Positions 1 to 64,000 of a stretch of DNA of 64,000 nt are shown here, piece by piece (position 1 is the stretch's first letter; the number at the start of each line of letters is the position of its first letter). Under the pieces are notes generated by a model, which was given only the letters and a program-made list of their open reading frames with translations, did not search any database and was not told the origin of the DNA. Position numbers and translations under genes: made by a program. This stretch comes from Amycolatopsis acidiphila (lineage in GTDB: Bacteria; Actinomycetota; Actinomycetes; Mycobacteriales; Pseudonocardiaceae), in assembly GCF_021391495.1 (NCBI RefSeq), contig NZ_CP090063.1, positions 6,138,001 through 6,202,000 on the forward strand. Direction: 5' to 3'.

Positions 1-1087
1 GTTCCTGCACGACCTGCTTCGGCAGCTGCCCCGGCATGTCCGCCGCGGGAGTGCCCGGCCGCTTCGAGTACTGGAACGTGAACGCGCTGGAGAACCGCGC
101 CTGCCGCACGACGTCGAGCGTCGCCTGGAAGTCCTCCTCGGTCTCGCCGGGGAAGCCGATGATGATGTCGGTGGTGATGGCAGCGTCGGGCATCGCCGCG
201 CGCACCTTGTCCAGAATGGACAGATAGCGGCTCGACCGGTACGACCGGCGCATCTCCTTCAGCACGCGGTCCGAACCCGACTGCAACGGCATGTGCAGCT
301 GGTGGCACACGTTCGGGGTCTCGGCCATCGCGTCGATCACGTCGTCGGTGAACGCGGCCGGGTGCGGCGAGGTGAACCGGACGCGCTCCAGCCCGTCGAT
401 CCCGCCGGTGGCCCGCAGCAGCTTCGAGAACGCCTGCCGGTCGCCGAACTCGACGCCGTAGGAGTTGACGTTCTGGCCGAGCAGCGTCACCTCGAGCACG
501 CCCTCGGCGACGAGCGCCTCGACCTCGGCGAGCACCTCGCCCGGCCGGCGGTCGCGCTCCTTCCCGCGCAGGGAGGGCACGATGCAGAACGTGCACGTGT
601 TGTTGCAGCCCACCGAGACCGACACCCAGCCCGAATAGGCCGAGTCGCGCCGGGCGGGCAGCGTCGAGGGGAACGTCTCGAGCGACTCGAGGATCTCCAC
701 CTCCGCCTCGGCGTTGTGCCGGGCGCGCTCGAGCAGCACCGGCAGCGAGCCGAGGTTGTGCGTGCCGAACACGACGTCGACCCACGGCGCCCGCTTGACG
801 ATCTCGCCGCGGTCCTTCTGCGCGAGGCAGCCCCCGACGGCGATTTGCATGTCCGGGTTCGCGTCCTTCGCCGGGCGCAGGTGCCCGAGGGTGCCGTACA
901 GCTTGTTGTCGGCGTTCTCCCGCACGGCGCAGGTGTTGAACACGACGAGGTCCGGCGCGCCACCCTCGGCGGCCGGCAGGTAGCCCGCTTCCTCCAGCTG
1001 CCCGGCGAGGCGCTCGGAGTCATGCACGTTCATCTGACAGCCGAACGTGCGTATTTGGTAGGTTTTGCCGACCTCTGTCGTACTCAT
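1..1087 (-). CDS. miaB: tRNA-2-methylthio-N6-dimethylallyladenosine synthase MiaB (C-terminus outside window)
   Basis: MiaB adds a methylthio group to i6A37 of tRNAs by radical SAM chemistry. The protein reads from ATG at 1085-1087 as [20 protein letters not shown], the typical UPF0004 N-terminal domain with its cluster-binding Cys; further Cys follow in [10 protein letters not shown] and GGCLAQKD. The radical SAM motif CNNTCTFC lies near residue 155. About 362 codons are visible of a family length near 490, so the end of the SAM barrel and the TRAM domain are missing. There is no Shine-Dalgarno sequence; a TACCCT hexamer lies 8 nt upstream of the ATG, compatible with a leaderless or near-leaderless transcript. 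The family assignment is firm. Confidence 0.96.
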
Positions 1088-1149
1088 CGCCTACCAGGGT
1101 AAACCTGGTCCGTTCCGGCGCTCACAGCCCCGGACGCAGGCGCGCGAGG

Positions 1150-1560
1150 CTCCCCCACCGCACGACTGGCGGCGGCCATTTGACACCACGCCCACCTCAC
1201 ACGGCACGCCACACAACCACGCTCGACCACTGCGATCGCGCGGCCCGGCCACACCCGGCCCACGCGGCGCGACCACGCCCACGCCCACGGGACACCACAC
1301 GCACAACCGCGCCCGGCCAGCGGCGCGACCGCACCACCAGCCGCAACCGCGCCCAGCGCAAACGCGCCTGAGTTACCCGCGCACGACCCGCGCCTTGCCA
1401 GCGCGCGACCGCACCCAACCAGCCGCAGCCGCGCCTGGGTTCACCCGCGCACGACCGCGCCAGCGGCAGCCGCGCCTGGGTTCACCCGCGCCCACCAGCC
1501 GCAACCGGCCCTGCCGCAGCCGCGCACCACCCACCCGGGCCGACCCGACCACACCGGAGC
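1150..1560. repeat. A+C-rich degenerate repeat region between miaB and mazF
   Basis: This 480-bp gap (1088-1567) holds no gene I can support. The plus strand is strongly depleted of T and made of degenerate runs such as cacgcccacg, cgcgaccgcaccaccagccg and gcgcctgggttcacccgcgc. The last of these occurs twice, near 1433 and 1473, about 40 bp apart. Long open frames cross it only because the composition excludes stop codons, and their translation is Pro/Arg/Thr-rich without any domain. It looks like an eroded minisatellite. I cannot tell whether it has a function. Confidence 0.6.
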
Positions 1561-1567
1561 GCAGCAG

Positions 1568-1915
1568 TCACAGGCCCAGGTGTACCCGCAGCGCCTGGTC
1601 CAGCTTCGCCATCACCGACGCAGGCACCTGCCCCGTCTTGCGTCCGATCCGCTCCACCGCCACCGACCGCACCTGCTCGGCCTGCGCCTTGGAGTCGACC
1701 TTCAGTCCGCACTCCTCTGCCCGAAGGAGCACCTGGAACGGGTACACCCGCGTCACGTTCGTGGTCACCGGCACGACCGTGACCACGCCCCGTCCGAGGC
1801 GGGAAGCGGCCCCGTTGGCCCCGTCGTTGCTGACGATCACCGCCGGACGCGTCTTGCTGGACTCGGCGCCACGCACCGGCTCCAGGTCGACGAGCCGGAT
1901 CTCGGCACGGCGCAT
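1568..1915 (-). CDS. mazF: MazF/PemK-family endoribonuclease toxin
   Basis: This is a 115-residue MazF-type toxin; members of the family cleave mRNA at short sequence motifs. Visible family features are an N-terminal MRRAEIRLVDLEPVRGAE strand-loop segment, the KTRPAVIVSND strand, and TVVPVTTNV followed by RVYPFQV. The C-terminal helix has the usual conserved VRSVAVERI segment. The start ATG shares its A with the TGA of the upstream antitoxin gene (TGATG), so the two are translationally coupled. Length is normal for the family and no inactivating change is visible. The cleavage site cannot be predicted from sequence. Confidence 0.92.
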   Translation of the reverse strand: MRRAEIRLVDLEPVRGAESSKTRPAVIVSNDGANGAASRLGRGVVTVVPVTTNVTRVYPFQVLLRAEECGLKVDSKAQAEQVRSVAVERIGRKTGQVPASVMAKLDQALRVHLGL

Positions 1916-2145
1916 CAGCGGACCGCCAGGCCGTCACCAGTCGTGGCATCCCACAGCTCGCCCTCCTCCACCTCCCATTCCTCCCACGCGGCCTGATAGG
2001 CGTTCTCGAGCTGCGACGCGCGCAGCAACTCGATCGCACGGTGGAGCACTGCCGACCTGGACCCCGCCTGCGTTCGTGCCGCGTACTCGTCCAGGAAGGC
2101 GACGTCTTCCTCACCCAGACTGACACTCAGCTTCATACCCATCAT
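1915..2145 (-). CDS. Ribbon-helix-helix antitoxin of the MazEF-type pair
   Basis: This gene encodes a 76-residue protein: an N-terminal ribbon-helix-helix DNA-binding fold (KLSVSLGEEDVAFLDEYAA, then SRSAVLHRAIELLRA) followed by an acidic tail (EEWEVEEGELWD) of the kind that neutralises MazF. AAAGGGGG lies 4 nt before the ATG at 2143-2145 and 13 nt before an in-frame ATG at 2134-2136, which favours the first start. Antitoxin precedes toxin with a 1-nt overlap, the classical order. Three direct TGCTAC repeats at the start (separate entry) suggest autoregulation. The RHH fold is clear; the pairing is inferred from adjacency. Confidence 0.9.
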   Translation of the reverse strand: MMGMKLSVSLGEEDVAFLDEYAARTQAGSRSAVLHRAIELLRASQLENAYQAAWEEWEVEEGELWDATTGDGLAVR

Positions 2146-2173
2146 GCTACCCCCTTTGCTACTCTGATGCTAC
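2145..2173. promoter_or_regulatory. Three TGCTAC direct repeats, candidate toxin-antitoxin operator
   Basis: TGCTAC occurs at 2145-2150, 2157-2162 and 2168-2173, spaced 12 and 11 bp, close to one helical turn. The array overlaps the antitoxin start and its ribosome binding site. RHH antitoxins typically bind short repeats in this arrangement, so this is the likely autoregulatory operator. The repeats are seen directly; binding is inferred. Confidence 0.6.
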
Positions 2174-2323
2174 CCGGAGGCTGAGGGCACGAAAGGTGCA
2201 CTCGTGGCTAAAGTGCTTCCGGGCGCCTAGATGACGCCTAGGTTGCTTTTAGTCCGATTTGCGGGCGCCTGCCGCCGCTTCGGTGTTAGATCGCCGGATG
2301 GGCCGGGGTGCATGGAGGGATCG

Positions 2324-3079
2324 ATGACCACAGCGACGTCAGCGCCGCCGATGATCAGGGCGACCGGCGTGAACAAGTTCTTCGGCGACCTGCACGTGCT
2401 GAAGGAAATCAACCTGGAGGTGCCACGCGGTCAGGTCGTCGTGGTGCTCGGCCCCTCCGGTTCCGGCAAGTCGACGCTGTGCCGCGCCATCAACCGCCTC
2501 GAGCCGATCAACTCGGGCGAGATCGCGGTGGACGGCGAGCCGCTGCCCGCCGAGGGCAAGGCGCTCGCGGCGCTGCGGGCCGATGTCGGCATGGTTTTCC
2601 AGTCGTTCAACCTGTTCGCGCACAAGAGCATCGTGGACAACGTGATGCTGGCGCCGCAGAAGGTCCGCAAGATCCCCGCGGCCGAGGCCCGCAAGAACGC
2701 GATGGAACTGCTCGAGCGGGTCGGCATCACCAACCAGGCCGACAAGTTCCCGGCGCAGCTGTCCGGCGGGCAGCAGCAGCGCGCCGCGATCGCCCGCGCG
2801 CTCGCGATGAAGCCGAAGGTGATGCTCTTCGACGAGCCCACCTCGGCGCTGGACCCGGAGATGGTCCAGGAGGTGCTCGACACCATGACCGGACTGGCCA
2901 AGGACGGCATGACGATGCTCGTGGTCACCCACGAGATGGGCTTCGCCCGCCGCGCCGCGCACCGGGTGGTGTTCATGTCCGACGGCGAGATCGTCGAGGA
3001 CGCGAAGCCGGACGAGTTCTTCACCCAGCCGAAGTCCGATCGGGCGAAGGACTTCCTCGGCAAGATCCTGACTCACTAA
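2324..3079 (+). CDS. gluA: Glutamate/amino-acid ABC importer, ATP-binding protein GluA
   Basis: This is the ATPase of a polar amino-acid uptake transporter (251 aa), matching GluA/GlnQ. It shows Walker [10 protein letters not shown] at residues 43-51, the Q-loop VFQSFNLF, the ABC signature LSGGQQQR, Walker [13 protein letters not shown] and the switch His in VVTHEMG. I start at ATG 2324, preceded by GGAGGG. The frame is open upstream to 2231, but that extension is not conserved in sense. It is the first gene of gluABCD. Two CGCCTAG direct repeats 11 bp apart (2224-2230, 2235-2241) lie upstream and could be regulatory. Confidence 0.96.
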
Positions 3080-3134
3080 GGAAGTCCGCGGCGCGAACCC
3101 GCGTCGTGCAGCAGAAGGAAACAGGGGAGTTCCC

Positions 3135-4043
3135 ATGAAAATCCGCACCCTGGCAGCAGGGCTGCTGGTCGGCGCGCTCGCGCTGACCGCATGCGGTAAG
3201 GAGGGCACGCCCTCCACCGGTACCGGGGATACGGGCAACGCCGCGGCGGCGCCGAGCTACACGGTGGCGCAGAACGTCGACGTGGCAGGGTCGCCGACCT
3301 TCGCCAAGATCAAGAGCAAGGGCGGCCTGACCATCGGGGTCAAGGACGACCAGCCCGGTCTCGGCCAGAAGGACCCGACGACGGGCAAGTACTCCGGGTT
3401 CGACATCGAGATCGCCAAGCTCATCGCGGCGGGCCTCGGCTACGACGAAAGCAAGATCACCTACAAGACGGTCGACTCGAGCGCCCGCGAGGCCGCCATC
3501 GCCAACGGCGACGTCGACTACTACGTCGGGACGTACACGATCACCGACAAGCGCAAGCAGCAGGTCTCCTTCGCGGGCCCGTACTTCCAGGCCGGCCAGG
3601 GTCTGCTGGTGCGCAAGGACGACAACTCGATCACCGGCAAGGACACGCTCAAGGGCAAGAAGGTCTGCTCGGTGACCGGCTCCACCCCGATCCAGCGCGT
3701 GCGCGACCAGCAGCTGACCGAACCGGGCAACATCGTCGAGTTCCAGAAGTACTCGCAGTGCGTGGAAAAGCTGGCCACCAAGGAGGTCGACGCCGTCACC
3801 ACCGACGACGCGATCCTCAAGGGCTTCGCCGCGCAGGACCCGGACACCCTGAAGGTCGTCGGCGAGCCGTTCTCGCAGGAGCCCTACGGCGTCGGCCTGA
3901 ACAAGGACGACTCGGCGCTGCGCAACAAGATCGACGACCTGCTGCAGGCCTCGCTCGACGACGGCACGTGGCAGAAGATCTACGACAGCACCCTCGGCAA
4001 GTCCGGTTCCACCGCGACCAAGCCGACCATCCAGCGGTACTGA
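3135..4043 (+). CDS. gluB: Glutamate ABC importer, substrate-binding lipoprotein GluB
   Basis: This 302-residue lipoprotein captures glutamate outside the membrane. It has a short positive N-terminus, a hydrophobic segment and the lipobox LTAC (lipidated Cys near residue 20), followed by a Gly/Thr/Ala linker. The mature domain is an SBP family 3 fold with typical segments GFDIEIAKLIAAGLG, DYYVGTYTITDKR and EPYGVGLNKDDSALRNKID. It starts 55 bp after gluA, behind an AGGAAA/GGGGAG-like site. A strong terminator follows immediately (4054-4095), which would give more gluB than gluCD mRNA, as binding proteins usually need. Substrate is inferred from synteny with Corynebacterium gluABCD. Confidence 0.95.
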   Translation: MKIRTLAAGLLVGALALTACGKEGTPSTGTGDTGNAAAAPSYTVAQNVDVAGSPTFAKIKSKGGLTIGVKDDQPGLGQKDPTTGKYSGFDIEIAKLIAAGLGYDESKITYKTVDSSAREAAIANGDVDYYVGTYTITDKRKQQVSFAGPYFQAGQGLLVRKDDNSITGKDTLKGKKVCSVTGSTPIQRVRDQQLTEPGNIVEFQKYSQCVEKLATKEVDAVTTDDAILKGFAAQDPDTLKVVGEPFSQEPYGVGLNKDDSALRNKIDDLLQASLDDGTWQKIYDSTLGKSGSTATKPTIQRY

Positions 4044-4053
4044 GCGTCGCTCT

Positions 4054-4095
4054 CGGGACCGGTGGGCGTCTCCAGCGCCCACCGGTCCCGTTTTT
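4054..4095 (+). terminator. Rho-independent terminator/attenuator between gluB and gluC
   Basis: A perfect 15-bp stem (CGGGACCGGTGGGCG at 4054-4068, its complement at 4076-4090) has a 7-nt loop and is followed directly by TTTTT. It lies inside the gluABCD operon, so it should end or stabilise a gluAB transcript while some polymerase reads through to gluCD. Confidence 0.9.
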
Positions 4096-4135
4096 CCACC
4101 CGTAATCCCTCCACACCTGCCGCGGGGAAGGCTCG

Positions 4136-4783
4136 ATGGACGTCCTGCTCGACAACTTGGACCTCTACGGTCCGTTCTTCCTCACCACGATCAAGCTGTT
4201 CGTGCTCGCCGCCATTGCGAGCCTGGTCTTCGGCACCTTCCTCGCGATGCTGCGGGTCAGCCCGGTGCCGGTCTTCCGCGCGGTCGGAACCACCTACGTG
4301 ACCCTGCTGCGCAACACGCCGCTGACGCTGGTCTTCGTGTTCCTCGTGTTCGCCTACCCGCTGCTGGAGATCCTCGAGCTGAGCTACTTCACCGCGGCGG
4401 TGGTCGCGTTGACGCTCTACACCTCGGCGTTCATCTGCGAGGTGGTCCGGTCCGGGATCAACACCGTGCCGGTCGGCCAGGCCGAAGCCGCTCGCGCGCT
4501 GGGCCTGACCTTCACGCAGGTGCTCGGCTCGATCGTGCTGCCGCAGGCCGTCCGGTCGGTCGTGCCGCCGCTGGTGAGCATGCTGATCGCCCTGTTGAAG
4601 AACACCACGATCGCCGCCGGGTTCTCCGTCGCCGAGGCCGGCGCGATCCGCCAGTACCTCTCCGAACGCGGCGAGAACCAGCTGGTCGGCCTGCTGTGGG
4701 TCGCACTCGGCTTCGTCATCCTGGTCGCGGTGCTGTCGTTCGTCCAGCGGTCCCTCGAGAAGCGCTGGAGCGTGGCGCGATGA
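4136..4783 (+). CDS. gluC: Glutamate ABC importer permease GluC
   Basis: This inner-membrane permease has 215 residues of the HisM/GlnP family. Hydrophobic spans are visible at FFLTTIKLFVLAAIASLVFG, LTLVFVFLVFAYPLL, FTAAVVALTLYTSAFI and near the C-terminus (LLWVALGFVILVAVLSFV). The cytoplasmic EAA loop reads GQAEAARALGLTFTQVLGSI and continues into VLPQAVRSVVPPLVS, the contact site for the ATPase. ATG is preceded by GGGGAAGG. Its stop overlaps the gluD start as ATGA, indicating translational coupling and a GluC/GluD heterodimer. Confidence 0.95.
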   Translation: MDVLLDNLDLYGPFFLTTIKLFVLAAIASLVFGTFLAMLRVSPVPVFRAVGTTYVTLLRNTPLTLVFVFLVFAYPLLEILELSYFTAAVVALTLYTSAFICEVVRSGINTVPVGQAEAARALGLTFTQVLGSIVLPQAVRSVVPPLVSMLIALLKNTTIAAGFSVAEAGAIRQYLSERGENQLVGLLWVALGFVILVAVLSFVQRSLEKRWSVAR

Positions 4784-5664
4784 CCAACGTCCTGTTCGAC
4801 GTCCCCGGCCCGAAGGCGCGGCTGCGCTACCGGCTGTTCGCCGCGCTCGGCGCGGTGATCGTGCTGGCGATCATCGCCTTCATCGTCTACCGCTTCTACG
4901 ACAGCGGGCAGTTCGCGGGCCGCAAGTGGGAGTGGCTGGAGTACACCCAGGTCCAGACCGATCTGGCCGGCGCCGTGCTGAGCACGCTCAAGGCGTTCGC
5001 CGTCGGCGCGGTGCTCGCACTGGTCTTCGGCGCGGTGTTCGCCGCGGGCCGGCTGTCGGAGCACGCGTGGCTACGCGGGATCTCGGTGGCGGTCGTCGAG
5101 TTCTTCCGCGCGATCCCGCTGCTGGTCCTGATGTTCCTGTTCTACTACGGCCTGCCCGCCGCCGGCATCCCGATGACCCCGTTCCTCGCGGTCGTGCTCG
5201 GGCTGACGCTGTACAACGGCTCGGTGCTGGCGGAGGTGTTCCGCGCCGGCATCCTCGCGCTGCCCGCGGGCCAGCGCGAAGCGGCGTACGCGCTGGGTAT
5301 GCGCAAGACGCAGGTGATGTTCTTCGTGCTGATCCCGCAGGCGGTGCGGGCGATGCTGCCGACGATCATCAGCCAGCTCGTGGTGCTGCTCAAGGACACC
5401 GCGCTCGGCTTCCTGGTCACGTACCAGGAACTGCTGTACTACGCCCGTTACATCGGCTCGCAGGGGCAGTTCGGCCGCCCGATCGTGCCGTCGACGATCG
5501 TGGTCGCGGCGATCTACATCGCGCTGTGCCTGCTGCTCACCGCGCTCGCGACGTACCTGGAGAAACGCAACCGGCGCAGCAAGAAGCACCTGACGGCGGC
5601 CAACGCGAGAGCCGAGCAGCTGGCGCTGGCCGCCGCGTCCGGGGCCCAGGGTGGCACCGTCTGA
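4780..5664 (+). CDS. gluD: Glutamate ABC importer permease GluD
   Basis: This is the second permease (294 aa) of the GluABCD importer. I place the start at ATG 4780, overlapping the gluC stop by 4 nt; the frame is open further upstream but inside gluC. It has a longer cytoplasmic N-terminus than GluC, a first hydrophobic span at AALGAVIVLAIIAFIVY, and the EAA loop GQREAAYALGMRKTQ leading into IPQAVRAMLPTIISQLV. The C-terminal tail is hydrophilic and Ala-rich. It ends only 3 bp from the convergent glucosylglycerate hydrolase-like gene, with no terminator visible between them. Confidence 0.95.
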   Translation: MTNVLFDVPGPKARLRYRLFAALGAVIVLAIIAFIVYRFYDSGQFAGRKWEWLEYTQVQTDLAGAVLSTLKAFAVGAVLALVFGAVFAAGRLSEHAWLRGISVAVVEFFRAIPLLVLMFLFYYGLPAAGIPMTPFLAVVLGLTLYNGSVLAEVFRAGILALPAGQREAAYALGMRKTQVMFFVLIPQAVRAMLPTIISQLVVLLKDTALGFLVTYQELLYYARYIGSQGQFGRPIVPSTIVVAAIYIALCLLLTALATYLEKRNRRSKKHLTAANARAEQLALAAASGAQGGTV

Positions 5665-5667
5665 CCG

Positions 5668-7044
5668 TCAGTCCGCGCAGAGCCAGTCCAGGACCACGGC
5701 GGCGGTCCAGGACTGGTCGGTGCTGCCGAGCGGCTCCCCGGTGAACGGCTCGAAGTACTCGCCGAACGAGCCGTCGTCGGTCAGCCGGATGCCGCCGTCG
5801 CGCATCCTGCGGGCGCGCTCGTGCCAGCCACGGCGTTCGAAGGCCCAGCTGAACAGCCACACGAGCACCGGCCACTGCGGGCCGCGCCAGTACTGCCGGG
5901 TGTTGAACCCGGGCCGCATCGGCGAGACCGACGGCGGCACGGGCGCGAGCAGGTCCGGGTGCCCGCACCAGCGGTCACTGTCCAAAAGCGACAACAGGCG
6001 CAGCTGCACGTCGTCCGGGGCGCCGCCGCACAGCAGCGGCGAGAACCCCGCGATGGTCTGGGTGTCGAGCCAGCGGCCGGTGCGCAGGTCGCGGTCGCGG
6101 GCCATACCCGACACCGAATGGCAGCTCGCCGCGACCGCCGTCCTGGCCTTGGCCGCCCAGTCGGCCAGGTCCGCCAGCTGCGCGGGCTCCTGCCCGAACT
6201 CCTGGCCCAGCTCCAGCAGCACGTCACAGGACATCGCGAACAACGCGGTGATGAACACGTCGCCCACGAGGAAGCTCGAGTTCTCCACGATCTTGCGCTG
6301 GTCGTAACCGGCGCGGCGCATCTCCTCGATCAGCCACAGGTACCGGTCGTACTCGCGGTCGGTGGGCCGTTCGTTCGGGTCGCCGACCACGCGGACGTCC
6401 TTGCGCACGTACGGCGGCAGCGCGGCGCCCGGATGCACGGCGTCGTAGGGCACGTCCCAGCGCGGCGAGTTGTCCATTCCGGACTCCCAGCCGTGCACGA
6501 TCGCGACGAGCCCGCTCGATCCCGGCGTGCGGTACTCGACGAGCCAGCGGTGCCAGGCGTAGAGCTTGGCCCAGATCCGGCGGGCGAAGCGCTCGGCGTC
6601 GATGCGGTCGTTCGGCCCCGACCGGCGTGCGATGTCGAGCACTCGGCGCACCGCGATCGCGTGCACCGGCGGCTGGCAGATGCCCGAGGTGCGCACGTGC
6701 CGTGGGCCGTCGAGCGCCTCGTGGGTGCCCCAGCGGTCGGGCCCCGGGAAGTACGCGTCGTCGTCGGTGAACACGATGTGCGGCACCATGCCGTTGCGCC
6801 ACTGCGCGGCGAACAGGGTGTCGAGCTCGGCGATGGCGCGCTGCACGTCGAGGCGGGCAAGACCGATGGAGATGAACGCCGCGTCCCAGCTCCACATGTG
6901 CGGGTACAGCCGCGGCGCGGCGGTGATGACGACTCCCGTGTCGTTGTCCCGCAACACGCGCGCCGCCCTCGCCGCGAGAGTGGGGTGGGTGTAGCGGACG
7001 GGCCGTCTGTCGGCGGGGGCGTCGGGCAGGCGGGCCGCACGCAT
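5668..7044 (-). CDS. GH63-type glycoside hydrolase, probable glucosylglycerate hydrolase
   Basis: This 458-residue (alpha/alpha)6-type glycosidase is of the MGH1-like/GH63 group. It shows HMWSWDAAFISIG (residues 49-61), QWRNGMVPHI, HGWESGMDNSPRWD with Asp191 as candidate catalytic acid, and near the C-terminus FGEYFEPFTGEPLG, whose Glu429 or Glu432 is the candidate base. Actinobacterial members of this length include glucosylglycerate hydrolase, which frees glucose and glycerate from a compatible solute stored under nitrogen limitation. That substrate is inferred; mannosylglycerate or trehalose-like substrates remain possible. The start has GGAGAG 6 nt upstream. It is divergent from a ROK regulator across an 80-bp gap holding a palindrome, so it is probably that repressor's target. 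Confidence 0.78.
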   Translation of the reverse strand: MRAARLPDAPADRRPVRYTHPTLAARAARVLRDNDTGVVITAAPRLYPHMWSWDAAFISIGLARLDVQRAIAELDTLFAAQWRNGMVPHIVFTDDDAYFPGPDRWGTHEALDGPRHVRTSGICQPPVHAIAVRRVLDIARRSGPNDRIDAERFARRIWAKLYAWHRWLVEYRTPGSSGLVAIVHGWESGMDNSPRWDVPYDAVHPGAALPPYVRKDVRVVGDPNERPTDREYDRYLWLIEEMRRAGYDQRKIVENSSFLVGDVFITALFAMSCDVLLELGQEFGQEPAQLADLADWAAKARTAVAASCHSVSGMARDRDLRTGRWLDTQTIAGFSPLLCGGAPDDVQLRLLSLLDSDRWCGHPDLLAPVPPSVSPMRPGFNTRQYWRGPQWPVLVWLFSWAFERRGWHERARRMRDGGIRLTDDGSFGEYFEPFTGEPLGSTDQSWTAAVVLDWLCAD

Positions 7045-7072
7045 CTGGTTCTCTCCACATCCGGGGGCCGGT

Positions 7073-7105
7073 TAGACTTCTGTCAGCTGATTGAACATAA
7101 GTCTA
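7073..7105. promoter_or_regulatory. Palindromic operator between the glycosidase and ROK genes
   Basis: Arms TAGACTTCTGT (7073-7083) and ACATAAGTCTA (7095-7105) are complementary at 10 of 11 positions around an 11-bp centre. The 33-bp dyad sits in the short divergent intergenic region. It is the best candidate binding site for the adjacent ROK protein and could control both genes. Confidence 0.6.
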
Positions 7106-7124
7106 CGCAGGAGAACCTGTCAAC

Positions 7125-8288
7125 GTGCGCCCCCCTCGTTCCGGCCCGCCGACTTCAGCCGGGCACATCCTCGCCGTGCTGCGCGCCGAGGGCCCGCTCA
7201 CCCGGCAGGAGCTGCAGGATCGCATCGGTTTGTCGCGGCCGACCATGGTCGAACGCCTCGAGGTGCTGCACCGGCTCGAGCTGATCCGCCAGACGGGCCT
7301 GCGGGCCTCGAGCGGCGGCCGTCCGGCGCAGATGCTCGCCGCCAACGACGTGGGCCGCACCGCGCTGGTCGCCGACGTCGGGCAACGGCATGCGACGATC
7401 GCGGTCGTCGACCTGCGCGGGACCGTTTTCGCCCAGGTGCACCGGCCGCTGCCCGTGGGCCATCTGCCCGGGGAAACGCTGTCCTACCTGCTCGACAAGG
7501 GCCGCGAGTTGCTCGCGGAGTCCGGCCGCACGGACAGCATGTGTGCGTTCGGGCTGAGTGTGCCGGGTCAGATCGACCACGAGCAGGGCACCACGATCGC
7601 CCCGCCGACGATGCCGGGCTGGAGCGGCCTGCGGCTGCGTGAGCGGTTCAGCGAGGCGCTGGCGGTGCCGGTGTTCCTCGAGAACGACGCGAACGCGCTC
7701 GCCTTTGGCGCGTACTGCGACCTCGGCCGTCCGGACGCCGCGTTGGTCGGAGTGAAGGTCGGCACCGGTATCGGGGCCGGCCTGGTGATCTCGAACCGTA
7801 CGCATCGCGGCGAGACGGCGTCGGCGGGAGAGATCGGGCACATCCGGATCGAGGGCAACGAACAGCGCTGCGACTGCGGCCGCCGGGGCTGTGTCTCGGC
7901 GATCGCGAGCGGCCAGGCCGTGATCCGCCGGCTGCGGCCGACAGGCGTGCGCACGGCGGAGGACGTCGTGCGCCGCGTGCACGCGGGGAACATCGAGGCG
8001 ATCCGGGTGACGGCGGCCGCCGGGCGGCTCGTCGGCACCGTGCTCGCCACGGTCGTCACCATCGTGAACCCGCGGTACCTGCGCGTGGGCGGCGCGATCG
8101 GCGTGCTGCCACCGTTCTTGAACAGCCTGCGCGACGCCGTGCTGGCGAACGCCCACACGAGCGCGCTGGACGGAGTGAGCGTCGACGCGTGCCTGCTCGG
8201 CGTCAACACAACGCTCACCGGGCTGGCCGGGCTGGTGGCGGACGAGGTGCTGGCGCCGGCGGCGGTGGACGCGCTCGTGCACGCGTAA
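7125..8288 (+). CDS. ROK-family transcriptional repressor
   Basis: This 387-residue sugar-responsive regulator starts at GTG 7125 with GGAG about 11 nt upstream. Residues about 15-65 form a winged helix-turn-helix (LTRQELQDRIGLSRPTMVERLEVLHRLELI). The rest is a ROK sugar-kinase-like domain with VFLENDANALAFGAY, VGVKVGTGIGAGLVI and the zinc motif CDCGRRGCVS. Family members bind a sugar or sugar phosphate and release their operators. It lies between the divergent glycosidase and the chitosanase remnant, so its ligand may come from either. CsnR, the chitosanase repressor of Streptomyces, belongs to the same family, making both neighbours plausible targets. Confidence 0.92.
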   Translation: MRPPRSGPPTSAGHILAVLRAEGPLTRQELQDRIGLSRPTMVERLEVLHRLELIRQTGLRASSGGRPAQMLAANDVGRTALVADVGQRHATIAVVDLRGTVFAQVHRPLPVGHLPGETLSYLLDKGRELLAESGRTDSMCAFGLSVPGQIDHEQGTTIAPPTMPGWSGLRLRERFSEALAVPVFLENDANALAFGAYCDLGRPDAALVGVKVGTGIGAGLVISNRTHRGETASAGEIGHIRIEGNEQRCDCGRRGCVSAIASGQAVIRRLRPTGVRTAEDVVRRVHAGNIEAIRVTAAAGRLVGTVLATVVTIVNPRYLRVGGAIGVLPPFLNSLRDAVLANAHTSALDGVSVDACLLGVNTTLTGLAGLVADEVLAPAAVDALVHA

Positions 8289-8293
8289 CCTAC

Positions 8294-8367
8294 GAAAGTT
8301 TCTTGTGGCCGGTGACCAGCCGGAGCATCCTGAGCACTCCCCGTAAATGTTAAGAAACTTTCCTAAC
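8294..8367. promoter_or_regulatory. Two GAAASTTTC palindromic boxes upstream of the chitosanase remnant
   Basis: GAAAGTTTC (8294-8302) and GAAACTTTC (8354-8362) are each palindromic around a single S base. They form an 11-bp inverted repeat (8294-8304 with 8352-8362) across 47 bp. The second box extends to a 19-bp near-palindrome at 8349-8367, just before the gene. They resemble, from memory, the operator type upstream of actinomycete chitosanase genes bound by CsnR-like ROK repressors. Confidence 0.6.
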
Positions 8368-8378
8368 TAGGGAGCGCC

Positions 8379-9043
8379 ATGCGCCGAAAAGTCGTGCTCG
8401 CCGTCCTCCTCCTGGTTGCGAGCCTGTTCCCGACCGCCACGGCACCGCCGCCACCGCGGCCGCACCCACCGCGGCCCAGCTGCGGGCCAAGACGCAGAGC
8501 TGCAGCCAGATCTCGAACGGCGAGTACAAGACCGACGAGGAGAGCAGCCGCACGATCCCGGTGTGCGGCGCGAATGGCGCGGTGTTCTGGCACGCCGACA
8601 TGGACATCGACTGCGATGGTCAGCGCACGAGCCAGTGCGACGAGGACACCGACTGCTGCTTCTACCCCGACACGGCGTTCCACCAGTCCGACGACCAGCC
8701 GTTGAACGCCGCGCGGCTGCCCTACATCGTCGTACCGAGTCCGAGCAGCACGTGGAACTACTCCTCCGCCGGCCTCAAGGGCGGTGGCTCGTGCGCGGTG
8801 ATCTACAACGGCAAGATCGTCTACGCGGTCATCGGCGACACCGGCCCGCCGACATCATCGGTGAGGCGTCGTACGCCACGGCGCAGGCGCTGGGCGTCGA
8901 CCCGGACCCGAGCACGGGCGGCACCGAGTCGGGCGTGACCTACATCTGCTTCAAGAACTCCACTGTCTCGCCGGATCGAGAACCACGACAAGGCGACCTC
9001 GACGGGTCAGACGCTGGCCGGCCAGTTCCTCCAGAACAACTGA
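8379..9043 (+). pseudogene. GH75 chitosanase, interrupted by three frameshifts
   Basis: The reading passes through three frames. First come MRRKVVLAVLLLVASLFPTA (signal peptide), then CGANGAVFWHADMDIDCDGQ through VIYNGKIVYAVIGDTGP. A shifted ADIIGEASYATAQALGVDPD segment follows, and finally IENHDKATSTGQTLAGQFLQ ending at TGA 9041-9043. Together they give a secreted GH75 chitosanase of about 221 residues. The shifts are -1 near 8445-8460, -1 near 8850 and +1 at about 8974. The second falls between the presumed catalytic Asp of GDTGP and the Glu nine residues later in IIGEA. GGGAG precedes the ATG. Either the gene is decayed or the sequence has errors here; neighbouring genes read cleanly, which favours decay. 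Confidence 0.85.
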
Positions 9044-9049
9044 GGGCGG

Positions 9050-9076
9050 GGGCGGGCTTTCCCGGAAAGCCCGCCC
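9050..9076 (+). terminator. Stem-loop after the chitosanase remnant
   Basis: GGGCGGGCTTTCC and its exact complement flank a single C, a 13-bp stem (9050-9076) starting 6 nt after the stop. There is no T-tract, so termination may be weak, but stem strength and position fit a terminator. Confidence 0.65.
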
Positions 9077-9094
9077 TCACCCCCGCGTGAGCGG

Positions 9095-9106
9095 TATAAA
9101 CCTCCT
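9095..9106 (+). promoter_or_regulatory. -10 hexamer of a leaderless promoter for the KAP gene
   Basis: TATAAA at 9095-9100 lies 6 nt before GTG 9107, and no Shine-Dalgarno sequence is present. In actinobacteria this spacing places transcription start at the start codon. No convincing -35 box is visible. Confidence 0.6.
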
Positions 9107-10879
9107 GTGACCGGTTTCGACGAGGCAGGCTTCAGCAACCCCGTTCAGCCCGCACCGGGGTTCGCCGTCCTCAACGACTCCCCCATCGGCGAGGGCGGGA
9201 ACGAGGATCTCCTGGAGTCCACGGTCACGGCCGGCAACCTCGCGGAGCTGATCCTCGCCTCGCGCGGCGCGGCGCCGTTCACCGTCGCGATCGACGCGGG
9301 CTGGGGCATGGGCAAGAGCAGCCTGCTGCGCCGGCTCGACACCGCGCTGCGGGGGGATCCGGCGGTCAGCACGGTCTGGTTCAACGCCTGGACGTCCGAA
9401 CGGGCCGGTGCCGTCGAAGGGCTGATCAAGTCAGTGCTGCTGAGCTTCGACCGCAACGTGCTGCGGCGAGCCGTACGCGGCACCCTCCGCCGCACGCACG
9501 TCGTCGGCGCCCTGCGGGCCGCGTCCCTGGTCGCGTCGAGCTTCTTCGGCCTCGGCCAGGTGGTGGACTCGGTGTGGCGAGCACTCGCGGTCGATGGCAA
9601 GTCCCGCAACGAGATCAAGACCGTCGTCCGGGACATGGCCTTGGCGTGGCTGGCGAAAGGCGGTGGTGGTACCGGGCAGCGGCTGCTGGTGGTGTTCGTC
9701 GACGACCTCGACCGCTGCTCGGACCAGCGGATCTTCGAGGTCTGCGAGGCGATCAAGCTCTACCTCGACGTGCCCGGGATCGTCTTCGTCCTCGCCTGCG
9801 ACCAGGCGGTGCTGTGGCGCGCGGTCGGCAACGACCGGGTCAGCGACGGCGTGCGGTACCTGGAGAAGATCATCCAGGTCAGCTACCCGATCCCGCCGCC
9901 CAGCTCGGCGCTGGCCCGGAACCTGGTGGACGGCTACGTCCAGCGGTCGGGCACGGCCCATCTCTTCGACGACTCGATGAAGACGCTCCTGATCGAGCGG
10001 ACCGGCCGCAACCCGCGGCGGATCAAGCGGCTGATCAACAGTTTCGTGCTCGAGCACCATCTGGGCCGCGGCGGGAACGAGCTGGGCGCGGAGAACCTGG
10101 TCAAGATCATCCTGCTGCGTCACTTCTACCCCGAGTTCTACAACATGGTCATCAACTCGGCCGAGGGTGACATGGCCGCCCGGTTCCTCGACTACCACGA
10201 CTTCCGTGAGCATGTCCGGCACGACACCGAGCCCGATCCGGCGCGCCAGGAACGGCTGTTCGCGGCCACCGGTGTGAAGTCGCCGAAGCCGGACGCGTCC
10301 AAAGCGGAACTGTCCGAATGCCTCGAAGAAGTAACCCAGGAGCTCCCGGTGAGCTTTCCGGAGCTGGCACGGGACAAGGAGTTCATCGCGCTGCTGCGCA
10401 GCCTGCCGCTCGGCACCGCACAGTGGCGGCGGCTCCGGCAACCGCTGGTCGCGGATTCGTCGCCGTACAGCGGTTATCCGGTGGGTCGGACGCCGCGGCG
10501 GACCGACACCTTCGCCGGCATGCGCGTGCTGTGGATCGACGACGAACCCGATGGTCCGGGGTACCTGATGGACGACCTCAGAGCAGGCGGCGCACGGGTC
10601 GAGGCTGTCACGAACCGGGATGAGGCGATCGAAATCCTGCCCCGGCTCCGCCCCACGGCGCTCGTATCGGACATCCGGCGAGGCGATGACCCGCAGGCAG
10701 GCTTCACGGACCTGCGCTACCTACGGGAACGAGGGCTCTACCACGGTCCGGCCTTCTTCTACACCGGACAGGTCACGCCCGCGCGGCTGGCGCAGGCCGA
10801 GGAGCTGGACGCGGACGGTGTGACCACCGACCCCGGCGAGGTCCGGGCCTGGCTGACCGGACTCGCCGCGGCCGGGTAG
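9107..10879 (+). CDS. KAP-family P-loop NTPase fused to a receiver-like domain
   Basis: The protein has 590 residues. Residues about 35-350 are a KAP NTPase: Walker A GWGMGKSS at 65-72, the family segment VWFNAWTSER, Walker B LLVVFVDDLDRC near 193-204, and a C-terminal helical part with RTGRNPRRIKRLINSF. A moderately hydrophobic stretch between the Walker motifs (VVGALRAASLVASSFFGLG) matches where many KAP proteins carry membrane segments. After a linker, residues 472-588 look like a response-regulator receiver: VLWIDDEPD supplies the acid pair, Asp522 in VSDIRR the phospho-acceptor, and FFYTGQV the Thr position. The conserved Lys is absent (DGVTTDPGEV). No kinase is adjacent. KAP proteins occur in phage defence and membrane-complex systems; the role here is unknown. 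It stops directly against the sdhB stop. Confidence 0.88.
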   Translation: MTGFDEAGFSNPVQPAPGFAVLNDSPIGEGGNEDLLESTVTAGNLAELILASRGAAPFTVAIDAGWGMGKSSLLRRLDTALRGDPAVSTVWFNAWTSERAGAVEGLIKSVLLSFDRNVLRRAVRGTLRRTHVVGALRAASLVASSFFGLGQVVDSVWRALAVDGKSRNEIKTVVRDMALAWLAKGGGGTGQRLLVVFVDDLDRCSDQRIFEVCEAIKLYLDVPGIVFVLACDQAVLWRAVGNDRVSDGVRYLEKIIQVSYPIPPPSSALARNLVDGYVQRSGTAHLFDDSMKTLLIERTGRNPRRIKRLINSFVLEHHLGRGGNELGAENLVKIILLRHFYPEFYNMVINSAEGDMAARFLDYHDFREHVRHDTEPDPARQERLFAATGVKSPKPDASKAELSECLEEVTQELPVSFPELARDKEFIALLRSLPLGTAQWRRLRQPLVADSSPYSGYPVGRTPRRTDTFAGMRVLWIDDEPDGPGYLMDDLRAGGARVEAVTNRDEAIEILPRLRPTALVSDIRRGDDPQAGFTDLRYLRERGLYHGPAFFYTGQVTPARLAQAEELDADGVTTDPGEVRAWLTGLAAAG

Positions 10880-11635
10880 CTACTTCTTGTTGCGCCGGAA
10901 CAGGTTCGTGCCCAGCCAGACCAGCGGGTCGTACCGCTTGTCGGCCACGCGCTCCTTCATCGGGATCAGGGCGTTGTCGGTGATGTGGATGTTCTCCGGG
11001 CAGACCTCGGAGCAGCACTTCGTGATGTTGCAGTAGCCGAGGCCGTGCTCGGCCTGCGCGGCCTCGCGGCGGTCGGCCACGTCGAGCGGGTGCATCTCCA
11101 GTTCGGCGATGCGCATCAGGTACCGCGGCCCGGCGAACTGCTCCTTGTTCTCCTCGTGGTCGCGCACCACGTGGCAGGTGTTCTGGCACAGGAAGCATTC
11201 GATGCACTTGCGGAACTCCTGCGAGCGTTCCACGTCGATCTGCTGCATCCGGTATTCGCCGGGCTTCAGCTCGGCCGGCGGCGTGAACGACGGGATCTCA
11301 CGCGCCTTGGTGTAGTTGAACGAAACGTCGGTCACCAGGTCGCGGATCACCGGGAACGTGCGCATCGGGGTCACCGTGATGACCTCGTCCTCGTCGAACA
11401 CGGACATCCGCGTCATGCACAGCAGTCGCGGCCGCCCGTTGACCTCCGCCGAGCAGGACCCGCACTTGCCCGCCTTGCAGTTCCAGCGCACCGCGAGGTC
11501 CGAGGCCTGGGTGGCCTGCAGGCGGTGGATGATGTCGAGCACGACCTCGCCCTCGTTGACCTCGACCGTGAAGTCCCGCAGCTCGCCGCCTTCGGCGTCG
11601 CCGCGCCACACCCGGAAGTTCGCCTTGTAGGTCAT
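10880..11635 (-). CDS. sdhB: Succinate dehydrogenase iron-sulfur subunit SdhB
   Basis: This 251-residue electron-transfer subunit passes electrons from SdhA to the membrane anchor. The [2Fe-2S] motif is CKAGKCGSC with a later LLC; the second cluster ligands are CIECFLCQNTC, and CCSEVCPENIH completes the 3Fe-4S/4Fe-4S set. Its ATG overlaps the sdhA stop by 4 nt. Order and size match the mycobacterial Sdh1 type (Rv0249c-Rv0248c-Rv0247c). It ends the operon and its stop directly abuts the convergent KAP gene, leaving no room for a separate terminator. Confidence 0.96.
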   Translation of the reverse strand: MTYKANFRVWRGDAEGGELRDFTVEVNEGEVVLDIIHRLQATQASDLAVRWNCKAGKCGSCSAEVNGRPRLLCMTRMSVFDEDEVITVTPMRTFPVIRDLVTDVSFNYTKAREIPSFTPPAELKPGEYRMQQIDVERSQEFRKCIECFLCQNTCHVVRDHEENKEQFAGPRYLMRIAELEMHPLDVADRREAAQAEHGLGYCNITKCCSEVCPENIHITDNALIPMKERVADKRYDPLVWLGTNLFRRNKK

Positions 11636-13545
11636 GCCTTCCTCCCCGGGTGAGCCGCCAGCTCCTCGTCGGTGTAGTACTTCTCCAGCTCACCGAGCTC
11701 GAACAGCTCCAGGAGGTCGTCGCGCATCGGCTCCTGGTCCTTCGGCGTGACGGTGACGCTCGGCGCGAGGGGGTCGTCCGTCGTCGTCTCGCACACCAGG
11801 AGCTGCTTGCGCCAGTAGGAGTCCATCTGCGGATGGTCGTCGCGGGTGTGCCCGCCCCGGCTCTCCGTGCGCAACAGCGCCGCGCGCGCCACGCATTCGC
11901 TGACCAGCAACATGTTCCGCAGGTCGAGTGCGAGGTGCCAGCCGGGGTTGAACTGGCGGTGCCCCTCGACCAGCACGTTGCCGATGCGCTGCTTGATCTC
12001 CTCGAGCTTGACCAGCGCCTGCTCGATCTCCTCGGCCTTGCGGATGATGCCGACCAGGTCGTTCATCGTCTGCTGCAGCTCGCTGTGCAGGGTGTACGGG
12101 TTCTCCTCGACCCCGCGGCCCGGCGGGTCGAACGGCACCAGTGCCGTGCGCGCGGCCGCGTCCACATCGGACTGTGCCACCTGCGGCCTGGCGTCGAGGG
12201 ACTCCACATACGACGCCGCGCCCAGGCCGGCGCGGCGGCCGAACACCAGCAGGTCCGACAGCGAGTTGCCGCCCAGCCGGTTGGAGCCGTGCATACCGCC
12301 CGAGCACTCCCCGGCCGCGAACAGGCCGGGCACCGTCGACGAACCCGTGTCCGGATCGACCTCGATGCCACCCATCACGTAGTGGCAGGTGGGCCCGACC
12401 TCCATCGGCTCGGTCGTGATGTCGACATCCGCCAGCTCCTTGAACTGGTGGTACATCGAGGGCAGCCGCTTCTTGATCTCCTCGGCCGTGAGTCTGCTCG
12501 CGATGTCGAGGAAGACCCCGCCGTGCGGGGAACCGCGCTCGGCCTTGACCTCGGAGTTGATCGCGCGGGCGACCTCGTCGCGGGGCAGCAGGTCCGGGGT
12601 GCGGCGGTTGTTGTCGGCGTCGGTGTACCAGCGGTCGGCCTCTTCCGGGCTGTCCGCGTACTGGCCCTTGAACACGTCGGGCACGTACTCGAACATGAAC
12701 CGCTCGCCCTCGGAGTTCTTCAGCACCCCACCGTCACCCCGCACGCCCTCGGTGACGAGGATGCCCTTCACGCTCGGCGGCCAGACCATCCCGGTGGGAT
12801 GGAACTGCACGAACTCCATGTTGATCAGCGTCGCGCCCGCGCGCATCGCCAGCGCGTGCCCGTCCCCGGTGTACTCCCAGGAGTTCGAGGTGACCTTGAA
12901 CGACTTGCCGATCCCGCCGGTCGCCAGCACCACCGCGGGCGTCTGGAACAGGATGAACCGGCCGCTCTCGCGCCAGTACCCGAAGGCGCCCGCGATCCGG
13001 CCGTCCTCCTTGAGCAGGTCGGTGACCGTGCACTCGGCGAAGACCTTGAGCTTGGCCTCGTAGTCGCCGTAGCGCTCCTTGTCCTCCTGCTGCAGCGACA
13101 CGATCTTCTGCTGCATGGTGCGGATCAGCTCGAGCCCGGTGCGGTCGCCGACGTGCGCCAGCCGCGGATAGGTGTGCCCGCCGAAGTTGCGCTGGCTGAT
13201 CCGCCCGTCCGGCGTGCGGTCGAACAACGCGCCGTAGGTCTCCAGCTCCCACACGCGGTCCGGCGCCTCCTTGGCGTGCAGCTCCGCCATCCGCCAGTTG
13301 TTGAGGAACTTGCCGCCGCGCATCGTGTCGCGGAAGTGGACCTGCCAGTTGTCGTTCGAGTTCGCGTTGCCCATCGACGCCGCACAGCCGCCCTCGGCCA
13401 TGACCGTGTGGGCCTTGCCGAACAGCGACTTGCACACCACCGCGACGGACAGCCCGCGCTGGCGGGCTTCGATGACGGCTCGCAGACCGGCACCACCGGC
13501 ACCGATCACCACCACGTCGTAGTCGAGCCGCTCGACCTCTGTCAT
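11632..13545 (-). CDS. sdhA: Succinate dehydrogenase flavoprotein subunit SdhA
   Basis: This 637-residue FAD subunit oxidises succinate to fumarate. It has the N-terminal dinucleotide motif VVVIGAGGAGLRAVIEA, and His46 in GKAHTVMAEGG is the expected covalent FAD attachment site. The substrate/FAD region MEFVQFHPTGM and the segment GLFAAGECSGGMHGSNRLGGNS are present. The C-terminal arm includes ESRGGHTRDDHP. It lies 14 bp after sdhC and overlaps sdhB. The length fits the Sdh1-type flavoprotein. No frameshift or missing key residue is seen. Confidence 0.96.
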   Translation of the reverse strand: MTEVERLDYDVVVIGAGGAGLRAVIEARQRGLSVAVVCKSLFGKAHTVMAEGGCAASMGNANSNDNWQVHFRDTMRGGKFLNNWRMAELHAKEAPDRVWELETYGALFDRTPDGRISQRNFGGHTYPRLAHVGDRTGLELIRTMQQKIVSLQQEDKERYGDYEAKLKVFAECTVTDLLKEDGRIAGAFGYWRESGRFILFQTPAVVLATGGIGKSFKVTSNSWEYTGDGHALAMRAGATLINMEFVQFHPTGMVWPPSVKGILVTEGVRGDGGVLKNSEGERFMFEYVPDVFKGQYADSPEEADRWYTDADNNRRTPDLLPRDEVARAINSEVKAERGSPHGGVFLDIASRLTAEEIKKRLPSMYHQFKELADVDITTEPMEVGPTCHYVMGGIEVDPDTGSSTVPGLFAAGECSGGMHGSNRLGGNSLSDLLVFGRRAGLGAASYVESLDARPQVAQSDVDAAARTALVPFDPPGRGVEENPYTLHSELQQTMNDLVGIIRKAEEIEQALVKLEEIKQRIGNVLVEGHRQFNPGWHLALDLRNMLLVSECVARAALLRTESRGGHTRDDHPQMDSYWRKQLLVCETTTDDPLAPSVTVTPKDQEPMRDDLLELFELGELEKYYTDEELAAHPGRKA

Positions 13546-13559
13546 TCAGCTGCCACCTT

Positions 13560-14384
13560 TTAGTTCACGAAACGGGGATCGGAGATCGCGCCGCTGGAAA
13601 CCAGCATTACGTACAGATCGGTGAGCACCAGGGTGCCGAGTGTGGTCCAGGCCAGCAGCATGTGCCGGTTGTTGAGTTTCGTGACCTGGCTCCACATCCA
13701 GTACCGCACCGGATGTCGGGAGAAGTGTTTGAGCCGGCCGCCGGTGATGTGCCGGCAGGAGTGGCAGGACAGGGTGTACGCCCACAGCAGCACGACGTTC
13801 GCGACCAGGATGATGTTGCCCAGCCCGAAGCCGAACCCGCCGGTCTTCCCGTGGAACGCCAGGATCGCGTCGTAGGTGTTGACGATCGAGACGACCGAGG
13901 CGACGTAGAAGAAATAGCGGTGGACGTTCTGGATGATCAGCGGCAGCCGCGTTTCGCCCGTGTACTTCCCGTGCGGTTCCGCGACGGCGCAGGCCGGCGG
14001 CGAGAACCAGACCGAACGGTAGTAGGCCTTCCGGTAGTAGTAACAGGTCAGCCGGAAACCGAGCAGAAAGGGCAGGACGAGGGCGCCGAGCGGGAGCCAG
14101 CCCGGGAAGGCGCCGAACCAGTGCCCGAAATGACTCGAACCCGGCACGCACGAGGTGGAGACGCACGGCGAGTAGAACGGCGTCAGGTAGTGGTATTCGG
14201 GCACCCAGTACGCGGTTCGCACGAACGCCCGGACCGTCGCGTAGATGACGAAGGTCGCCAGGCCCAGCGTGGTGAGCAGGGGCGGGAGCCACCAACGGTC
14301 GGTGCGCAGGGTGCGCGCGGCGATGCGGGCGCGCTTCGGCGCCCGCACGCCACCGGCGACCGCGTTGTCAGCCGGAGCGCTCAC
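13560..14384 (-). CDS. sdhC: Succinate dehydrogenase membrane anchor (Sdh1-type SdhC)
   Basis: This 274-residue membrane subunit resembles Rv0249c and is much longer than E. coli SdhC. About five hydrophobic spans are visible, for example LLTTLGLATFVIYATVRAF, WLPLGALVLPFLLGFRLTCY, IILVANVVLLWAYTLSCHSC and LLAWTTLGTLVLTDLYVML. His residues in NVHRYFFY, CHSCRHITGG and NNRHMLLAW are candidate haem or quinone-site ligands. The start is GTG 14384, overlapping the upstream small gene by 4 nt (GTGA). The single fused anchor explains the absence of sdhD. Confidence 0.92.
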   Translation of the reverse strand: MSAPADNAVAGGVRAPKRARIAARTLRTDRWWLPPLLTTLGLATFVIYATVRAFVRTAYWVPEYHYLTPFYSPCVSTSCVPGSSHFGHWFGAFPGWLPLGALVLPFLLGFRLTCYYYRKAYYRSVWFSPPACAVAEPHGKYTGETRLPLIIQNVHRYFFYVASVVSIVNTYDAILAFHGKTGGFGFGLGNIILVANVVLLWAYTLSCHSCRHITGGRLKHFSRHPVRYWMWSQVTKLNNRHMLLAWTTLGTLVLTDLYVMLVSSGAISDPRFVN

Positions 14385-14668
14385 CGGTGGTCACGGTGGT
14401 AGCCGCCGACGCCTTCGTCATCGGCCCCCTGCCACAGCGCGGGGTCGTAAGGACCGTCGGGGATCTTGACCACCTGCGCGGGGTCGACCGGCTTCGGCTG
14501 CGCCGGGATCGGGCTTTCGAGCTCGCACGCGTCGATGTCGAGCCGGTCGACGTCGTTGACCAGCCTGCGCACGGCGGCCGCGTCGCCGTAGCGGGAACGC
14601 AGTGCGCCCACGCATTGCCGGAGCTGCCCGATCGTCCGGCGAAGTTCCGCGAGTTCGGTGGTGGACAT
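14381..14668 (-). CDS. Small conserved protein heading the sdh operon (Rv0250c-like)
   Basis: This 95-residue soluble protein reads MSTTELAELRRTIGQLRQCV through an acidic Pro-rich middle to a His/Arg tail. I know no biochemical function. It sits first in the operon with a 4-nt overlap into sdhC, and GGAGGT stands 6 nt before its ATG. Mycobacterium has a small gene (Rv0250c) in the same place, so it may be an accessory or assembly factor of Sdh1; this rests on position and size. The ORF is open upstream, but only this start has a good ribosome binding site. Confidence 0.82.
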   Translation of the reverse strand: MSTTELAELRRTIGQLRQCVGALRSRYGDAAAVRRLVNDVDRLDIDACELESPIPAQPKPVDPAQVVKIPDGPYDPALWQGADDEGVGGYHRDHR

Positions 14669-14733
14669 CGCATTACCTCCGAGTGGTTCCGACGGCCGAG
14701 CCGTCCCTAGCGACTCTGCCGTTCCGCTTTCAA

Positions 14734-14749
14734 TGTGACAAGTAGCACA
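14734..14749. promoter_or_regulatory. CRP/GlxR-like site upstream of the sdh operon
   Basis: TGTGACAAGTAGCACA matches TGTGA-N6-TCACA at 9 of 10 positions. It is 66 bp upstream of the first sdh-operon gene and 155 bp upstream of edd. GlxR and mycobacterial CRP regulate succinate dehydrogenase from such sites. A second palindrome, GGTGAT-CGGT-ATCACC, lies at 14764-14779. Confidence 0.6.
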
Positions 14750-14903
14750 TGCCGGTCGCTCATGGTGATCGGTATCACCTTGAACGATCTTCTTAATCGA
14801 TTTTGTTCGGAGCGGTCCGGTGATTACTGTGGGGCCTGTCACGACCGACCGACGCCAGTGCCGCCGTCGAGGAACCCACCCCCGAGCTCCTGAGGCGGTA
14901 GCC

Positions 14904-16763
14904 GTGCAACCAGTCCCCATCCACCCCGTCGTCGAGGACGTCACCCGGCGCCTCGCCGAGCGCAGCGCCGCCACCCGCGGCGCGTACCTCGAGCGCGTCA
15001 GGGCCGCCCGGGCCGAAGGCCCGGTCCGTGCTGGTCTCGCCTGCAGCAACCTCGCCCACGGCTTCGCCGCGTGTGGCAGTGGCGACCGGCTCGCGATCCG
15101 GGGACTGCGCGAGCCCGGCGTCGCGATCGTCTCGGCGTACAACGACCTGCTCTCGGCGCACCAGCCGCTGCACGAGTACCCGGAGTGGATCAAGGACGCC
15201 GCGCGCTCCGCCGGTGGCGTGGCGCAGTTCGCCGGCGGCGTGCCCGCGATGTGCGACGGCATCACGCAGGGCCGAGCCGGGATGGAGCTGTCGCTGTTCA
15301 GCCGCGAGGTGATCGCGATGGCGACCGGGATCGCGCTGTCGCACGAGATGTTCGACGGCGCGCTGCTGCTGGGGGTGTGCGACAAGATCGTGCCGGGGCT
15401 GCTGATCGGTGCGCTGGCGTTCGGGCACCTGCCGGCGATCCTGGTGCCGGCCGGGCCGATGGCCTCCGGCCTGCCGAACAAGGAGAAGGCCCGCGTGCGG
15501 CAGCTGTTCGCCGAGAGCCGCGCCACCCGCGAGGACCTGCTCGAAGCCGAGTCGGCGTCCTACCACTCGGCCGGGACCTGCACGTTCTACGGCACGGCGA
15601 ACTCGAACCAGCTGGTCGTCGAGGTGATGGGACTGCACCTGCCGGGTGCGAGCTTCGTGCCGCCGGGCACGCCCTTGCGGCGCGCGCTGACCGAGGAGGC
15701 GGGGCGGCGCATCGTGGCCCTGTCGCGCGAGGAGTACACGCCGCTGGCCGAGGTGGTCAGCGAGCGGTCGGTGGTCAACGGCGTGGTCTCGCTGCTGGCG
15801 ACCGGCGGGTCGACCAACCACACGATGCACCTGGTCGCGATCGCGGCGGCCGCCGGGATCGAGCTGACCTGGGACGACTTCGCGGACCTGTCGCCGGTGG
15901 TCCCGCTGCTGGCGAACGTGTACCCGAACGGCAGCGCCGACATCAACCACTTCCACGCGGCGGGCGGGGTGCAGTTCCTGATCGGCACGCTCCTGGACGC
16001 GGGGCTGCTGCACGAGGACGTTCGCACGGTCGCCGGCGACGGGCTGCACCGCTACCGGTCGGAGCCGGTGCTGACCGGGGAAGGCCTGGTGTGGCGCGAG
16101 GTGCCGGCACGGAGCCTGGACCTGGACGTGCTGCGCCCGGTCTCGGGCCCGTTCGCGACGGACGGCGGTTTGCGGATGCTGAGCGGGAACCTCGGCCGGG
16201 CGGTGATCAAGCTGTCGGCGGTGGCACCGGAGCACCGGGTGGTCCGGGCGCCCGCGCGGGTGTTCACCTCGCAGCAGGCGTTCGACGAGGCGTTCCGGGC
16301 CGGGGAGCTGGACAGGGACGTCGCGGTGGTGATCCGGAACCAGGGCCCGCAGGCGAACGGCATGCCGGAGCTGCACGGTCTGACCCCGGCGCTCGGTGCG
16401 CTGATGGACCGCGGGCACCGGGTCGCGCTGGTCACCGACGGCCGGATGTCGGGGGCGTCGGGCAAGATCCCGTCGGCGATCCAGCTGACTCCGGAGGCGG
16501 CCGCGGGCGGCCTCGTGGCCAAGATCGAGGACGGCGACGAGATCGTGCTGGACGCGGTGTCCGGCCGGCTCGACGTTCTGGTCGACGCGCAGGAGCTGGC
16601 GGCGCGCCCGCTACGCGACGCGGCCCCGGACGAGGCGTCGTGGGTCGGCACGGGTCGCGAGCTGTTCACCGCGCTACGGCGCGCGGTCGGTCCCGCCGAC
16701 CAGGGCGCGAGCGTCTTCGGGCCGATGACGCCCGCTCATTTCGGCGCCTCGGCCCGGGTGTGA
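14904..16763 (+). CDS. edd: 6-phosphogluconate dehydratase (Entner-Doudoroff)
   Basis: This is a 619-residue IlvD/Edd-family [4Fe-4S] dehydratase that converts 6-phosphogluconate to KDPG. It shows [25 protein letters not shown] with the cluster Cys, [15 protein letters not shown], and [31 protein letters not shown] and [15 protein letters not shown] are Edd-like rather than IlvD-like, and the linked eda confirms the assignment. I start at GTG 14904 behind a TGAGGCGG site; an open extension to 14820 carries no conserved sequence. It is divergent from the sdh operon across about 235 bp that holds a CRP-like site. Confidence 0.93.
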
Positions 16764-16880
16764 CGTGCGGTCGGGCAGGACGGCGGTATCGACGAGCGGC
16801 CGGGTTCCCGCCGTGAGTCGCGCGCTTAGGGTGGAGTGTGTGGCCGAGCTGAAGGGCCTGAGCGCCCGGGGAGGATCGTG

Positions 16881-17504
16881 GTGAGCAAGGGACACGAGCT
16901 GCTGAGGTTGTCGCCCGTGATGCCGGTCGTCGTGATCGACGAGGTGGCGGACGCGGTGCCCGTCGCGCGGGCGCTGCTCGCCGGCGGCATCCGGGTGATC
17001 GAGCTGACGCTGCGCACGCCGGTCGCGCTGGAGGCCATCGAGCGGGTGGCGTCCGAGGTTCCGGAGATCGTGCTGGGCGCGGGCACCGTGACCACCCCTG
17101 AGCAGGCGAAGCAGGCCGCCGACGCGGGCGCGAAGTTCCTGGTGACGCCGGGTTGTACCGAGCGCGTGCTGGAGGCCGCCTTCGCCACGGGGCTGCCGTT
17201 CCTGCCCGGCGCGGGCACGGTGTCCGAGGCGATGCGGCTGGCCGAGCAGGGTCTCACCGCGCTGAAGTTCTTCCCGGCCGAGCCGAGCGGCGGTGTCGCG
17301 TACCTGAAGGCGATCGCGGGTCCGTTGCCACAGCTGGAGTTCTGCCCCACCGGCGGCATCACGGCCCAGAGCGCGGCTTCCTACTTGGCACTGTCCACCG
17401 TGGGCTGCGTGGGCGGTTCCTGGCTGACGCCGAAGGATGCCCTGGCCGCCAAGGACTTCGATCGCATCACGGCGCTGGCCCAGGAGGCCGCGGCGCTGGC
17501 CTGA
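16881..17504 (+). CDS. eda: KDPG aldolase (2-dehydro-3-deoxyphosphogluconate aldolase)
   Basis: This 207-residue class I aldolase splits KDPG into pyruvate and glyceraldehyde 3-phosphate. The catalytic Glu is in IELTLRTP and the Schiff-base Lys in ALKFFPAEPSGG. The phosphate-binding GAGTV and CPTGGI turns are present. Tandem GTG codons at 16878 and 16881 follow GGGGAGG; I prefer 16881 for spacing. The frame is open up to 16836 without conserved sequence. It lies 117 bp after edd. A 21-bp tandem repeat array begins 36 bp after its stop. Confidence 0.93.
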   Translation: MSKGHELLRLSPVMPVVVIDEVADAVPVARALLAGGIRVIELTLRTPVALEAIERVASEVPEIVLGAGTVTTPEQAKQAADAGAKFLVTPGCTERVLEAAFATGLPFLPGAGTVSEAMRLAEQGLTALKFFPAEPSGGVAYLKAIAGPLPQLEFCPTGGITAQSAASYLALSTVGCVGGSWLTPKDALAAKDFDRITALAQEAAALA

Positions 17505-17540
17505 CCCGCGGTGGGTCCGGCGGGCGGTCCGGCCGTCGGG

Positions 17541-17960
17541 GCGGCCGGTTCAGCCGTCGAGGCGGCCGGTTCAGCCGTCGAGGCGGCCGGTTCAGCCGTC
17601 GAGGCGGCCGGTTCAGCCGTCGAGGCGGCCGGTTCAGCCGTCGAGGCGGCCGGTTCAGCCGTCGAGGCGGCCGGTTCAGCCGTCGAGGCGGCCGGTTCAG
17701 CCGTCGAGGCGGCCGGTTCAGCCGTCGAGGCGGCCGGTTCAGCCGTCGAGGCGGCCGGTTCAGCCGTCGAGGCGGCCGGTTCAGCCGTCGAGGCGGCCGG
17801 TTCAGCCGTCGAGGCGGCCGGTTCAGCCGTCGAGGCGGCCGGTTCAGCCGTCGAGGCGGCCGGTTCAGCCGTCGAGGCGGCCGGTTCAGCCGTCGAGGCG
17901 GCCGGTTCAGCCGTCGAGGCGGCCGGTTCAGCCGTCGAGGCGGCCGGTTCAGCCGTCGAG
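17541..17960. repeat. 20 perfect tandem copies of a 21-bp repeat
   Basis: The unit is gcggccggtt followed by cagccgtcgag. Twenty identical copies occupy exactly 420 bp. There are no spacers, so it is not CRISPR. The unit length is a multiple of three and stop-free in several frames on both strands, which creates long artificial ORFs (AAGSAVE, RPVQPSR, STAEPAA types). No start, ribosome binding site or domain supports coding. It begins 36 bp after eda. Perfect identity implies recent expansion or homogenisation. Confidence 0.97.
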
Positions 17961-18538
17961 GCGGGTCGAGGTTCGGTCCGGCCGTCGGGCCAGCTCCTGT
18001 CCCGCTCGGTGTGGCGGTTCGGCAGTCGGGCCAGTCTGTATGGCGGCCGGTTAATGTTCGGTCCCGCTCGGGTCCCGCTCGAACATTTCGGGTGGCGGCG
18101 CTCCCGGTGATCCGCCTGCCGCGTGTTCGATCGGGACGAGTGCCGGTCGGTGTGCCGTTCGGATGATGGGCCGGTCGTTGTTCGGCCCAGCTCCTGTCCC
18201 GCCCAGGCAATTCGGCTGGCACTTGGTCCGATGGCCAGCCCCGCCGGGTGTCGATCCGGACACCGGCCAGACGGTGACGGTCCGACTGGTGTCCGGCCCG
18301 CCACCGGGCCAGGCGGTGTTCGGTCCGGCTGGTGTTCCGGCCAGGCGCTGTTCAGCCCGGCTCCCGGTGAGGCCGGACACCGCGCCAAGCGGTGTGCAGC
18401 CCGGCTCATGTCCGGATCAGGCCATCGGCTCGGCCGGCTCGGTTCGGTCAGCCCCGCCGGGGCGCTGCGCGAGCTCGTGTCGGGACCGGCCGAGGCGCGA
18501 TGAGGCAACGAAAGCAAGCGGGGGTGCGACGGCCGCAG
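17961..18538. repeat. Degenerate GC-rich repeats between the 21-bp array and the LMF gene
   Basis: No gene is supported here. The stretch carries diverged relatives of motifs such as gttcggtccggctggtgttc, cggccaggcg and gttcagcccggctc, scattered for about 580 bp and looking like older, decayed copies of a similar minisatellite. A short inverted pair, atgttcggtcccgctcg versus cgctcgaacat, lies near 18053-18085. ORFs crossing it in several frames are composition artefacts. Confidence 0.6.
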
Positions 18539-18551
18539 TAGCCTGGCCGCC

Positions 18552-19994
18552 GTGGGATGGGACTGGTTCACCGACCCGGATTACTGGGCGTCCCGGCTGG
18601 TCTTCCAGCGGATGCTCGCCGCGATCTACCTCATCGCGTTTCTCGTGGCCCTCAACCAGTTCCGCGCGCTCATCGGCGCCAGGGGGCTGTTGCCCGTGCC
18701 GCGGTTCGTGGCGAGGGCGCCGTTCCGCCTCGCACCGAGTGTTTTCCAGTTGTACTACTCGGACAGGTTCTTCGCTGCGGTCGCCTGGGTGGGCGCGCTG
18801 ATCTCGGGCGCGCTCGTACTCGGGCTGTTCGACTCGGTGCCGGTGTGGGCCTCGCTCGTCGTGTGGGCCGTACCATGGGTGCTGTACCAGTCGATCGTGA
18901 ACGTCGGTCAGATCTGGTACTCGTTCGGCTGGGAGTCCTTGCTGCTGGAGACGGGTTTCCTCGCGATCTTCCTCGGCCCGGCCGACATGGCGCCGCCGGT
19001 TCCGTTGCTCTGGTTGTTGCTGTGGCTGTTGTTCCGGCTCGAGTTCGGCGCCGGCATGATCAAGATGCGCGGCGACCGGTGCTGGCGCGATCTGACGTGC
19101 CTGTACTACCACCACGAGACGCAGCCGATGCCCGGGCCGCTGAGCTGGTATTTCCACCATCTGCCGAAGCCACTGCACAAGATCGAAGCACTGGCGAGCC
19201 ACTTCACGCAGCTGGTCGTCCCGTTCGTGCTGTTCACGCCACAGCCCGTCGCCGGAGTCGCGGCGGCGATCATGATCGTGACACAGCTGTGGCTGGTGGC
19301 GAGCGGGAACTTCTCCTGGCTCAACGTCCTGACCATCACGATCGCGGTGTCCGCTTTGGACAGACACCTGTTACCGTTTTCGCCGCCGGCACTGGACGAG
19401 CCGCCGATGTGGTATCGCATCGTGGTACTCGCCGTGACATTGTTGATCTTGGTGTTGAGCTACCGTCCGGCGCGGAACCTCTTCTCGCGCGGACAGATCA
19501 TGAACTACAGCTTCGACCGGCTGCATCTGGTCAACACCTACGGTGCGTTCGGCAGCGTCACGCAGATCCGGCACGAAGTGGTCCTCGAGGGCACGGACGA
19601 GCCGGAGCTGACGCCGGACACCGTCTGGCGGGAGTACGGGTTCAAGGGCAAGCCCGGTGACCCTCGTCGGCGACCGCGGCAGATCGCGCCATACCACCTG
19701 CGACTGGACTGGATGTTGTGGTTCGCTTCATTGTCCTCCAGGTATGCGGACTCGTGGCTGCAGCCGCTCGCGGAGAAGCTCCTCGCCGCGGACCGCGCCA
19801 CGCTCAAGCTGCTCCGATACGACCCGTTCGCAGGCGAGCGCCCGACGTTCGTGCGCGCACGGCTGTTCCGTTACCGCTTTACGACGCCGAGCGAGCGCCG
19901 GGAGACGGGCGACTGGTGGGTGCGCGAACCGCGTGGGCCGGCACTGAAGGCAGGCCGCCTCGGCCCCGACGGGTCGGCGGTTGCTGCCGAATAG
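18552..19994 (+). CDS. Lipase maturation factor (LMF) family membrane protein
   Basis: This 480-residue polytopic membrane protein resembles the lipase maturation factor family. About seven hydrophobic spans are visible, for example MLAAIYLIAFLVAL, FFAAVAWVGALISGALVLGL and MWYRIVVLAVTLLILVLSY. Family-like segments are GLLPVPRF, FGWESLLLETGFLAIFL, WRDLTCLYYHHETQPMPGPLSWYFHHLP and, in the C-terminal soluble domain, NTYGAFGSVTQIRHEVVLEG. Human LMF1 helps lipoprotein lipase fold; the bacterial role is unknown and no lipase gene is adjacent. It starts at GTG 18552 with TAGCCT 7 nt upstream and no Shine-Dalgarno, indicating a leaderless transcript. Confidence 0.9.
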   Translation: MGWDWFTDPDYWASRLVFQRMLAAIYLIAFLVALNQFRALIGARGLLPVPRFVARAPFRLAPSVFQLYYSDRFFAAVAWVGALISGALVLGLFDSVPVWASLVVWAVPWVLYQSIVNVGQIWYSFGWESLLLETGFLAIFLGPADMAPPVPLLWLLLWLLFRLEFGAGMIKMRGDRCWRDLTCLYYHHETQPMPGPLSWYFHHLPKPLHKIEALASHFTQLVVPFVLFTPQPVAGVAAAIMIVTQLWLVASGNFSWLNVLTITIAVSALDRHLLPFSPPALDEPPMWYRIVVLAVTLLILVLSYRPARNLFSRGQIMNYSFDRLHLVNTYGAFGSVTQIRHEVVLEGTDEPELTPDTVWREYGFKGKPGDPRRRPRQIAPYHLRLDWMLWFASLSSRYADSWLQPLAEKLLAADRATLKLLRYDPFAGERPTFVRARLFRYRFTTPSERRETGDWWVREPRGPALKAGRLGPDGSAVAAE

Positions 19995-20146
19995 CCGTCA
20001 GCTGCCCTTTCTCAGTCGTCGGCGTCCGGCGAGGAGTGCCGGGTCAGGTCCGGCATCCCCGTTCCGTGACCGCCAATCGGTGACGGCGCGGACCGGCCTG
20101 GGGCGGAATCGACCTCCCGTCCCGTGGCCACTGGCGGTGGCGACGT

Positions 20147-20227
20147 CGTCCGGGGAGCGTGGACGTCGACACCGGCGCCGCTAGTCGGTGACGGCGTCGT
20201 CGAGGAGTGTGGACTCGGCACCGGCGT
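20147..20227. repeat. Imperfect tandem duplication at the 3' end of recX
   Basis: Two related segments share gtggac, caccggcg and tcggtgacggcg blocks in the same order. One lies downstream of the recX stop (about 20147-20180) and one inside its last codons (about 20190-20227). A further copy of tcggtgacggcg lies near 20078. The rest of the 186-bp gap 19995-20180 shows nothing else I can name. Confidence 0.5.
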
Positions 20228-20717
20228 TCTTCAGCTCGTCGCGGATCACGGAGTAGGCCAGGCCTTGGGGGTAGCCCTTGCGCGCGAGGGTGCCGAGGAG
20301 GCGACGGAGGGCGGTCTGCTCGTCGACGGTGGTCATCGACCGGAGGCGTTTGCGGACGAGCTCGCGGGCGCGTTGTTCTTCGGACTCCCGGTCGATCTCG
20401 CCTGCGGCCTGCGCGGCGACCTCCCCGTCGACGCCCTTGCGCTTGAGCTCGGCGACGAGCGCGTTGCGCGCCAGGCCCTGGTAGGCGTGACGGGACCGGA
20501 CCCACTGCTCGGCGAACGCGGCGTCGTCCACCAGGCCGGAACTGTCCAGCTTGCTCAGCATTCGCTCACCGAGCTCGTCGTCGAAGCCCTTGCGGCGCAG
20601 GGCCTGCCGGAGCTCGTCCTTGCTGCGCGGGCGAGCCGCCAGCAGGTCGAAGCAGACCTCTTTCGCCTTTTTCCACGCCTCTTCCGGCGACAGCTCCGCC
20701 GGGTCGATCCTTGGCAT
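20181..20717 (-). CDS. recX: Regulatory protein RecX
   Basis: This 178-residue all-helical RecX binds RecA filaments and limits their activity. It shows the family pattern ARPRSKDELRQALRRKGF, SGLVDDAAFAEQWVRSRHAYQGLARNAL and GTLARKGYPQGLAYSVIRDEL. I choose ATG 20717 because GAGGAGG stands just upstream; the frame is open to 20990 without family similarity. It is downstream of recA in the same direction, but 336 bp separate them, whereas the two are often close or overlapping in related genomes. Confidence 0.93.
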   Translation of the reverse strand: MPRIDPAELSPEEAWKKAKEVCFDLLAARPRSKDELRQALRRKGFDDELGERMLSKLDSSGLVDDAAFAEQWVRSRHAYQGLARNALVAELKRKGVDGEVAAQAAGEIDRESEEQRARELVRKRLRSMTTVDEQTALRRLLGTLARKGYPQGLAYSVIRDELKNAGAESTLLDDAVTD

Positions 20718-21053
20718 GTTCCTCCTCAGTCCGGTCTGCCTCGCCGGGCCGGCACGCACTGACGGGACCAACCAGGTGGCGTCAGCGAAGCCCGCCGGGA
20801 GACAGCATGGCGACAGCCGGGGCGTCGCCACGTCAGGGCGAAGCCGGACGTCCAAGTCCTCGCCTGCTACCGGAGACTCGGCCGAACCCAGTCGCCGGAA
20901 CCTCCACGCCAACAGCGCAGCGGGAGGCTTCGAACCCCAGGACCAGGCCGAGAGACCCCGGAGCCACCCGGCCGGAGACCTCGGCGGCATCGGCGAGATG
21001 ACTCCCGTTGACCTCAGCGGCTCGAACGTCGACGGCCAGGACTCCGACCGGGA
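20718..21053. other. recA-recX intergenic region, no gene seen
   Basis: The 336 bp hold no supported gene, no LexA box and no clear terminator. A recX-frame ORF runs through part of it but lacks family similarity. Composition is slightly less GC-biased and rich in cggag/ccggag words. Nothing further is supportable. Confidence 0.5.
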
Positions 21054-22097
21054 CTAGAACTCCACCGGGGCGGGAGCGGCTTCCTCGGCGTCGAGCTGGG
21101 CGCCGATACCGAGCTTCTCCTTGATCCGCTTCTCGATCTCGTTCGCGATGTCCGGGTTGTCGCGCAGGAACTTCCGCGCGTTCTCCTTGCCCTGGCCCAG
21201 CTGGTCGCCCTCGTAGGTGTACCAGGCACCCGACTTGCGCAGGATTCCCTGGTCCACACCCATGTCGATGAGCGAACCCTCGCGGGAGACGCCCTGGCCG
21301 TACAGGATGTCGAACTCGGCCTGCTTGAAGGGCGGGGCCACCTTGTTCTTCACGACCTTGACGCGGGTGCGGTTACCGACGGCCTCGCCGCTGTCCTTCA
21401 GCGTCTCGATCCGGCGGACGTCGAGGCGGACGGAGGCGTAGAACTTCAGCGCCTTGCCACCCGTGGTGGTCTCCGGCGAGCCGAACATGACGCCGACCTT
21501 CTCGCGCAGCTGGTTGATGAAGATCGCGGTGGTGCCGGAGTTGGACAGCGCACCGGTGATCTTCCGCAGCGCCTGGCTCATCAGACGGGCCTGCAGACCG
21601 ACGTGCGAGTCACCCATCTCGCCCTCGATCTCGGCGCGGGGCACCAGCGCGGCCACCGAGTCGATGACCAGGATGTCGAGCGCGCCGGAGCGGATCAGCA
21701 TGTCCGCGATCTCCAGCGCCTGCTCGCCGGTGTCGGGCTGGGAGACCAGCAGTGCGTCGGTGTCGACGCCCAGCGCCTTGGCGTACTCCGGGTCGAGCGC
21801 GTGTTCCGCGTCGATGAACGCGGCGATGCCACCGGCCTTCTGCGCGTTGGCCACGGCGTGCAGGGCCACGGTGGTCTTACCGGAGGACTCAGGGCCGTAG
21901 ATCTCGACGACCCGGCCGCGGGGCAGGCCCCCGATGCCGAGTGCGACGTCCAGTGCGATGGCGCCGGTCGGGATCACCTCGATCGGCACGTGCCCCTTGT
22001 CGCCGAGGCGCATCAGGGAGCCTTTGCCGTACTGCTTGTCGATCTGCGCGAGAGCGAGCTCGAGGGCCTTGTCCTTGTCGGGCGCTGCTGCGGGCAT
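21054..22097 (-). CDS. recA: Recombinase RecA
   Basis: This 347-residue RecA promotes strand exchange and activates LexA self-cleavage. It shows Walker [10 protein letters not shown], the Walker B region [25 protein letters not shown], and the L2-loop segment [29 protein letters not shown]. The C-terminal tail is short and acidic/Ala-rich. Unlike M. tuberculosis RecA it has no intein. GAGGTGG precedes the ATG. A perfect LexA box lies about 150 bp upstream. recX follows at a distance, and the DUF3046 gene lies upstream in the same direction, as in mycobacteria (Rv2738c). Confidence 0.98.
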
Positions 22098-22245
22098 TGA
22101 AATCCACCTCGTCGGTCGGAAGCCTGTGGGGGCTTGTCTCAGGGTCTTGAGCTGTTGGGCCCGACACTACGGGCGGGGGCCGACAATTCCTGATCGCGGC
22201 GATCGATCTGTGGACAGCTGACCCCGATGTGGACAACACGATAGA

Positions 22246-22259
22246 CGAACACGTGTTCG
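22246..22259. promoter_or_regulatory. LexA (SOS) box upstream of recA
   Basis: CGAACACGTGTTCG is a perfect 14-bp palindrome matching the actinobacterial LexA consensus GAAC-N4-GTTC. It lies 149 bp upstream of the recA start. The same 14-mer recurs at 33577-33590. Confidence 0.9.
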
Positions 22260-22306
22260 ACGCAAGGACTGACACGCCTTAGGGGTGAAAAATCCGGCGG
22301 AGGGGC

Positions 22307-22501
22307 TCATCGACGCTCGGCGGGCACGTCGAAGGCCAGGCACACCTCTCGCCAGATCTCCTTGGCGGACACCCCGGCGGCCAGCGCCTGCTCGACGGTC
22401 CGCCCGCCCAGCCCGCTGAACACGTGGTCCTTCGCCAGTACCTCGGCCCGGCCGGGGCCGAACTCGTCGGCCATCAACCTTCGGAAAACGGTGATTCGCA
22501 T
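22307..22501 (-). CDS. DUF3046 family protein
   Basis: This 64-residue conserved actinobacterial protein reads MRITVFRRLMADEFGPGRAE, then a middle with GGRTVEQALAAGVSAKEIW and a C-terminus VCLAFDVPAERR. Function is unknown; the gene regularly lies beside recA in this phylum (Rv2738c position). The start ATG has TACCCT 8 nt upstream and no clear Shine-Dalgarno, the same arrangement and neighbouring bases (TACCCTGGT) as miaB in this window. Confidence 0.9.
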   Translation of the reverse strand: MRITVFRRLMADEFGPGRAEVLAKDHVFSGLGGRTVEQALAAGVSAKEIWREVCLAFDVPAERR

Positions 22502-22534
22502 CGATCACCAGGGTAACGGGGCTACCTTGGGCAG

Positions 22535-22633
22535 ATGACCCCGACCGCGCTGACCGTGGTCTCGATCGCCGTCCTCGTGGCGGCGCTGGTGGTCGCCCTG
22601 CGCGCGCTGTGGAACATGCGCGACCGCAGGTGA
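22535..22633 (+). CDS. Small single-pass membrane protein (32 aa), candidate
   Basis: The ORF encodes 32 residues: MTPTAL, a hydrophobic span TVVSIAVLVAALVVALRALW, then the positive tail NMRDRR, giving a predicted single membrane helix with cytoplasmic C-terminus. TACCTT at 22523-22528 lies 6 nt before the ATG, the leaderless pattern seen elsewhere here. It lies between divergent DUF3046 and the convergent Hsp70-like gene, ending 1 bp before the latter's stop. No homologue is known to me. It could be a chance ORF, but composition and promoter favour a real small protein. Confidence 0.45.
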   Translation: MTPTALTVVSIAVLVAALVVALRALWNMRDRR

Positions 22634-22634
22634 G

Positions 22635-24455
22635 CTACGTGCCCGGCTGCACGGTCCGCTCGAAGTAGTCGGCCAGCTGCGAGGCGGTCGACGTCGTCTG
22701 ACCGCTGCCCGCCTTCTGGTAGACCACCCCGGCGAGCGGCCGGTCGGCGACCGTGAACACCAGCACCGCCGAGGTCCTGCTCCCGGCCGAGGAGTAGCTG
22801 CCGGTCAGCCCGTTGCCCTTCCACGGCGCCTGCACCTGGTCGCCGCCCACCGAGCTGAGCAGGCGGTCGGTGTACTCCTTCAGCGCGGCCGCGGACGTGC
22901 CGTGCACGTAGGTGATCTGCGCGCCGGCCAGCGCGGGCGCCGAGCACGTGGTGAGCACCCCGAGGTTCTGCCCCGACGGCGGCGCGATGTCGCCGCTGCC
23001 CGCGCCCGGCACGCACTGCGAGGTGTCGGCGATCTTCCCGGCCAGCTGCCGCAGGCAGCCGGTGAAGCCCTTCGCGTCGGCCTGGCCCGGCTGCGCGCAG
23101 TCCGCGGCGCTGAACGTCGTCGCGGACGAGCTCGACGGCCACAGCAGGTACGTCAGGCCGGCGGCGAGCAGGACGACGACCACCGCGGCCGCGGCGATGA
23201 CCGGCTTCTTCCGGCTGCGCCTGGGCTCGGCCGGCGCGGGAAAGCTGGGGAAGTTCACCGGTGCCGGGAACTGGAACGGCCCGCTCGGGAAGCCGGTCTG
23301 CGGCGGCGCGTACTGCGGGACCGGCGGCGCGGGCACCGCTCCGCCGGCGACCTGGCCTTCGACGTTCTGGGTGCGCATGCTGATGCCCTCGCCGGCGACG
23401 TGGTGCGCGCCGAGCGCGACCGCGGTCTCCGGCTGGTCCAGGCTCGCCGGCACGACGCCGAGCTTCTCCGCGATCATCGAGCCGACCAGCGGCAGCCGGC
23501 TCGACCCGCCGACGAGGTAGATGCCGACGAGCCGGTCCGGGGTCAAGCCGGCCGCGGCCACCGTCCTGGACAGCAGCTCGACGCTGCGCAGCATCGCCGG
23601 GCGCACCAGCGCTTCGAGCTCCCCGCGGGTGACCAGTACGTCGGTGAACGGTTCCGGCATCGGGACGTCTGTCTGCGGATGCCGGGACAAGGCCTCCTTC
23701 GCCGCCTTCACGTCCTCCTGCAGTGCGCGGCGCGTACGCCGGTCCGCTGTCGACTCCGGGCGGAGCAGACGCTGCCACTGCTGCGGGTCGCGGTGGGAGA
23801 CCTCGCGGCCGACGTGCACCATCAGGGCCTGGTCGACGTCGAGGCCGCCGAGGTCGGGCAGGCCGTCTTCGGCCAGCACCGTGAAGCCGTTCTGGGTGGC
23901 GCCGACGACGGCCACGTCGAACGTGCCCGCGCCCAGGTCGTAGACGGCGAGCGCCTGCCCGGGCGCGAGCGTGCGGCCGGGGAAGGACGCGAAGTGCGCG
24001 GCGGCGGCCACCGGCTCGGGCACGAGGTGGACCGGGCCGCGGAAGCCGGACAGCCGGGCCGCGGTCAGCAGGACGTTGCGGCGCAACGGGCCCCACTCGG
24101 CGGGATGGGTGAGCCGGATCTCGTCGGGCTGCTCGCCGCCGAGCTGGCGGGTGGTCTCCTCCAGCACCCGGCGCAGCACCGCGGCCAGCGCCTCGTTGAC
24201 CGGCACGACGTCCTGGCCCAGCAGCAGCGTCTGCTCGTCGACGCGGCGCTTCGGGTTGGGCTCGAACCGGGTGGGGTCCAGCCGGGCCCGCCGCTCGGCG
24301 TCGCGGCCGACCATCAGCGTCCCGTCCTCGCCAGCGAACACGGCTGACGGCATCGTCGCGGACCCGTCCACCTCGACCACGCGAGGCGGCATGCCGTGCG
24401 CCGACAGGACGGCGACGGTGTTGGACGTACCGAGATCCACGGACAGGATCCGCAC
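22635..24455 (-). CDS. Hsp70-like ATPase with transmembrane segment and extracytoplasmic domain
   Basis: The protein has 606 residues. Residues 1 to about 365 form a DnaK-type actin-fold ATPase: VDLGTSNTVAVL (phosphate 1), VYDLGAGTFDVAVV (phosphate 2) and IYLVGGSSRLPLV (adenosine). A Pro/Phe-rich linker follows instead of a peptide-binding domain, then an RRSRKK cluster, one membrane span (VIAAAAVVVVLLAAGLTYLLW, about 417-440) and a roughly 165-residue outside domain with four Cys. It is therefore not a canonical chaperone; it may couple nucleotide state to the envelope. The start is GTG 24455 behind GGGGAG; the ORF is open upstream without similarity. It is divergent from lhr. Confidence 0.85.
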   Translation of the reverse strand: MRILSVDLGTSNTVAVLSAHGMPPRVVEVDGSATMPSAVFAGEDGTLMVGRDAERRARLDPTRFEPNPKRRVDEQTLLLGQDVVPVNEALAAVLRRVLEETTRQLGGEQPDEIRLTHPAEWGPLRRNVLLTAARLSGFRGPVHLVPEPVAAAAHFASFPGRTLAPGQALAVYDLGAGTFDVAVVGATQNGFTVLAEDGLPDLGGLDVDQALMVHVGREVSHRDPQQWQRLLRPESTADRRTRRALQEDVKAAKEALSRHPQTDVPMPEPFTDVLVTRGELEALVRPAMLRSVELLSRTVAAAGLTPDRLVGIYLVGGSSRLPLVGSMIAEKLGVVPASLDQPETAVALGAHHVAGEGISMRTQNVEGQVAGGAVPAPPVPQYAPPQTGFPSGPFQFPAPVNFPSFPAPAEPRRSRKKPVIAAAAVVVVLLAAGLTYLLWPSSSSATTFSAADCAQPGQADAKGFTGCLRQLAGKIADTSQCVPGAGSGDIAPPSGQNLGVLTTCSAPALAGAQITYVHGTSAAALKEYTDRLLSSVGGDQVQAPWKGNGLTGSYSSAGSRTSAVLVFTVADRPLAGVVYQKAGSGQTTSTASQLADYFERTVQPGT

Positions 24456-24563
24456 GGCTCTCCCCTCACGATCTCCCAGGTCGGAGGTGATGCTGCCATG
24501 CACGGAGGCGGTCCGGGTGCGGACCCGGGAGAAATTGTCGGTGGGTCGCGTAATGATGGACGG

Positions 24564-27500
24564 GTGGCAGGAGTACTCGAGGAGTTCTCCCCCGCGACCA
24601 GGGACTGGTTCGCGGGGGCGTTCGCCGCGCCCACCGACGCCCAGGCCGAGGCGTGGCGGGCGGCGCAGGCGGGTGAGCACGCGCTGGTCGTCGCGCCGAC
24701 GGGGTCCGGCAAGACGCTCGCCGCGTTCCTCTGGGCGCTGGACCGGCTCGCCGTGGAGCCGCCACCGGAGACCCCGGCGAAACGGTGCCGGGTCCTCTAC
24801 GTCTCGCCGTTGAAGGCGCTGGCCGTGGACGTGCAGCGGAACCTGCGGGCCCCGCTGGCCGGCATGTCGCAGGCCGCGCGCCGGCTCGGGCAGGCGCCGC
24901 CCGATATCACCGTCGGCATGCGCACCGGGGACACCCCGGCGGCGGACCGGCGGTCCTTCGCCCGCACTCCGCCGGACATCCTGGTCACCACACCGGAGTC
25001 GCTGTTCCTGATCCTCACCTCATCGGCGCGCGAGTCGCTGCGCGGGGTCGAAACGGTGATCGTGGACGAGGTGCACGCGGTCGCGGGCACCAAACGCGGC
25101 GCGCACCTCGCGTTGTCGCTGGAACGGCTGGACGGGCTGCTCCCCCGCCCGGCCCAGCGCATCGGCCTGTCCGCGACGGTCCGGCCGGTCGACGAGGTGA
25201 GCGCGTTCCTCGGCGGCGGCCGCCCGGTGCGGGTGGTGCAGCCGAAGCCGCTGAAGACGATCGAGGTGCGGGTCGAGGTCCCGGTCGAGGACATGGGGAA
25301 CCTGGATGGTCCAGCCGCGCCGTCCGATTCATTCGACTCGCTGCCGCTGCCGTCGGAGGGCGGCATCGGCACCAACGAGGAGATCGGCGGCGCGGCCGTG
25401 CGGCGGCCGTCGATCTGGCCCGCGGTCGAGGAACGGGTGCTCGAGCTGATCCGCGAGCACCGGTCCACCATCGTGTTCGCCAACTCGCGCCGGCTGACCG
25501 AACGGCTCACCGCTCGGCTCAACGAACTGGCCGCGGAACAGACGGAACTGAGCCCGGACGATCCCTTCCCCGCCGAGGCGGTCGGGCAGTCCGGGCACAC
25601 GACCGGGGCCGAGGCCACCGTCGCCAGGGCGCACCACGGGTCGATGTCGCGTGAGCAGCGCACCCAGGTCGAGGAGGAGCTGAAGTCGGGGCGGCTGCCG
25701 TGCGTGGTCGCGACGTCCTCCCTCGAACTGGGCATCGACATGGGCGCGGTCGACCTCGTGGTGCAGATCGAGGCGCCGCCGACGGTCGCGTCGGGGCTGC
25801 AGCGCGTCGGCCGGGCGGGGCACCACGTCGGCGCGGTGTCCACCGGGGTCATGTTCCCGAAGTTCCGCGGTGACCTGGTGTCGTGCGCGGTGGTGTCGGA
25901 GCGGATGACGAGCGGCGCCATCGAGGCCGTGCGTTATCCGCGCAACCCGCTGGACGTGCTGGCGCAGCACATCGTGTCCATGGTCGCGCTCGAATCGTGG
26001 ACGGTGGAGGAGCTGGGCGCGGCGGTCCGCCGTGCCGCGCCGTTCGCGGCCCTGCCCGACGACGCCCTGCTGGCGGTGCTGGACATGCTCGCCGGGCGGT
26101 ACCCGAGCGAGGAGTTCGGCGAGCTGCGGCCCCGTATCACCTGGGACAGGGTGACCGGGGAGCTGCGTGGCAGGCCGGGCTCACAGCGGCTGGCGGTCAC
26201 CTCCGGCGGGACGATCCCCGACCGCGGCCTGTTCACCGTGATGACGCCGGGCAGCGAGGGCCAGTCCGGGTCGCGGGTCGGCGAGCTGGACGAGGAGATG
26301 GTGTACGAGTCCCGAGTCGGGGACACGATCCTGCTCGGCACCTCGTCCTGGCGGATCACCGACATCACACACGACAGGGTGATCGTGGTACCCGCGCCCG
26401 GCGAGCCCGCGCGGATGCCGTTCTGGAAGGGCGACGCACCGGGGCGGCCGCTCGAGCTGGGCCGCGCGCTCGGCGCGTTCGTCCGCGAACTGTCCAGTTC
26501 GGACACCGAGAAGGCCCGTGCCCGCGCCGAGGCCGCGGGGCTCGACGAGCGGGCCTGCACCAATCTGCTGACCTACGTGGAAGAGCAGCGAGCGGCGACC
26601 CGGCACGTGCCGAACGACAGGACGATCCTGCTCGAACGGTTCCGCGACGAGCTCGGCGACTGGCGGATCGTGCTGCACTCGCCGTTCGGCGCGCAGGTGA
26701 ACGCGCCATGGGCACTGGCGATCGCGGCCCGGCTCCGGGAGAACCGCGGGGTCGACGCGCAGGTCATGCACTCCGACGACGGCATCGTGCTGCGCCTGCC
26801 CGACGCGCTGGACGACGACGGGGCGGACGTGACCATCGGCGCGGACGACGTGCTGATCGACCCGGAGGAGGTCGAGCAGCTGATCGTCGCGGAGGTCGGT
26901 GGCTCGGCGTTGTTCGCGGCCCGGTTCCGCGAGTGCGCGGCCCGGTCGCTGCTGCTGCCACGGCGCGACCCACGCCGGCGCACCCCCTTGTGGCAGCAGC
27001 GGCAACGCGCGTCGCAACTGCTGGCGGTGGCGGCGAAGTACGAGCGGTTCCCGGTGGTGCTCGAGGCCATGCGGGAGTGTCTGCAGGACGTCTACGACGT
27101 GGGCGGCCTCCGCGAGCTGATGACCGATGTGCGGTCACGGCGGGTCCGGCTGGTCGAGGTCGAGACCCCGGCCGCGTCCCCGTTCGCCCGCAGCCTCATG
27201 TTCGGCTATGTCGGCATGTTCCTGTACGAGACGGACGCGCCGCTGGCCGAGCGGCGGGCGGCCGCGCTCGCGCTCGACTCGACGTTGCTCGCGGAACTCC
27301 TGGGCACGGAAGCGATCCGCGAGCTGCTCGACCCGGAGGTGGTCGCGGAGGTCGAGCGGTCGCTGCAACGCCTCGAGCCGGACAGGCACGCGCGCCATGA
27401 GGAGGACGCGGCGGACCTGTTGCGGTTCCTCGGTGATCTCTCGCTCGAGGAGGCCGCGGCCCGGGGCGTCCAGGCGTCCTGGCTGACCGATCTCGTCGGG

Positions 27501-29186
27501 CAGCGGCGGGTGATCCAGGTGCGGATCGGCGGCGCCGAGCGCTACCTCGCGATCGAGGACGCGGGCCGGGTCCGGGACGCGCTCGGGGTGGCGCTGCCGA
27601 TCGGGGTGCCCGAGGCGTTCACCGAGCCGGTCGACGATCCGTTGGGCGACCTGCTCGCCCGGTACGCGCGAACGCACGGTCCGTTCCCGGCGCGGCAGGC
27701 CGCGGAGCGGTTCGGCCTCGGCACCGCGGTGGTCACCGGCCTGCTCGACCGGTTGACCGCCGAAGGGCGGCTGGTGCGCGGCGAGCTGAGCCCGGTCGGG
27801 CATCCCGACTCACACGGCGCGGGTGTGGAGTACTGCGACGCGGCGGTGCTGCGCAGGCTCCGGCGGGCGTCGCTGGCGCGGTTGCGCGCTGAGGTGGAGC
27901 CGGTGGAGCCCGCCGCGCTGGGCCGGTTCCTGCCGTCGTGGCACGGGATCGGGGCACGGATGCGGGCGGCGCCGACGGCGGACGACGTGCTGTCGGTGGT
28001 CGAGCAGCTCGCCGGGGCGCCGTTGCCGGCGAGCGCGGTCGAGTCGCTGATCCTGCCGAGCCGGCTGCCGGGGTACTACCCCGCGCTGCTGGACGAGCTC
28101 ACCACGGCGGGCGAGGTGACCTGGGCCGGCTGCGGGTCGCTGGCGGGCGGGGACGGCTGGCTCGCACTCGCTCCCACCGACGTGGCCGATCTGCTGCTGC
28201 CGGAGATCGAGGAGAACGCGCCCACCAGTCCGCTGCACGAGGCGATCCTGTCCGCACTGGAGGGTGGCGCGCTGTTCTTCCGGCAGCTCGTCGACCGGGT
28301 CACACTGCTGGTCGAGAAGGCGCCCAACGACGGGGAAGTCGTTGCGGCGCTGTGGGATCTGGTGTGGGCGGGCCAGGTCACCGGTGACACGCTGGGCCCG
28401 TTGCGGGCGCTGGTGTCGGACCGGGGCGCCACCCACAAACCGCGGCAGGCGGCGCCGCGCGGGCGCTACGCGCGAATGCGGGCGGGCCGGCCCGCGATGC
28501 CTTCGCGCACGGGTCCGCCGACGGTCGCCGGCCGGTGGGGGCTGACGCCGTTGCGCGAAACCGATCCGACCAGGCGGACCTACGCCCGCACCGAGGCGTT
28601 TCTCGAACGGCACGGCGTGCTGACCCGTGGCGCACTGGAGACCGAGCGGGTCACCGGCGGGTTTTCGGGGATATACAAGGTACTTCGCGGGTTGGAGGAC
28701 TCCGGGCAGGTCATCCGGGGGTACGTCGTCGAAGGTCTCGGCGCAGCGCAGTTCGCGGCGCGTGGTGCGGTGGACCGGCTGCGGGCGCTGTCGGACAACT
28801 CGGGTGGGCGAAGGCCGGCCGACGCCGTGGTGCTCGCGGCCACCGATCCGGCCCAGCCGTACGGCGCCGCGCTTTCGTGGCCCGCGCCGGTCGGCGAGAC
28901 GAAGCACCGGCCCGCGCGGAAGGCCGGAGCGCTGGTGGTGCTGGTCGACGGCCTCCCTGCGCTGTACGTCGAGCGCGGCGGCAAGTCGCTGTTGTCCTTC
29001 ACCGATGACGACTCGGTGCTGCGCGCGGGGGCGCAGGCGGTGTCGCGGGCCGTCCGCGAGGGCTGGCTCGGGCAGCTCGCCGTCCAGCGCGCCGACGGCG
29101 AGCACGCGCTCACCTCCGCGCTGGCCGACGTGCTGCGGGACGCGGGCTTCCGGGCGACCCCCAAGGGACTGCGCCTGCGCGCCTGA
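24564..29186 (+). CDS. lhr: Large ATP-dependent helicase Lhr
   Basis: This 1540-residue superfamily 2 helicase is of the Lhr type, length as in mycobacterial Lhr. Motifs are Q-motif-like APTDAQAEAWRAAQAGEHAL, Walker A APTGSGKT, Ia YVSPLKALAVD, II DEVH in VIVDEVHAVAGTKRG, III SAT, IV IVFANSRRLTERL, V TSSLELGIDMGAVDLVVQ and VI LQRVGRAGHHVG. The long C-terminal half contains the Lhr-specific winged-helix and beta-barrel parts. Mycobacterial Lhr is a DNA-damage-linked 3'-5' translocase. I start at GTG 24564, where TAATGAT lies 6 nt upstream; the frame is open 56 codons earlier without homology. Confidence 0.95.
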   Translation: MAGVLEEFSPATRDWFAGAFAAPTDAQAEAWRAAQAGEHALVVAPTGSGKTLAAFLWALDRLAVEPPPETPAKRCRVLYVSPLKALAVDVQRNLRAPLAGMSQAARRLGQAPPDITVGMRTGDTPAADRRSFARTPPDILVTTPESLFLILTSSARESLRGVETVIVDEVHAVAGTKRGAHLALSLERLDGLLPRPAQRIGLSATVRPVDEVSAFLGGGRPVRVVQPKPLKTIEVRVEVPVEDMGNLDGPAAPSDSFDSLPLPSEGGIGTNEEIGGAAVRRPSIWPAVEERVLELIREHRSTIVFANSRRLTERLTARLNELAAEQTELSPDDPFPAEAVGQSGHTTGAEATVARAHHGSMSREQRTQVEEELKSGRLPCVVATSSLELGIDMGAVDLVVQIEAPPTVASGLQRVGRAGHHVGAVSTGVMFPKFRGDLVSCAVVSERMTSGAIEAVRYPRNPLDVLAQHIVSMVALESWTVEELGAAVRRAAPFAALPDDALLAVLDMLAGRYPSEEFGELRPRITWDRVTGELRGRPGSQRLAVTSGGTIPDRGLFTVMTPGSEGQSGSRVGELDEEMVYESRVGDTILLGTSSWRITDITHDRVIVVPAPGEPARMPFWKGDAPGRPLELGRALGAFVRELSSSDTEKARARAEAAGLDERACTNLLTYVEEQRAATRHVPNDRTILLERFRDELGDWRIVLHSPFGAQVNAPWALAIAARLRENRGVDAQVMHSDDGIVLRLPDALDDDGADVTIGADDVLIDPEEVEQLIVAEVGGSALFAARFRECAARSLLLPRRDPRRRTPLWQQRQRASQLLAVAAKYERFPVVLEAMRECLQDVYDVGGLRELMTDVRSRRVRLVEVETPAASPFARSLMFGYVGMFLYETDAPLAERRAAALALDSTLLAELLGTEAIRELLDPEVVAEVERSLQRLEPDRHARHEEDAADLLRFLGDLSLEEAAARGVQASWLTDLVGQRRVIQVRIGGAERYLAIEDAGRVRDALGVALPIGVPEAFTEPVDDPLGDLLARYARTHGPFPARQAAERFGLGTAVVTGLLDRLTAEGRLVRGELSPVGHPDSHGAGVEYCDAAVLRRLRRASLARLRAEVEPVEPAALGRFLPSWHGIGARMRAAPTADDVLSVVEQLAGAPLPASAVESLILPSRLPGYYPALLDELTTAGEVTWAGCGSLAGGDGWLALAPTDVADLLLPEIEENAPTSPLHEAILSALEGGALFFRQLVDRVTLLVEKAPNDGEVVAALWDLVWAGQVTGDTLGPLRALVSDRGATHKPRQAAPRGRYARMRAGRPAMPSRTGPPTVAGRWGLTPLRETDPTRRTYARTEAFLERHGVLTRGALETERVTGGFSGIYKVLRGLEDSGQVIRGYVVEGLGAAQFAARGAVDRLRALSDNSGGRRPADAVVLAATDPAQPYGAALSWPAPVGETKHRPARKAGALVVLVDGLPALYVERGGKSLLSFTDDDSVLRAGAQAVSRAVREGWLGQLAVQRADGEHALTSALADVLRDAGFRATPKGLRLRA

Positions 29187-29231
29187 CCGCGGTCGTAGAC
29201 TTCCGGGTCGGCGGAAGGACGGGTGGGCAGC

Positions 29232-29732
29232 ATGGCGATACGGGAACTGAGGTACTTCGGGGATCCGGTGCTGACGACGGCGTGCGATCCGGTGACGCGG
29301 TTCGACAAGTCGCTGCGGTCGCTGGTGACGGACCTGATGGACTCGGTGAAGCCGTCGGGGCGGGCCGGGCTGGCCGCGCCGCAGATCGGGGTGAGCCTGC
29401 GGGTGTTCAGCTACGACGTCGAGGGCCTGACCGGGTACGTGATCAACCCGGAGATCGCGGAGCTCTCCGAGGCGCGGCATGACATCGAGGAGGGCTGCCT
29501 GTCGGTGCCGGAGCTGCGGTTCCCGGTGAACCGTGCCGTGCGGGCCGTCGTGCGCGGGGTGGATGTGGACAACGAACCTGTTGTGGTGGAAGGGAAGGAC
29601 GTGCTGGCGCAGTGCCTGCAGCACGAGACCGACCACCTCGACGGAATGCTCTATCTGGACCGCCTTGGCAAGGACACCAAGCGCGAGGCGCTGCGCCAGG
29701 CCCGCGGCAAGGACTGGTTCTGGCAGCGCTGA
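29232..29732 (+). CDS. def: Peptide deformylase
   Basis: This metalloenzyme removes the N-formyl group from nascent proteins. All three motifs are present: AGLAAPQIG (motif 1), EEGCLS with the metal-binding Cys (motif 2) and QHETDHLDG with the two His and catalytic Glu (motif 3). From ATG 29232 it has 166 residues; a GTG at 29223 would add three. AAGGA at 29215-29219 is too close to the GTG and rather far from the ATG, so the start is not settled. It lies 45 bp after lhr in the same direction. A G/T-rich repeat region follows. Confidence 0.95.
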   Translation: MAIRELRYFGDPVLTTACDPVTRFDKSLRSLVTDLMDSVKPSGRAGLAAPQIGVSLRVFSYDVEGLTGYVINPEIAELSEARHDIEEGCLSVPELRFPVNRAVRAVVRGVDVDNEPVVVEGKDVLAQCLQHETDHLDGMLYLDRLGKDTKREALRQARGKDWFWQR

Positions 29733-29751
29733 CCGGAGCCCGCTGAGCCCG

Positions 29752-30060
29752 GCGGGTGCCGGTGGCTGCGGTTGTGGTGGCGGTGGCTGCATATGTCGTG
29801 GCGCGGGTTGGCTCGGCTCCGGTGGCGCGGGTTGGCTCGGGTTGGCGCGGCTGCGGTGGCACAGGTGGGGGCTGTGGTGGCGTGGGTTGCGGCGATGGCG
29901 GTGGCATAGGTGGCGGCGGCGCTACGGATGGCGCTTGGCTCGGGCGGCGCTGGCTGCAGTGGCGCGGGCGGATGGCTCTGGCGGGCGGCCGCGGGAACGC
30001 GGGCTCCGGCGACGCGCGGATGGCGCTGGCTCCGGCGACGCTCATTCCCTGATTTCGCGA
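29752..30060. repeat. G+T-rich degenerate tandem repeats between convergent genes
   Basis: The 490-bp gap 29733-30222 has no supported gene. Its first 300 bp consist of degenerate repeats built from ggtggcgcgggttggctcgg, ggtggctgcggttgtggtgg and related words, with many runs of three or more G on the plus strand that could form G-quadruplexes. The rest (30061-30222) carries scattered ggctccggcg words and nothing else I can name. ORFs across it are composition artefacts. Confidence 0.65.
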
Positions 30061-30222
30061 GCGGGCTCCGGCGGCCGGCGGGCGGCGCTGGTCAGAGTCG
30101 TTCCGGCGGCGCTCCGGGAGCGCGGCCGAGGTGACGCTCGCAAGCCACGGCCCCGAGAATGTGGGCTCCGGCGGCGCGAACAGCCCCACCGCCCAAGGGT
30201 CACACCCCCGCCGCCCAGAGGG

Positions 30223-31347
30223 TCAGAAAGTGCCGGGGATCCGGGGGGCCGACGCGGCCGGGATGGCGATGCGGAGCAAGCCCTCCTCCTCCGGCTGTTC
30301 CGGGGCCAGGCCCGCACGCCGGGCGGTGCGGAAGATGCCGTCGCGGCCCGGCAGGGAAACCGCCATCAGGGTGTGGTGGCCGCGCGAAGTCGCGATCACC
30401 GCGAGCCGGGCCAGTAGGGCTGTGCCGACGCCCTTGCGCTGCCACCCGTCGTCGACCAGCAGGGAGATCTCCGCGATCTCACCGCGCCCCGGAATCAGCT
30501 GCCCGAGGCCGATCACCTCCCGGCCGCACACCGCCAGCAGGCTCATCCCCCGCGGCGGCACCAGCAACCGGTGCAGCCAGCGGCGTGGCATGGTGCGCAT
30601 CCCGGTGTGGTACCGCTGGAACAACGTCTCCGCCGAGCACCGCTCGTGCAGGGCGAAGACCCCGTCGGCGTCGCCGGGCTGCCCCTGTCTCAGCACGATC
30701 GACGCCCCATCGGCGCAGGTCGCCACCGCCGGGCCCGAGACGTTCGCCCGCACACTGTCGAACAGTCCCAGCAGCGCCTCCGCCCGCGCCAGCTCCAGCT
30801 GCACGAACGGCGCCCACCGCCGGCGGGCGACCAAGGCCGTCGCGCCGTCGACGCCGAACGCCGCCCGGTGCCCGCCTTCGGTCCGCCCCGGATTCGCCTC
30901 CGCCAGCGGCACGACCGTGACCAGGTCGGCGGCCAGGACCTCGCGCAGCACCTCCGCATACCGCGACGGGTCCTCGACCGCCCGGCTCGCCGCGCTCAAC
31001 GTGGCGGCGGAGGCGTCGACCAGCTCACGGACATCGGCGTCGGCGACCGCGGAGCATTCACAGCCCTCGTCCTGGATCGCGCGGACCAACTGCTCCTTCG
31101 TCAGCCCGCCGGCGGGCCGGATCACGATCTCGTCGAGCACCCCGCCCAGGACCGGCAGCACGGTCAGGCCGAGGATGTTGCACTCCAGGTCGGCCATCCG
31201 GATCGCGATCCGGGCCAGCATGCCGGGATGGTCCGCCATCCGGATGCGCAGCCGCCAGGTCGTCGAGGCGGTGTCCTCTTCGATGTCCGCGGGCCAGGGC
31301 GCCGGCAGTGCGGCAGCCGCGGTCGGCAGGGCAGGGCTAATCTCCAT
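30223..31347 (-). CDS. ACT-domain-containing GNAT acetyltransferase, probable protein lysine acetyltransferase
   Basis: The protein has 374 residues. Residues about 30-95 form an ACT amino-acid-binding domain (WRLRIRMADHPGMLARIAIR, then CNILGLTVLP). A helical linker follows, and about 215-350 is a GNAT domain with LLVDDGWQRKGVGTALL as acetyl-CoA loop. The N-terminal part of the catalytic domain (IVLRQGQPGDADGVFALHER, ETLFQRYHTGMRTMPRRWL) resembles bacterial Pat. Actinomycete ACT-GNAT enzymes are known whose protein acetylation is controlled by amino acids binding the ACT domain, so a link between amino-acid supply and acetylation is likely. The effector cannot be told from sequence. It is convergent to def. 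Confidence 0.85.
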   Translation of the reverse strand: MEISPALPTAAAALPAPWPADIEEDTASTTWRLRIRMADHPGMLARIAIRMADLECNILGLTVLPVLGGVLDEIVIRPAGGLTKEQLVRAIQDEGCECSAVADADVRELVDASAATLSAASRAVEDPSRYAEVLREVLAADLVTVVPLAEANPGRTEGGHRAAFGVDGATALVARRRWAPFVQLELARAEALLGLFDSVRANVSGPAVATCADGASIVLRQGQPGDADGVFALHERCSAETLFQRYHTGMRTMPRRWLHRLLVPPRGMSLLAVCGREVIGLGQLIPGRGEIAEISLLVDDGWQRKGVGTALLARLAVIATSRGHHTLMAVSLPGRDGIFRTARRAGLAPEQPEEEGLLRIAIPAASAPRIPGTF

Positions 31348-31446
31348 TCAGTAACGATCGCGCGGGAGTGTTGCTGGACGAGGACACGCGTGTTTCGCGC
31401 TTGTCAGCGTTGAGGCTCCCGCGCAACGACACCGAAACAACGCCGG

Positions 31447-32088
31447 TCAGGCCTGGTCGAGCAGGACGAACTCGTTGCCCTCCTGGTCACGGTCCACCCG
31501 CTCGGCCCCGGGCGCTCCCGCGAGCGCCAGGCGGAGCCGGTTCGGGCGCTCCTTCGGCTCCGCCGAGCGCAGGAACTCCAGCCACGGACCACGCCCTGTC
31601 GGCGCCCGGAGCCCGACGATCACCGGCTCGCGGGCCGCGATCCGCCAGCCGCTCGGACCCGTCCACGAGGAGGCCAGCTCCAGCGGGTCGAGCGCGTCGA
31701 CGACGATCGCCGCCAGCGCTTCGGTGCTCGTGTAGCCGGGACGCGGTTCGAGCACGCAGAACTCGTTGCCCTCCGGGTCGATCAGCACCTCCCACGGCAC
31801 CTGCCCCTGACCGATGTCCCACCGGCGCGCGCCGAGCTCCTGCGCCCGCCGGACCTTCGCGCGCTGGTTCTCGGGCGAGCTGCTCGCCAGATCCGGATGG
31901 ATCCGGTTCTTCGCCCGTTTCGGGCCGGGTTCGGGCACGAACACCAGGTCCAGCTCGCATCCGTCGGACGCCGGGGCACGCACCACGGCATCACCGGCCA
32001 CCTGCCAGCCCAGCAGAGCCGCCCAGAACCCGGCCAGCTCGGCGGGCCGCGCGGCGTCGATGTGCACGGCAGCGAGTCGCGTCGACAT
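31447..32088 (-). CDS. Two-domain VOC (glyoxalase-like) protein
   Basis: The 213-residue protein has two related vicinal-oxygen-chelate modules: an N-terminal one (VHIDAARPAELAGFWAALLGW through EVLIDPEGNEFCVLEPRP) and a C-terminal one (VVDALDPLELASSWTGPSGW through RVDRDQEGNEFVLLDQA). Each ends in the conserved D-x-E-GNEF strand. The substrate is unknown; members include bleomycin-binding-like and glyoxalase-like proteins. TATCGT lies 6 nt upstream of ATG 32088, so the transcript may be leaderless. No operon partner is evident. Confidence 0.85.
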   Translation of the reverse strand: MSTRLAAVHIDAARPAELAGFWAALLGWQVAGDAVVRAPASDGCELDLVFVPEPGPKRAKNRIHPDLASSSPENQRAKVRRAQELGARRWDIGQGQVPWEVLIDPEGNEFCVLEPRPGYTSTEALAAIVVDALDPLELASSWTGPSGWRIAAREPVIVGLRAPTGRGPWLEFLRSAEPKERPNRLRLALAGAPGAERVDRDQEGNEFVLLDQA

Positions 32089-32180
32089 ACGCAGACGATA
32101 GCGACTGTCCCGGCGGCGTCAGGCAGAAAATCCTGACACCGCCGGAACCGTTGCCCGGCAACGCTTCCCCACGCGCCGGA

Positions 32181-32945
32181 TCACCTCGTCGCCAACCGCA
32201 GCAATGCCCACAGCTGGGCTATCGCGTCCTCGCTGCCCGACCATTCGACGCCCCGGTGGTTCAACCGGCCCCACACCCACAGGTACATGGCCGTGGGGTC
32301 CGCCGAAACCAGGCCGTCGGCCCGCCCGGCCTCCTCGGCCGAACAGCGCCAGGCTTCGGTCACGCCAGGCCCCGCACGCGCGATCCAGTGGTGGCCACTG
32401 GTGCTGACCCCGACCGTCCTCGCCGTGGTGCCGGACAGGCCGAGCATCGGCAGCCGCTGGCCGAACCACACCGCGAGCGCCTCGTCCACGCCGTCCACGG
32501 CGAAGTCGTCGGCGATCACGGCGATCGGCTGGCCGGTCGCGTCCTCGACGTCGTAGCGGTGGATGGTGGTCTCGTGCGCCATCCGGCGCCACCAGAACCC
32601 GTACGTCCGGTCGGCAGGCCACCAGCTCGCGGCGAAGGAATCCGGGCTGTGCGTGGACAGCTCCCGCAGCAGCTCCGCGAGCCCGGCACGCAGGTAGTCC
32701 TCAGTGGACTGTCCGGGGTCGGGACCACGCTGCCATTCCCTGGGTGCGCGGCCTTCGGTGGTCCACAACCGCGCCACCCGGTAGACCCCGCCGATGTGCC
32801 GGACGATCTCGCCCACGGTGAACCCGGGGCAGCTGGGCACCGGGGTGTCGGCAGGCACCGTGTGCGTGGCGTCGAGCAGCAGCTCCACCTCGATCCCGAG
32901 CGCGTCCAGGAACCGGCCGTGCTCGATCAGGGCTTGTCCGGCCAT
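32181..32945 (-). CDS. Maleylpyruvate-isomerase-family mycothiol-dependent protein
   Basis: This 254-residue protein of the DinB/MDMPI fold has an N-terminal four-helix metal-binding domain (PSCPGFTVGEIVRHIGGVYR and, later, MAHETTIHRYDVEDATGQP, supplying His ligands) and a C-terminal MDMPI-C domain (GVSTSGHHWIARAGPGVTEA, VWGRLNHRGVEWSG). Family members use mycothiol as cofactor or substrate. The ATG shares one base with the TAA of the HEPN gene upstream (TAATG), so the two form a coupled operon, and the LexA boxes before that operon imply DNA-damage induction. A role in thiol-based detoxification is inferred. The longer ORF to 33152 overlaps the HEPN gene and is rejected. Confidence 0.85.
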   Translation of the reverse strand: MAGQALIEHGRFLDALGIEVELLLDATHTVPADTPVPSCPGFTVGEIVRHIGGVYRVARLWTTEGRAPREWQRGPDPGQSTEDYLRAGLAELLRELSTHSPDSFAASWWPADRTYGFWWRRMAHETTIHRYDVEDATGQPIAVIADDFAVDGVDEALAVWFGQRLPMLGLSGTTARTVGVSTSGHHWIARAGPGVTEAWRCSAEEAGRADGLVSADPTAMYLWVWGRLNHRGVEWSGSEDAIAQLWALLRLATR

Positions 32946-33442
32946 TACCGGCGCTGGACTTTCTTGCGCGTCGGCGGGGTGGCGCACTGGCGGACCGTGT
33001 CGGCACGCGGGTGCACCACGCGGTCGGCCAGCTCGAGGAACAGCCCCGCCTGGCGGCACAGCTCCGCCGCGGACTCCTCGGTGATGCGCCGGGTGATGCC
33101 GGCCTGGGCGGCAGCGCGGGCGGCCGAGTTCGCGGCGAAGAACGCCGACCATTCGGCCAGCTCGGGGGCGGCCGCTTCGAGCAGCACCCAGACGCTGGCC
33201 GGGCGGGCGCGGCCGCGGTGCGGGCGGCCACGGGCGGCGAGCACGGCGGCGCCGCCGCGGAGGGCGGCCAGGTACGAGGTGATGAACTTGGCGACCGGAT
33301 CCGTGGCGTGCTCGGCTTCGGCGAGGCCGTGGCGGGCCTCGTTCAGCAGTGCCACGGCGGCAGGCGCTGCGGGCGGCCGCACCGGCAGCGGCAGCTGGGG
33401 CTGCGCGGGGTCGGTGCGGGACGCGACGGTGGCAATGGACAT
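32945..33442 (-). CDS. SAV_6107-like HEPN-domain protein, LexA-controlled
   Basis: This 165-residue mostly helical protein resembles the SAV_6107 family of HEPN proteins of actinobacteria: AAVALLNEARHGLAEAEHAT, VAKFITSYLAALRGGAAVLA, then RRITEESAAELCRQAGLFLE. I do not see the canonical R-x4-6-H nuclease motif, so RNase activity is doubtful. I start at ATG 33442 behind GGGAGGGG; an open extension to 33595 runs across the LexA boxes and is not coding. Two LexA boxes and a 12-bp-stem hairpin lie upstream. It is translationally coupled to a mycothiol-dependent enzyme gene. Function unknown; SOS induction is the main clue. Confidence 0.82.
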   Translation of the reverse strand: MSIATVASRTDPAQPQLPLPVRPPAAPAAVALLNEARHGLAEAEHATDPVAKFITSYLAALRGGAAVLAARGRPHRGRARPASVWVLLEAAAPELAEWSAFFAANSAARAAAQAGITRRITEESAAELCRQAGLFLELADRVVHPRADTVRQCATPPTRKKVQRR

Positions 33443-33470
33443 TGCCCCTCCCTGTTCATGCTGGTGGTGG

Positions 33471-33517
33471 CGGTGCCCGGCGCCGAGACGCTTCCCCCGT
33501 CCCCACGCCGGGCACCG
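33471..33517 (-). promoter_or_regulatory. Long stem-loop in the leader of the HEPN operon
   Basis: CGGTGCCCGGCG (33471-33482) and its exact complement (33506-33517) form a perfect 12-bp GC-rich stem around 23 nt. It lies between the LexA boxes and the HEPN start, so it would be in the 5' untranslated leader, about 28 nt from the start codon. It may affect translation, transcript stability or early termination. Confidence 0.6.
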
Positions 33518-33541
33518 CACCGGCGAGCGCTCCACCGGGTG

Positions 33542-33557
33542 TCGAACCTGTGTTCGA
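33542..33557. promoter_or_regulatory. LexA box 1 upstream of the HEPN operon
   Basis: TCGAACCTGTGTTCGA is a palindrome of TCGAAC-N4-GTTCGA, the actinobacterial LexA consensus, 100 bp upstream of the HEPN start. Confidence 0.85.
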
Positions 33558-33576
33558 GCAAGTTCCAGCCTAACTT

Positions 33577-33590
33577 CGAACACGTGTTCG
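33577..33590. promoter_or_regulatory. LexA box 2 upstream of the HEPN operon
   Basis: CGAACACGTGTTCG is identical to the recA box at 22246-22259 and lies 34 bp (centre to centre) from box 1, immediately beyond the end of the decayed MocR gene. Confidence 0.88.
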
Positions 33591-33591
33591 T

Positions 33592-35068
33592 TCAAGTCCC
33601 GATCCGGTGATGTGACCTCCCCTGTCCCAGCACCGAAGCGAGCACCGCTATTCCCTGTTCGAGGTCACCGGGAGAGCTCGTGGCGTACCCGAGGACGAGC
33701 CCGGGCGGCCCCGGCCGCTGCCGGTGCCACGACAGCGGCTGCACCTTGACGCCACGGGCGAGCGCGGCCGCGGCCAGCTCGACGTCGGGAAACGTACCGT
33801 CGAACGTGATCATCAGATGCAGGCCGGCGGCGGCACCGTGCACGCGCGCCCGCGGCAGGTGCGTGCGGAGTGCGGCGATCATCACGTCCCGGCGCCGGCG
33901 ATGACGGCGCCGCAACAGGCGCAGCTGACGCTCCAGTTCCCCGATTCCATCAATTCCGCGAGAACGAGTTGAGGCAGTACGGAATTTCCGAGATCGGCCG
34001 CACGTTTGGCGGCGATCATCGCGGAACGGTATTTCCGCGGCACCAGTAGCCAGCCGACGCGCAGCACCGGCGCGAGGAGTTTGGACACGCTGCCCGCGTA
34101 GCAGACGCGCTCGGCGAGCATCGAGCGCAGCGCGGGCACCGGAGGCCGGTCGTAGCGGTGTTCGGCGTCGTAGTCGTCCTCGATCACCAGCCCGCCCTCA
34201 GCCGCCCACGCAGCAGCTCGCGCCTGCGCGCGCCGTCGAGGACGACACCGGTCGGGAACTGGTGCGCGGGGGTCATGAGGACCACGGGAGCACCGCTGCG
34301 GCGCAGGTCGTCGACGCGAAGTCCGCCCTCGTCGACCGGCACCGGTGGTGTGTCCAGCCCCCGGCCCCGCAGCTGCTCCCGTGCGCCGAGCGAACCGGGG
34401 TCCTCCACCGCCACCGTGGAGATGCCTTGGCGGCAAAGGACTCGCGCGAGCAGGACGAGCGCCTGCGCCACGCCGGACACGATGATCACGTCGTCCGGGT
34501 CGGCGGCGACGCCGCGGTTGCGGGCCGGCCAGTTCGCCACCGCACGACGGAAGACCGGCGCACCACCCGGATCGCCGTAGCCGAAGTCCGAAGGGGACAG
34601 TGCACTGAGTACGGTGCGTTCCGCGCGCAGCCACGCCGAACGCGGAAAGGCGGCCAGGTCCGGCACGCCAGGCATCAGGTCGATCCGCGCCGGAGCTGTC
34701 CGCAGCGACTCGAACACGTCGGCGTCCGGCACCGCCGGGAACACGGCCGGCGAAGCGGACGGCACCGGTTCGGGCGCGGAAACGGGCGCGGCGACGACGA
34801 TCGTGCCGGCCCACCCTGCCCGCCACGTGCCCGTCCTCGGTCAGCCGCTGATAGGCCTCGGTGACCGCCCCGCGCGAGACCCGCAGCTCCTCGGCCAGTA
34901 CCCGGGGTCGCGGGAAGCCTGGTGCCGACCGGCAGCCTGCCGTCCGCGATCGCGCCGCGCAGCCGCCGGGTCAGCCAGGCCACCCGGCGGCGCTTCCGAG
35001 GATTTCAGCTGGAGGAAGTCCGCACCGGTTATGGACCTGTCCTCGGAGGCTCCTTGGGATCTGTCCAT
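33592..35068 (-). pseudogene. MocR/PdxR-type regulator (GntR HTH + aminotransferase domain), multiply frameshifted
   Basis: Pieces of one protein appear in successive frames on the minus strand. They are MDRSQGASEDRSITGADFLQ (start at 35068); AWLTRRLRGAIADGRLPVGT (GntR-type winged helix); DLMPGVPDLAAFPRSAWLRA through QALVLLARVLCRQGISTVAV and APVVLMTPAHQFPTG (PLP-fold large domain); VIEDDYDAEHRYDRPPVPAL and CYAGSVSKLLAPVLRVGWLL (PLP Lys region); and LHLMITFDGTFPDVELAAAA (C-terminus). At least four frameshifts separate them over a normal length of about 480 codons. This is a decayed MocR regulator. It is divergent from a decayed EamA transporter, which was probably its target. Confidence 0.85.
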
Positions 35069-35096
35069 CGAACCATTGTGCTCCCAGGCTGAAGTC

Positions 35097-35660
35097 GTGC
35101 ACCGAGTCCGAAGCGTCCTCGCGGGGGTGACGGCGATGGCGTTCGTGGGTGGCAGCGTCGGCATCTCCCGCACGCTCGTCACCGCCCCGCTGTTCACCAC
35201 GCAGGCGATCCGCTACGCCGCCGCGTTCGTCCTGCTGCTGGCGCTGTGGCTCACCGGGGTCGCGGGCTGCGGGCTCGTGCTGTTCAACGTCGCCGTCGTG
35301 CGGGGTGTCGGGAATGCCGAACCGGCCGTCATGGCGGTGGCGGTCGCGTGCGTGCCGGTGTTGCTCGGGGTCGTCGGCCCGCTGCTGCAACGGCAGCGGC
35401 CGCGGCGGCGGCTCCTTGTCGCGGCGGTGGTGGTCACGATCGGCGGCGCACTCGGTGTGGCTGGGCGCGGTGATCTTCGCGGCGGCCTGCTCACCGGCGT
35501 CGCGCCCGTCGCCGCCGCGCTGGCGGGCGGCAAGCTGCCCGGGCCGCTCGTGTGGACCGGGATCCTCGTCGTGGTCGCCGGCCTGGCCGTCGGCCTGCTG
35601 GTCACTCGATCGGCTGAGCGGGGGAACTCCGCCGCCATGGCGGCCGACTCGGAGTGCGTC
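35097..35660 (+). pseudogene. EamA/DMT-family transporter, internally deleted
   Basis: The frame from GTG 35097 shows hydrophobic segments of an EamA exporter (VTAMAFVGGSVGISRTLVTA, AIRYAAAFVLLLALWL, VMAVAVACVPVLLGVVGPLL, VWTGILVVVAGLAVGLLV), but only about 185 residues instead of about 290. Joins after LLLALWLTG and around GGLLTGVAPVAAALAGGK look like deletions: the second EamA repeat is nearly gone, only its last helix remaining. The ORF continues to 35828 into unrelated sequence. Decay together with the divergent MocR gene suggests loss of one function. An intact EamA gene lies at 37083-37976. Confidence 0.7.
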
Positions 35661-35734
35661 ACGCCGGGCCGGTCCGCCCCACCGGCCCACCTGCCCGGCG
35701 TCACCACCGTCCAGCCCGTACCGAAAGGCCATCC

Positions 35735-35932
35735 ATGGAGCACATCGCCACCTTCTGCGGCAACTGCAACTGCGGCTGCCCGGAGCTCTACCTCGACCCC
35801 GACGCCGCCGAGGAGAAGCGGGTCGTGATCACCGACGACTTCGGCCAGAAGATCCAGATGAGCGTCGAGCAGCTGCGCGTGCTCGTCGACGACGTGAAGT
35901 CCGGGGTGCTGGACGGGCTGCTCGTCGCCTGA
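35735..35932 (+). CDS. Small Cys-rich protein of unknown function
   Basis: This 65-residue protein starts at ATG 35735, with GAAAGG upstream. The N-terminus has four closely spaced Cys (CGNCNCGC, residues 8-15) that could bind a metal, followed by an acidic body (ELYLDPDAAEEKRVVITDDF) and a helix-forming C-terminus (SVEQLRVLVDDVKSG). It reads as a complete small domain, and I recall similar uncharacterised actinobacterial proteins. A leader-peptide-like layout is imaginable but reversed, as the Cys are N-terminal. No modifying enzyme is adjacent. Function unknown. Confidence 0.7.
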   Translation: MEHIATFCGNCNCGCPELYLDPDAAEEKRVVITDDFGQKIQMSVEQLRVLVDDVKSGVLDGLLVA

Positions 35933-36012
35933 TGCCGGGGAGCACGGCCGCGGGCGGCGCCGGAGGGGGATACACCGTCGCCCCCCGGCGCCGTCCGTGA
36001 TCTCATATCCGT

Positions 36013-36513
36013 ATGAGCAGCCTCGACCACCCCGCGGTCGCGAAGGTCGCCGCCGCGCTGGCAGAAGCGGGTCAGCAGCGTGCCGCGGACGGGATCCGCA
36101 TCCTTCCCGCAGAAGTGCGCACAGCGGCGCAGGCCGCCGAGGCGCTCGGCGTCGAGGTGGGCGCGATCGCGAACAGCCTGATCTTCCGGGCCGTGCTCGA
36201 CGGCCGGGACGTGCCGCTGCTGTCGCTGACCTCCGGCGCGCACCGCGCCGACACCGGCAAGCTCGCGGAGCTGGTCGGCGCCACCGCCGTCGAGAAGGCC
36301 GACCCGGCCTTCGTCAGGGAGCACACCGGGCAGGTCATCGGCGGCGTGGCCCCGGTCGGGCACCCCGCGCCGATCGAGACGCTCGTGGACACCGCGCTCG
36401 AACAGTACGACGTGATCTGGGCCGCCGCCGGGCACGCCAAGTCGGTGTTCCCGACCACCTTCGCCGACCTGGTGGCGCTGACCGGCGGGCGCGCCGCGGG
36501 AGTGGGTACATGA
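36013..36513 (+). CDS. YbaK/EbsC-family aminoacyl-tRNA deacylase-like protein
   Basis: The 166-residue protein carries the YbaK/prolyl-tRNA editing domain. It reads QAAEALGVEVGAIANSLIFR, LLSLTSGAHRADTGKLAELV, then FVREHTGQVIGGVAPVGHPA and VIWAAAGHAKSVFPTTFADL, all typical. Such proteins hydrolyse misacylated tRNAs (Cys- or Ala-tRNAPro) in trans; the exact substrate is not evident. The stop overlaps the next gene's ATG (ATGA), so it is co-translated with a GNAT enzyme. Confidence 0.92.
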   Translation: MSSLDHPAVAKVAAALAEAGQQRAADGIRILPAEVRTAAQAAEALGVEVGAIANSLIFRAVLDGRDVPLLSLTSGAHRADTGKLAELVGATAVEKADPAFVREHTGQVIGGVAPVGHPAPIETLVDTALEQYDVIWAAAGHAKSVFPTTFADLVALTGGRAAGVGT

Positions 36514-37079
36514 CCACGGTGTCGACCCAGTTCGTCCCCCTGACCGCCGACGAGTTCCGGACCCGGCTCCGCGAGGCACTGGCCATCTACGTCGAGGCCA
36601 TGCGGTATCCGCCGGGCACCGCCGAGCAGCGCGCGCCGATGTGGCTCACGCACGCGCTGCGCGACGGCTGGCGCTGCTTCGCCGCGCTCGACGCCGACGG
36701 CACGATGCTCGGCGTCGCCTACGGCTACCGCGGCAGCCCTGGCCAGTGGTGGCACGAGCAGGTGCGCCGCGGTCTGGTGAAGAACACCGGCGAGGAGGTC
36801 GCCGGGCACTGGCTCGCCGATTACTTCGAGCTGACCGAGATCCACGTGCGGCCGCGGAGCCAGGCAGGCGGCATCGGCGAGAACCTGCTGCGGCGGCTGC
36901 TGGACGGGGTGCCGAACCGGCACGTCCTGCTGTCCACGCCCGAGGGCCCGAGCCGGGCCTGGAAGCTCTACCGCCGCGTCGGTTTCACCGACGTCCTGCG
37001 CGACTACCACTTCGCCGGCGACCCGCGCCCGTTCGCGATCCTCGGCCGCGAGCTCCCGCTGGAGCCCGCGGCCGAGTGA
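36510..37079 (+). CDS. GNAT-family acetyltransferase
   Basis: A 189-residue single GNAT domain: FRTRLREALAIYVEAMRYPP at the N-terminus, WRCFAALDADGTMLGVAYGY, then ELTEIHVRPRSQAGGIGENL, where QAGGIGENLL takes the place of the acetyl-CoA loop, and RAWKLYRRVGFTDVLRDYHF as the final family segment. The substrate is unknown. It overlaps the YbaK gene by 4 nt, suggesting a shared transcript, and ends 3 bp from the convergent EamA transporter gene. Confidence 0.88.
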   Translation: MTTVSTQFVPLTADEFRTRLREALAIYVEAMRYPPGTAEQRAPMWLTHALRDGWRCFAALDADGTMLGVAYGYRGSPGQWWHEQVRRGLVKNTGEEVAGHWLADYFELTEIHVRPRSQAGGIGENLLRRLLDGVPNRHVLLSTPEGPSRAWKLYRRVGFTDVLRDYHFAGDPRPFAILGRELPLEPAAE

Positions 37080-37082
37080 CCG

Positions 37083-37976
37083 TCACCGCCGGGTGTAGCT
37101 GACCGCCAGCGCGGTGACCAGCAGGGCGGCGCCGGTCCAGCCGGTCACGCCCAGCTCGTCGTGCAGCAACAGCGCGGACAGGAACGTCGCCGTCAGCGGT
37201 TCGAGCAGCGCCGACAACGCGGCCACGACGGGAGCCGCTGTCCGCAGCGCCAGGAAGTACGCGCCGTACGCCACCCCGGTGGGCACCAGGCCGAGGTACA
37301 ACGCGACCGCGACGACGTCAGGCCGCAGCGGGAGCGCCATGCCGATCGCGAGCCCGAACGGCAACAGCAGCAGACCGCCGAACAGCAGGCCGAACGCGGT
37401 GGTGCAGAACGCGTCCAGGCCCTCGACCGGGCGGCGGGTCACCAGCGTGAGCGTCGCGAACTCGGCACCGGCCGCCAGTGCCAGTGCGACCCCGGCGAGC
37501 AGCCGGCCGCCCTCGGGGATGCCGTGCGGCGACCAGGTGAGCAGCACCAGGCCGGCAACGGCCGCTGTCGTCGCCACCAGTGTCGTGGCGCCGGGGCGAC
37601 GGCGGCGACGCGCCGCCGTCGCGAGCGTGACGAACACCGGCACGCTGCCGATGGTGGTCATCGTGGCGATGCTGACCGAGGTCAGCGAGACCGCCCCGAA
37701 GTAGCACGCCTGGAACTGCGCGAGCAGCGCACCGGCGAGGAGCAGCCGCCGCAGCACCGGTTTGGTCCACTGTGGACGGCGGCCGGTCAGCGCCAGGAAC
37801 AACACGGTGCAGCAACCGCCCAGCAGCAACCGGTAGGTCGCGACCGGCAGCGGGTGCAGGCCCGCCCTGGCCCCGAGGAGGCTGCCGGACAGGCCGCCGG
37901 TACCCCAGAGGATGCCGGCGAGGATCAGCGCGAACGCCGACCGGCCGCGCACGGGCGCGGCAACGGAGATGGACAT
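37083..37976 (-). CDS. EamA/DMT-family transporter
   Basis: This 297-residue membrane protein has ten predicted helices in two EamA repeats: LILAGILWGTGGLSGSLLGA, LAQFQACYFGAVSLTSVSIA, TTIGSVPVFVTLATAA in the first, and a related arrangement from LAGVALALAAGAEFATLTLV to AALSALLEPLTATFLSALLL in the second. Members export amino acids or other metabolites; the substrate is unknown. It is complete, unlike the EamA remnant at 35097. It is convergent to the GNAT gene, with a terminator-like hairpin behind its start belonging to the upstream DUF885 gene. Confidence 0.92.
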   Translation of the reverse strand: MSISVAAPVRGRSAFALILAGILWGTGGLSGSLLGARAGLHPLPVATYRLLLGGCCTVLFLALTGRRPQWTKPVLRRLLLAGALLAQFQACYFGAVSLTSVSIATMTTIGSVPVFVTLATAARRRRRPGATTLVATTAAVAGLVLLTWSPHGIPEGGRLLAGVALALAAGAEFATLTLVTRRPVEGLDAFCTTAFGLLFGGLLLLPFGLAIGMALPLRPDVVAVALYLGLVPTGVAYGAYFLALRTAAPVVAALSALLEPLTATFLSALLLHDELGVTGWTGAALLVTALAVSYTRR

Positions 37977-38015
37977 GAAGGATCGCTCCAGCGTCGAAGT
38001 GTCAGGACAGCCGAC

Positions 38016-38048
38016 GCGGGGCGAAGACTCGTGGTGTGTTCGCCCCGC
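38016..38048 (-). terminator. Stem-loop downstream of the DUF885 gene
   Basis: GCGGGGCGAA (38016-38025) and its exact complement TTCGCCCCGC (38039-38048) form a 10-bp stem with a 13-nt loop, 42 bp past the DUF885 stop. No T-tract follows, so it may be a weak terminator. Confidence 0.5.
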
Positions 38049-38090
38049 TAGACGCGGGGCGGCGGGGTGACGGTGAAGATCCGGTGCATG

Positions 38091-39752
38091 TCAGTCCAGT
38101 TCGGCCAGTTGTTCCGAGAGGGTGTCCAGGCCCATCCCGCCGAGGCGCAGGGCCTTGGTGTGGAAGTCCTTGATGTCGAAGGAAGATCCCTGGCGGCGGC
38201 GCGCGTCCTCGCGGGCCTCGAGCCAGAGCCGCTCACCGAGCTTGTACGCCGGCGCCTGGCCGGGCCAGCCGAGGTAGCGGTCGATCTCGTCGTGCACGAG
38301 CGGCGGGTCGGTGATGGTGCGGGTCAGCATGAACTCCAGGCCCAGCTCCGGCGTCCACCGCTCGCCTTCGTGGAAGCCGGTGCCCTTCGGGATCTCCAGC
38401 TCCAGGTGCATGCCGAAGTCGACGAGCACGCGCCCGGCGCGGAACAGCTGCTCCGAGAGCATGCCGAACAGCTCGCCGTCGTCGGAGAGGTAGCCCAGGT
38501 CCTGCATGAGCCGCTCGGCGTAGAGCGCCCAGCCCTCGCCGTGCCCGGAGGTGAAGGCCAGCATCCGCTGGAACCGGTTGAGCGAGCGCTCGTACACGGC
38601 TGTGGCGATTTGCAGGTGGTGGCCGGGGACGCCCTCGTGGTAAACGGTGCTGACCTCGCGCCAGGTGGAGAACTCGTCGCGGCCCGGCGGCAGCGACCAC
38701 CACATCCGGCCGGGGCGGGAGAAGTCCTCACTCGGCCCGGTGTAGTACGCGCCGGCACCACCGCCCGGCGGGGCGATCTTGCACTCGAGCGCCATCAGCT
38801 CGTCGGGGATCTCGAAATGCCGGCCGCGCAAGGCGCTCAGCGCGTTGTCGGAAAGCTGCTGCATCCACTGCTCGAACTGCTTGCGGCCCTGGACCCGGTA
38901 GCGCGGATCGGCGTCGAGCGCGTCCGCGGTCTCGGCCAGCGTCGCGCCGGGCTTGATCCGCGCCGCGACCTCACGCATCTCCGCTTCCAGGCGGGAGAAT
39001 TCGCCCCAGCCCCACTCGTAGGCCTCACGTGGGTCGAGCGCCGCGCCGATGAAGTAGCGCGACCAGAGCCGGTAGGCGTCCTCCCCGGCCGCGTCCTTCA
39101 CGCGGGCCTTGGGCGCGAGCTCGGCCCGGAGGAACCCGGCGAGCTCCGCGTACGCCTCGCTCGCGGAGCGGGCACCGCGTTCGAGGTCGCCGCGCAGGGC
39201 TTCCGGCGCGCCCGCGACGAGGTTCTGGAAGAAACCCTCGCCGCCGCTGAGGCCCGCCCACGTCTCGGCCTGCTCCGCGACCTTCGTGACCTGCCGCAGC
39301 GCCGGCGCGTTGCCCGCGTCCGCCGCGGCGAGCAGGGACGCGCGCACGCCGTCGAGCGCCTCGGCGACCTTCCCGAGCCGGGCGGAGATGTCCGCCCACT
39401 GCTCGGGGGTGTCGGTCGGCATCAGGTCGAACGCCATGCGCAGGTCCTGCACCGGGCTGGCGATGACGTTCAGCGCGGCCTGGTCGAGCCCGGCGTCGTG
39501 GATCTCCAGGTCCAGCCCGACGCGTTCGGTGAACACCGCCTTGGCGGCGCGCTCGCTCGCGTCGGTGGCCTCCGTGGCGCGCACCGCCTCCAGCGCGCGC
39601 TTGGCGAGCGCCGCGCGTGCCGCGTGGCCCTCGGGCGAGTAGTCGGTGACCTGGTCGTCGTAGCCGGGGATGCCCAGCTCGGTCGCCGCGAGCGGGTGCG
39701 CCGCCGCGAAGTCGTCCACGAACCGGTCGCAGATCTCGTGCACAGAAGCCAT
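38091..39752 (-). CDS. DUF885-family putative metallopeptidase-like protein
   Basis: This 553-residue DUF885 protein carries HEGVPGHHLQ and GHGEGWALYAERL, the two conserved motifs of the family; the HE-x-x-x-HH pattern suggests a zinc-dependent hydrolase, though no member's substrate is known to me. No signal peptide is visible, so it should be cytoplasmic. TAGGTT lies 6 nt upstream of ATG 39752 and no Shine-Dalgarno is present, indicating a leaderless transcript. It follows metF in the same direction but with its own promoter. Length is normal. Confidence 0.88.
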   Translation of the reverse strand: MASVHEICDRFVDDFAAAHPLAATELGIPGYDDQVTDYSPEGHAARAALAKRALEAVRATEATDASERAAKAVFTERVGLDLEIHDAGLDQAALNVIASPVQDLRMAFDLMPTDTPEQWADISARLGKVAEALDGVRASLLAAADAGNAPALRQVTKVAEQAETWAGLSGGEGFFQNLVAGAPEALRGDLERGARSASEAYAELAGFLRAELAPKARVKDAAGEDAYRLWSRYFIGAALDPREAYEWGWGEFSRLEAEMREVAARIKPGATLAETADALDADPRYRVQGRKQFEQWMQQLSDNALSALRGRHFEIPDELMALECKIAPPGGGAGAYYTGPSEDFSRPGRMWWSLPPGRDEFSTWREVSTVYHEGVPGHHLQIATAVYERSLNRFQRMLAFTSGHGEGWALYAERLMQDLGYLSDDGELFGMLSEQLFRAGRVLVDFGMHLELEIPKGTGFHEGERWTPELGLEFMLTRTITDPPLVHDEIDRYLGWPGQAPAYKLGERLWLEAREDARRRQGSSFDIKDFHTKALRLGGMGLDTLSEQLAELD

Positions 39753-39761
39753 GGGGGCAAC

Positions 39762-40670
39762 CTACCGTCCGGCGGCAACCGGGTTTTGCGCGCGCGCGGG
39801 CACCAGGCCGAGGCGCTGCACGACCTCGCGCGTGGCCTTCGACCGGTTGAACGTGTAGAAGTGCAGGTCCGGCACGCCCTCGGCGATCAGCCGCTCGCAC
39901 AGCTCGGTGACCACGTCGAGCCCCTCGGCGCGGAACGCCTTCGGATCGTTCTCCAGCGGCTCGAGCCGGTCCAGCAGCGACTGCGGGCACGGCGCGCCGG
40001 AGAGCTTGATCGTGGTCTTCAGCGTGCGGGGCGTGGTCAGCGGCATCACGCCCGGGATCAGCATCGCGTCGCAGCCCGCGGCAGCGACGCGGTCGCGCAG
40101 CCGCAGGAAGTCCTCGGGCTGGAAGAACAGCTGCGCGATGCCGAACTCGGCGCCCGCGTTGAACTTGCGCACCAGGTACCTGGTGTCGGTGTCCAGGTCG
40201 GGCGAGCGGGGGTGGCCGTAGGGGAACGCCGAGACGCCGACGCAGAAGTCGCCCAGCGAGCGGACGAGGCTGACCAGCTCCTCCGCGTAGTTGAGCCCCT
40301 GCGGGTGCGCCACCCAGTCGCCGTACGGGTCGCCCGGCGGGTCGCCACGCAGCGCGAGGATGTTGCGCACCCCGACGGCGGCGTACCAGCCGATGACGTT
40401 GCGCAGCTCGGCGACCGAGTGGTTGACCGCGGTCAGGTGCGCCATCGGCACCAGCGTGGTCTCGGTCGCGGCGCGCGCGATGTTGCGGATCGTGCCGTCC
40501 CGGCTCGAGCCGCCGGCGCCGTAGGTGATGGACATGTACGCCGGGTCGAGCGACTCCAGCTCACGGATCGACCGCCACAGGACGGCCTCATCCGCGGCGT
40601 CACGGGGTGGGAAGAACTCCACCGAGAACACCGGGGCGTCGCCCCGCAACCGCTCAACGACCGACTTCAT
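39762..40670 (-). CDS. metF: Methylenetetrahydrofolate reductase
   Basis: A 302-residue TIM barrel of the MetF family, which makes 5-methyl-THF for methionine synthesis. It has VFSVEFFPPRDAADEAVLWR, YMSITYGAGGSSRDGTIRNI, ILALRGDPPGDPYGDW, FCVGVSAFPYGHPRSPDLDT, IAQLFFQPEDFLRLRDRV and PDLHFYTFNRSKATREVV. Start choice: TAGTAT (complement at 40678-40683) lies 7 nt upstream of ATG 40670, supporting a leaderless start there; an ATG three codons earlier (40679) is possible. The longer open frame to 41381 is noise. Its place near prenyl synthase, kinase and aroG recalls Rv2172c in mycobacteria. Confidence 0.93.
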   Translation of the reverse strand: MKSVVERLRGDAPVFSVEFFPPRDAADEAVLWRSIRELESLDPAYMSITYGAGGSSRDGTIRNIARAATETTLVPMAHLTAVNHSVAELRNVIGWYAAVGVRNILALRGDPPGDPYGDWVAHPQGLNYAEELVSLVRSLGDFCVGVSAFPYGHPRSPDLDTDTRYLVRKFNAGAEFGIAQLFFQPEDFLRLRDRVAAAGCDAMLIPGVMPLTTPRTLKTTIKLSGAPCPQSLLDRLEPLENDPKAFRAEGLDVVTELCERLIAEGVPDLHFYTFNRSKATREVVQRLGLVPARAQNPVAAGR

Positions 40671-40711
40671 GGCACTCATACTAATGACGGTCGCAGAATG
40701 CGACATAAGTC

Positions 40712-41710
40712 TTACAGGGCGGGGGCGAGTTCCCTCTCCCGCTCCTCGGCCCCCCAGCGGCGCGCGAGCACGGCGCAGATCATCAGCTGGGCCTGGTGGA
40801 ACAGCATCAGCGGCAGCACGACGAGCCCGACGGTGTGCGCCGGGAACAGCACGGTGGCCATCGGCAGGCCGCTGGCCAGGCTCTTCTTCGACCCGCAGAA
40901 GATGATCGCGATCCGGTCCTCGCGCGAGAAGCCCAGGCGTGGGGTGACGTACTTCAGCACGCCCAGCACCACGAAGAACAGCAGCAGGTTCACCGCGAGC
41001 AGCCCCACGAGCGAGACCCAGCCGAGCTGGTGCCAGATCCCGGCCACGACCCCCTCGCTGAACGCCGTGTAGACGACGATCAGGATGACCCCGCGATCCG
41101 CCCGGCCGAGCACCTTCTTGTGCGCGGTGATCCAGCCGCCGATCCAGCGCCGGGCGAGCTGCCCGGCGACGAACGGCACCAGCAGCTGCAGCAGGATCGA
41201 GGTGACCGAGTGCAGCGAGAAGCCGTTGCCGGTGGTGCCGAGCAGCACGCCCACCAGCAGCGGGGTGAGCACGATGCCGAGGAGGCTGGAGAACGACGCG
41301 CTGCAGATCGCGGCCGCGACGTTGCCACGCGCGATCGAGGTGAACGCGATCGAGGAGTTCACCGTGGACGGCAGGGCGCACAGGAAGATCACGCCCGCGG
41401 CCAGCGCCGGGGTGAGGACCGAGGGCACGAGCAGCTTGGTGGTCAGGCCCAGCAGCGGGAACAGCACGAAGGTCGCGGCCAGGATCGTCAGGTGCAGCCG
41501 CCAGTGCCGCAGGCCGGCCATCGCCTCCGCAGTGGACAGTCGCGCCCCGTAGAGGAAGAACAGCGCGCCGACCCCGATCGCGCTCACGTCCGAGGCGATG
41601 TCGGCGCCCTGGCCCCGCGCGGGCAGCAGGCAGGCCACGCCCACGGTGGCGAGGATGCCCAGGATGAACGGGTCGATCCGGGTTTTCGCGAGCAGCGCGG
41701 CCCCACGCAT
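40712..41710 (-). CDS. Bile acid:sodium symporter-family transporter
   Basis: This 332-residue membrane protein of the BASS/SBF-like group has about ten hydrophobic helices. Typical segments are IDPFILGILATVGVACLLPA, ALFFLYGARLSTAEAMAG, FLCALPSTVNSSIAFTSIARGN (crossover motif) and FCGSKKSLASGLPMATVLFP. The start is ATG 41710 with GAGAGGA upstream; the open frame to 42046 is spurious. It is divergent from a LysR gene, a common pairing in which the regulator controls the exporter. The substrate is unknown; bacterial members move organic acids or keto acids. Confidence 0.9.
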   Translation of the reverse strand: MRGAALLAKTRIDPFILGILATVGVACLLPARGQGADIASDVSAIGVGALFFLYGARLSTAEAMAGLRHWRLHLTILAATFVLFPLLGLTTKLLVPSVLTPALAAGVIFLCALPSTVNSSIAFTSIARGNVAAAICSASFSSLLGIVLTPLLVGVLLGTTGNGFSLHSVTSILLQLLVPFVAGQLARRWIGGWITAHKKVLGRADRGVILIVVYTAFSEGVVAGIWHQLGWVSLVGLLAVNLLLFFVVLGVLKYVTPRLGFSREDRIAIIFCGSKKSLASGLPMATVLFPAHTVGLVVLPLMLFHQAQLMICAVLARRWGAEERERELAPAL

Positions 41711-41785
41711 GAATGGTCCTCTCACGTTCGATGGATACCCAGATCTTCGGTTGGGCCGCACCAATTGTGAAGTATGATTGCCGCC

Positions 41786-41796
41786 ATAACTGTTAT
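41786..41796. promoter_or_regulatory. ATAAC-T-GTTAT palindrome, candidate LysR operator
   Basis: A perfect 11-bp dyad (41786-41790 with 41792-41796) in the short region between the divergent transporter and LysR genes. It is AT-rich against a GC-rich background and has the T-N11-A form of LysR sites. Confidence 0.55.
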
Positions 41797-41822
41797 CGCG
41801 ACCCGTGATATACGGTTTCCCG

Positions 41823-42683
41823 GTGCTCGATCCGGTGTGGCTCAAGACGTTTCTCGTGGTCGCGGAAACCCGTAGCTTCACCCGGGCCGCGCAGCGGCTC
41901 GGGCTGCGGCAATCGACCGTCAGCCAGCACGTTCGCAAGCTGGAGCAGGCGAGCACGCAGCAGCTGTTCGTGCGGGACACGCATTCGGTGGAGCTGACCG
42001 CCGACGGCGAGGCGATGATCGGTTTCGCCGGCAACGTCATCGACACGATCGACCGCGCTATGAGCTATTTCACAGGGGTCGAGCTGCGGGGCCGGGTGCG
42101 TTTCGGCGCCTCCGAGGACTTCGTGGTCGGACCGCTGCCGGAGATCCTGGGCGAGTTCCGCCGCTCGCACCCGCAGGTGGACCTCGAGCTGACCGTCGCG
42201 TTGTCCGGGGTGCTGCACGAGCAGCTGCGCGCGGGCGAGCTCGACCTGGTGCTGTGCAAGCGGGCCACGGGCGAGGACAGCGGCGGTGCACTGTGGACGG
42301 ACCCGCTGGTGTGGGTCGGCCGCGAGGGCATCGAGCTGGACGGAGACGAGCCGGTGCCGCTGATCGCCTACCCGCCGCCGAGCATCACCCGCGCGAGGGC
42401 ATTGGAGGCGTTGCAGCGCAACGGGAAACGCTGGCGCATCGTGTGCACCAGCGGCAGCCTCAACGGGTTGCGGGCCGCCGCGCTCGCCGGGCTGGGGGTC
42501 GTCGTGTTCGCGCGCAGCCTCATCCCGCCGGGGCTGGTCGAGCTGCCGCCGGGGCACGGGCTGCCGGATCCGGGCGTGGTCGAGTTCACCCTGACCGCCC
42601 GGCGTGCCGCACTACGCGGGCCGACCGCCGCCCTCTCCGACGCCCTGCAGGCCGGTGCCGGGCGGCTGCACGCCACGCCCTGA
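41823..42683 (+). CDS. LysR-family transcriptional regulator
   Basis: The 286-residue protein has an N-terminal winged HTH (VWLKTFLVVAETRSFTRAAQ, then LGLRQSTVSQHVRKLEQA) and a periplasmic-binding-type effector domain (GRVRFGASEDFVVGPLPEIL, ELDLVLCKRATGED). Start choice: TACGGT (41811-41816) lies 6 nt before GTG 41823; a GTG six codons earlier (41805) is possible. It is divergent from the SBF-type transporter it probably regulates. Its last 72 nt overlap the 3' end of the convergent AraC gene. Confidence 0.93.
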   Translation: MLDPVWLKTFLVVAETRSFTRAAQRLGLRQSTVSQHVRKLEQASTQQLFVRDTHSVELTADGEAMIGFAGNVIDTIDRAMSYFTGVELRGRVRFGASEDFVVGPLPEILGEFRRSHPQVDLELTVALSGVLHEQLRAGELDLVLCKRATGEDSGGALWTDPLVWVGREGIELDGDEPVPLIAYPPPSITRARALEALQRNGKRWRIVCTSGSLNGLRAAALAGLGVVVFARSLIPPGLVELPPGHGLPDPGVVEFTLTARRAALRGPTAALSDALQAGAGRLHATP

Positions 42684-43358
42684 CCGCTCCAGCAGGAACG
42701 CGCCGGGCGTCAGGCCCGCGAGGGCCCGGACCTCCCGGGTCAGATGGGCCTGATCGGCGAAACCCGCCTCGGCGGCGAGTTCCGCCAGGCCCGCGCGTCC
42801 GGCGTCGACGGCCCGCACGAAGCGCTGGAACCGGCCCACCCGCTGCACGGCCTTCGGGCTCATCCCGGTGTGGTCGAGGAACAGCCGCCGCAGATGTCGT
42901 TCGGCGACGCCGAGTTCGCCTGCGACGTCCGCGACCGCCGGCTCCGCCGACCACAGCCGCCGCACGGCGTGGCGCACCCGGACGTCGACCAGCGAGGCGC
43001 GCGGGAGATCCGGGAACCGGCCTGCCCACACCTGCTCGGCGACCGTGCGGGCCACGCGGTCGGGGAGTACGGCCGTCAGCGGCAGCGTCGCGTCCCGCAG
43101 CTCCCGCGCCGGCAGCCGGAGCAGGGGCCCGAGCGCCTCGGTCCGGAACCGGACCCCGCGCAGGTGCGCCCCGCTCGGCAGGGGCACCAGCGCCACGCGC
43201 AGCGCCGGTCCGACGAACACCGCTTCGCCGTCGGCGAACACGATCAGGTCCGAGCTGCCGTCCGGCACCACACGCTGGACGAGACCCGGCGTGGCCACCC
43301 GCTGCTCCCACCAGCAGCGCACGACGCCGGTGCCCGGCCGCTCCCGATAGGACGCCAT
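42612..43358 (-). CDS. AraC-family transcriptional regulator
   Basis: The 248-residue protein has an N-terminal domain with RERPGTGVVRCWWEQRVATP and VVPDGSSDLIVFADGEAVFV (DUF6597-like), and a C-terminal double HTH (AVADVAGELGVAERHLRRLF, GLAELAAEAGFADQAHLTRE, ending LTPGAFLLER). CATACT lies 6 nt upstream of ATG 43358. The coding sequence continues about 24 codons past the usual end, so its tail overlaps the LysR gene by 72 nt on the other strand. The target is unknown. Confidence 0.9.
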   Translation of the reverse strand: MASYRERPGTGVVRCWWEQRVATPGLVQRVVPDGSSDLIVFADGEAVFVGPALRVALVPLPSGAHLRGVRFRTEALGPLLRLPARELRDATLPLTAVLPDRVARTVAEQVWAGRFPDLPRASLVDVRVRHAVRRLWSAEPAVADVAGELGVAERHLRRLFLDHTGMSPKAVQRVGRFQRFVRAVDAGRAGLAELAAEAGFADQAHLTREVRALAGLTPGAFLLERSGRGVQPPGTGLQGVGEGGGRPA

Positions 43359-43442
43359 GCACCCAGTATGACCGCGGCGGGTAACGACCGAGCGCGCCCG
43401 GACGACTACTCCCCTGTCCGGGCGGCGACGAAGGGGACACGG

Positions 43443-44264
43443 ATGCTCCGGGTACTGGGTGTGCACGGGATCGGCACCCACCGTTACCACCGTCGGAAGG
43501 GTTCGCCCGGGGAGGCGGCGGTCGCGCTCGCCACCGACTGGTTCCGGCACCTGGGCACGGCGATGCCCCCGAACTCCTCGGTCGACCTGCGCGTGGCCTA
43601 CTACGCGCACCTGCTGCACCCGGACTGCGGCCATCCGGTGGAAGAGGACCCGGCGATGCTCGAGCCCGCCGAGCAGCGGCTGCTCGCCGACTGGGTCACG
43701 CTCCTGCACCCCGCGCTCGCCGAGACCCCGGCCGGGGAGCGCGCGCAGCAGGCCGGGGACTGGCTCGCCCGCACGCACGGCTCGGCCACGCGCCTGTTCG
43801 CCCTCACCTTCTGCCGCGAGCTGCAGGTGTACCTCTCGTCGGACGAGGCCCGCGAGGCGGCGCAACGGACCGTCGCGGACGCGATCGCCGACTTCGCGCC
43901 GGACGTGGTCGTGGCGCACTCACTCGGCAGTGTGGTGGCGTACGAGTGCCTGTGGGCGCACCAGGACCACGACCTGGGCTTGCTCGTCACCCTGGGCAGC
44001 CCGCTCGCGATGCCCGGCGTGGTGCTGGACCGGCTGCGGCCGGACGGCGAGCGCGGCAGGCCGCCGCGGGTGGCCCGCTGGGTGAACCTGGCCGACGTCG
44101 GGGACATCGTCGCCGTGCCTGCCGCGGGTGTGGCCCGGCAGTTCGCGGGCGTGGACGCGGACGTGCCGGTCACCGCGGGGATGTGGGAGTTCCAGACCCC
44201 CGGCGCCTACCTGCGCTCGACCGACGTCACGGGCATGATCTTCGGGGCGGGCAGCCTCACTTGA
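43443..44264 (+). CDS. Alpha/beta-hydrolase-fold protein of unknown substrate
   Basis: This 273-residue protein has the first strand MLRVLGVHGIGTH, the nucleophile elbow VVVAHSLGSVVAYECLWAHQ (candidate Ser in HSLGS) and later LLVTLGSPLAMPGVVLDRL. It resembles GPI-inositol-deacylase/PGAP1-like or lipase-type hydrolases. There is no signal peptide. AAGGGGA precedes ATG 43443; the longer frame to 42744 is a shadow of the AraC gene. It is convergent with the PIG-L gene with 8 bp of overlap. The substrate cannot be inferred. Confidence 0.8.
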   Translation: MLRVLGVHGIGTHRYHRRKGSPGEAAVALATDWFRHLGTAMPPNSSVDLRVAYYAHLLHPDCGHPVEEDPAMLEPAEQRLLADWVTLLHPALAETPAGERAQQAGDWLARTHGSATRLFALTFCRELQVYLSSDEAREAAQRTVADAIADFAPDVVVAHSLGSVVAYECLWAHQDHDLGLLVTLGSPLAMPGVVLDRLRPDGERGRPPRVARWVNLADVGDIVAVPAAGVARQFAGVDADVPVTAGMWEFQTPGAYLRSTDVTGMIFGAGSLT

Positions 44265-45039
44265 ACAGGTCGTCGGTGCGCACGCCCGGCTCCTGGCCGG
44301 ACCGGATGAACCACTCGGTACCGAACGCGTAGCGGAACGCCTCGTCGGGCATCGCGAGGAAGAACGAGTCCTCGCTGATCTGGCTGGGATGCGCGCGCAT
44401 GGCCCGGCGTTTGTGGTCGAGCCACGGCGTCACGTCGACCGCGGTGGTGATCTCCGCCTCGGACTTCCCCATGCCCGCCATGTCCTCCTCGGACGGCACC
44501 GGGAAGCCAGGCGTGGCCTCGGCCAGCGCGACCATCCCGGCGCGCATGTGCTCCTGGCTCGTGGTGGCCTGGAAGACGCGCGGGGTGCCGGCCAGTTCGG
44601 CCGCCCGCATGCCGACGCGGTGCACCTGGATGTGGTCGGGATGACCGTAGTTGCCGTAGTCGTCGTAGCAGGTCAGGACTTCCGCGTCCTCCTCGCGCAG
44701 GATCGCCGCGAGCTTCTCCGCGGCCTCCTCGACCGGCGCCGTCCAGAACGAACCGGGCGCGTCGTTCGTCGGCTCGCCCATCATCCCGGAGTCGACGTAG
44801 CCGAGGAACTCCACCCGTGCCACGCCCAGGATTTCGGCCGCCGCATGGGTTTCCCGCACCCGACGGCGCCACAACGGCTCGCCCTCGGCCAGGAACCCGT
44901 CGGGCACCTCACCGTGCTCGCCACGGGTCGCCACGACGAGCACGACGCGATGGCCGTCTTCGAAGGCTTTGCGCATCACCCCGCCGCACACGATGCATTC
45001 GTCGTCGGGATGGGCATGGAAGGTCACGAGTGTCGCCAC
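44257..45039 (-). CDS. PIG-L family deacetylase (MshB/Mca-like)
   Basis: A 260-residue zinc-dependent LmbE/PIG-L deacetylase. AHPDDE (residues 9-14) gives two ligands and the catalytic Asp; the third ligand lies in NYGHPDHIQVHRVG. ATRGEHGEVP and DSGMMGEPTNDAPGSF resemble mycothiol-pathway enzymes (MshB, Mca), but this gene is shorter than Mca and could act on another N-acetylglucosamine conjugate. Mycothiol-related use is plausible in this organism. It is complete and ends within the convergent hydrolase gene by 8 bp. Confidence 0.88.
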   Translation of the reverse strand: MATLVTFHAHPDDECIVCGGVMRKAFEDGHRVVLVVATRGEHGEVPDGFLAEGEPLWRRRVRETHAAAEILGVARVEFLGYVDSGMMGEPTNDAPGSFWTAPVEEAAEKLAAILREEDAEVLTCYDDYGNYGHPDHIQVHRVGMRAAELAGTPRVFQATTSQEHMRAGMVALAEATPGFPVPSEEDMAGMGKSEAEITTAVDVTPWLDHKRRAMRAHPSQISEDSFFLAMPDEAFRYAFGTEWFIRSGQEPGVRTDDLFK

Positions 45040-45116
45040 CTCGTGAGATTACGGGGATCATCACACCGTGACCACCCCGCGAGGCGAAAGTGTCCGCCAG
45101 GCCCGACGATAGGAGG

Positions 45117-46181
45117 ATGGACTACGACGCCGACCTGCCGGGGCACGTGGAGCGCACGCTGAGCCGGTTCCTGCGCGAGGCGGGCGAACAGATCCGGGCG
45201 ACCGAGCCCGGCTTCGCATCCGGCGTCGACGCGCTGACGGAATTCGTGATGCGCGGCGGAAAACGGCTGCGGCCCACCTTCGCGTGGTGGGCCTGGCGTG
45301 GCACCGGCGGCCGGGAGGCCGACGCCGAAGGCGTGCTGCAGGCCGTCGCGAGCCTGGAACTCGTCCAGGCCTGCGCGCTGATCCACGACGACCTCATCGA
45401 CTCCTCGGACTCCCGCCGCGGCAGGCCGACCGTGCACGTCGCGTTCGCCGACCTGCACACGTCCCAGCAGTGGGCCGGGATGCCTGCCTCGTTCGGGCTC
45501 GCCGTGGCCGTGCTGATCGGCGATCTCGCGCTCGCCTGGGCCGACGACATGTTCGGCGCGGCGCCGCTGGTGCCCGCGACGCTCGAAGCGGCGCGCCCGG
45601 CGTGGCGCGCGATGCGCACGGAGGTCCTCGCCGGGCAGTACCTCGACATCCACACGCAGGTCACCGGGGACGCCTCGCCCGAAGCGGCCCTGCGCGTGAG
45701 CAGGCTCAAAACCGCCGCCTACACCATCGAGCGGCCGTTGAACCTGGGCGCCGCACTGGCCGGCGCCCCGGTCGCGCAGGTGACGCGGCTGCGGGAGTTC
45801 GGCCGGGACCTCGGGATCGCGTTCCAGCTGCGCGACGATCTGCTCGGCGTGTTCGGCGACCCGTCGGTGACCGGCAAGCCCGCGGGCGACGATCTGCGTG
45901 AGGGCAAGCGGACCCTGTTGATCGCGCTGGGCCTGCGGCAGGCGAGCGGCACGCGGGCCGAGCTGGTCACCAAGGCGCTGGGCAACCCCGGACTGTCCGA
46001 AAAGGAGGTCGACGAGGTGCGCAGCACGCTGGTGGAGGTCGGCGCGGTGTCCGCTGTGGAGCGTCGCATCGACGAGCTGACCGAAACGGCGCTGGCGGCA
46101 CTGGCCAGGGCGCACCTGACCGAACCCGCGGCGGTCGCACTCGCCGACCTCGCGGCCAGAGCGACACAGAGGACGTACTGA
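45117..46181 (+). CDS. Polyprenyl (geranylgeranyl-type) diphosphate synthase
   Basis: This 354-residue trans-prenyltransferase has MRGGKRLRPTFAWW, the first Asp-rich motif in ALIHDDLIDSSDSRRGRPT, LAGQYLDIHTQVTG, KTAAYTIERPL and the second motif region AFQLRDDLLGVFGDP with KPAGDDLREGKRT. It joins isopentenyl diphosphate units to make C15-C20 chains; product length is not certain. AGGAGG directly abuts ATG 45117, too close to act, while GACGAT 6 nt upstream hints at a leaderless start; GTG 45090 is an alternative. It is followed directly by a CrtI-like gene. Position resembles idsA2 (Rv2173). Confidence 0.92.
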   Translation: MDYDADLPGHVERTLSRFLREAGEQIRATEPGFASGVDALTEFVMRGGKRLRPTFAWWAWRGTGGREADAEGVLQAVASLELVQACALIHDDLIDSSDSRRGRPTVHVAFADLHTSQQWAGMPASFGLAVAVLIGDLALAWADDMFGAAPLVPATLEAARPAWRAMRTEVLAGQYLDIHTQVTGDASPEAALRVSRLKTAAYTIERPLNLGAALAGAPVAQVTRLREFGRDLGIAFQLRDDLLGVFGDPSVTGKPAGDDLREGKRTLLIALGLRQASGTRAELVTKALGNPGLSEKEVDEVRSTLVEVGAVSAVERRIDELTETALAALARAHLTEPAAVALADLAARATQRTY

Positions 46182-47636
46182 ATGCGCGGCGACCACGTGG
46201 TCGTGATCGGGGCCGGGCTCGCGGGCCTCTCGGCGACCCTGCACCTGCTCGGCGCGGGCCGCCGGGTCACCCTGCTCGAACAGGACGACCGGCCCGGCGG
46301 GCGGGTGAGCGGGCACGAATACGTCGGCTACACCGCGGACACCGGCGCGACCGTGCTGACCATGCCGGAGCTGATCGACGAGGCGCTGGCCGCGGTCGGG
46401 GCGACGAACCGGTTGCGGCTCGTGCGGCTGGACCCGGCGTACCGGGCGCAGTTCGCCGACGGCAGCTCGATCGCCGTGCACACCGACGGCGAGGCGATGG
46501 AGGCGGAGATCCGCGCGTTCGCGGGCGCGCGGGAGGCCGCCGGTTACCGGCAGCTGCGCCGTTGGCTGACCGAGCTGTACACGCTCGAGAAGGACCGGTT
46601 CATCGGCGCGAACTTCGACTCCCCGCTCGATCTCGCGCGCCCGGAGCTGCTGAAGCTGCTGGCGGCGGGCGGGTTCGGCAGGCTCGGCCCGAAGATCGGC
46701 CGGTTCCTGACCGATGACCGGTTGCGCCGGTTGTTCTCCTTCCAGGCGCTCTACGCCGGGCTGGACCCGCGGACCGCGCTGGGCGCGTACGGCGTGATCC
46801 CGTACATGGACACGATCGCGGGTGTGTACTACCCGCTCGGCGGGATGGGCCGGGTCGGGCAGGTGCTCGCCGACGCCGCGGAGCGGGCGGGCGCCGAGCT
46901 GCGGTTCAAGACCGAAGCCGCTTGGCTGGAAAGGGTTTCCTCGCGCGTGCGGGCAGTGCGCACCCGCGCGGGCGAGCGGATCGACTGCGACGCAGTGATA
47001 CTCGCCACCGAGCTGACGACGTCCTACCGGCTGCTCGGCACCACGCCCAGGCGCCCGCTGCCACTGCGGTTCTCGCCGTCAGCCGTGGTGCTGCACGGAA
47101 CCACCGAGCGGAACTATCCGCAGCTGGACCACCACACGATCTTCTTCGGCGAGGCGTGGGAGCGGACGTTCACCGAGATCATCCGCCAGGGCCGGCTGAT
47201 GTCCGATCCCTCGCTGCTGGTGACCCGTCCCACCGCGACCGACCCGACGCTGTCCTCCGGCGGGCAGGTGGTGTCCGTGCTCGCACCGGCGCCGAACCTG
47301 CACGCGGGCCGGATCGACTGGCCGCGCGTCGGGCCGGCCTATCGCGAGGAACTGGTGCGGGTGCTGGCATCCCGCGGGCTCACCGGGTTCGACGAGGAGT
47401 ACCGGGTGGACGAAGTGGTCACGCCGCAGGACTGGGCGAACCGCGGAATGGCCGCGGGAACGCCGTTCTCCCTCGCGCACACATTCGGGCAAACGGGTCC
47501 GTTCCGCCCACGAAATGTCTTACGGGGCATGGAAAACGTGGTGCTCGCCGGATGTGGCACGACACCGGGCGTCGGGATCCCGCCGGTGTTGATCTCGGGA
47601 CGCCTTGCCGCAGCGCGGCTCACGGGCGTTGCGTAA
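46182..47636 (+). CDS. Phytoene desaturase-family (CrtI-like) oxidoreductase
   Basis: The 484-residue flavoprotein has the FAD motif VVVIGAGLAGLSATLHLLGA with EQDDRPGGRVSGHE and, at the C-terminus, NVVLAGCGTTPGVGIPPVLI, typical of CrtI-type carotenoid desaturases. DTIAGVYYPLGGMGRVGQVL is another family segment. ATG follows the prenyl synthase TGA with no gap, so they are one operon. No phytoene synthase (crtB) is in the window, so it may act on a carotenoid made from genes elsewhere, or on another isoprenoid. Start and length are normal. Confidence 0.9.
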   Translation: MRGDHVVVIGAGLAGLSATLHLLGAGRRVTLLEQDDRPGGRVSGHEYVGYTADTGATVLTMPELIDEALAAVGATNRLRLVRLDPAYRAQFADGSSIAVHTDGEAMEAEIRAFAGAREAAGYRQLRRWLTELYTLEKDRFIGANFDSPLDLARPELLKLLAAGGFGRLGPKIGRFLTDDRLRRLFSFQALYAGLDPRTALGAYGVIPYMDTIAGVYYPLGGMGRVGQVLADAAERAGAELRFKTEAAWLERVSSRVRAVRTRAGERIDCDAVILATELTTSYRLLGTTPRRPLPLRFSPSAVVLHGTTERNYPQLDHHTIFFGEAWERTFTEIIRQGRLMSDPSLLVTRPTATDPTLSSGGQVVSVLAPAPNLHAGRIDWPRVGPAYREELVRVLASRGLTGFDEEYRVDEVVTPQDWANRGMAAGTPFSLAHTFGQTGPFRPRNVLRGMENVVLAGCGTTPGVGIPPVLISGRLAAARLTGVA

Positions 47637-47646
47637 GCTGAAAATC

Positions 47647-48426
47647 ATGACACGATCTGTGCGCATCGGCCTGCAACTCCAGCCGCAGCACGCCGACTAC
47701 AAGGCCATCCGCGAGACCGCCGCGCGCGCCGAAGACCTCGGCGCCGACATCGTCTTCAACTGGGACCACTTCTACCCGCTCTACGGCGACGCCGAGGGCA
47801 AGCACTTCGAGTGCTGGACCATGCTCGGCGCCTGGGCGGAGGCCACGTCCCGGGTCGAGATCGGCGCGCTGGTCACGTGCAACAGCTACCGCAACCCGGA
47901 ACTGCTCGCCGACATGGCGCGCACGGTCGACCACATCAGTGACGGCAGGCTGATCCTCGGCATCGGGTCCGGCTGGTTCGAAAAGGACTACGAGGAGTAC
48001 GGCTACGAGTTCGGCACCGCGGGCGGCCGGCTGGACGACCTCGCGGAGTCGCTGCCGCGCATCGAGTCCCGGCTTGCCAAGGTCAACCCCGCCCCGACGC
48101 GCCACATCCCGGTGCTGATCGGCGGCGGCGGTGAGAAGAAGACGCTGAAGCTGGTCGCCAAGCATGCCGACATCTGGCACGGCTTCGGCGACCCCGAGGT
48201 CGTCGAGCGCAAGGTCGGCATCCTCCAGCAGCACTGTGCCGACATCGGGCGGGACATCAGCGAGATCGAGATCTCGACCGGTGTCCGCGAAGGCGACCCG
48301 AGCGAGCTCGGGGCGAAGCTGCGCGAGCTGGGCGTCTCGCTGTTCACCGTCGGCGTCGGCGGGCCGGACTACGACCTCGGCCAGCTGGAACAGTGGATCA
48401 AGTGGCGGGACGCGCAGAACTCCTGA
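47647..48426 (+). CDS. LLM-class F420-dependent oxidoreductase
   Basis: This 259-residue luciferase-like TIM barrel has IGLQLQPQHADYKAIRETAA, DIVFNWDHFYPLYGDAEGKH, VEIGALVTCNSYRNPELLAD, GRLILGIGSGWFEKDYEEYG and PVLIGGGGEKKTLKLVAKHA, the pattern of F420-dependent members. The substrate is unknown. TAAGCT (47634-47639) lies 7 nt before ATG 47647, so it may have its own leaderless promoter although it begins 10 bp after the CrtI-like gene. Its last 29 nt overlap the convergent CGNR gene. Confidence 0.92.
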   Translation: MTRSVRIGLQLQPQHADYKAIRETAARAEDLGADIVFNWDHFYPLYGDAEGKHFECWTMLGAWAEATSRVEIGALVTCNSYRNPELLADMARTVDHISDGRLILGIGSGWFEKDYEEYGYEFGTAGGRLDDLAESLPRIESRLAKVNPAPTRHIPVLIGGGGEKKTLKLVAKHADIWHGFGDPEVVERKVGILQQHCADIGRDISEIEISTGVREGDPSELGAKLRELGVSLFTVGVGGPDYDLGQLEQWIKWRDAQNS

Positions 48427-48922
48427 CCCGGTGCGCGGCGACCCGTTCGCGGGTCGCGCAGCGCGACGAGCAGTAGCGGCGCGGGCTGCCGCGCCCATTG
48501 TCCACAAAGGATCGTCCACAGCCGGCGGCGGCGCACACCCCGCCCGGCGGTGCCTGGCGCTCGGCCAGTAGTACGGCGAGCGCCAGGCACGACGACGTCA
48601 GCAGCCATTCACCCCAGGGCGCGTTGTCGCTCGAGTCCACGTGCAGATGCCAGCCGAACGTGCCCCCGTGTGTCGTCAGCCGCGGCGGCCGCGCGTAACC
48701 GGCCAGCGCGGCGTTGAGCAGCTCGGCCGCCTGGTCGACGTCCTCCGCCGCGAAGATCTCCCGCAGGACCAGGGCGGCTTCCCGCAGCTGCCGCACGTCC
48801 TCCGCCGTCAGCTCGATCGGCTCGGGCTCGCCGTGCTCGCGCAGCAGCTCCACCACCGCCTCGACCGGCGGGAGGTCCGGCACCAGCAGGTTCACCAGAT
48901 CCGCGGCTCTTTGCGCTTGCAC
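48398..48922 (-). CDS. CGNR zinc-finger protein with ABATE domain
   Basis: The 174-residue protein has an N-terminal ABATE-type domain (DLVNLLVPDLPPVEAVVELL ... EDVRQLREAALVLREIF, LLTSSCLALAVLLAE) and a C-terminal CGNR zinc finger, CAAAGCGRSFVD followed by RYCSSRCATRERVAAHR, with four Cys ligands. Such proteins are stress-related transcription regulators in actinobacteria; no targets are known here. The start is GTG 48922 with TACGCT 6 nt upstream and no Shine-Dalgarno. It is divergent from a decayed MFS gene and overlaps the LLM gene end by 29 nt. Confidence 0.9.
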   Translation of the reverse strand: MQAQRAADLVNLLVPDLPPVEAVVELLREHGEPEPIELTAEDVRQLREAALVLREIFAAEDVDQAAELLNAALAGYARPPRLTTHGGTFGWHLHVDSSDNAPWGEWLLTSSCLALAVLLAERQAPPGGVCAAAGCGRSFVDNGRGSPRRYCSSRCATRERVAAHRVRSSARPAT

Positions 48923-48954
48923 GAGCTCAGCGTAACGTCTTTTGGATATTAAGC

Positions 48955-50098
48955 CGTTACCTCCTCGGTGCGGCGCTCGCTCGGACGGGGGACGAGCTGT
49001 CCGGACCGGCGTTGCTGCTGCTCGGGCTCACCGTCACCGGCTCGCCGGTCGCCGCACCCGCCCTCCTGGCCGGGCTCACCGCGTCCTCGGCACTCGGCGG
49101 TCCGGTGTTCGGCGCCCTGCTGGACCGGGCGCGCAGGCCCGGACGGCTGCTGGCCGTCGCACTCTCGGCGTACGCATCGGGCTTGGCGGCCGTGCTCGCA
49201 TCCGTCGGCCACCTGCCGCTCACCGCCGTCGTCGCGCTCGCGGTGCTCGCCGGGCTGTTCAACCCGGCCGTCGCGGGCGGTTGGACCTCGCAGCTGCCGC
49301 ACGTGCTCGGCGGGCGCGAGCTGTCCAGGGCGACGGCGCTGGACGCGCTGACCTTCAGCGTGGCGAGCCTGGCCGGGCCGGCCCTCGCGGCACTGCTCGC
49401 GGACCGGCTGGGCGCGCCGGTCACGGTGGCCACGGCGGTCGGCCTGGTAGCGCTCGCGCTGCCCTCGGCGTGGTTCCTGCCCGGCCGGCCGGTCGGCATC
49501 GTGCGGCAGACCTGGACGACGGGCTTCCGGGTGTTCGCGCGGCAGCGCACGCTGCTGCGGGCGACGCTGACCTCGACGATCTCCTACGCCGGTGTCGGCA
49601 TGACGACCGTCTGCCACCCGCTGCTGGGCGCCCAGCGGCTCGGCGGCGCGAGCCGGGGCGCGCTGCTGCTGGCCGTCCTCGCGGCCGCGGCCATGACGAC
49701 CAACGCGGTCCTCGCGCGCCACCCGTGGCGCGGGACGCCGGACGGAATGGTGTTCGCCAGCACCCTCGTCCTGGCCGCCGGCGCGGCGTTGAGCACCCTT
49801 CCCGGGCCCGCGGTGGTGCTCGCCGCGGCAGTGGCCGGCACGGCCGAGAGACCAGCTGACGGGACTGTTCGCCGTGCGGCACCGGGACGCGCCGGCGCAG
49901 CTGCGCGCACAGGTCTTCACGACCGGGGCCAGCCTGAAGGTGACCGGCTTCGCCGCCGGTTCCGCGCTCGTGGGCCCGCTGGCCGCCGGGTCACTGACCG
50001 GCTGCCTGCTCGCGGCGGCCGCGATGCAGCTGCTCGCCGCGACGGCCTACCTGGCGCTGCGGCCGCTCAGAACGCCATCGCCTGCGCGCGCCGCTTGA
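48955..50098 (+). pseudogene. MFS transporter, lacking a start and frameshifted
   Basis: Similarity to a drug-efflux-type MFS protein begins at RYLLGAALARTGDELSGPAL (48955) and runs through LAGLTASSALGGPVFGALLD, GRELSRATALDALTFSVASL and TISYAGVGMTTVCHPLLGAQ. It then shifts by one base near 49855 into LTGLFAVRHRDAPAQLRAQV and TGFAAGSALVGPLAAGSLTG, ending at 50098. No ATG, GTG or TTG precedes the first conserved residues in frame. Span (about 380 codons) is near full length, so decay is recent. The end overlaps the convergent Rv2175c-like gene by 32 nt. Confidence 0.8.
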
Positions 50099-50435
50099 CC
50101 TCGGTGCCGTGGTTGGTGCGCAGGGCGTTGATCGGGGTGTGGCCGGGCAGCGACTCGTCCTGCGAGTAGAGCCACCGCAGCATCTCGGTGCGGGTGAAGC
50201 CGGAGTCCTGCAGCACCGTCAGCAGTCCGGCCAGCCCTTTCACCGGTGTCGCACCGGCCAGGAAGTCGGCGGGTACGCACAGGTCGCCGTCGCGGCGGAC
50301 GGCGAGCAGCTGCCCGTCCCGCAGCAGCTGCCGCACCTTGTTCACGGACTGGCCCATTGCCTCGCTCACCTTTGCCAGCGGAAGCACGGCGACGTCCGGC
50401 CCGAGCACGTCATCAGCGACTGGAATCGCACTCAC
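50067..50435 (-). CDS. Rv2175c-like winged-helix DNA-binding protein
   Basis: The 122-residue protein matches the pattern of M. tuberculosis Rv2175c: IPVADDVLGPDVAVLPLAKV, SEAMGQSVNKVRQLLRDGQL (helix-turn-helix), VKGLAGLLTVLQDSGFTRTE, MLRWLYSQDESLPGHTPINA and the invariant end EVKRRAQAMAF. In Mycobacterium this DNA-binding protein is a substrate of the adjacent kinase PknL; here too a Ser/Thr kinase gene is divergent to it. GTG 50435 or GTG 50444 could be the start. It overlaps the MFS remnant at its 3' end. Confidence 0.9.
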   Translation of the reverse strand: MSAIPVADDVLGPDVAVLPLAKVSEAMGQSVNKVRQLLRDGQLLAVRRDGDLCVPADFLAGATPVKGLAGLLTVLQDSGFTRTEMLRWLYSQDESLPGHTPINALRTNHGTEVKRRAQAMAF

Positions 50436-50569
50436 AGCTGACACTGTGCCACATCGGGTATCACCCAGCGCAATATCGCCCCTTCGACGTAACGAAACTT
50501 CAATCCGGCACGCGGCCGGAGGCCGGGTTCGCCGACACCGGGGTGGCGCAAGTCCGTACGATCGCCTCC

Positions 50570-52531
50570 GTGACAACCACCGACACCGGTCTGGCCGGAA
50601 CGCTCCTCGAGCGGCGTTACCGGGTCGACTCCCCGATCGCCCGGGGCGGCATGTCCTCGGTGTACCGGGGCGTCGACACCCGGCTGGATCGTCCGGTCGC
50701 CATCAAGATCATGGACCCGCGGTTCGCCGACGACAGGTCCTTCGTCGAGCGCTTCGAACGCGAAGCCCGCTCCGCCGCGAAGCTGCACCACCCCAACGTG
50801 GTCACCGTGCACGACCAGGGCGTCGACGCCGACCACGTCTTCCTGGTGATGGAGCTGGTCGACGGCGGCACCCTGCGTGACCTGCTGGAGGAGCGCGGCC
50901 ACCTCGACGTGCCGCTCGCGCTGGCCATCACCGAGCAGATGCTCGCGGCGCTGGCCGCCGCGCACGCCGCCGGCCTCGTGCATCGCGACGTGAAGCCCGA
51001 GAACGTGCTGATCGGGCGCACCGGCACGCCGCCGACCGGCGTGGTGAAGGTCGCCGACTTCGGCCTGGTCCGCGCGGTGGCGAGCGCCGGCACCACCAGC
51101 TCCAGCGTCATCCTGGGCACCGTCGCCTACCTCGCGCCCGAGCAGGTCACCACCGGCCTCGCCGGCGAGCGCGGCGATGTCTATTCGGCGGGCATCGTGC
51201 TGTACGAGATGCTGACGGGCCAGGCCCCCTACATCGGGGACACCGCGATCTCGGTGGCGTACCGGCACGTCAACGACGATGTCCCGGCCCCGAGCACGGT
51301 CATCCCCGGGGTGCCGCCCGCGCTGGACGACCTCGTCCGCCGCGCCACCCGCCGGGACCCGGAGCTGCGGCCCGCGGACGCGGGTGCCTTCCTGCACGAG
51401 CTGCGCCGGATCCGGGCGTCGCTCGGGATGGGGCCGGTCGCCGTGCCGGTGCCCGGGGACAAGCCGGCGCCGTCGTTGCCGGACGCGGAACGAACCGTGC
51501 CCGCGTTCGCTCCGGTGGGAAACCCCTCACCGGTCACCGGCCCGCGTGGCACGCGGGCGATCCCGCGCACGATGGCGGCGCCCGCGTTCCCCCGGACGCC
51601 CCCGCCCGCTCCGCCGGACGAACCACGGCCGGACGGCGGAGCCAAGCGGCCGGCGCTGATCTGGTCGCTCGCCGCGGCCGCGCTCGTGCTGTTCGGGATC
51701 GGGATCTGGTGGGTCGCCGCCGGGCCGACGTCGGTCGACAGGACGGCGATACCGCAGGTCGCGGGCATGGACCAGGCCACCGCGGCGAAGACGCTGAGCG
51801 ATGCCGGGTTCACCCCGAAGTTCACCCAGCAGCGCAACAACACCGTGGCCGCGGGCCTCGCCGTGCGCAGCGACCCGGGCGCCGGGTCGGGTGCCGTGCA
51901 CGGCAGCCAGGTCACCGTCGTGCTGTCCTCCGGGCGCCCCACCGTGCCCGACATCAGCTCCAACACCTCGCTCACGCAGGCGGAGACCGCCATCATCGCG
52001 GCCGAGCTGATCCCGCAGCACGACGCGAACGCCGACCAGTTCAGCACCACCGTGGCCAGCGGGAACGTCATCAGCGTCAACCCGCAGCCCGGCACCCAGC
52101 TCGACGTGAACGCGCCCGTGTCGATCATCGTGTCGAAGGGCCAGCCGCCGCAGCCGGTACCGGACGTCGTCGGGCTGCCGCGCGATCAGGCGTTCGCGAA
52201 GCTGCAGGCCGCCGGTTTCCAGCCGTTCGACGCGGGTAGCGAGTTCTCCAACGACGTCCCGGCGGGCGCGGTGACGAAGACGAGCCCGGCGGAGGGCGGT
52301 CAGGTCTCCGACGGCAGCAAGCGCGTCGGCGTGTTCACCAACAACGCCGTCGAGGTGCCCTCGGTCGTCGGGCAGCCGGTCCAGCAGGCCATGCAGGCGC
52401 TCCAGCAGGCCGGACTCCAGGTGGATGTCAAGGGACGTAACCACGGTTTCGGGATCGTCATCCAGCAGGACCCGGACGGGGGCAGTCTCGTGAAGAAGGG
52501 GACGAAGGTAACCCTCCGGTCGTTTCCCTGA
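50570..52531 (+). CDS. Ser/Thr protein kinase with four PASTA domains (at the pknL position)
   Basis: The 653-residue membrane kinase: residues about 10-275 form the kinase domain with the Gly loop ARGGMSSVYRG, VAIKIMD, HRDVKPEN, DFGLVR and APEQ. A Pro-rich juxtamembrane segment follows, then one membrane span (LIWSLAAAALVLFGIGIWWV, about 360-383) and four extracellular PASTA repeats to the C-terminus. It is thought to sense muropeptides and signal to growth and envelope proteins. Position beside the Rv2175c-like gene equals pknL, but mycobacterial PknL lacks PASTA repeats. Start GTG 50570 has TACGAT 7 nt upstream (leaderless). The ORF is open upstream without homology. Confidence 0.93.
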   Translation: MTTTDTGLAGTLLERRYRVDSPIARGGMSSVYRGVDTRLDRPVAIKIMDPRFADDRSFVERFEREARSAAKLHHPNVVTVHDQGVDADHVFLVMELVDGGTLRDLLEERGHLDVPLALAITEQMLAALAAAHAAGLVHRDVKPENVLIGRTGTPPTGVVKVADFGLVRAVASAGTTSSSVILGTVAYLAPEQVTTGLAGERGDVYSAGIVLYEMLTGQAPYIGDTAISVAYRHVNDDVPAPSTVIPGVPPALDDLVRRATRRDPELRPADAGAFLHELRRIRASLGMGPVAVPVPGDKPAPSLPDAERTVPAFAPVGNPSPVTGPRGTRAIPRTMAAPAFPRTPPPAPPDEPRPDGGAKRPALIWSLAAAALVLFGIGIWWVAAGPTSVDRTAIPQVAGMDQATAAKTLSDAGFTPKFTQQRNNTVAAGLAVRSDPGAGSGAVHGSQVTVVLSSGRPTVPDISSNTSLTQAETAIIAAELIPQHDANADQFSTTVASGNVISVNPQPGTQLDVNAPVSIIVSKGQPPQPVPDVVGLPRDQAFAKLQAAGFQPFDAGSEFSNDVPAGAVTKTSPAEGGQVSDGSKRVGVFTNNAVEVPSVVGQPVQQAMQALQQAGLQVDVKGRNHGFGIVIQQDPDGGSLVKKGTKVTLRSFP

Positions 52532-52549
52532 TCATTTCTGATTGGTCGA

Positions 52550-52566
52550 GAAAAGGAACCTTTTTC
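52550..52566 (+). terminator. AT-rich hairpin downstream of the kinase gene
   Basis: GAAAAGG-AA-CCTTTTTC gives a short stem with T-rich 3' side, 18 bp past the stop, in an unusually AT-rich stretch. A second small hairpin, GCTGTG-GAAA-CACAGC (52631-52646), lies further on. Terminator function is tentative. Confidence 0.45.
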
Positions 52567-52724
52567 GGGACCCTGGCAATCCTTTGTGGACAGTCATTCC
52601 TCCTTTCGAGTGAAGGATGAATTGTTAGCGCTGTGGAAACACAGCGACTACGCTCTCGTCATGTCCGCGCGCTCCAGTGGTAGCCCGATCCATTCCTGAA
52701 AAATCGACCACAGAAGGGTCGTCT

Positions 52725-54032
52725 ATGGCCGGCCGTCAGCTCAGCGGGCTCGATGTCGCTTTTCTCTGTCTCGAGGGTGGAACGACTCCCATGCACATGG
52801 GCGCGGTGGTGATCTTCTCGCCGGACGGGGAGATCTCGCCGGCGCGGATCGCGACCCTGCTGGCCGAACGGGCCGCGCGAGTCCGCTGGCTGCGCAGGCG
52901 CGTCACCCCGACGCTGTTGCCGCCGGGCGGCGCACGATGGGCCGAGGACCCGGCATTCGACGCGGAGCGCCACATCCAGGTGCGCGAGCTCGACGGCGAC
53001 TGCACCGAGGACGCGCTCGCTTCCCATGCGGCGCAATGGATCGAGGAGCCGCTGAACCTGCGCCGCCCGCCGTGGCAGGTGCGGGTGGTGACCGGGCTGT
53101 CCGGCGAGAAGTTCGCGCTGCTGCTCAAACTGCACCACTCGTTCACCGACGGGGCCGGTGCCTTCGCCGTCGCCGCCGGGCTGCTGGACGAACTACCGGT
53201 CACCGCCACGATCCTGGCGGCCGCCGAGCAGCCGGCCAAGCCACGCTCGCGGCTGACGGTGCTCAAGGACACGATCAGCGAGGCCGGGCAGAACGCCGGG
53301 ATCGCGTCGGCGATGCTGCGGGCCGTCCGGCCGTATCCGGTTTCGCCTTTGGCGGCGCCGAGTTCGCCCACCCGGCGGCTCGGTTTCGCCCGGCTGGACC
53401 TCGCCGACATCCGCACCATCCGCGCCAGGCACGGGGGCACGGCGAACGACGTGCTGCTCGCGGTCCTCTCCGGCGCGCTGCGGCGCTGGATGACCGACCG
53501 CGGCCAGCGCGTCGAGGGGCGGCCACTGCGGGCACTGATCCCGGTCAGCACCCGGGGCCGTGACAGCGGAGCGTCGGCGAACCAGCTTTCCGGTTACCTG
53601 TGCGAACTGCCGGTGCACGTCGAGGACCCGGTCCAGCGGCTGCACGAGATCCGCCGGTCGATGAACGCCGCCAAGGCGGCGGGCCCGCTGGCCGGGGCGG
53701 GTGCGGTGCCGGTGCTCGCGGGGCGTATCCCGGCGCCGGTGCACCGCGTGGCCACCAGGTTCGCCGGGCAGGCGGCGGGCTTGCTGTTCGACACGGTCAT
53801 CACCAACGTGCCGCTGCCCAAGCTCGACCTCACCCTCGACGGCACACCGTTGAGCGAGGTGTACCCGCTGGTACCGCTCGCGGCACGGCACGCGGTGGGC
53901 ATCGCCGCCGCGGTGTACGACGGGAATGTCCACATCGGACTACAGGTGAACGGGGCCGCGGTGGCGGACACGGGGTCGCTGCGGGACGCCGTGCTGAAGT
54001 CGGCAGCGGAGCTTTACGAGAGATCCGTCTGA
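52725..54032 (+). CDS. Wax ester synthase/diacylglycerol acyltransferase (WS/DGAT) family
   Basis: A 435-residue WS/DGAT enzyme that would make triacylglycerol or wax esters from acyl-CoA. The catalytic motif HHSFTDG lies in LLLKLHHSFTDGAGAFAVAA; PLNLRRPPWQVRVV, GTANDVLLAVLSGALRRWM and VITNVPLPKLDLTLDG are further family motifs. MAGRQLSGLDVAFLCLEGGT is a typical N-terminus. I start at ATG 52725 behind GAAGGG; an extension to 52677 is less likely. The gene stands alone, with its own AT-rich upstream region. Confidence 0.93.
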   Translation: MAGRQLSGLDVAFLCLEGGTTPMHMGAVVIFSPDGEISPARIATLLAERAARVRWLRRRVTPTLLPPGGARWAEDPAFDAERHIQVRELDGDCTEDALASHAAQWIEEPLNLRRPPWQVRVVTGLSGEKFALLLKLHHSFTDGAGAFAVAAGLLDELPVTATILAAAEQPAKPRSRLTVLKDTISEAGQNAGIASAMLRAVRPYPVSPLAAPSSPTRRLGFARLDLADIRTIRARHGGTANDVLLAVLSGALRRWMTDRGQRVEGRPLRALIPVSTRGRDSGASANQLSGYLCELPVHVEDPVQRLHEIRRSMNAAKAAGPLAGAGAVPVLAGRIPAPVHRVATRFAGQAAGLLFDTVITNVPLPKLDLTLDGTPLSEVYPLVPLAARHAVGIAAAVYDGNVHIGLQVNGAAVADTGSLRDAVLKSAAELYERSV

Positions 54033-54065
54033 CTTTCGTGACCTTGGTGCGTCAGAATTGAGCCC

Positions 54066-54632
54066 ATGCCGGTCCCCACTGCTGCATGGCTTTCGCGTGC
54101 GACGAGAAGCGCGCTCATCGTTCCGGTTCCCGAAACCGAGCGACTGGTGACCGCACACCGGCGCACACTGGGCACTCCGGTGTCCTCGACGGTACCGGCG
54201 CACGTGACGGTGCTCTACCCGTTCGTGCACCCGGCCCGGATCGGCGCGGCGACGCTCGGCGAGCTGGCGGCGGCGCTGGCGGCGGTCCCGGCGTTCGACT
54301 GCGTGTTCGCGCAGGTCAGGTGGTTCGATGACGAGGTAGTGTGGCTGGAGCCCAAGCCGGATGAGCACTTCCGCTCGCTGACCCGGGCGGTCTGCGAGCG
54401 CTTTCCGGCGCACCTGCCCTACCAGGGCGAGCATCCGGACACGGTGCCGCATTTGACGGTGGTGGACAGCCGCAGTGGCGACCCGGCAGGCAAGCGGCGG
54501 ATCGCCACGGACATCGCCGCACACCTGCCGGTGCACGCCCGGATCGATCGCGTCCGCCTGGTCGCGGGCGAGGACGAGTACGGCCCATGGCGGACGATCA
54601 CCGAGTTCGCCCTGCCCGACCCCCCGGGTTGA
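54066..54632 (+). CDS. 2H phosphoesterase (2'-5' RNA ligase/LigT-like)
   Basis: The 188-residue protein has both family motifs H-x-T/S: AHVTVLYPFVHPA and PHLTVVDSRSG. The rest, SALIVPVPETERLVTAHRRT and YGPWRTITEFALPD, follows the 2H fold. Members hydrolyse cyclic phosphates on nucleotides or tRNA-derived molecules; the substrate is unknown. It begins 33 bp after the acyltransferase gene and may be co-transcribed; CAGAAT 7 nt before ATG is a weak -10-like hexamer. It is followed by 234 bp with two TGCGC-TTC-GCGCA hairpins. Confidence 0.85.
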   Translation: MPVPTAAWLSRATRSALIVPVPETERLVTAHRRTLGTPVSSTVPAHVTVLYPFVHPARIGAATLGELAAALAAVPAFDCVFAQVRWFDDEVVWLEPKPDEHFRSLTRAVCERFPAHLPYQGEHPDTVPHLTVVDSRSGDPAGKRRIATDIAAHLPVHARIDRVRLVAGEDEYGPWRTITEFALPDPPG

Positions 54633-54840
54633 GGGATTGCGGGCGCACGCCTCACCGACAGCACCCAACCACCTGCCCATGCCGAACCCGAGAACGCCCA
54701 GCCACCCCGCGAGCAGCGCGCGCCCTTGCGCTTCGCGCAGGGGAAAAGATCAAGAGAGTCCTCGCCGGACGGGCAGGCTCAAAGATGAGCCAGGAAAAGC
54801 CCGCTACGTCACCTTCTCGACGTGGTCGAGTTGGGGGGCT

Positions 54841-54855
54841 GTGCGCTTCGCGCAC
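54841..54855 (-). terminator. Hairpin downstream of aroG
   Basis: GTGCGC-TTC-GCGCAC, 12 nt past the aroG stop and flanked by a G-run and C-run that extend the pairing. A near-identical hairpin core (TGCGC-TTC-GCGCA) is at about 54727-54739. No T-tract, so the call is weak. Confidence 0.4.
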
Positions 54856-54866
54856 CCCACGCGAGA

Positions 54867-56291
<1,425 letters not shown>

Positions 56292-58445
56292 TCAGCCGCG
56301 TCCGCTGTACACCGGGTCACGTGGCTCGACCGGCGCCGCGGCACGGTCGCCGTGCCCCGGCCACCACGCCGCCCGGCCGACCAGCGCGGTGAGGCTCGGC
56401 ACGAAGAACATGGCCATCACGAACACGGCGACGAGGATGCCGAACGCCAGCGCGAAGCCCATTTCCGCGAGCAGCGAGTTGCCTGCGAGCATCAGCGCGC
56501 CCAGTGACCCGGCGAGGATCACCCCGGCCGCGGCGATGGTCGGGCCGGTGTGCCGGATCGCCAGCGCGGCCGCCTCACGCGGGGGCTTGCCCGCCTTCGC
56601 CTCCTCACGCAGCCGCGCCATCATCAGGATGTTGTAGTCGGTGCCGAGTGCCACCACGAACATGTAGATGATCAGCGGGATCATGAAGATCAGCCCGGAC
56701 TCGCCGACGATCCCCTGGAACAACCACGTGGTCGCGCCGAGGGTCGCGGCGAAGCCGAGGCCGACCGAGGCCATCACGTACCACGGCGAGACGACGCTGC
56801 GCAGCATCAGCCCGAGCACCAGCATGATCAGCACCGCCGCGACCGGGAACACCACCCGGTAGTCCCGGTTCATCGTGGCCTGGATGTCGACGTACACCGC
56901 CGTGATCCCGCCCACCAGCGCCTGCGTGCCTGGTGGCGCGGAGGCGTGCGCGGTGTCCCGCAGCGGGCCGCCGACGGTGCCGATCGCGGCGTCGGACGCC
57001 GGGTCGCTCGCCAGGGTGACCGCGTAGTTCGCGGTGGCGCCGTCCTTGCTCAGCTGCGGCTTGCCGACCTGCCCGACGCCCTGCACGGCGGCGAGCTTCC
57101 CGCCGAACCCGGTCAGCGACGCCTGGTTCAGCGGCGTCCCGTTCTCGCTGCGCAGGTACACGTTCGTGGGCGAGGTGGCGCCCGGCGGCAGGCCCTTCTC
57201 CAGCGACTTCATCGCCACCTGGGACTCCGCGCTGTCCGGCATGGACCCGGACGCGAGGTCGAAGGTCGGGTTGAAGTTCACCAGTCCGATCGCGAGCGCG
57301 ATCATGACCACTCCGGACACTCCCGCGAACACCGCGGGCCGGCGGCCCGCCGCGCGCCCGACGGCGGCGAAACGGGCGGCCTTCGGCTCCTGGCGCCAGG
57401 CCTTCGACGGCCAGAACACCTTGGTGCCCACCAGGGACACCACCGCGGGCACCAGCGTCAGCCCGGCCAGCAGGGTGACCGCGACGGCGATCGCGAGCGA
57501 GGGACCCATCGAGCGGAAGAACCCGAACTGCGACAGCGCCATCGTCAGGAACGCGATGACCACCACCGCGGCCGCCGAGGTGATCGCCTCCCCCACGCGG
57601 CTGACGGCGGTCACCATCGCCTGCTTGGGCTCGTCTCCCGCCCGCAACCGTTCTCGGTAACGGAACATCAGGAACAGGATGTAGTCGGTGCCGACGCCGA
57701 ACAGCACCACGATCAGGATCGAGGAGATCGAGCTGTCGGCCTGCATGCCGAACAGCTTCACCACCCAGCTGATCAGCCCGTTCGCGATCTGCGAGACCAC
57801 GCCGATGAGCACGATCGGCAGCAGCGCGATGATCGGGCTGCGGAAGATCACCAGCAGCAGCAACAGGATCAGCAGCACCGTGGCGATCCCGACGATCGCG
57901 TCGGAGTTGCTCGAGGCCTCCTGCGAATCCAGCTGCTGCGCGACGCTTCCGGTCGTGCCCGCCTTGAGGTCGCTGCCCGCGACGAGGGACTGCAGCTCGG
58001 TGCGCAGCTGTTTCGCGGCGCCTGTCAGCTGCTGGGCGTTGCCGCCGGACAGCTGCGGCATCTTGACCGCGGACAGCGCGACGAGGTTGTTGGGCGAGGG
58101 CTGAGCAGGCAGTACGGCCTCGACGTCGCTGAGGTGCTTGGCGCCGAGGCCGGTGACGACCTGGCTGACCTTCGCCGAGTCCTGCGAGGTCAGCGCCGCC
58201 CCGTCGGCCCGCTCGAACACGATGATCATCGACGGGGTGAACGCGCTCGGGAAGGCCTGCTGCCCCAGCGTCGCCGCCTGGATGGACTCGTAGTCCCTTG
58301 GCAGCGCGTCACTTTCGTCGGTGCTCTTCGGCAGTGCCGGTGCCGTCGCGATGACCACGATCGCGAGCAGCACCCAGGCGCCGATCACCCACCACGGCCG
58401 GTGCACGACCAGCCGCCCGAGTCTCGCGAACACGCCTCTGTCCAT
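56292..58445 (-). CDS. MMPL-family RND transporter
   Basis: This 717-residue membrane protein of the MMPL/RND superfamily has about twelve helices in two halves: an N-terminal helix (WWVIGAWVLLAIVVIATAPAL), a large extracytoplasmic loop, helix groups with GVGTDYILFLMFRYRERLRAG and, in the second half, ALGTDYNILMMARLREEAKAG. The repeated GTDY segments carry the proton-relay Asp-Tyr pairs of MmpL proteins. It probably exports a lipid or other hydrophobic compound; the substrate is unknown. GGGGTGA precedes ATG 58445. No MmpS-like partner is adjacent. Confidence 0.92.
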   Translation of the reverse strand: MDRGVFARLGRLVVHRPWWVIGAWVLLAIVVIATAPALPKSTDESDALPRDYESIQAATLGQQAFPSAFTPSMIIVFERADGAALTSQDSAKVSQVVTGLGAKHLSDVEAVLPAQPSPNNLVALSAVKMPQLSGGNAQQLTGAAKQLRTELQSLVAGSDLKAGTTGSVAQQLDSQEASSNSDAIVGIATVLLILLLLLVIFRSPIIALLPIVLIGVVSQIANGLISWVVKLFGMQADSSISSILIVVLFGVGTDYILFLMFRYRERLRAGDEPKQAMVTAVSRVGEAITSAAAVVVIAFLTMALSQFGFFRSMGPSLAIAVAVTLLAGLTLVPAVVSLVGTKVFWPSKAWRQEPKAARFAAVGRAAGRRPAVFAGVSGVVMIALAIGLVNFNPTFDLASGSMPDSAESQVAMKSLEKGLPPGATSPTNVYLRSENGTPLNQASLTGFGGKLAAVQGVGQVGKPQLSKDGATANYAVTLASDPASDAAIGTVGGPLRDTAHASAPPGTQALVGGITAVYVDIQATMNRDYRVVFPVAAVLIMLVLGLMLRSVVSPWYVMASVGLGFAATLGATTWLFQGIVGESGLIFMIPLIIYMFVVALGTDYNILMMARLREEAKAGKPPREAAALAIRHTGPTIAAAGVILAGSLGALMLAGNSLLAEMGFALAFGILVAVFVMAMFFVPSLTALVGRAAWWPGHGDRAAAPVEPRDPVYSGRG

Positions 58446-58565
58446 GATTCACCCCTGGTGGAATTCCCCGTCGATTGCCGCCAGTGAACCGATCAGCGCC
58501 GCGCGGTGCCATGTGGGGGCGGTCACTGCTGAGAGCTCACTGAGAGCCCGCGGGACCGGAGCACG

Positions 58566-58597
58566 AAAAAAAGGACACCCGGCGACGTTGCCGGGTG
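58566..58597 (-). terminator. Rho-independent terminator of gltBD
   Basis: On the minus strand an 8-bp stem CACCCGGC/GCCGGGTG (58576-58583 with 58590-58597, 6-nt loop) is followed by a seven-T tract (the A-run 58566-58572 on the plus strand), 19 bp past the gltD stop. Confidence 0.92.
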
Positions 58598-58615
58598 CCC
58601 AGGTCGTTACGGCGC

Positions 58616-60121
58616 TCACACCACCGCGAGCGGCAGCGCCGTGGGGTGCACCGGTGCGGGCAGATCGCTCGCGCCCGTCAGGTAGGCGTCCACCGCGTTG
58701 GCCACCGAGCGGCCTTCCGCGATCGCCCACACCACAAGGGAAGCGCCGCGGTGTGCGTCGCCGCAGACGAACACGCCAGGGGCGGCTGTCTGCCAGTCGG
58801 CACCGCAGGACACGCGGCCACGCTTGGTCAGCTCGATGCCCAGGTCGTCGAGCAGCCGCATCTCCTCGACGCCCTCGAAGCCGATCGCCAGCAGCACCAG
58901 GTCCGCCGGGACCTCTTCGACCTCGTCGCTGACCGGCACGACCTGCCGCCTGCCGGTGTCGTCGCGCGACACCCGCACCTTCTGCAGCTCGATGGCCCGC
59001 ACGTGGCCCTCGTCGTCGCCGACGAACCGCTTCACGGCCACGCCGAACACGCGCTCGCCACCCTCGTCGTGCGCCGGGTAGGTGCGCAGGACGTACGGCC
59101 AGGTCGGCCACGGCGAGATGTCGTCGTCCCGGGTGGCGGGCGGCATCGGGTACTGGTCCAGCTGCGTCACCGACAACGCGCCCTGGCGGGTCGCGGTGCC
59201 GTAGCAGTCGGCGCCGGTGTCGCCGCCGCCGATGACGATGACGTGCTTGCCCTTCGCATCGATCTCCGGCGGCCCGTCGCCCTCGCACTGCTTGTTGGAC
59301 TGCACCAGGTGTTCCATCGCCAGATGGATACCGGCCAGCTCGCGCCCCGGCGTCGTGGTGTCGTCGCGCCCGCGCAGCGCACCGACCGCCAGCACCACCG
59401 CGTCGTAGCGGGCTCGCAGCTCCTCGACCGTCAGGTCCACGCCGACCTCGCAGCCGGTGACGAACTGGGTGCCCTCCTTGCGCAGCTGCGCCAGGCGCCG
59501 GTCGAGGTGCTTCTTCTCCATCTTGAACTCGGGGATGCCGTAGCGGAGCAGGCCGCCGAGCCGGTCGTCGCGCTCGAACACGGTGACCTCGTGCCCGGCA
59601 CGCGTCAGCTGCTGCGCCGCGGCCAGTCCCGCCGGACCGGAGCCGACGATCGCGACCCGCTGGCCCGAGGACACCTCGGCCGCCTGCGGCTCGACGACGC
59701 CCATCTCCCACGACTGGTCCGCGATCGTCGCCTCGACCTGCTTGATCGCGACCGGCCCGCCGGACATCGGCGAGATCGACAGCACGCAGCCCGCTTCACA
59801 CGGCGCGGGACACAGCTTTCCGGTGAACTCCGGGAAGTTGTTGGTGGCGTGGAGCCGGTCGCTCGCGGCGGCCCAGTGTCCTTGCCGGACCAGGTCGTTC
59901 CACTCGGGGATCAGGTTGCCCAGCGGACAACCCGAGCTGCCGGAGTGACAGAACGGGATGCCACAGTCCATGCACCGCGTGGCCTGCGTACGCACCTTCT
60001 TGTTGCGCTCTTCGGAGCTGGAGTAGGCGTAGACCTCGTGCCAGTCGTGCACGCGCTCCTCGCGCGGACGCTTCTTCGGCTCCTCGCGCTCGAACTTCAT
60101 GAAGCCCTGTGGGTCAGCCAC
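58616..60121 (-). CDS. gltD: Glutamate synthase small subunit GltD
   Basis: This 501-residue NADPH-dependent subunit feeds electrons to GltB. N-terminal Cys clusters [21 protein letters not shown] and [10 protein letters not shown] bind [4Fe-4S]; [20 protein letters not shown] with [16 protein letters not shown] is the FAD site and [20 protein letters not shown] the NADPH site. [20 protein letters not shown] ends the FAD region. ATG 60121 overlaps the gltB 3' end by 8 nt, so the pair is translated together. A strong terminator follows. Confidence 0.97.
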
Positions 60122-63100
60122 GGGCCACCTCCATCACAGCCTCGTCGACGTCGCGGCCCGCGGCCTTCGCCGTCTTCATCGCCTCCAGCACCCGCGCGTA
60201 GTCGCGCGGCATGACCTTCGTGAACGAGGCCGAGCGCCGCGGCCAGTCGCCGAGCAGCGAAGCGGCCACCGTCGAGCGGGTCAGCTCGTGGTGCCGGATG
60301 ACTATCTGCTTGAGCCAGTTCAGGTCCTCGGGCTCCAGCGGGAGCAGGTCGACCATCTCGTCGTTGACGCGGGCGTGGTCGAGGTCGAGGACGTAGCCGA
60401 TACCGCCGGACATGCCGGCCGCCAGGTTCCGCCCGGTCGGCCCGAGCACGACGGCCCGGCCGCCGGTCATGTACTCGAACGCGTGGTCGCCCACGCCCTC
60501 GGCGACGACGGTGGCGCCGGAGTTGCGGACGCAGAACCGCTCGCCGACCTGGCCGCGCAGGAACATCTCGCCGCCGGTGGCCCCGTAGGCGAGGGTGTTG
60601 CCCGCGATGACCTGCCGCTCGGCGGCGAAGGTCGCGTCCGGGTGCGGGCGCACGACGATCCGCCCGCCGGACAGGCCCTTGCCCACGTAGTCGTTGGCGT
60701 CGCCGATCATCTCCAGCGTCACGCCACGCGGCAGGAACGCGCCGAGCGACTGGCCGGCCGAACCGGTGAGCCGTACGTGGATCGTGCCGTCGGGCAGGCC
60801 CTCGCCGCCGTAGCGGCGGGTGATCTCCGAACCGAGCAGCGTGCCCACGGTCCGGTTCACGTTGCGGACCGGCAGTTCGATGTTGACCCGGTGCGCGTCC
60901 TCGAGCGAAGCCTCGGCGAGCTGGATGAGCGTGCGGTCCAGCGCGTGCTCGAGCCCGTGGTCCTGCTCGCGGATCTTGCGCCGAGAGCCTCCGTACGGGG
61001 TGTCGGTGGGCATCTCGAAGATCGGCGCGAGGTCGAGCCCATTGGCCTTCCAGTGCTCGACCGCCTCGTCGACGTCGAGCGCGTCGGCCCGGCCTATCGC
61101 CTCGTCCAGGGTACGGAACCCAAGCGCGGCAAGGGTTTCACGGACCTCCTGCGCGACGAACCGGAAGAAGTTCACCACGTGCTCGACCTGGCCGGTGTAG
61201 CGCTTGCGCAGGTCCGGGTTCTGCGTCGCGACCCCGACCGGACAGGTGTCCAGGTGACACACGCGCATCATGATGCAGCCCGCGACGACCAGCGGCGCGG
61301 TCGCGAAGCCGTACTCCTCGGCGCCGAGCAGCGCGGCGATCACCACGTCCCGCCCGGTCTTCATCGCGCCGTCTACCTGCACGGTGATCCGGTCGCGCAG
61401 GCCGTTGAGCATCAGCGTCTGCTGCGTCTCGGCGAGCCCGATCTCCCAGGGGGTGCCCGCGTGCTTGAGCGAGTTCATCGGCGAGGCGCCGGTGCCGCCG
61501 TCGTGCCCGGAGATGAGCACCACGTCCGCGTGCGCCTTGGAGACCCCGGCCGCCACCGTCCCGACGCCCAGCGAGCTGACCAGCTTCACGTGGATGCGGG
61601 CCTTCTCGTTGGCGTTCTTCAGGTCGTGGATGAGCTGCGCCAGGTCCTCGATCGAGTAGATGTCGTGGTGCGGCGGCGGCGAGATCAGCCCGACCCCCGG
61701 CGTCGAGTGCCGGGTGCGTGCGATCCACGGGTACACCTTGTTCGGCGGGAGCTGGCCGCCCTCGCCGGGCTTCGCGCCCTGCGCCATCTTGATCTGGATG
61801 TCGTCGGCGTTGACCAGGTACTCGCTCGTCACGCCGAACCGGCCGCTCGCCACCTGCTTGATCGCGCTGCGCCGCTGCGGGTCGTAGAGCCGCTCGGCGT
61901 CCTCGCCGCCCTCGCCGGTGTTGGAGCGGCCACCGATGCGGTTCATCGCGATCGCCAGGGTCTGGTGCGCCTCGGCCGAGATCGAGCCGTAGGACATCGC
62001 GCCGGTGTTGAACCGCTTGCAGATCGACTCGACCGACTCGACCTCGTCGATCGGTACGGGCGGGCGTTCCCCTTCGCGGAACTTGAACATCCCGCGCAGC
62101 AGGCCGCCTTCGCGAGCCAGCCGGTGCACCTCTTCGGTGTAGGCGCGGTAAGCCTCGTCCCGGCGGGTCTTCGACGCGTGCTGCAGCAGGAACACCGTCT
62201 CCGGCGTGAACAGGTGCAGCTCGCCCTCGCGGCGGTAGGCGTACTCGCCGCCGGCGTCGAGCCTGCGGTGCACCCGGTCGGTCGGATTGTCCGGGTACGC
62301 GCGGCGGTGCCGGATCGCGACCTCTTCGGCCAGCACGTCCAGCCCGACGCCGCCGAGCTTGGACACCGTGCCGGTGAAGTACTCGTCGAGCACGTCCTGC
62401 GACAGCCCGAGCGACTCGAAGACCTGCGCCGCGGTATAGGCGCTGACCGTCGAGATGCCCATCTTGGACATGATCTTCTGCACGCCCTTGACGAGCGCCT
62501 TCATGTAGTTGCGCACGGCCTGCCGCGGCTCGATGCCGGTCAGCATGCCCTGGTTGATCAGGTCCTCGATCGTCTCGAAGGCCAGGTACGGGTTCACCGC
62601 CGCGGCTCCGTAACCCAGCAGCAGCGCGATGTGGTGCACCTCGCGGGCGTCGCCGGTCTCCACGACGAGCGCGACGCGCAGCCGTTCCTTGGTGCGCACC
62701 AGGTGGTGGTGCACCGCGGAGACCAGCAGCAGCGACGGGATCGGCGCCATCCGGTGGTCGGAGTCGCGGTCGGAGAGCACCAGCGTGCGCGCGCCCGCCG
62801 CGATCGCCTCGGACGCCTCGCGGCGGACCCGCTCGATCGCCTCGGCCAGCGCCTTGCCGCCACCGTCCACTTCGAACAGCCCGGACAGGACTGTGCAGGC
62901 GAAGCCCGGCAGGTCGCCGTCGTCGTTGATGTGGATGAGCTTGGCCAGCTCGTCGTTGTCGATGACCGGGTAGGGCAGCTGGATGTGCCGGCAGGAGGCC
63001 GGGCCCGGGTTGAGCAGGTTGCACTCGGGACCCATGGTCCGGCTCATCGACGTGACCAGCTCCTCGCGGATCGCGTCCAGCGGCGGGTTGGTCACCTGCG

Positions 63101-64000
63101 CGAAGTTCTGCTTGAAGTAGTCGTAGAGCTGCCGGGAGCGCTGCGACAGCACGGCCGGCGGGGTGTCGGTGCCCATCGAGCCGATCGGCTCGGCCCCCTT
63201 CGCCGCCATCGGCGTGAGCAGGATCTTGAGCTCTTCCTCGCTGTAGCCGAAGGAAAGCTGGCGCCGCAGGACCGAGTCGTGGCTCTGCGTCACGTGGTCG
63301 CGGCCGGGCAGGTCGGCCAGCTGCAGCAGGCCCGCGTGCACCCAGTCGCCGTAGGGCTTGCTGCGCGCGAGCCCGGACTTGACCTCGTCGTCCTCGACCA
63401 GGCGGCCCGCGCCGGTGTCGACCAGGAACATCCGGCCCGGCTTGAGGCGGCCCTTCGCGACCACCTGGTCCGGCGGCACGTCGAGCACCCCGGCCTCGCT
63501 GGCCAGCACCACCCTGTCGTCCGCCGTGCGCCACCAGCGCGCGGGCCGCAGGCCGTTGCGGTCGAGCACGGCCCCGACGAGCGTGCCGTCGGTGAAGGTG
63601 ACGCACGCCGGGCCGTCCCACGGCTCCATCAGGTTGCTGTGGAACTGGTAGAACGCGCGGCGTTCGGCGTCCATTGTGGCGTGGTTCTCCCACGCCTCCG
63701 GGATCATCATCAGCACCGCGTGCGGCAGGCTGCGGCCGCCCAGGTGCAGCAGTTCCAGCACCTCGTCGAAGGACGCGGAGTCGGACGCGTCGGGCGAGCA
63801 GACCGGGTACAGCCGGGACAGGTCGCCCGGGATGAGGTCGGAGTCGAGCAGCGCCTCGCGGGCCCGCATGCGGTTGCGGTTGCCGCGGACGGTGTTGATC
63901 TCGCCGTTGTGCGCGACGAAGCGGAACGGGTGCGCCAGCGGCCAGGACGGGAAGGTGTTCGTGGAGAACCGGCTGTGCACCAGCGCGATCGCGCTCGTCA
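60114..64000 (-). CDS. gltB: Glutamate synthase large subunit GltB (N-terminus outside window)
   Basis: GltB makes two glutamates from glutamine and 2-oxoglutarate. The visible part (about 1295 residues) lacks the start and catalytic Cys of the amidotransferase domain. It begins within that domain ([40 protein letters not shown]), then shows the central domain, the FMN barrel ([40 protein letters not shown]), the 3Fe-4S Cys set [15 protein letters not shown] and the C-terminal GXGXG helix domain ([38 protein letters not shown]). It reads cleanly with no frameshift and overlaps gltD by 8 nt. Confidence 0.97.

What the first reader, a model, noticed from the sequence alone, without database searches (positions are those of the whole stretch)
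32181..33592. LexA-controlled HEPN protein plus mycothiol-dependent enzyme operon with structured leader
Two palindromic LexA boxes 34 bp apart, one identical to the recA box, stand before a two-gene operon: a SAV_6107-like HEPN protein translationally coupled (TAATG) to a maleylpyruvate-isomerase-family mycothiol-dependent protein. A perfect 12-bp stem-loop lies in the presumed leader. A DNA-damage-induced pairing of HEPN and mycothiol chemistry is not a system I know. It suggests a damage response that handles electrophiles or acts on RNA. The sequence features are direct; the function is inference.
Basis: partly seen in the sequence, partly recalled or inferred. Interest (0 to 1): 0.75.

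Follow-up and report, generated by a model that had tools for sequence, protein, structure and literature searches.

The report
DNA-damage operon with conserved RNA leader
A two-gene unit predicted to be switched on by DNA damage turns out to carry a deeply conserved damage-response switch, an RNA hairpin that matched no family in the RNA catalogue searched, and a protein whose relatives in other actinomycetes often sit beside error-prone repair polymerases.

Summary
In detail: two near-perfect LexA boxes precede a translationally coupled pair, a HEPN_SAV_6107 protein and an MDMPI/DinB-superfamily protein. (1) The HEPN gene is not exotic: 137 of 150 Pseudonocardiaceae-family and 142 of 197 class genomes searched have it, nearly always once. 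A LexA box lies upstream in 66 of 66 family genomes and 47 of 48 class genomes outside one family (f20); chance gives about 0.01 per 900 bp. (2) Outside the family, 27 of 40 loci have a translesion polymerase gene nearby (imuB-dnaE2, a dnaE2-like gene, dinB). MDMPI follows HEPN in 61 of 66 family genomes and keeps box and leader where HEPN is lost (7 genomes). (3) The stem-loop is a conserved RNA: GGGGAAG loop in all 59 modelled sequences, 30 of 31 pairs with double changes, no Rfam family, one hit in this genome; hairpins with this loop lie in leaders of nine other families. The window HEPN lacks the RNase motif. Best reading: a core SOS operon whose HEPN is a non-catalytic accessory of damage tolerance, MDMPI a damage-induced thiol transferase, and the hairpin a second control layer. 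Regulation and RNA structure rest on comparison; functions are inferred.

The parts
33590..33595 (-). -35-like hexamer TTGAAC, 17 nt from a -10-like TAGGCT; overlaps the distal LexA box by 2 bp
   Evidence: read from sequence; TTGAAC conserved in the 11-row leader alignment; the consensus scan did not call it (0 found)
33576..33591 (-). distal LexA box ACGAACACGTGTTCGA, lying almost wholly between the -35-like and -10-like hexamers, identical to the recA box
   Evidence: both boxes kept in 7 of 7 genomes of the genus examined
33567..33572 (-). -10-like hexamer TAGGCT
   Evidence: read from sequence; inference, not called
33542..33557 (-). proximal LexA box TCGAACACAGGTTCGA (0 mismatches)
   Evidence: a box in 66 of 66 family genomes
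33520..33538 (-). first leader hairpin (CCGGTG...CGCCGG)
   Evidence: helix 1: 91.3% of cells paired, 5 of 5 pairs with changes on both sides
33470..33518 (-). main leader hairpin
   Evidence: helix 4: 97% of cells paired, 15 of 16 pairs with changes on both sides
33490..33498 (-). conserved apical sequence GGGGGAAGC of the main hairpin
   Evidence: in 59 of 59 rows of A6
33445..33453 (-). ribosome-binding site AGGGAGGGG, in part pairable with the CCACC stretch after the hairpin (helix 5)
   Evidence: helix 5: 85-86% of cells paired
32945..33442 (-). HEPN_SAV_6107 protein gene (165 aa)
32181..32945 (-). MDMPI / DinB-superfamily protein gene (254 aa), start overlapping the HEPN stop (TAATG)

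Best explanation
This is a core SOS operon of actinomycetes in its Pseudonocardiaceae form. LexA bound to two boxes across the promoter represses it; DNA damage (RecA, LexA self-cleavage) opens it (supported by conservation, inferred for this strain). The transcript begins with a conserved RNA structure whose main hairpin presents a GGGGAAG loop. Its single copy, fixed place and partial pairing with the ribosome-binding site suggest post-transcriptional control of the operon's yield (structure supported by covariation, role inferred). The first product is a HEPN protein (four-helix fold recalled for HEPN, not modelled here) without the RNase motif. Because its orthologues are the LexA-controlled neighbours of imuA'-imuB-dnaE2, dnaE2-like and dinB genes in many families, it is most likely a binding or adaptor subunit that helps translesion synthesis or protects the stalled fork (inferred). 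The second product is a probably metal-binding, probably mycothiol-using transferase of the DinB superfamily that removes electrophilic DNA-damaging compounds or their products (inferred).
For: Boxes: 65 of 66 family genomes within 900 bp of the HEPN domain and the last (G050) within 1.3 kb; 46 of 60 class genomes within 900 bp, 12 of the 14 misses being all 12 genomes of family f20 (probably Streptomycetaceae) and one more (G254) having a box at -1555; background 0.008-0.010 per 900 bp. Induction elsewhere: C. glutamicum cg2381, a LexA-regulon gene, has M 3.86 with ciprofloxacin, next after divS (5.38) in the 'unknown function' rows of the passage seen (PMC5055667). I equate cg2381 with the HEPN gene by order only: cg2378 is mraZ, relatives have HEPN-DUF3040-mraZ, and PF18726 rings in C. 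glutamicum. Polymerase partners: 27 of 40 class loci. MDMPI: 61 of 66 family genomes, overlapping by 1 or 4 nt in 23 of 39 loci, and keeping box and leader in 7 genomes without a proper HEPN. Leader RNA: 93.4% of cells paired, 30 of 31 pairs with double changes, covariation 0.473 against 0.166 +/- 0.008 in shuffles and at most 0.084 when slid; R2 hits in 124 of 150 family genomes, of which 116 lie in the HEPN leader and 7 before MDMPI in HEPN-deficient loci; one hit in the own genome (150 of 28050 first-look candidates scored).
Against: No expression, binding or protein data for this strain. Polymerase neighbourhood can be inherited from one ancestral cluster near mraZ, so the repeated association is not fully independent; 13 of 40 class loci show no polymerase within about 8 kb (one of them, L134, is cut by a contig end). 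In the window genome the imuB-dnaE2 cassette is elsewhere (C1:741-748 kb, with its own perfect box). Some genomes lose HEPN but keep MDMPI, and the 9 listed genomes of genus g47 (probably Mycobacterium) lack HEPN, so HEPN is dispensable. The S. venezuelae LexA paper (abstract and passages, including Table 1; no 'HEPN' in its main text) does not name the gene, and f20 genomes show only a 2-mismatch box, where any. Alignments A5 and A6 were fitted to the model's structure, which favours it; the independent MAFFT alignment A4 (11 rows, two of them identical) has 9 of 31 pairs with double changes. R2 misses 26 of 150 family genomes, and exact GGGGGAAGC follows the box in 54 of 66, not all.
Confidence: 0.5

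Rival explanations
1. The HEPN protein is an RNase effector: SOS induction makes it cut RNA and slow growth, with the second gene as partner or antidote, like a HEPN/MNT toxin-antitoxin pair.
For: HEPN family; R-x4-H at one aligned place in 51 of 60 class and 21 of 66 family genomes.
Against: The window protein has K and Y there and no R-x4-6-H anywhere; the HEPN survey scores the group 'No'; the second gene shows no nucleotidyltransferase match; the gene is widespread and nearly always single-copy rather than patchy.
Confidence: 0.1
2. The leader hairpin is the HEPN protein's own binding site and the operon is autoregulated, like a ribosomal-protein leader.
For: One hit in the own genome, in this leader; 116 of 124 family genomes with a hit have it in the HEPN leader.
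Against: Seven genomes without a proper HEPN gene keep the LexA box and the GGGGGAAG hairpin in front of MDMPI. In L290 and L291 the hairpin stands before another short ORF without a LexA box.
Confidence: 0.12
3. HEPN and MDMPI only share an SOS promoter and have unrelated jobs (damage tolerance and detoxification).
For: MDMPI follows HEPN only in one family of those examined; MDMPI survives HEPN loss; HEPN does without MDMPI elsewhere.
Against: Stop-start overlap in 23 of 39 loci across genera suggests matched output.
Confidence: 0.4
4. The arms form a DNA site for a regulator rather than an RNA structure.
For: Inverted repeats close to a promoter.
Against: The arm sequences change while pairing is kept and the asymmetric loop is kept.
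Confidence: 0.07

Closest known systems
Actinobacterial SOS regulon (LexA/RecA), e.g. S. venezuelae and C. glutamicum
   Same: LexA boxes of the same consensus upstream, box identical to that of the own recA
   Different: The HEPN gene is not named as such in the passages seen; no leader RNA layer is described in what I saw
ImuA'-ImuB-DnaE2 mutasome cassette
   Same: LexA-controlled; in four loci of families f3 and f19 the HEPN gene directly precedes this cassette
   Different: HEPN is not a described mutasome part in what I saw; no held paper contains HEPN, ImuB and DnaE2 together; in the window genome the two units are apart
Damage-induced DinB-superfamily enzymes (B. subtilis dinB/BstG; M. 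smegmatis SiwR-controlled msmeg_1357-1356)
   Same: Superfamily with thiol transferases, members induced by genotoxic stress (PMC10693628, passages; PMC5815605, passages)
   Different: Here with LexA boxes, MDMPI subfamily, coupled to a HEPN gene
HEPN domain proteins (HEPN-M, SAV_6107 group)
   Same: Pfam member; nearest solved chain by profile is 2hsb, E 0.0011
   Different: No RNase motif in the window protein; no MNT partner
Rfam leader RNAs
   Same: Structured 5' leader
   Different: No family reaches its gathering score in window 33300-33700 or in 20 class loci; the only weak window match, mir-550 (24.6 bits), is far below its cut-off of 81

Membership tests
LexA/SOS regulon gene | LexA box at the promoter, more than chance | tested here: met
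LexA/SOS regulon gene | damage induction dependent on LexA/RecA | not testable with these tools
   indirect only: cg2381 in C. glutamicum, identity by gene order
HEPN_SAV_6107 (PF18726) | score over the curated cut-off | tested here: met
   109.7 against 27.2 bits
HEPN RNase | R-x4-6-H motif | tested here: not met
   none in the window protein; group scored 'No' in PMC3710099
MDMPI / TIGR03083 | score over the curated cut-off | tested here: met
   61.9 against 50 bits; PF11716 met; PF07398 MDMPI_C 28.1 against 29.5, not met
MDMPI / DinB superfamily | metal-binding residues | tested here: met
   H50 in 35 of 39, E125 in 34 of 39, H124 and H129 in 39 of 39; that these correspond to the ligands of the C. 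glutamicum enzyme is recalled, not tested
MDMPI / DinB superfamily | mycothiol-dependent catalysis | not testable with these tools
   assay needed
ImuA'-ImuB-DnaE2 mutasome | encoded with imuA', imuB, dnaE2 | tested here: not met
   not at the window locus; the cassette lies elsewhere in the genome; met for orthologues in four loci of f3 and f19
HEPN/MNT toxin-antitoxin | adjacent nucleotidyltransferase | tested here: not met
   no such Pfam or NCBIfam match in P0002
Known RNA family (Rfam 15) | match over gathering score | tested here: not met

The most novel reading that the evidence does not exclude
Actinomycetes have a second, RNA-level layer in their SOS response: a conserved leader hairpin with a GGGGAAG loop sits just behind the LexA box of one core operon. 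The operon's HEPN protein is an unrecognised accessory factor of translesion synthesis shared by imuA'-imuB-dnaE2, dnaE2-like and dinB units, and absent from the mycobacterial models where the field has looked.
Probability: 0.35. Interest if true: 0.85.

Novelty: new variant of a known kind. Interest (0 to 1): 0.74.

Why it matters
Actinomycete DNA-damage tolerance is studied mainly in mycobacteria (my general knowledge); the nine listed genomes of the probable Mycobacterium genus lack this gene. A nearly always single-copy gene with LexA boxes, found in 72 of 91 actinomycete genera sampled and tied to several kinds of error-prone polymerase, would be a missing part of damage-induced mutagenesis. 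A conserved RNA leader on a LexA-controlled operon makes a direct question testable: is SOS output in actinomycetes also set after transcription?

Tried and rejected
HEPN as RNase: motif absent in the window protein. HEPN autoregulation through the leader: weakened by seven HEPN-deficient genomes that keep the hairpin. Standalone DUF6504 as an ImuB C-terminal module: no profile similarity (hhalign probability 0.6%), dropped; the 105-aa ORF of Pseudonocardia loci is DUF6504-like (99.7%, same call). A second hairpin class with a TCGACC loop in class leaders: 18 of 60 genomes against about 5 expected; suggestive only, some of the hits lie in coding sequence, not pursued. Kissing of the two loops: idea only. 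Promoter scan: no consensus sigma-70 site; the hexamers given are by eye.

Uncertain absences: in some genomes only 30 first-look candidates were scored. Four of the 13 family genomes without a PF18726 hit (G021, G022, G029, G059) had such capped lists; three of them (G021, G029, G059) show no HEPN in the fetched locus either, and G022 shows a 20.9-bit remnant.

Limits of my own scripts: gene calls behind the neighbour tables come from a simple codon-score script, not a published gene finder. It gave nothing for four class loci (L159, L162, L166, L167), so the count of 27 of 40 uses six-frame ORFs and phmmer instead. In the tables I labelled L125 (G299) as family f33; one search gives f15, and the report uses f15.
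Full report
THE LOCUS. On the minus strand, a promoter region carries two LexA boxes, 33576-33591 and 33542-33557. The exact 14-bp core occurs 13 times in the 8.18 Mb genome, twice here and once at recA. By eye, a TTGAAC and a TAGGCT hexamer with a 17-nt spacer enclose most of the distal box; the consensus scanner did not call them. A leader of about 100 nt follows, then a HEPN_SAV_6107 gene (109.7 bits) and, with TAATG overlap, an MDMPI-type gene (TIGR03083, 61.9 bits).

THE LexA BOX IS DEEPLY CONSERVED. PF18726 has a match in 137 of 150 family genomes, one each, and in 142 of 197 class genomes, 72 of 91 genera, one each except one weak second hit in G154. I examined the loci of 66 family and 60 class genomes. 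A box with at most 1 mismatch lies within 900 bp upstream of the domain in 65 of 66 and 46 of 60; elsewhere in the same loci the rate is 0.008 and 0.010 per 900 bp. The one family miss (G050) has two boxes at about -1.1 kb, before a DUF6504-like gene. Several f20 genomes keep a 2-mismatch box near -283. The class set is the 30 best HMM scores plus 40 loci that I picked to cover families (ten genomes are in both), so it is not random.

EXPERIMENTAL TRACE. In C. glutamicum, cg2381 ('conserved hypothetical') belongs to the LexA regulon and rises with ciprofloxacin, M 3.86, next after divS in the rows of unknown function seen (PMC5055667, passages). That cg2381 is the HEPN gene is my inference from gene order and from PF18726 ringing in that genome.

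NEIGHBOURS. In the family the next gene is an MDMPI homologue in 61 of 66 genomes; the five without are four of genus g5 and one of g42. In 23 of 39 loci the start overlaps the HEPN stop by 1 or 4 nt. No MDMPI follows HEPN in 30 short class loci or in 40 longer ones, where one MDMPI-like ORF hit begins upstream (L166). In those 40 loci a polymerase gene of the dnaE2, imuB or polIV (dinB) kind lies within about 8 kb in 27: downstream on the same strand in 26, upstream on the same strand in 1. DUF6504 is in 16, DUF3040 in 26, mraZ in 8. Four loci (f3, f19) read HEPN-imuA'-imuB-dnaE2. The imuA' label rests on position and on similarity among these loci; Pfam gave it no hit. The common ancestral place near dinB-DUF3040-mraZ may explain part of the association by descent. 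In the window genome the imuB-dnaE2 cassette is at C1:741-748 kb with its own perfect LexA box, and one polIV sits beside DUF3040 without HEPN.

THE LEADER RNA. MAFFT alignment of 11 Amycolatopsis-type leaders (10 distinct) gives 31 consensus pairs, 9 with double changes. A covariance model from it hits the leader in 35 of 40 family loci L061-L100 at E up to 0.1; missed were L086, L087, L088, L091 and L097. On the 59-row alignment, 93.4% of cells pair, 30 of 31 pairs have double changes, and 0 of 500 shuffles reach any measure; slid controls give at most 0.084 covariation against 0.473. This alignment was fitted to the model. All 59 rows hold GGGGGAAGC. In the wider set GGGGGAAGC follows the last box in 54 of 66 family genomes, mostly 19-60 nt after it. 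The second model hits 124 of 150 family genomes: 116 in the HEPN leader on the same strand, 7 before MDMPI in HEPN-deficient loci and 1, G072, by chance. It hits only 6 of 196 other class genomes, two of them (G155, G288) in the HEPN leader. Searched in the 40 class loci alone it gives 9 hits at E up to 1: seven in the sense leader (L133-L136, L138, L140, L170), one antisense to a leader (L158), one elsewhere (L132). A loop-and-stem scan finds GGGAAG hairpins behind the box in 11 of 60 class genomes, families f2, f3, f8, f12, f15, f18, f30, f39 and f41, where about 0.7 are expected (f15 was labelled f33 there). With the same scan 49 of 66 family genomes score. The own genome gave one hit, and no Rfam family fits.

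WHAT LOSS TELLS. Of 13 family genomes without a PF18726 hit, eight had an RNA hit. I fetched all eight: seven show LexA box, hairpin and MDMPI; six of them have no HEPN match at E up to 0.1, one has a remnant (20.9 bits); the eighth (L288) is a chance hit without box, loop or MDMPI. The other five were not looked at. So box and leader stay with MDMPI when HEPN goes, which speaks against simple HEPN autoregulation and for an SOS role of MDMPI itself. Two second copies (L290, L291) sit before a short ORF without LexA box.

PROTEINS. HEPN: at the aligned place R-x4-H stands in 51 of 60 class but 21 of 66 family genomes; the window protein has K and Y and no R-x4-6-H. The HEPN survey marks the group 'No' (PMC3710099, one passage). 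MDMPI: H124 and H129 in 39 of 39, H50 in 35, E125 in 34; their role as ligands is recalled. DinB-superfamily genes induced by genotoxic stress are known (PMC10693628, passages), and some members are thiol transferases (PMC5815605, passages).

LITERATURE. 'SAV_6107' is in one held paper, 'DUF6504' in none. Of 77 papers with at least two of ImuB, DnaE2 and HEPN, the 20 listed, ranked with more terms first, have none with HEPN, so none holds all three; the other 57 were not seen. The LexA-HEPN-Streptomyces-SOS search returned one 2009 survey seen only as a listing. The mutasome paper PMC10421592 was seen only through one word search. The library holds open papers only, and supplements could not be read.

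VERDICT. LexA control and the RNA structure are strongly supported by comparison (about 0.95 each). HEPN as a translesion accessory is the best inference (about 0.45), MDMPI as a damage-induced thiol transferase about 0.5, the leader as a post-transcriptional control element about 0.6.

Noticed in passing
window 33592-34826: The gene upstream on the same strand looks like an aminotransferase-type (MocR-like, recalled) regulator in pieces in different frames (Aminotran_1_2 hit on one piece). Relative G026 has a single 524-aa gene call at that place; homology of the two was not tested. Described only.
   Followed up: partly
L290 (from about 3300, minus), L291 (from about 3085, plus): Second copies of the GGGGGAAG hairpin, with a short ORF after that of L290 (MGQNSRYER...) and a similar start after that of L291, without LexA box; both genomes belong to genus g5.
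   Followed up: no
L139, L155, L161, L166, L167, L170 leaders: A second hairpin class with a TCGACC loop stands behind the LexA box in many non-family genomes.
   Followed up: partly
L258:3902: A polIV gene of the window genome has a 2-mismatch LexA-like box at its start.
   Followed up: no
L257:2067: Perfect LexA box about 800 bp before my imuA' start call; the stretch between may hold an unrecognised gene or an earlier start.
   Followed up: no
window 36013-37079: A tRNA_edit (YbaK-like) gene and a GNAT gene keep synteny with the HEPN operon in many family and class loci.
   Followed up: partly
L140, L142, L155 and others, downstream of HEPN: A class I SAM methyltransferase gene often stands between HEPN or dnaE2 and dinB (SAM_MT match in 20 of 40 class loci); function not examined.
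   Followed up: no
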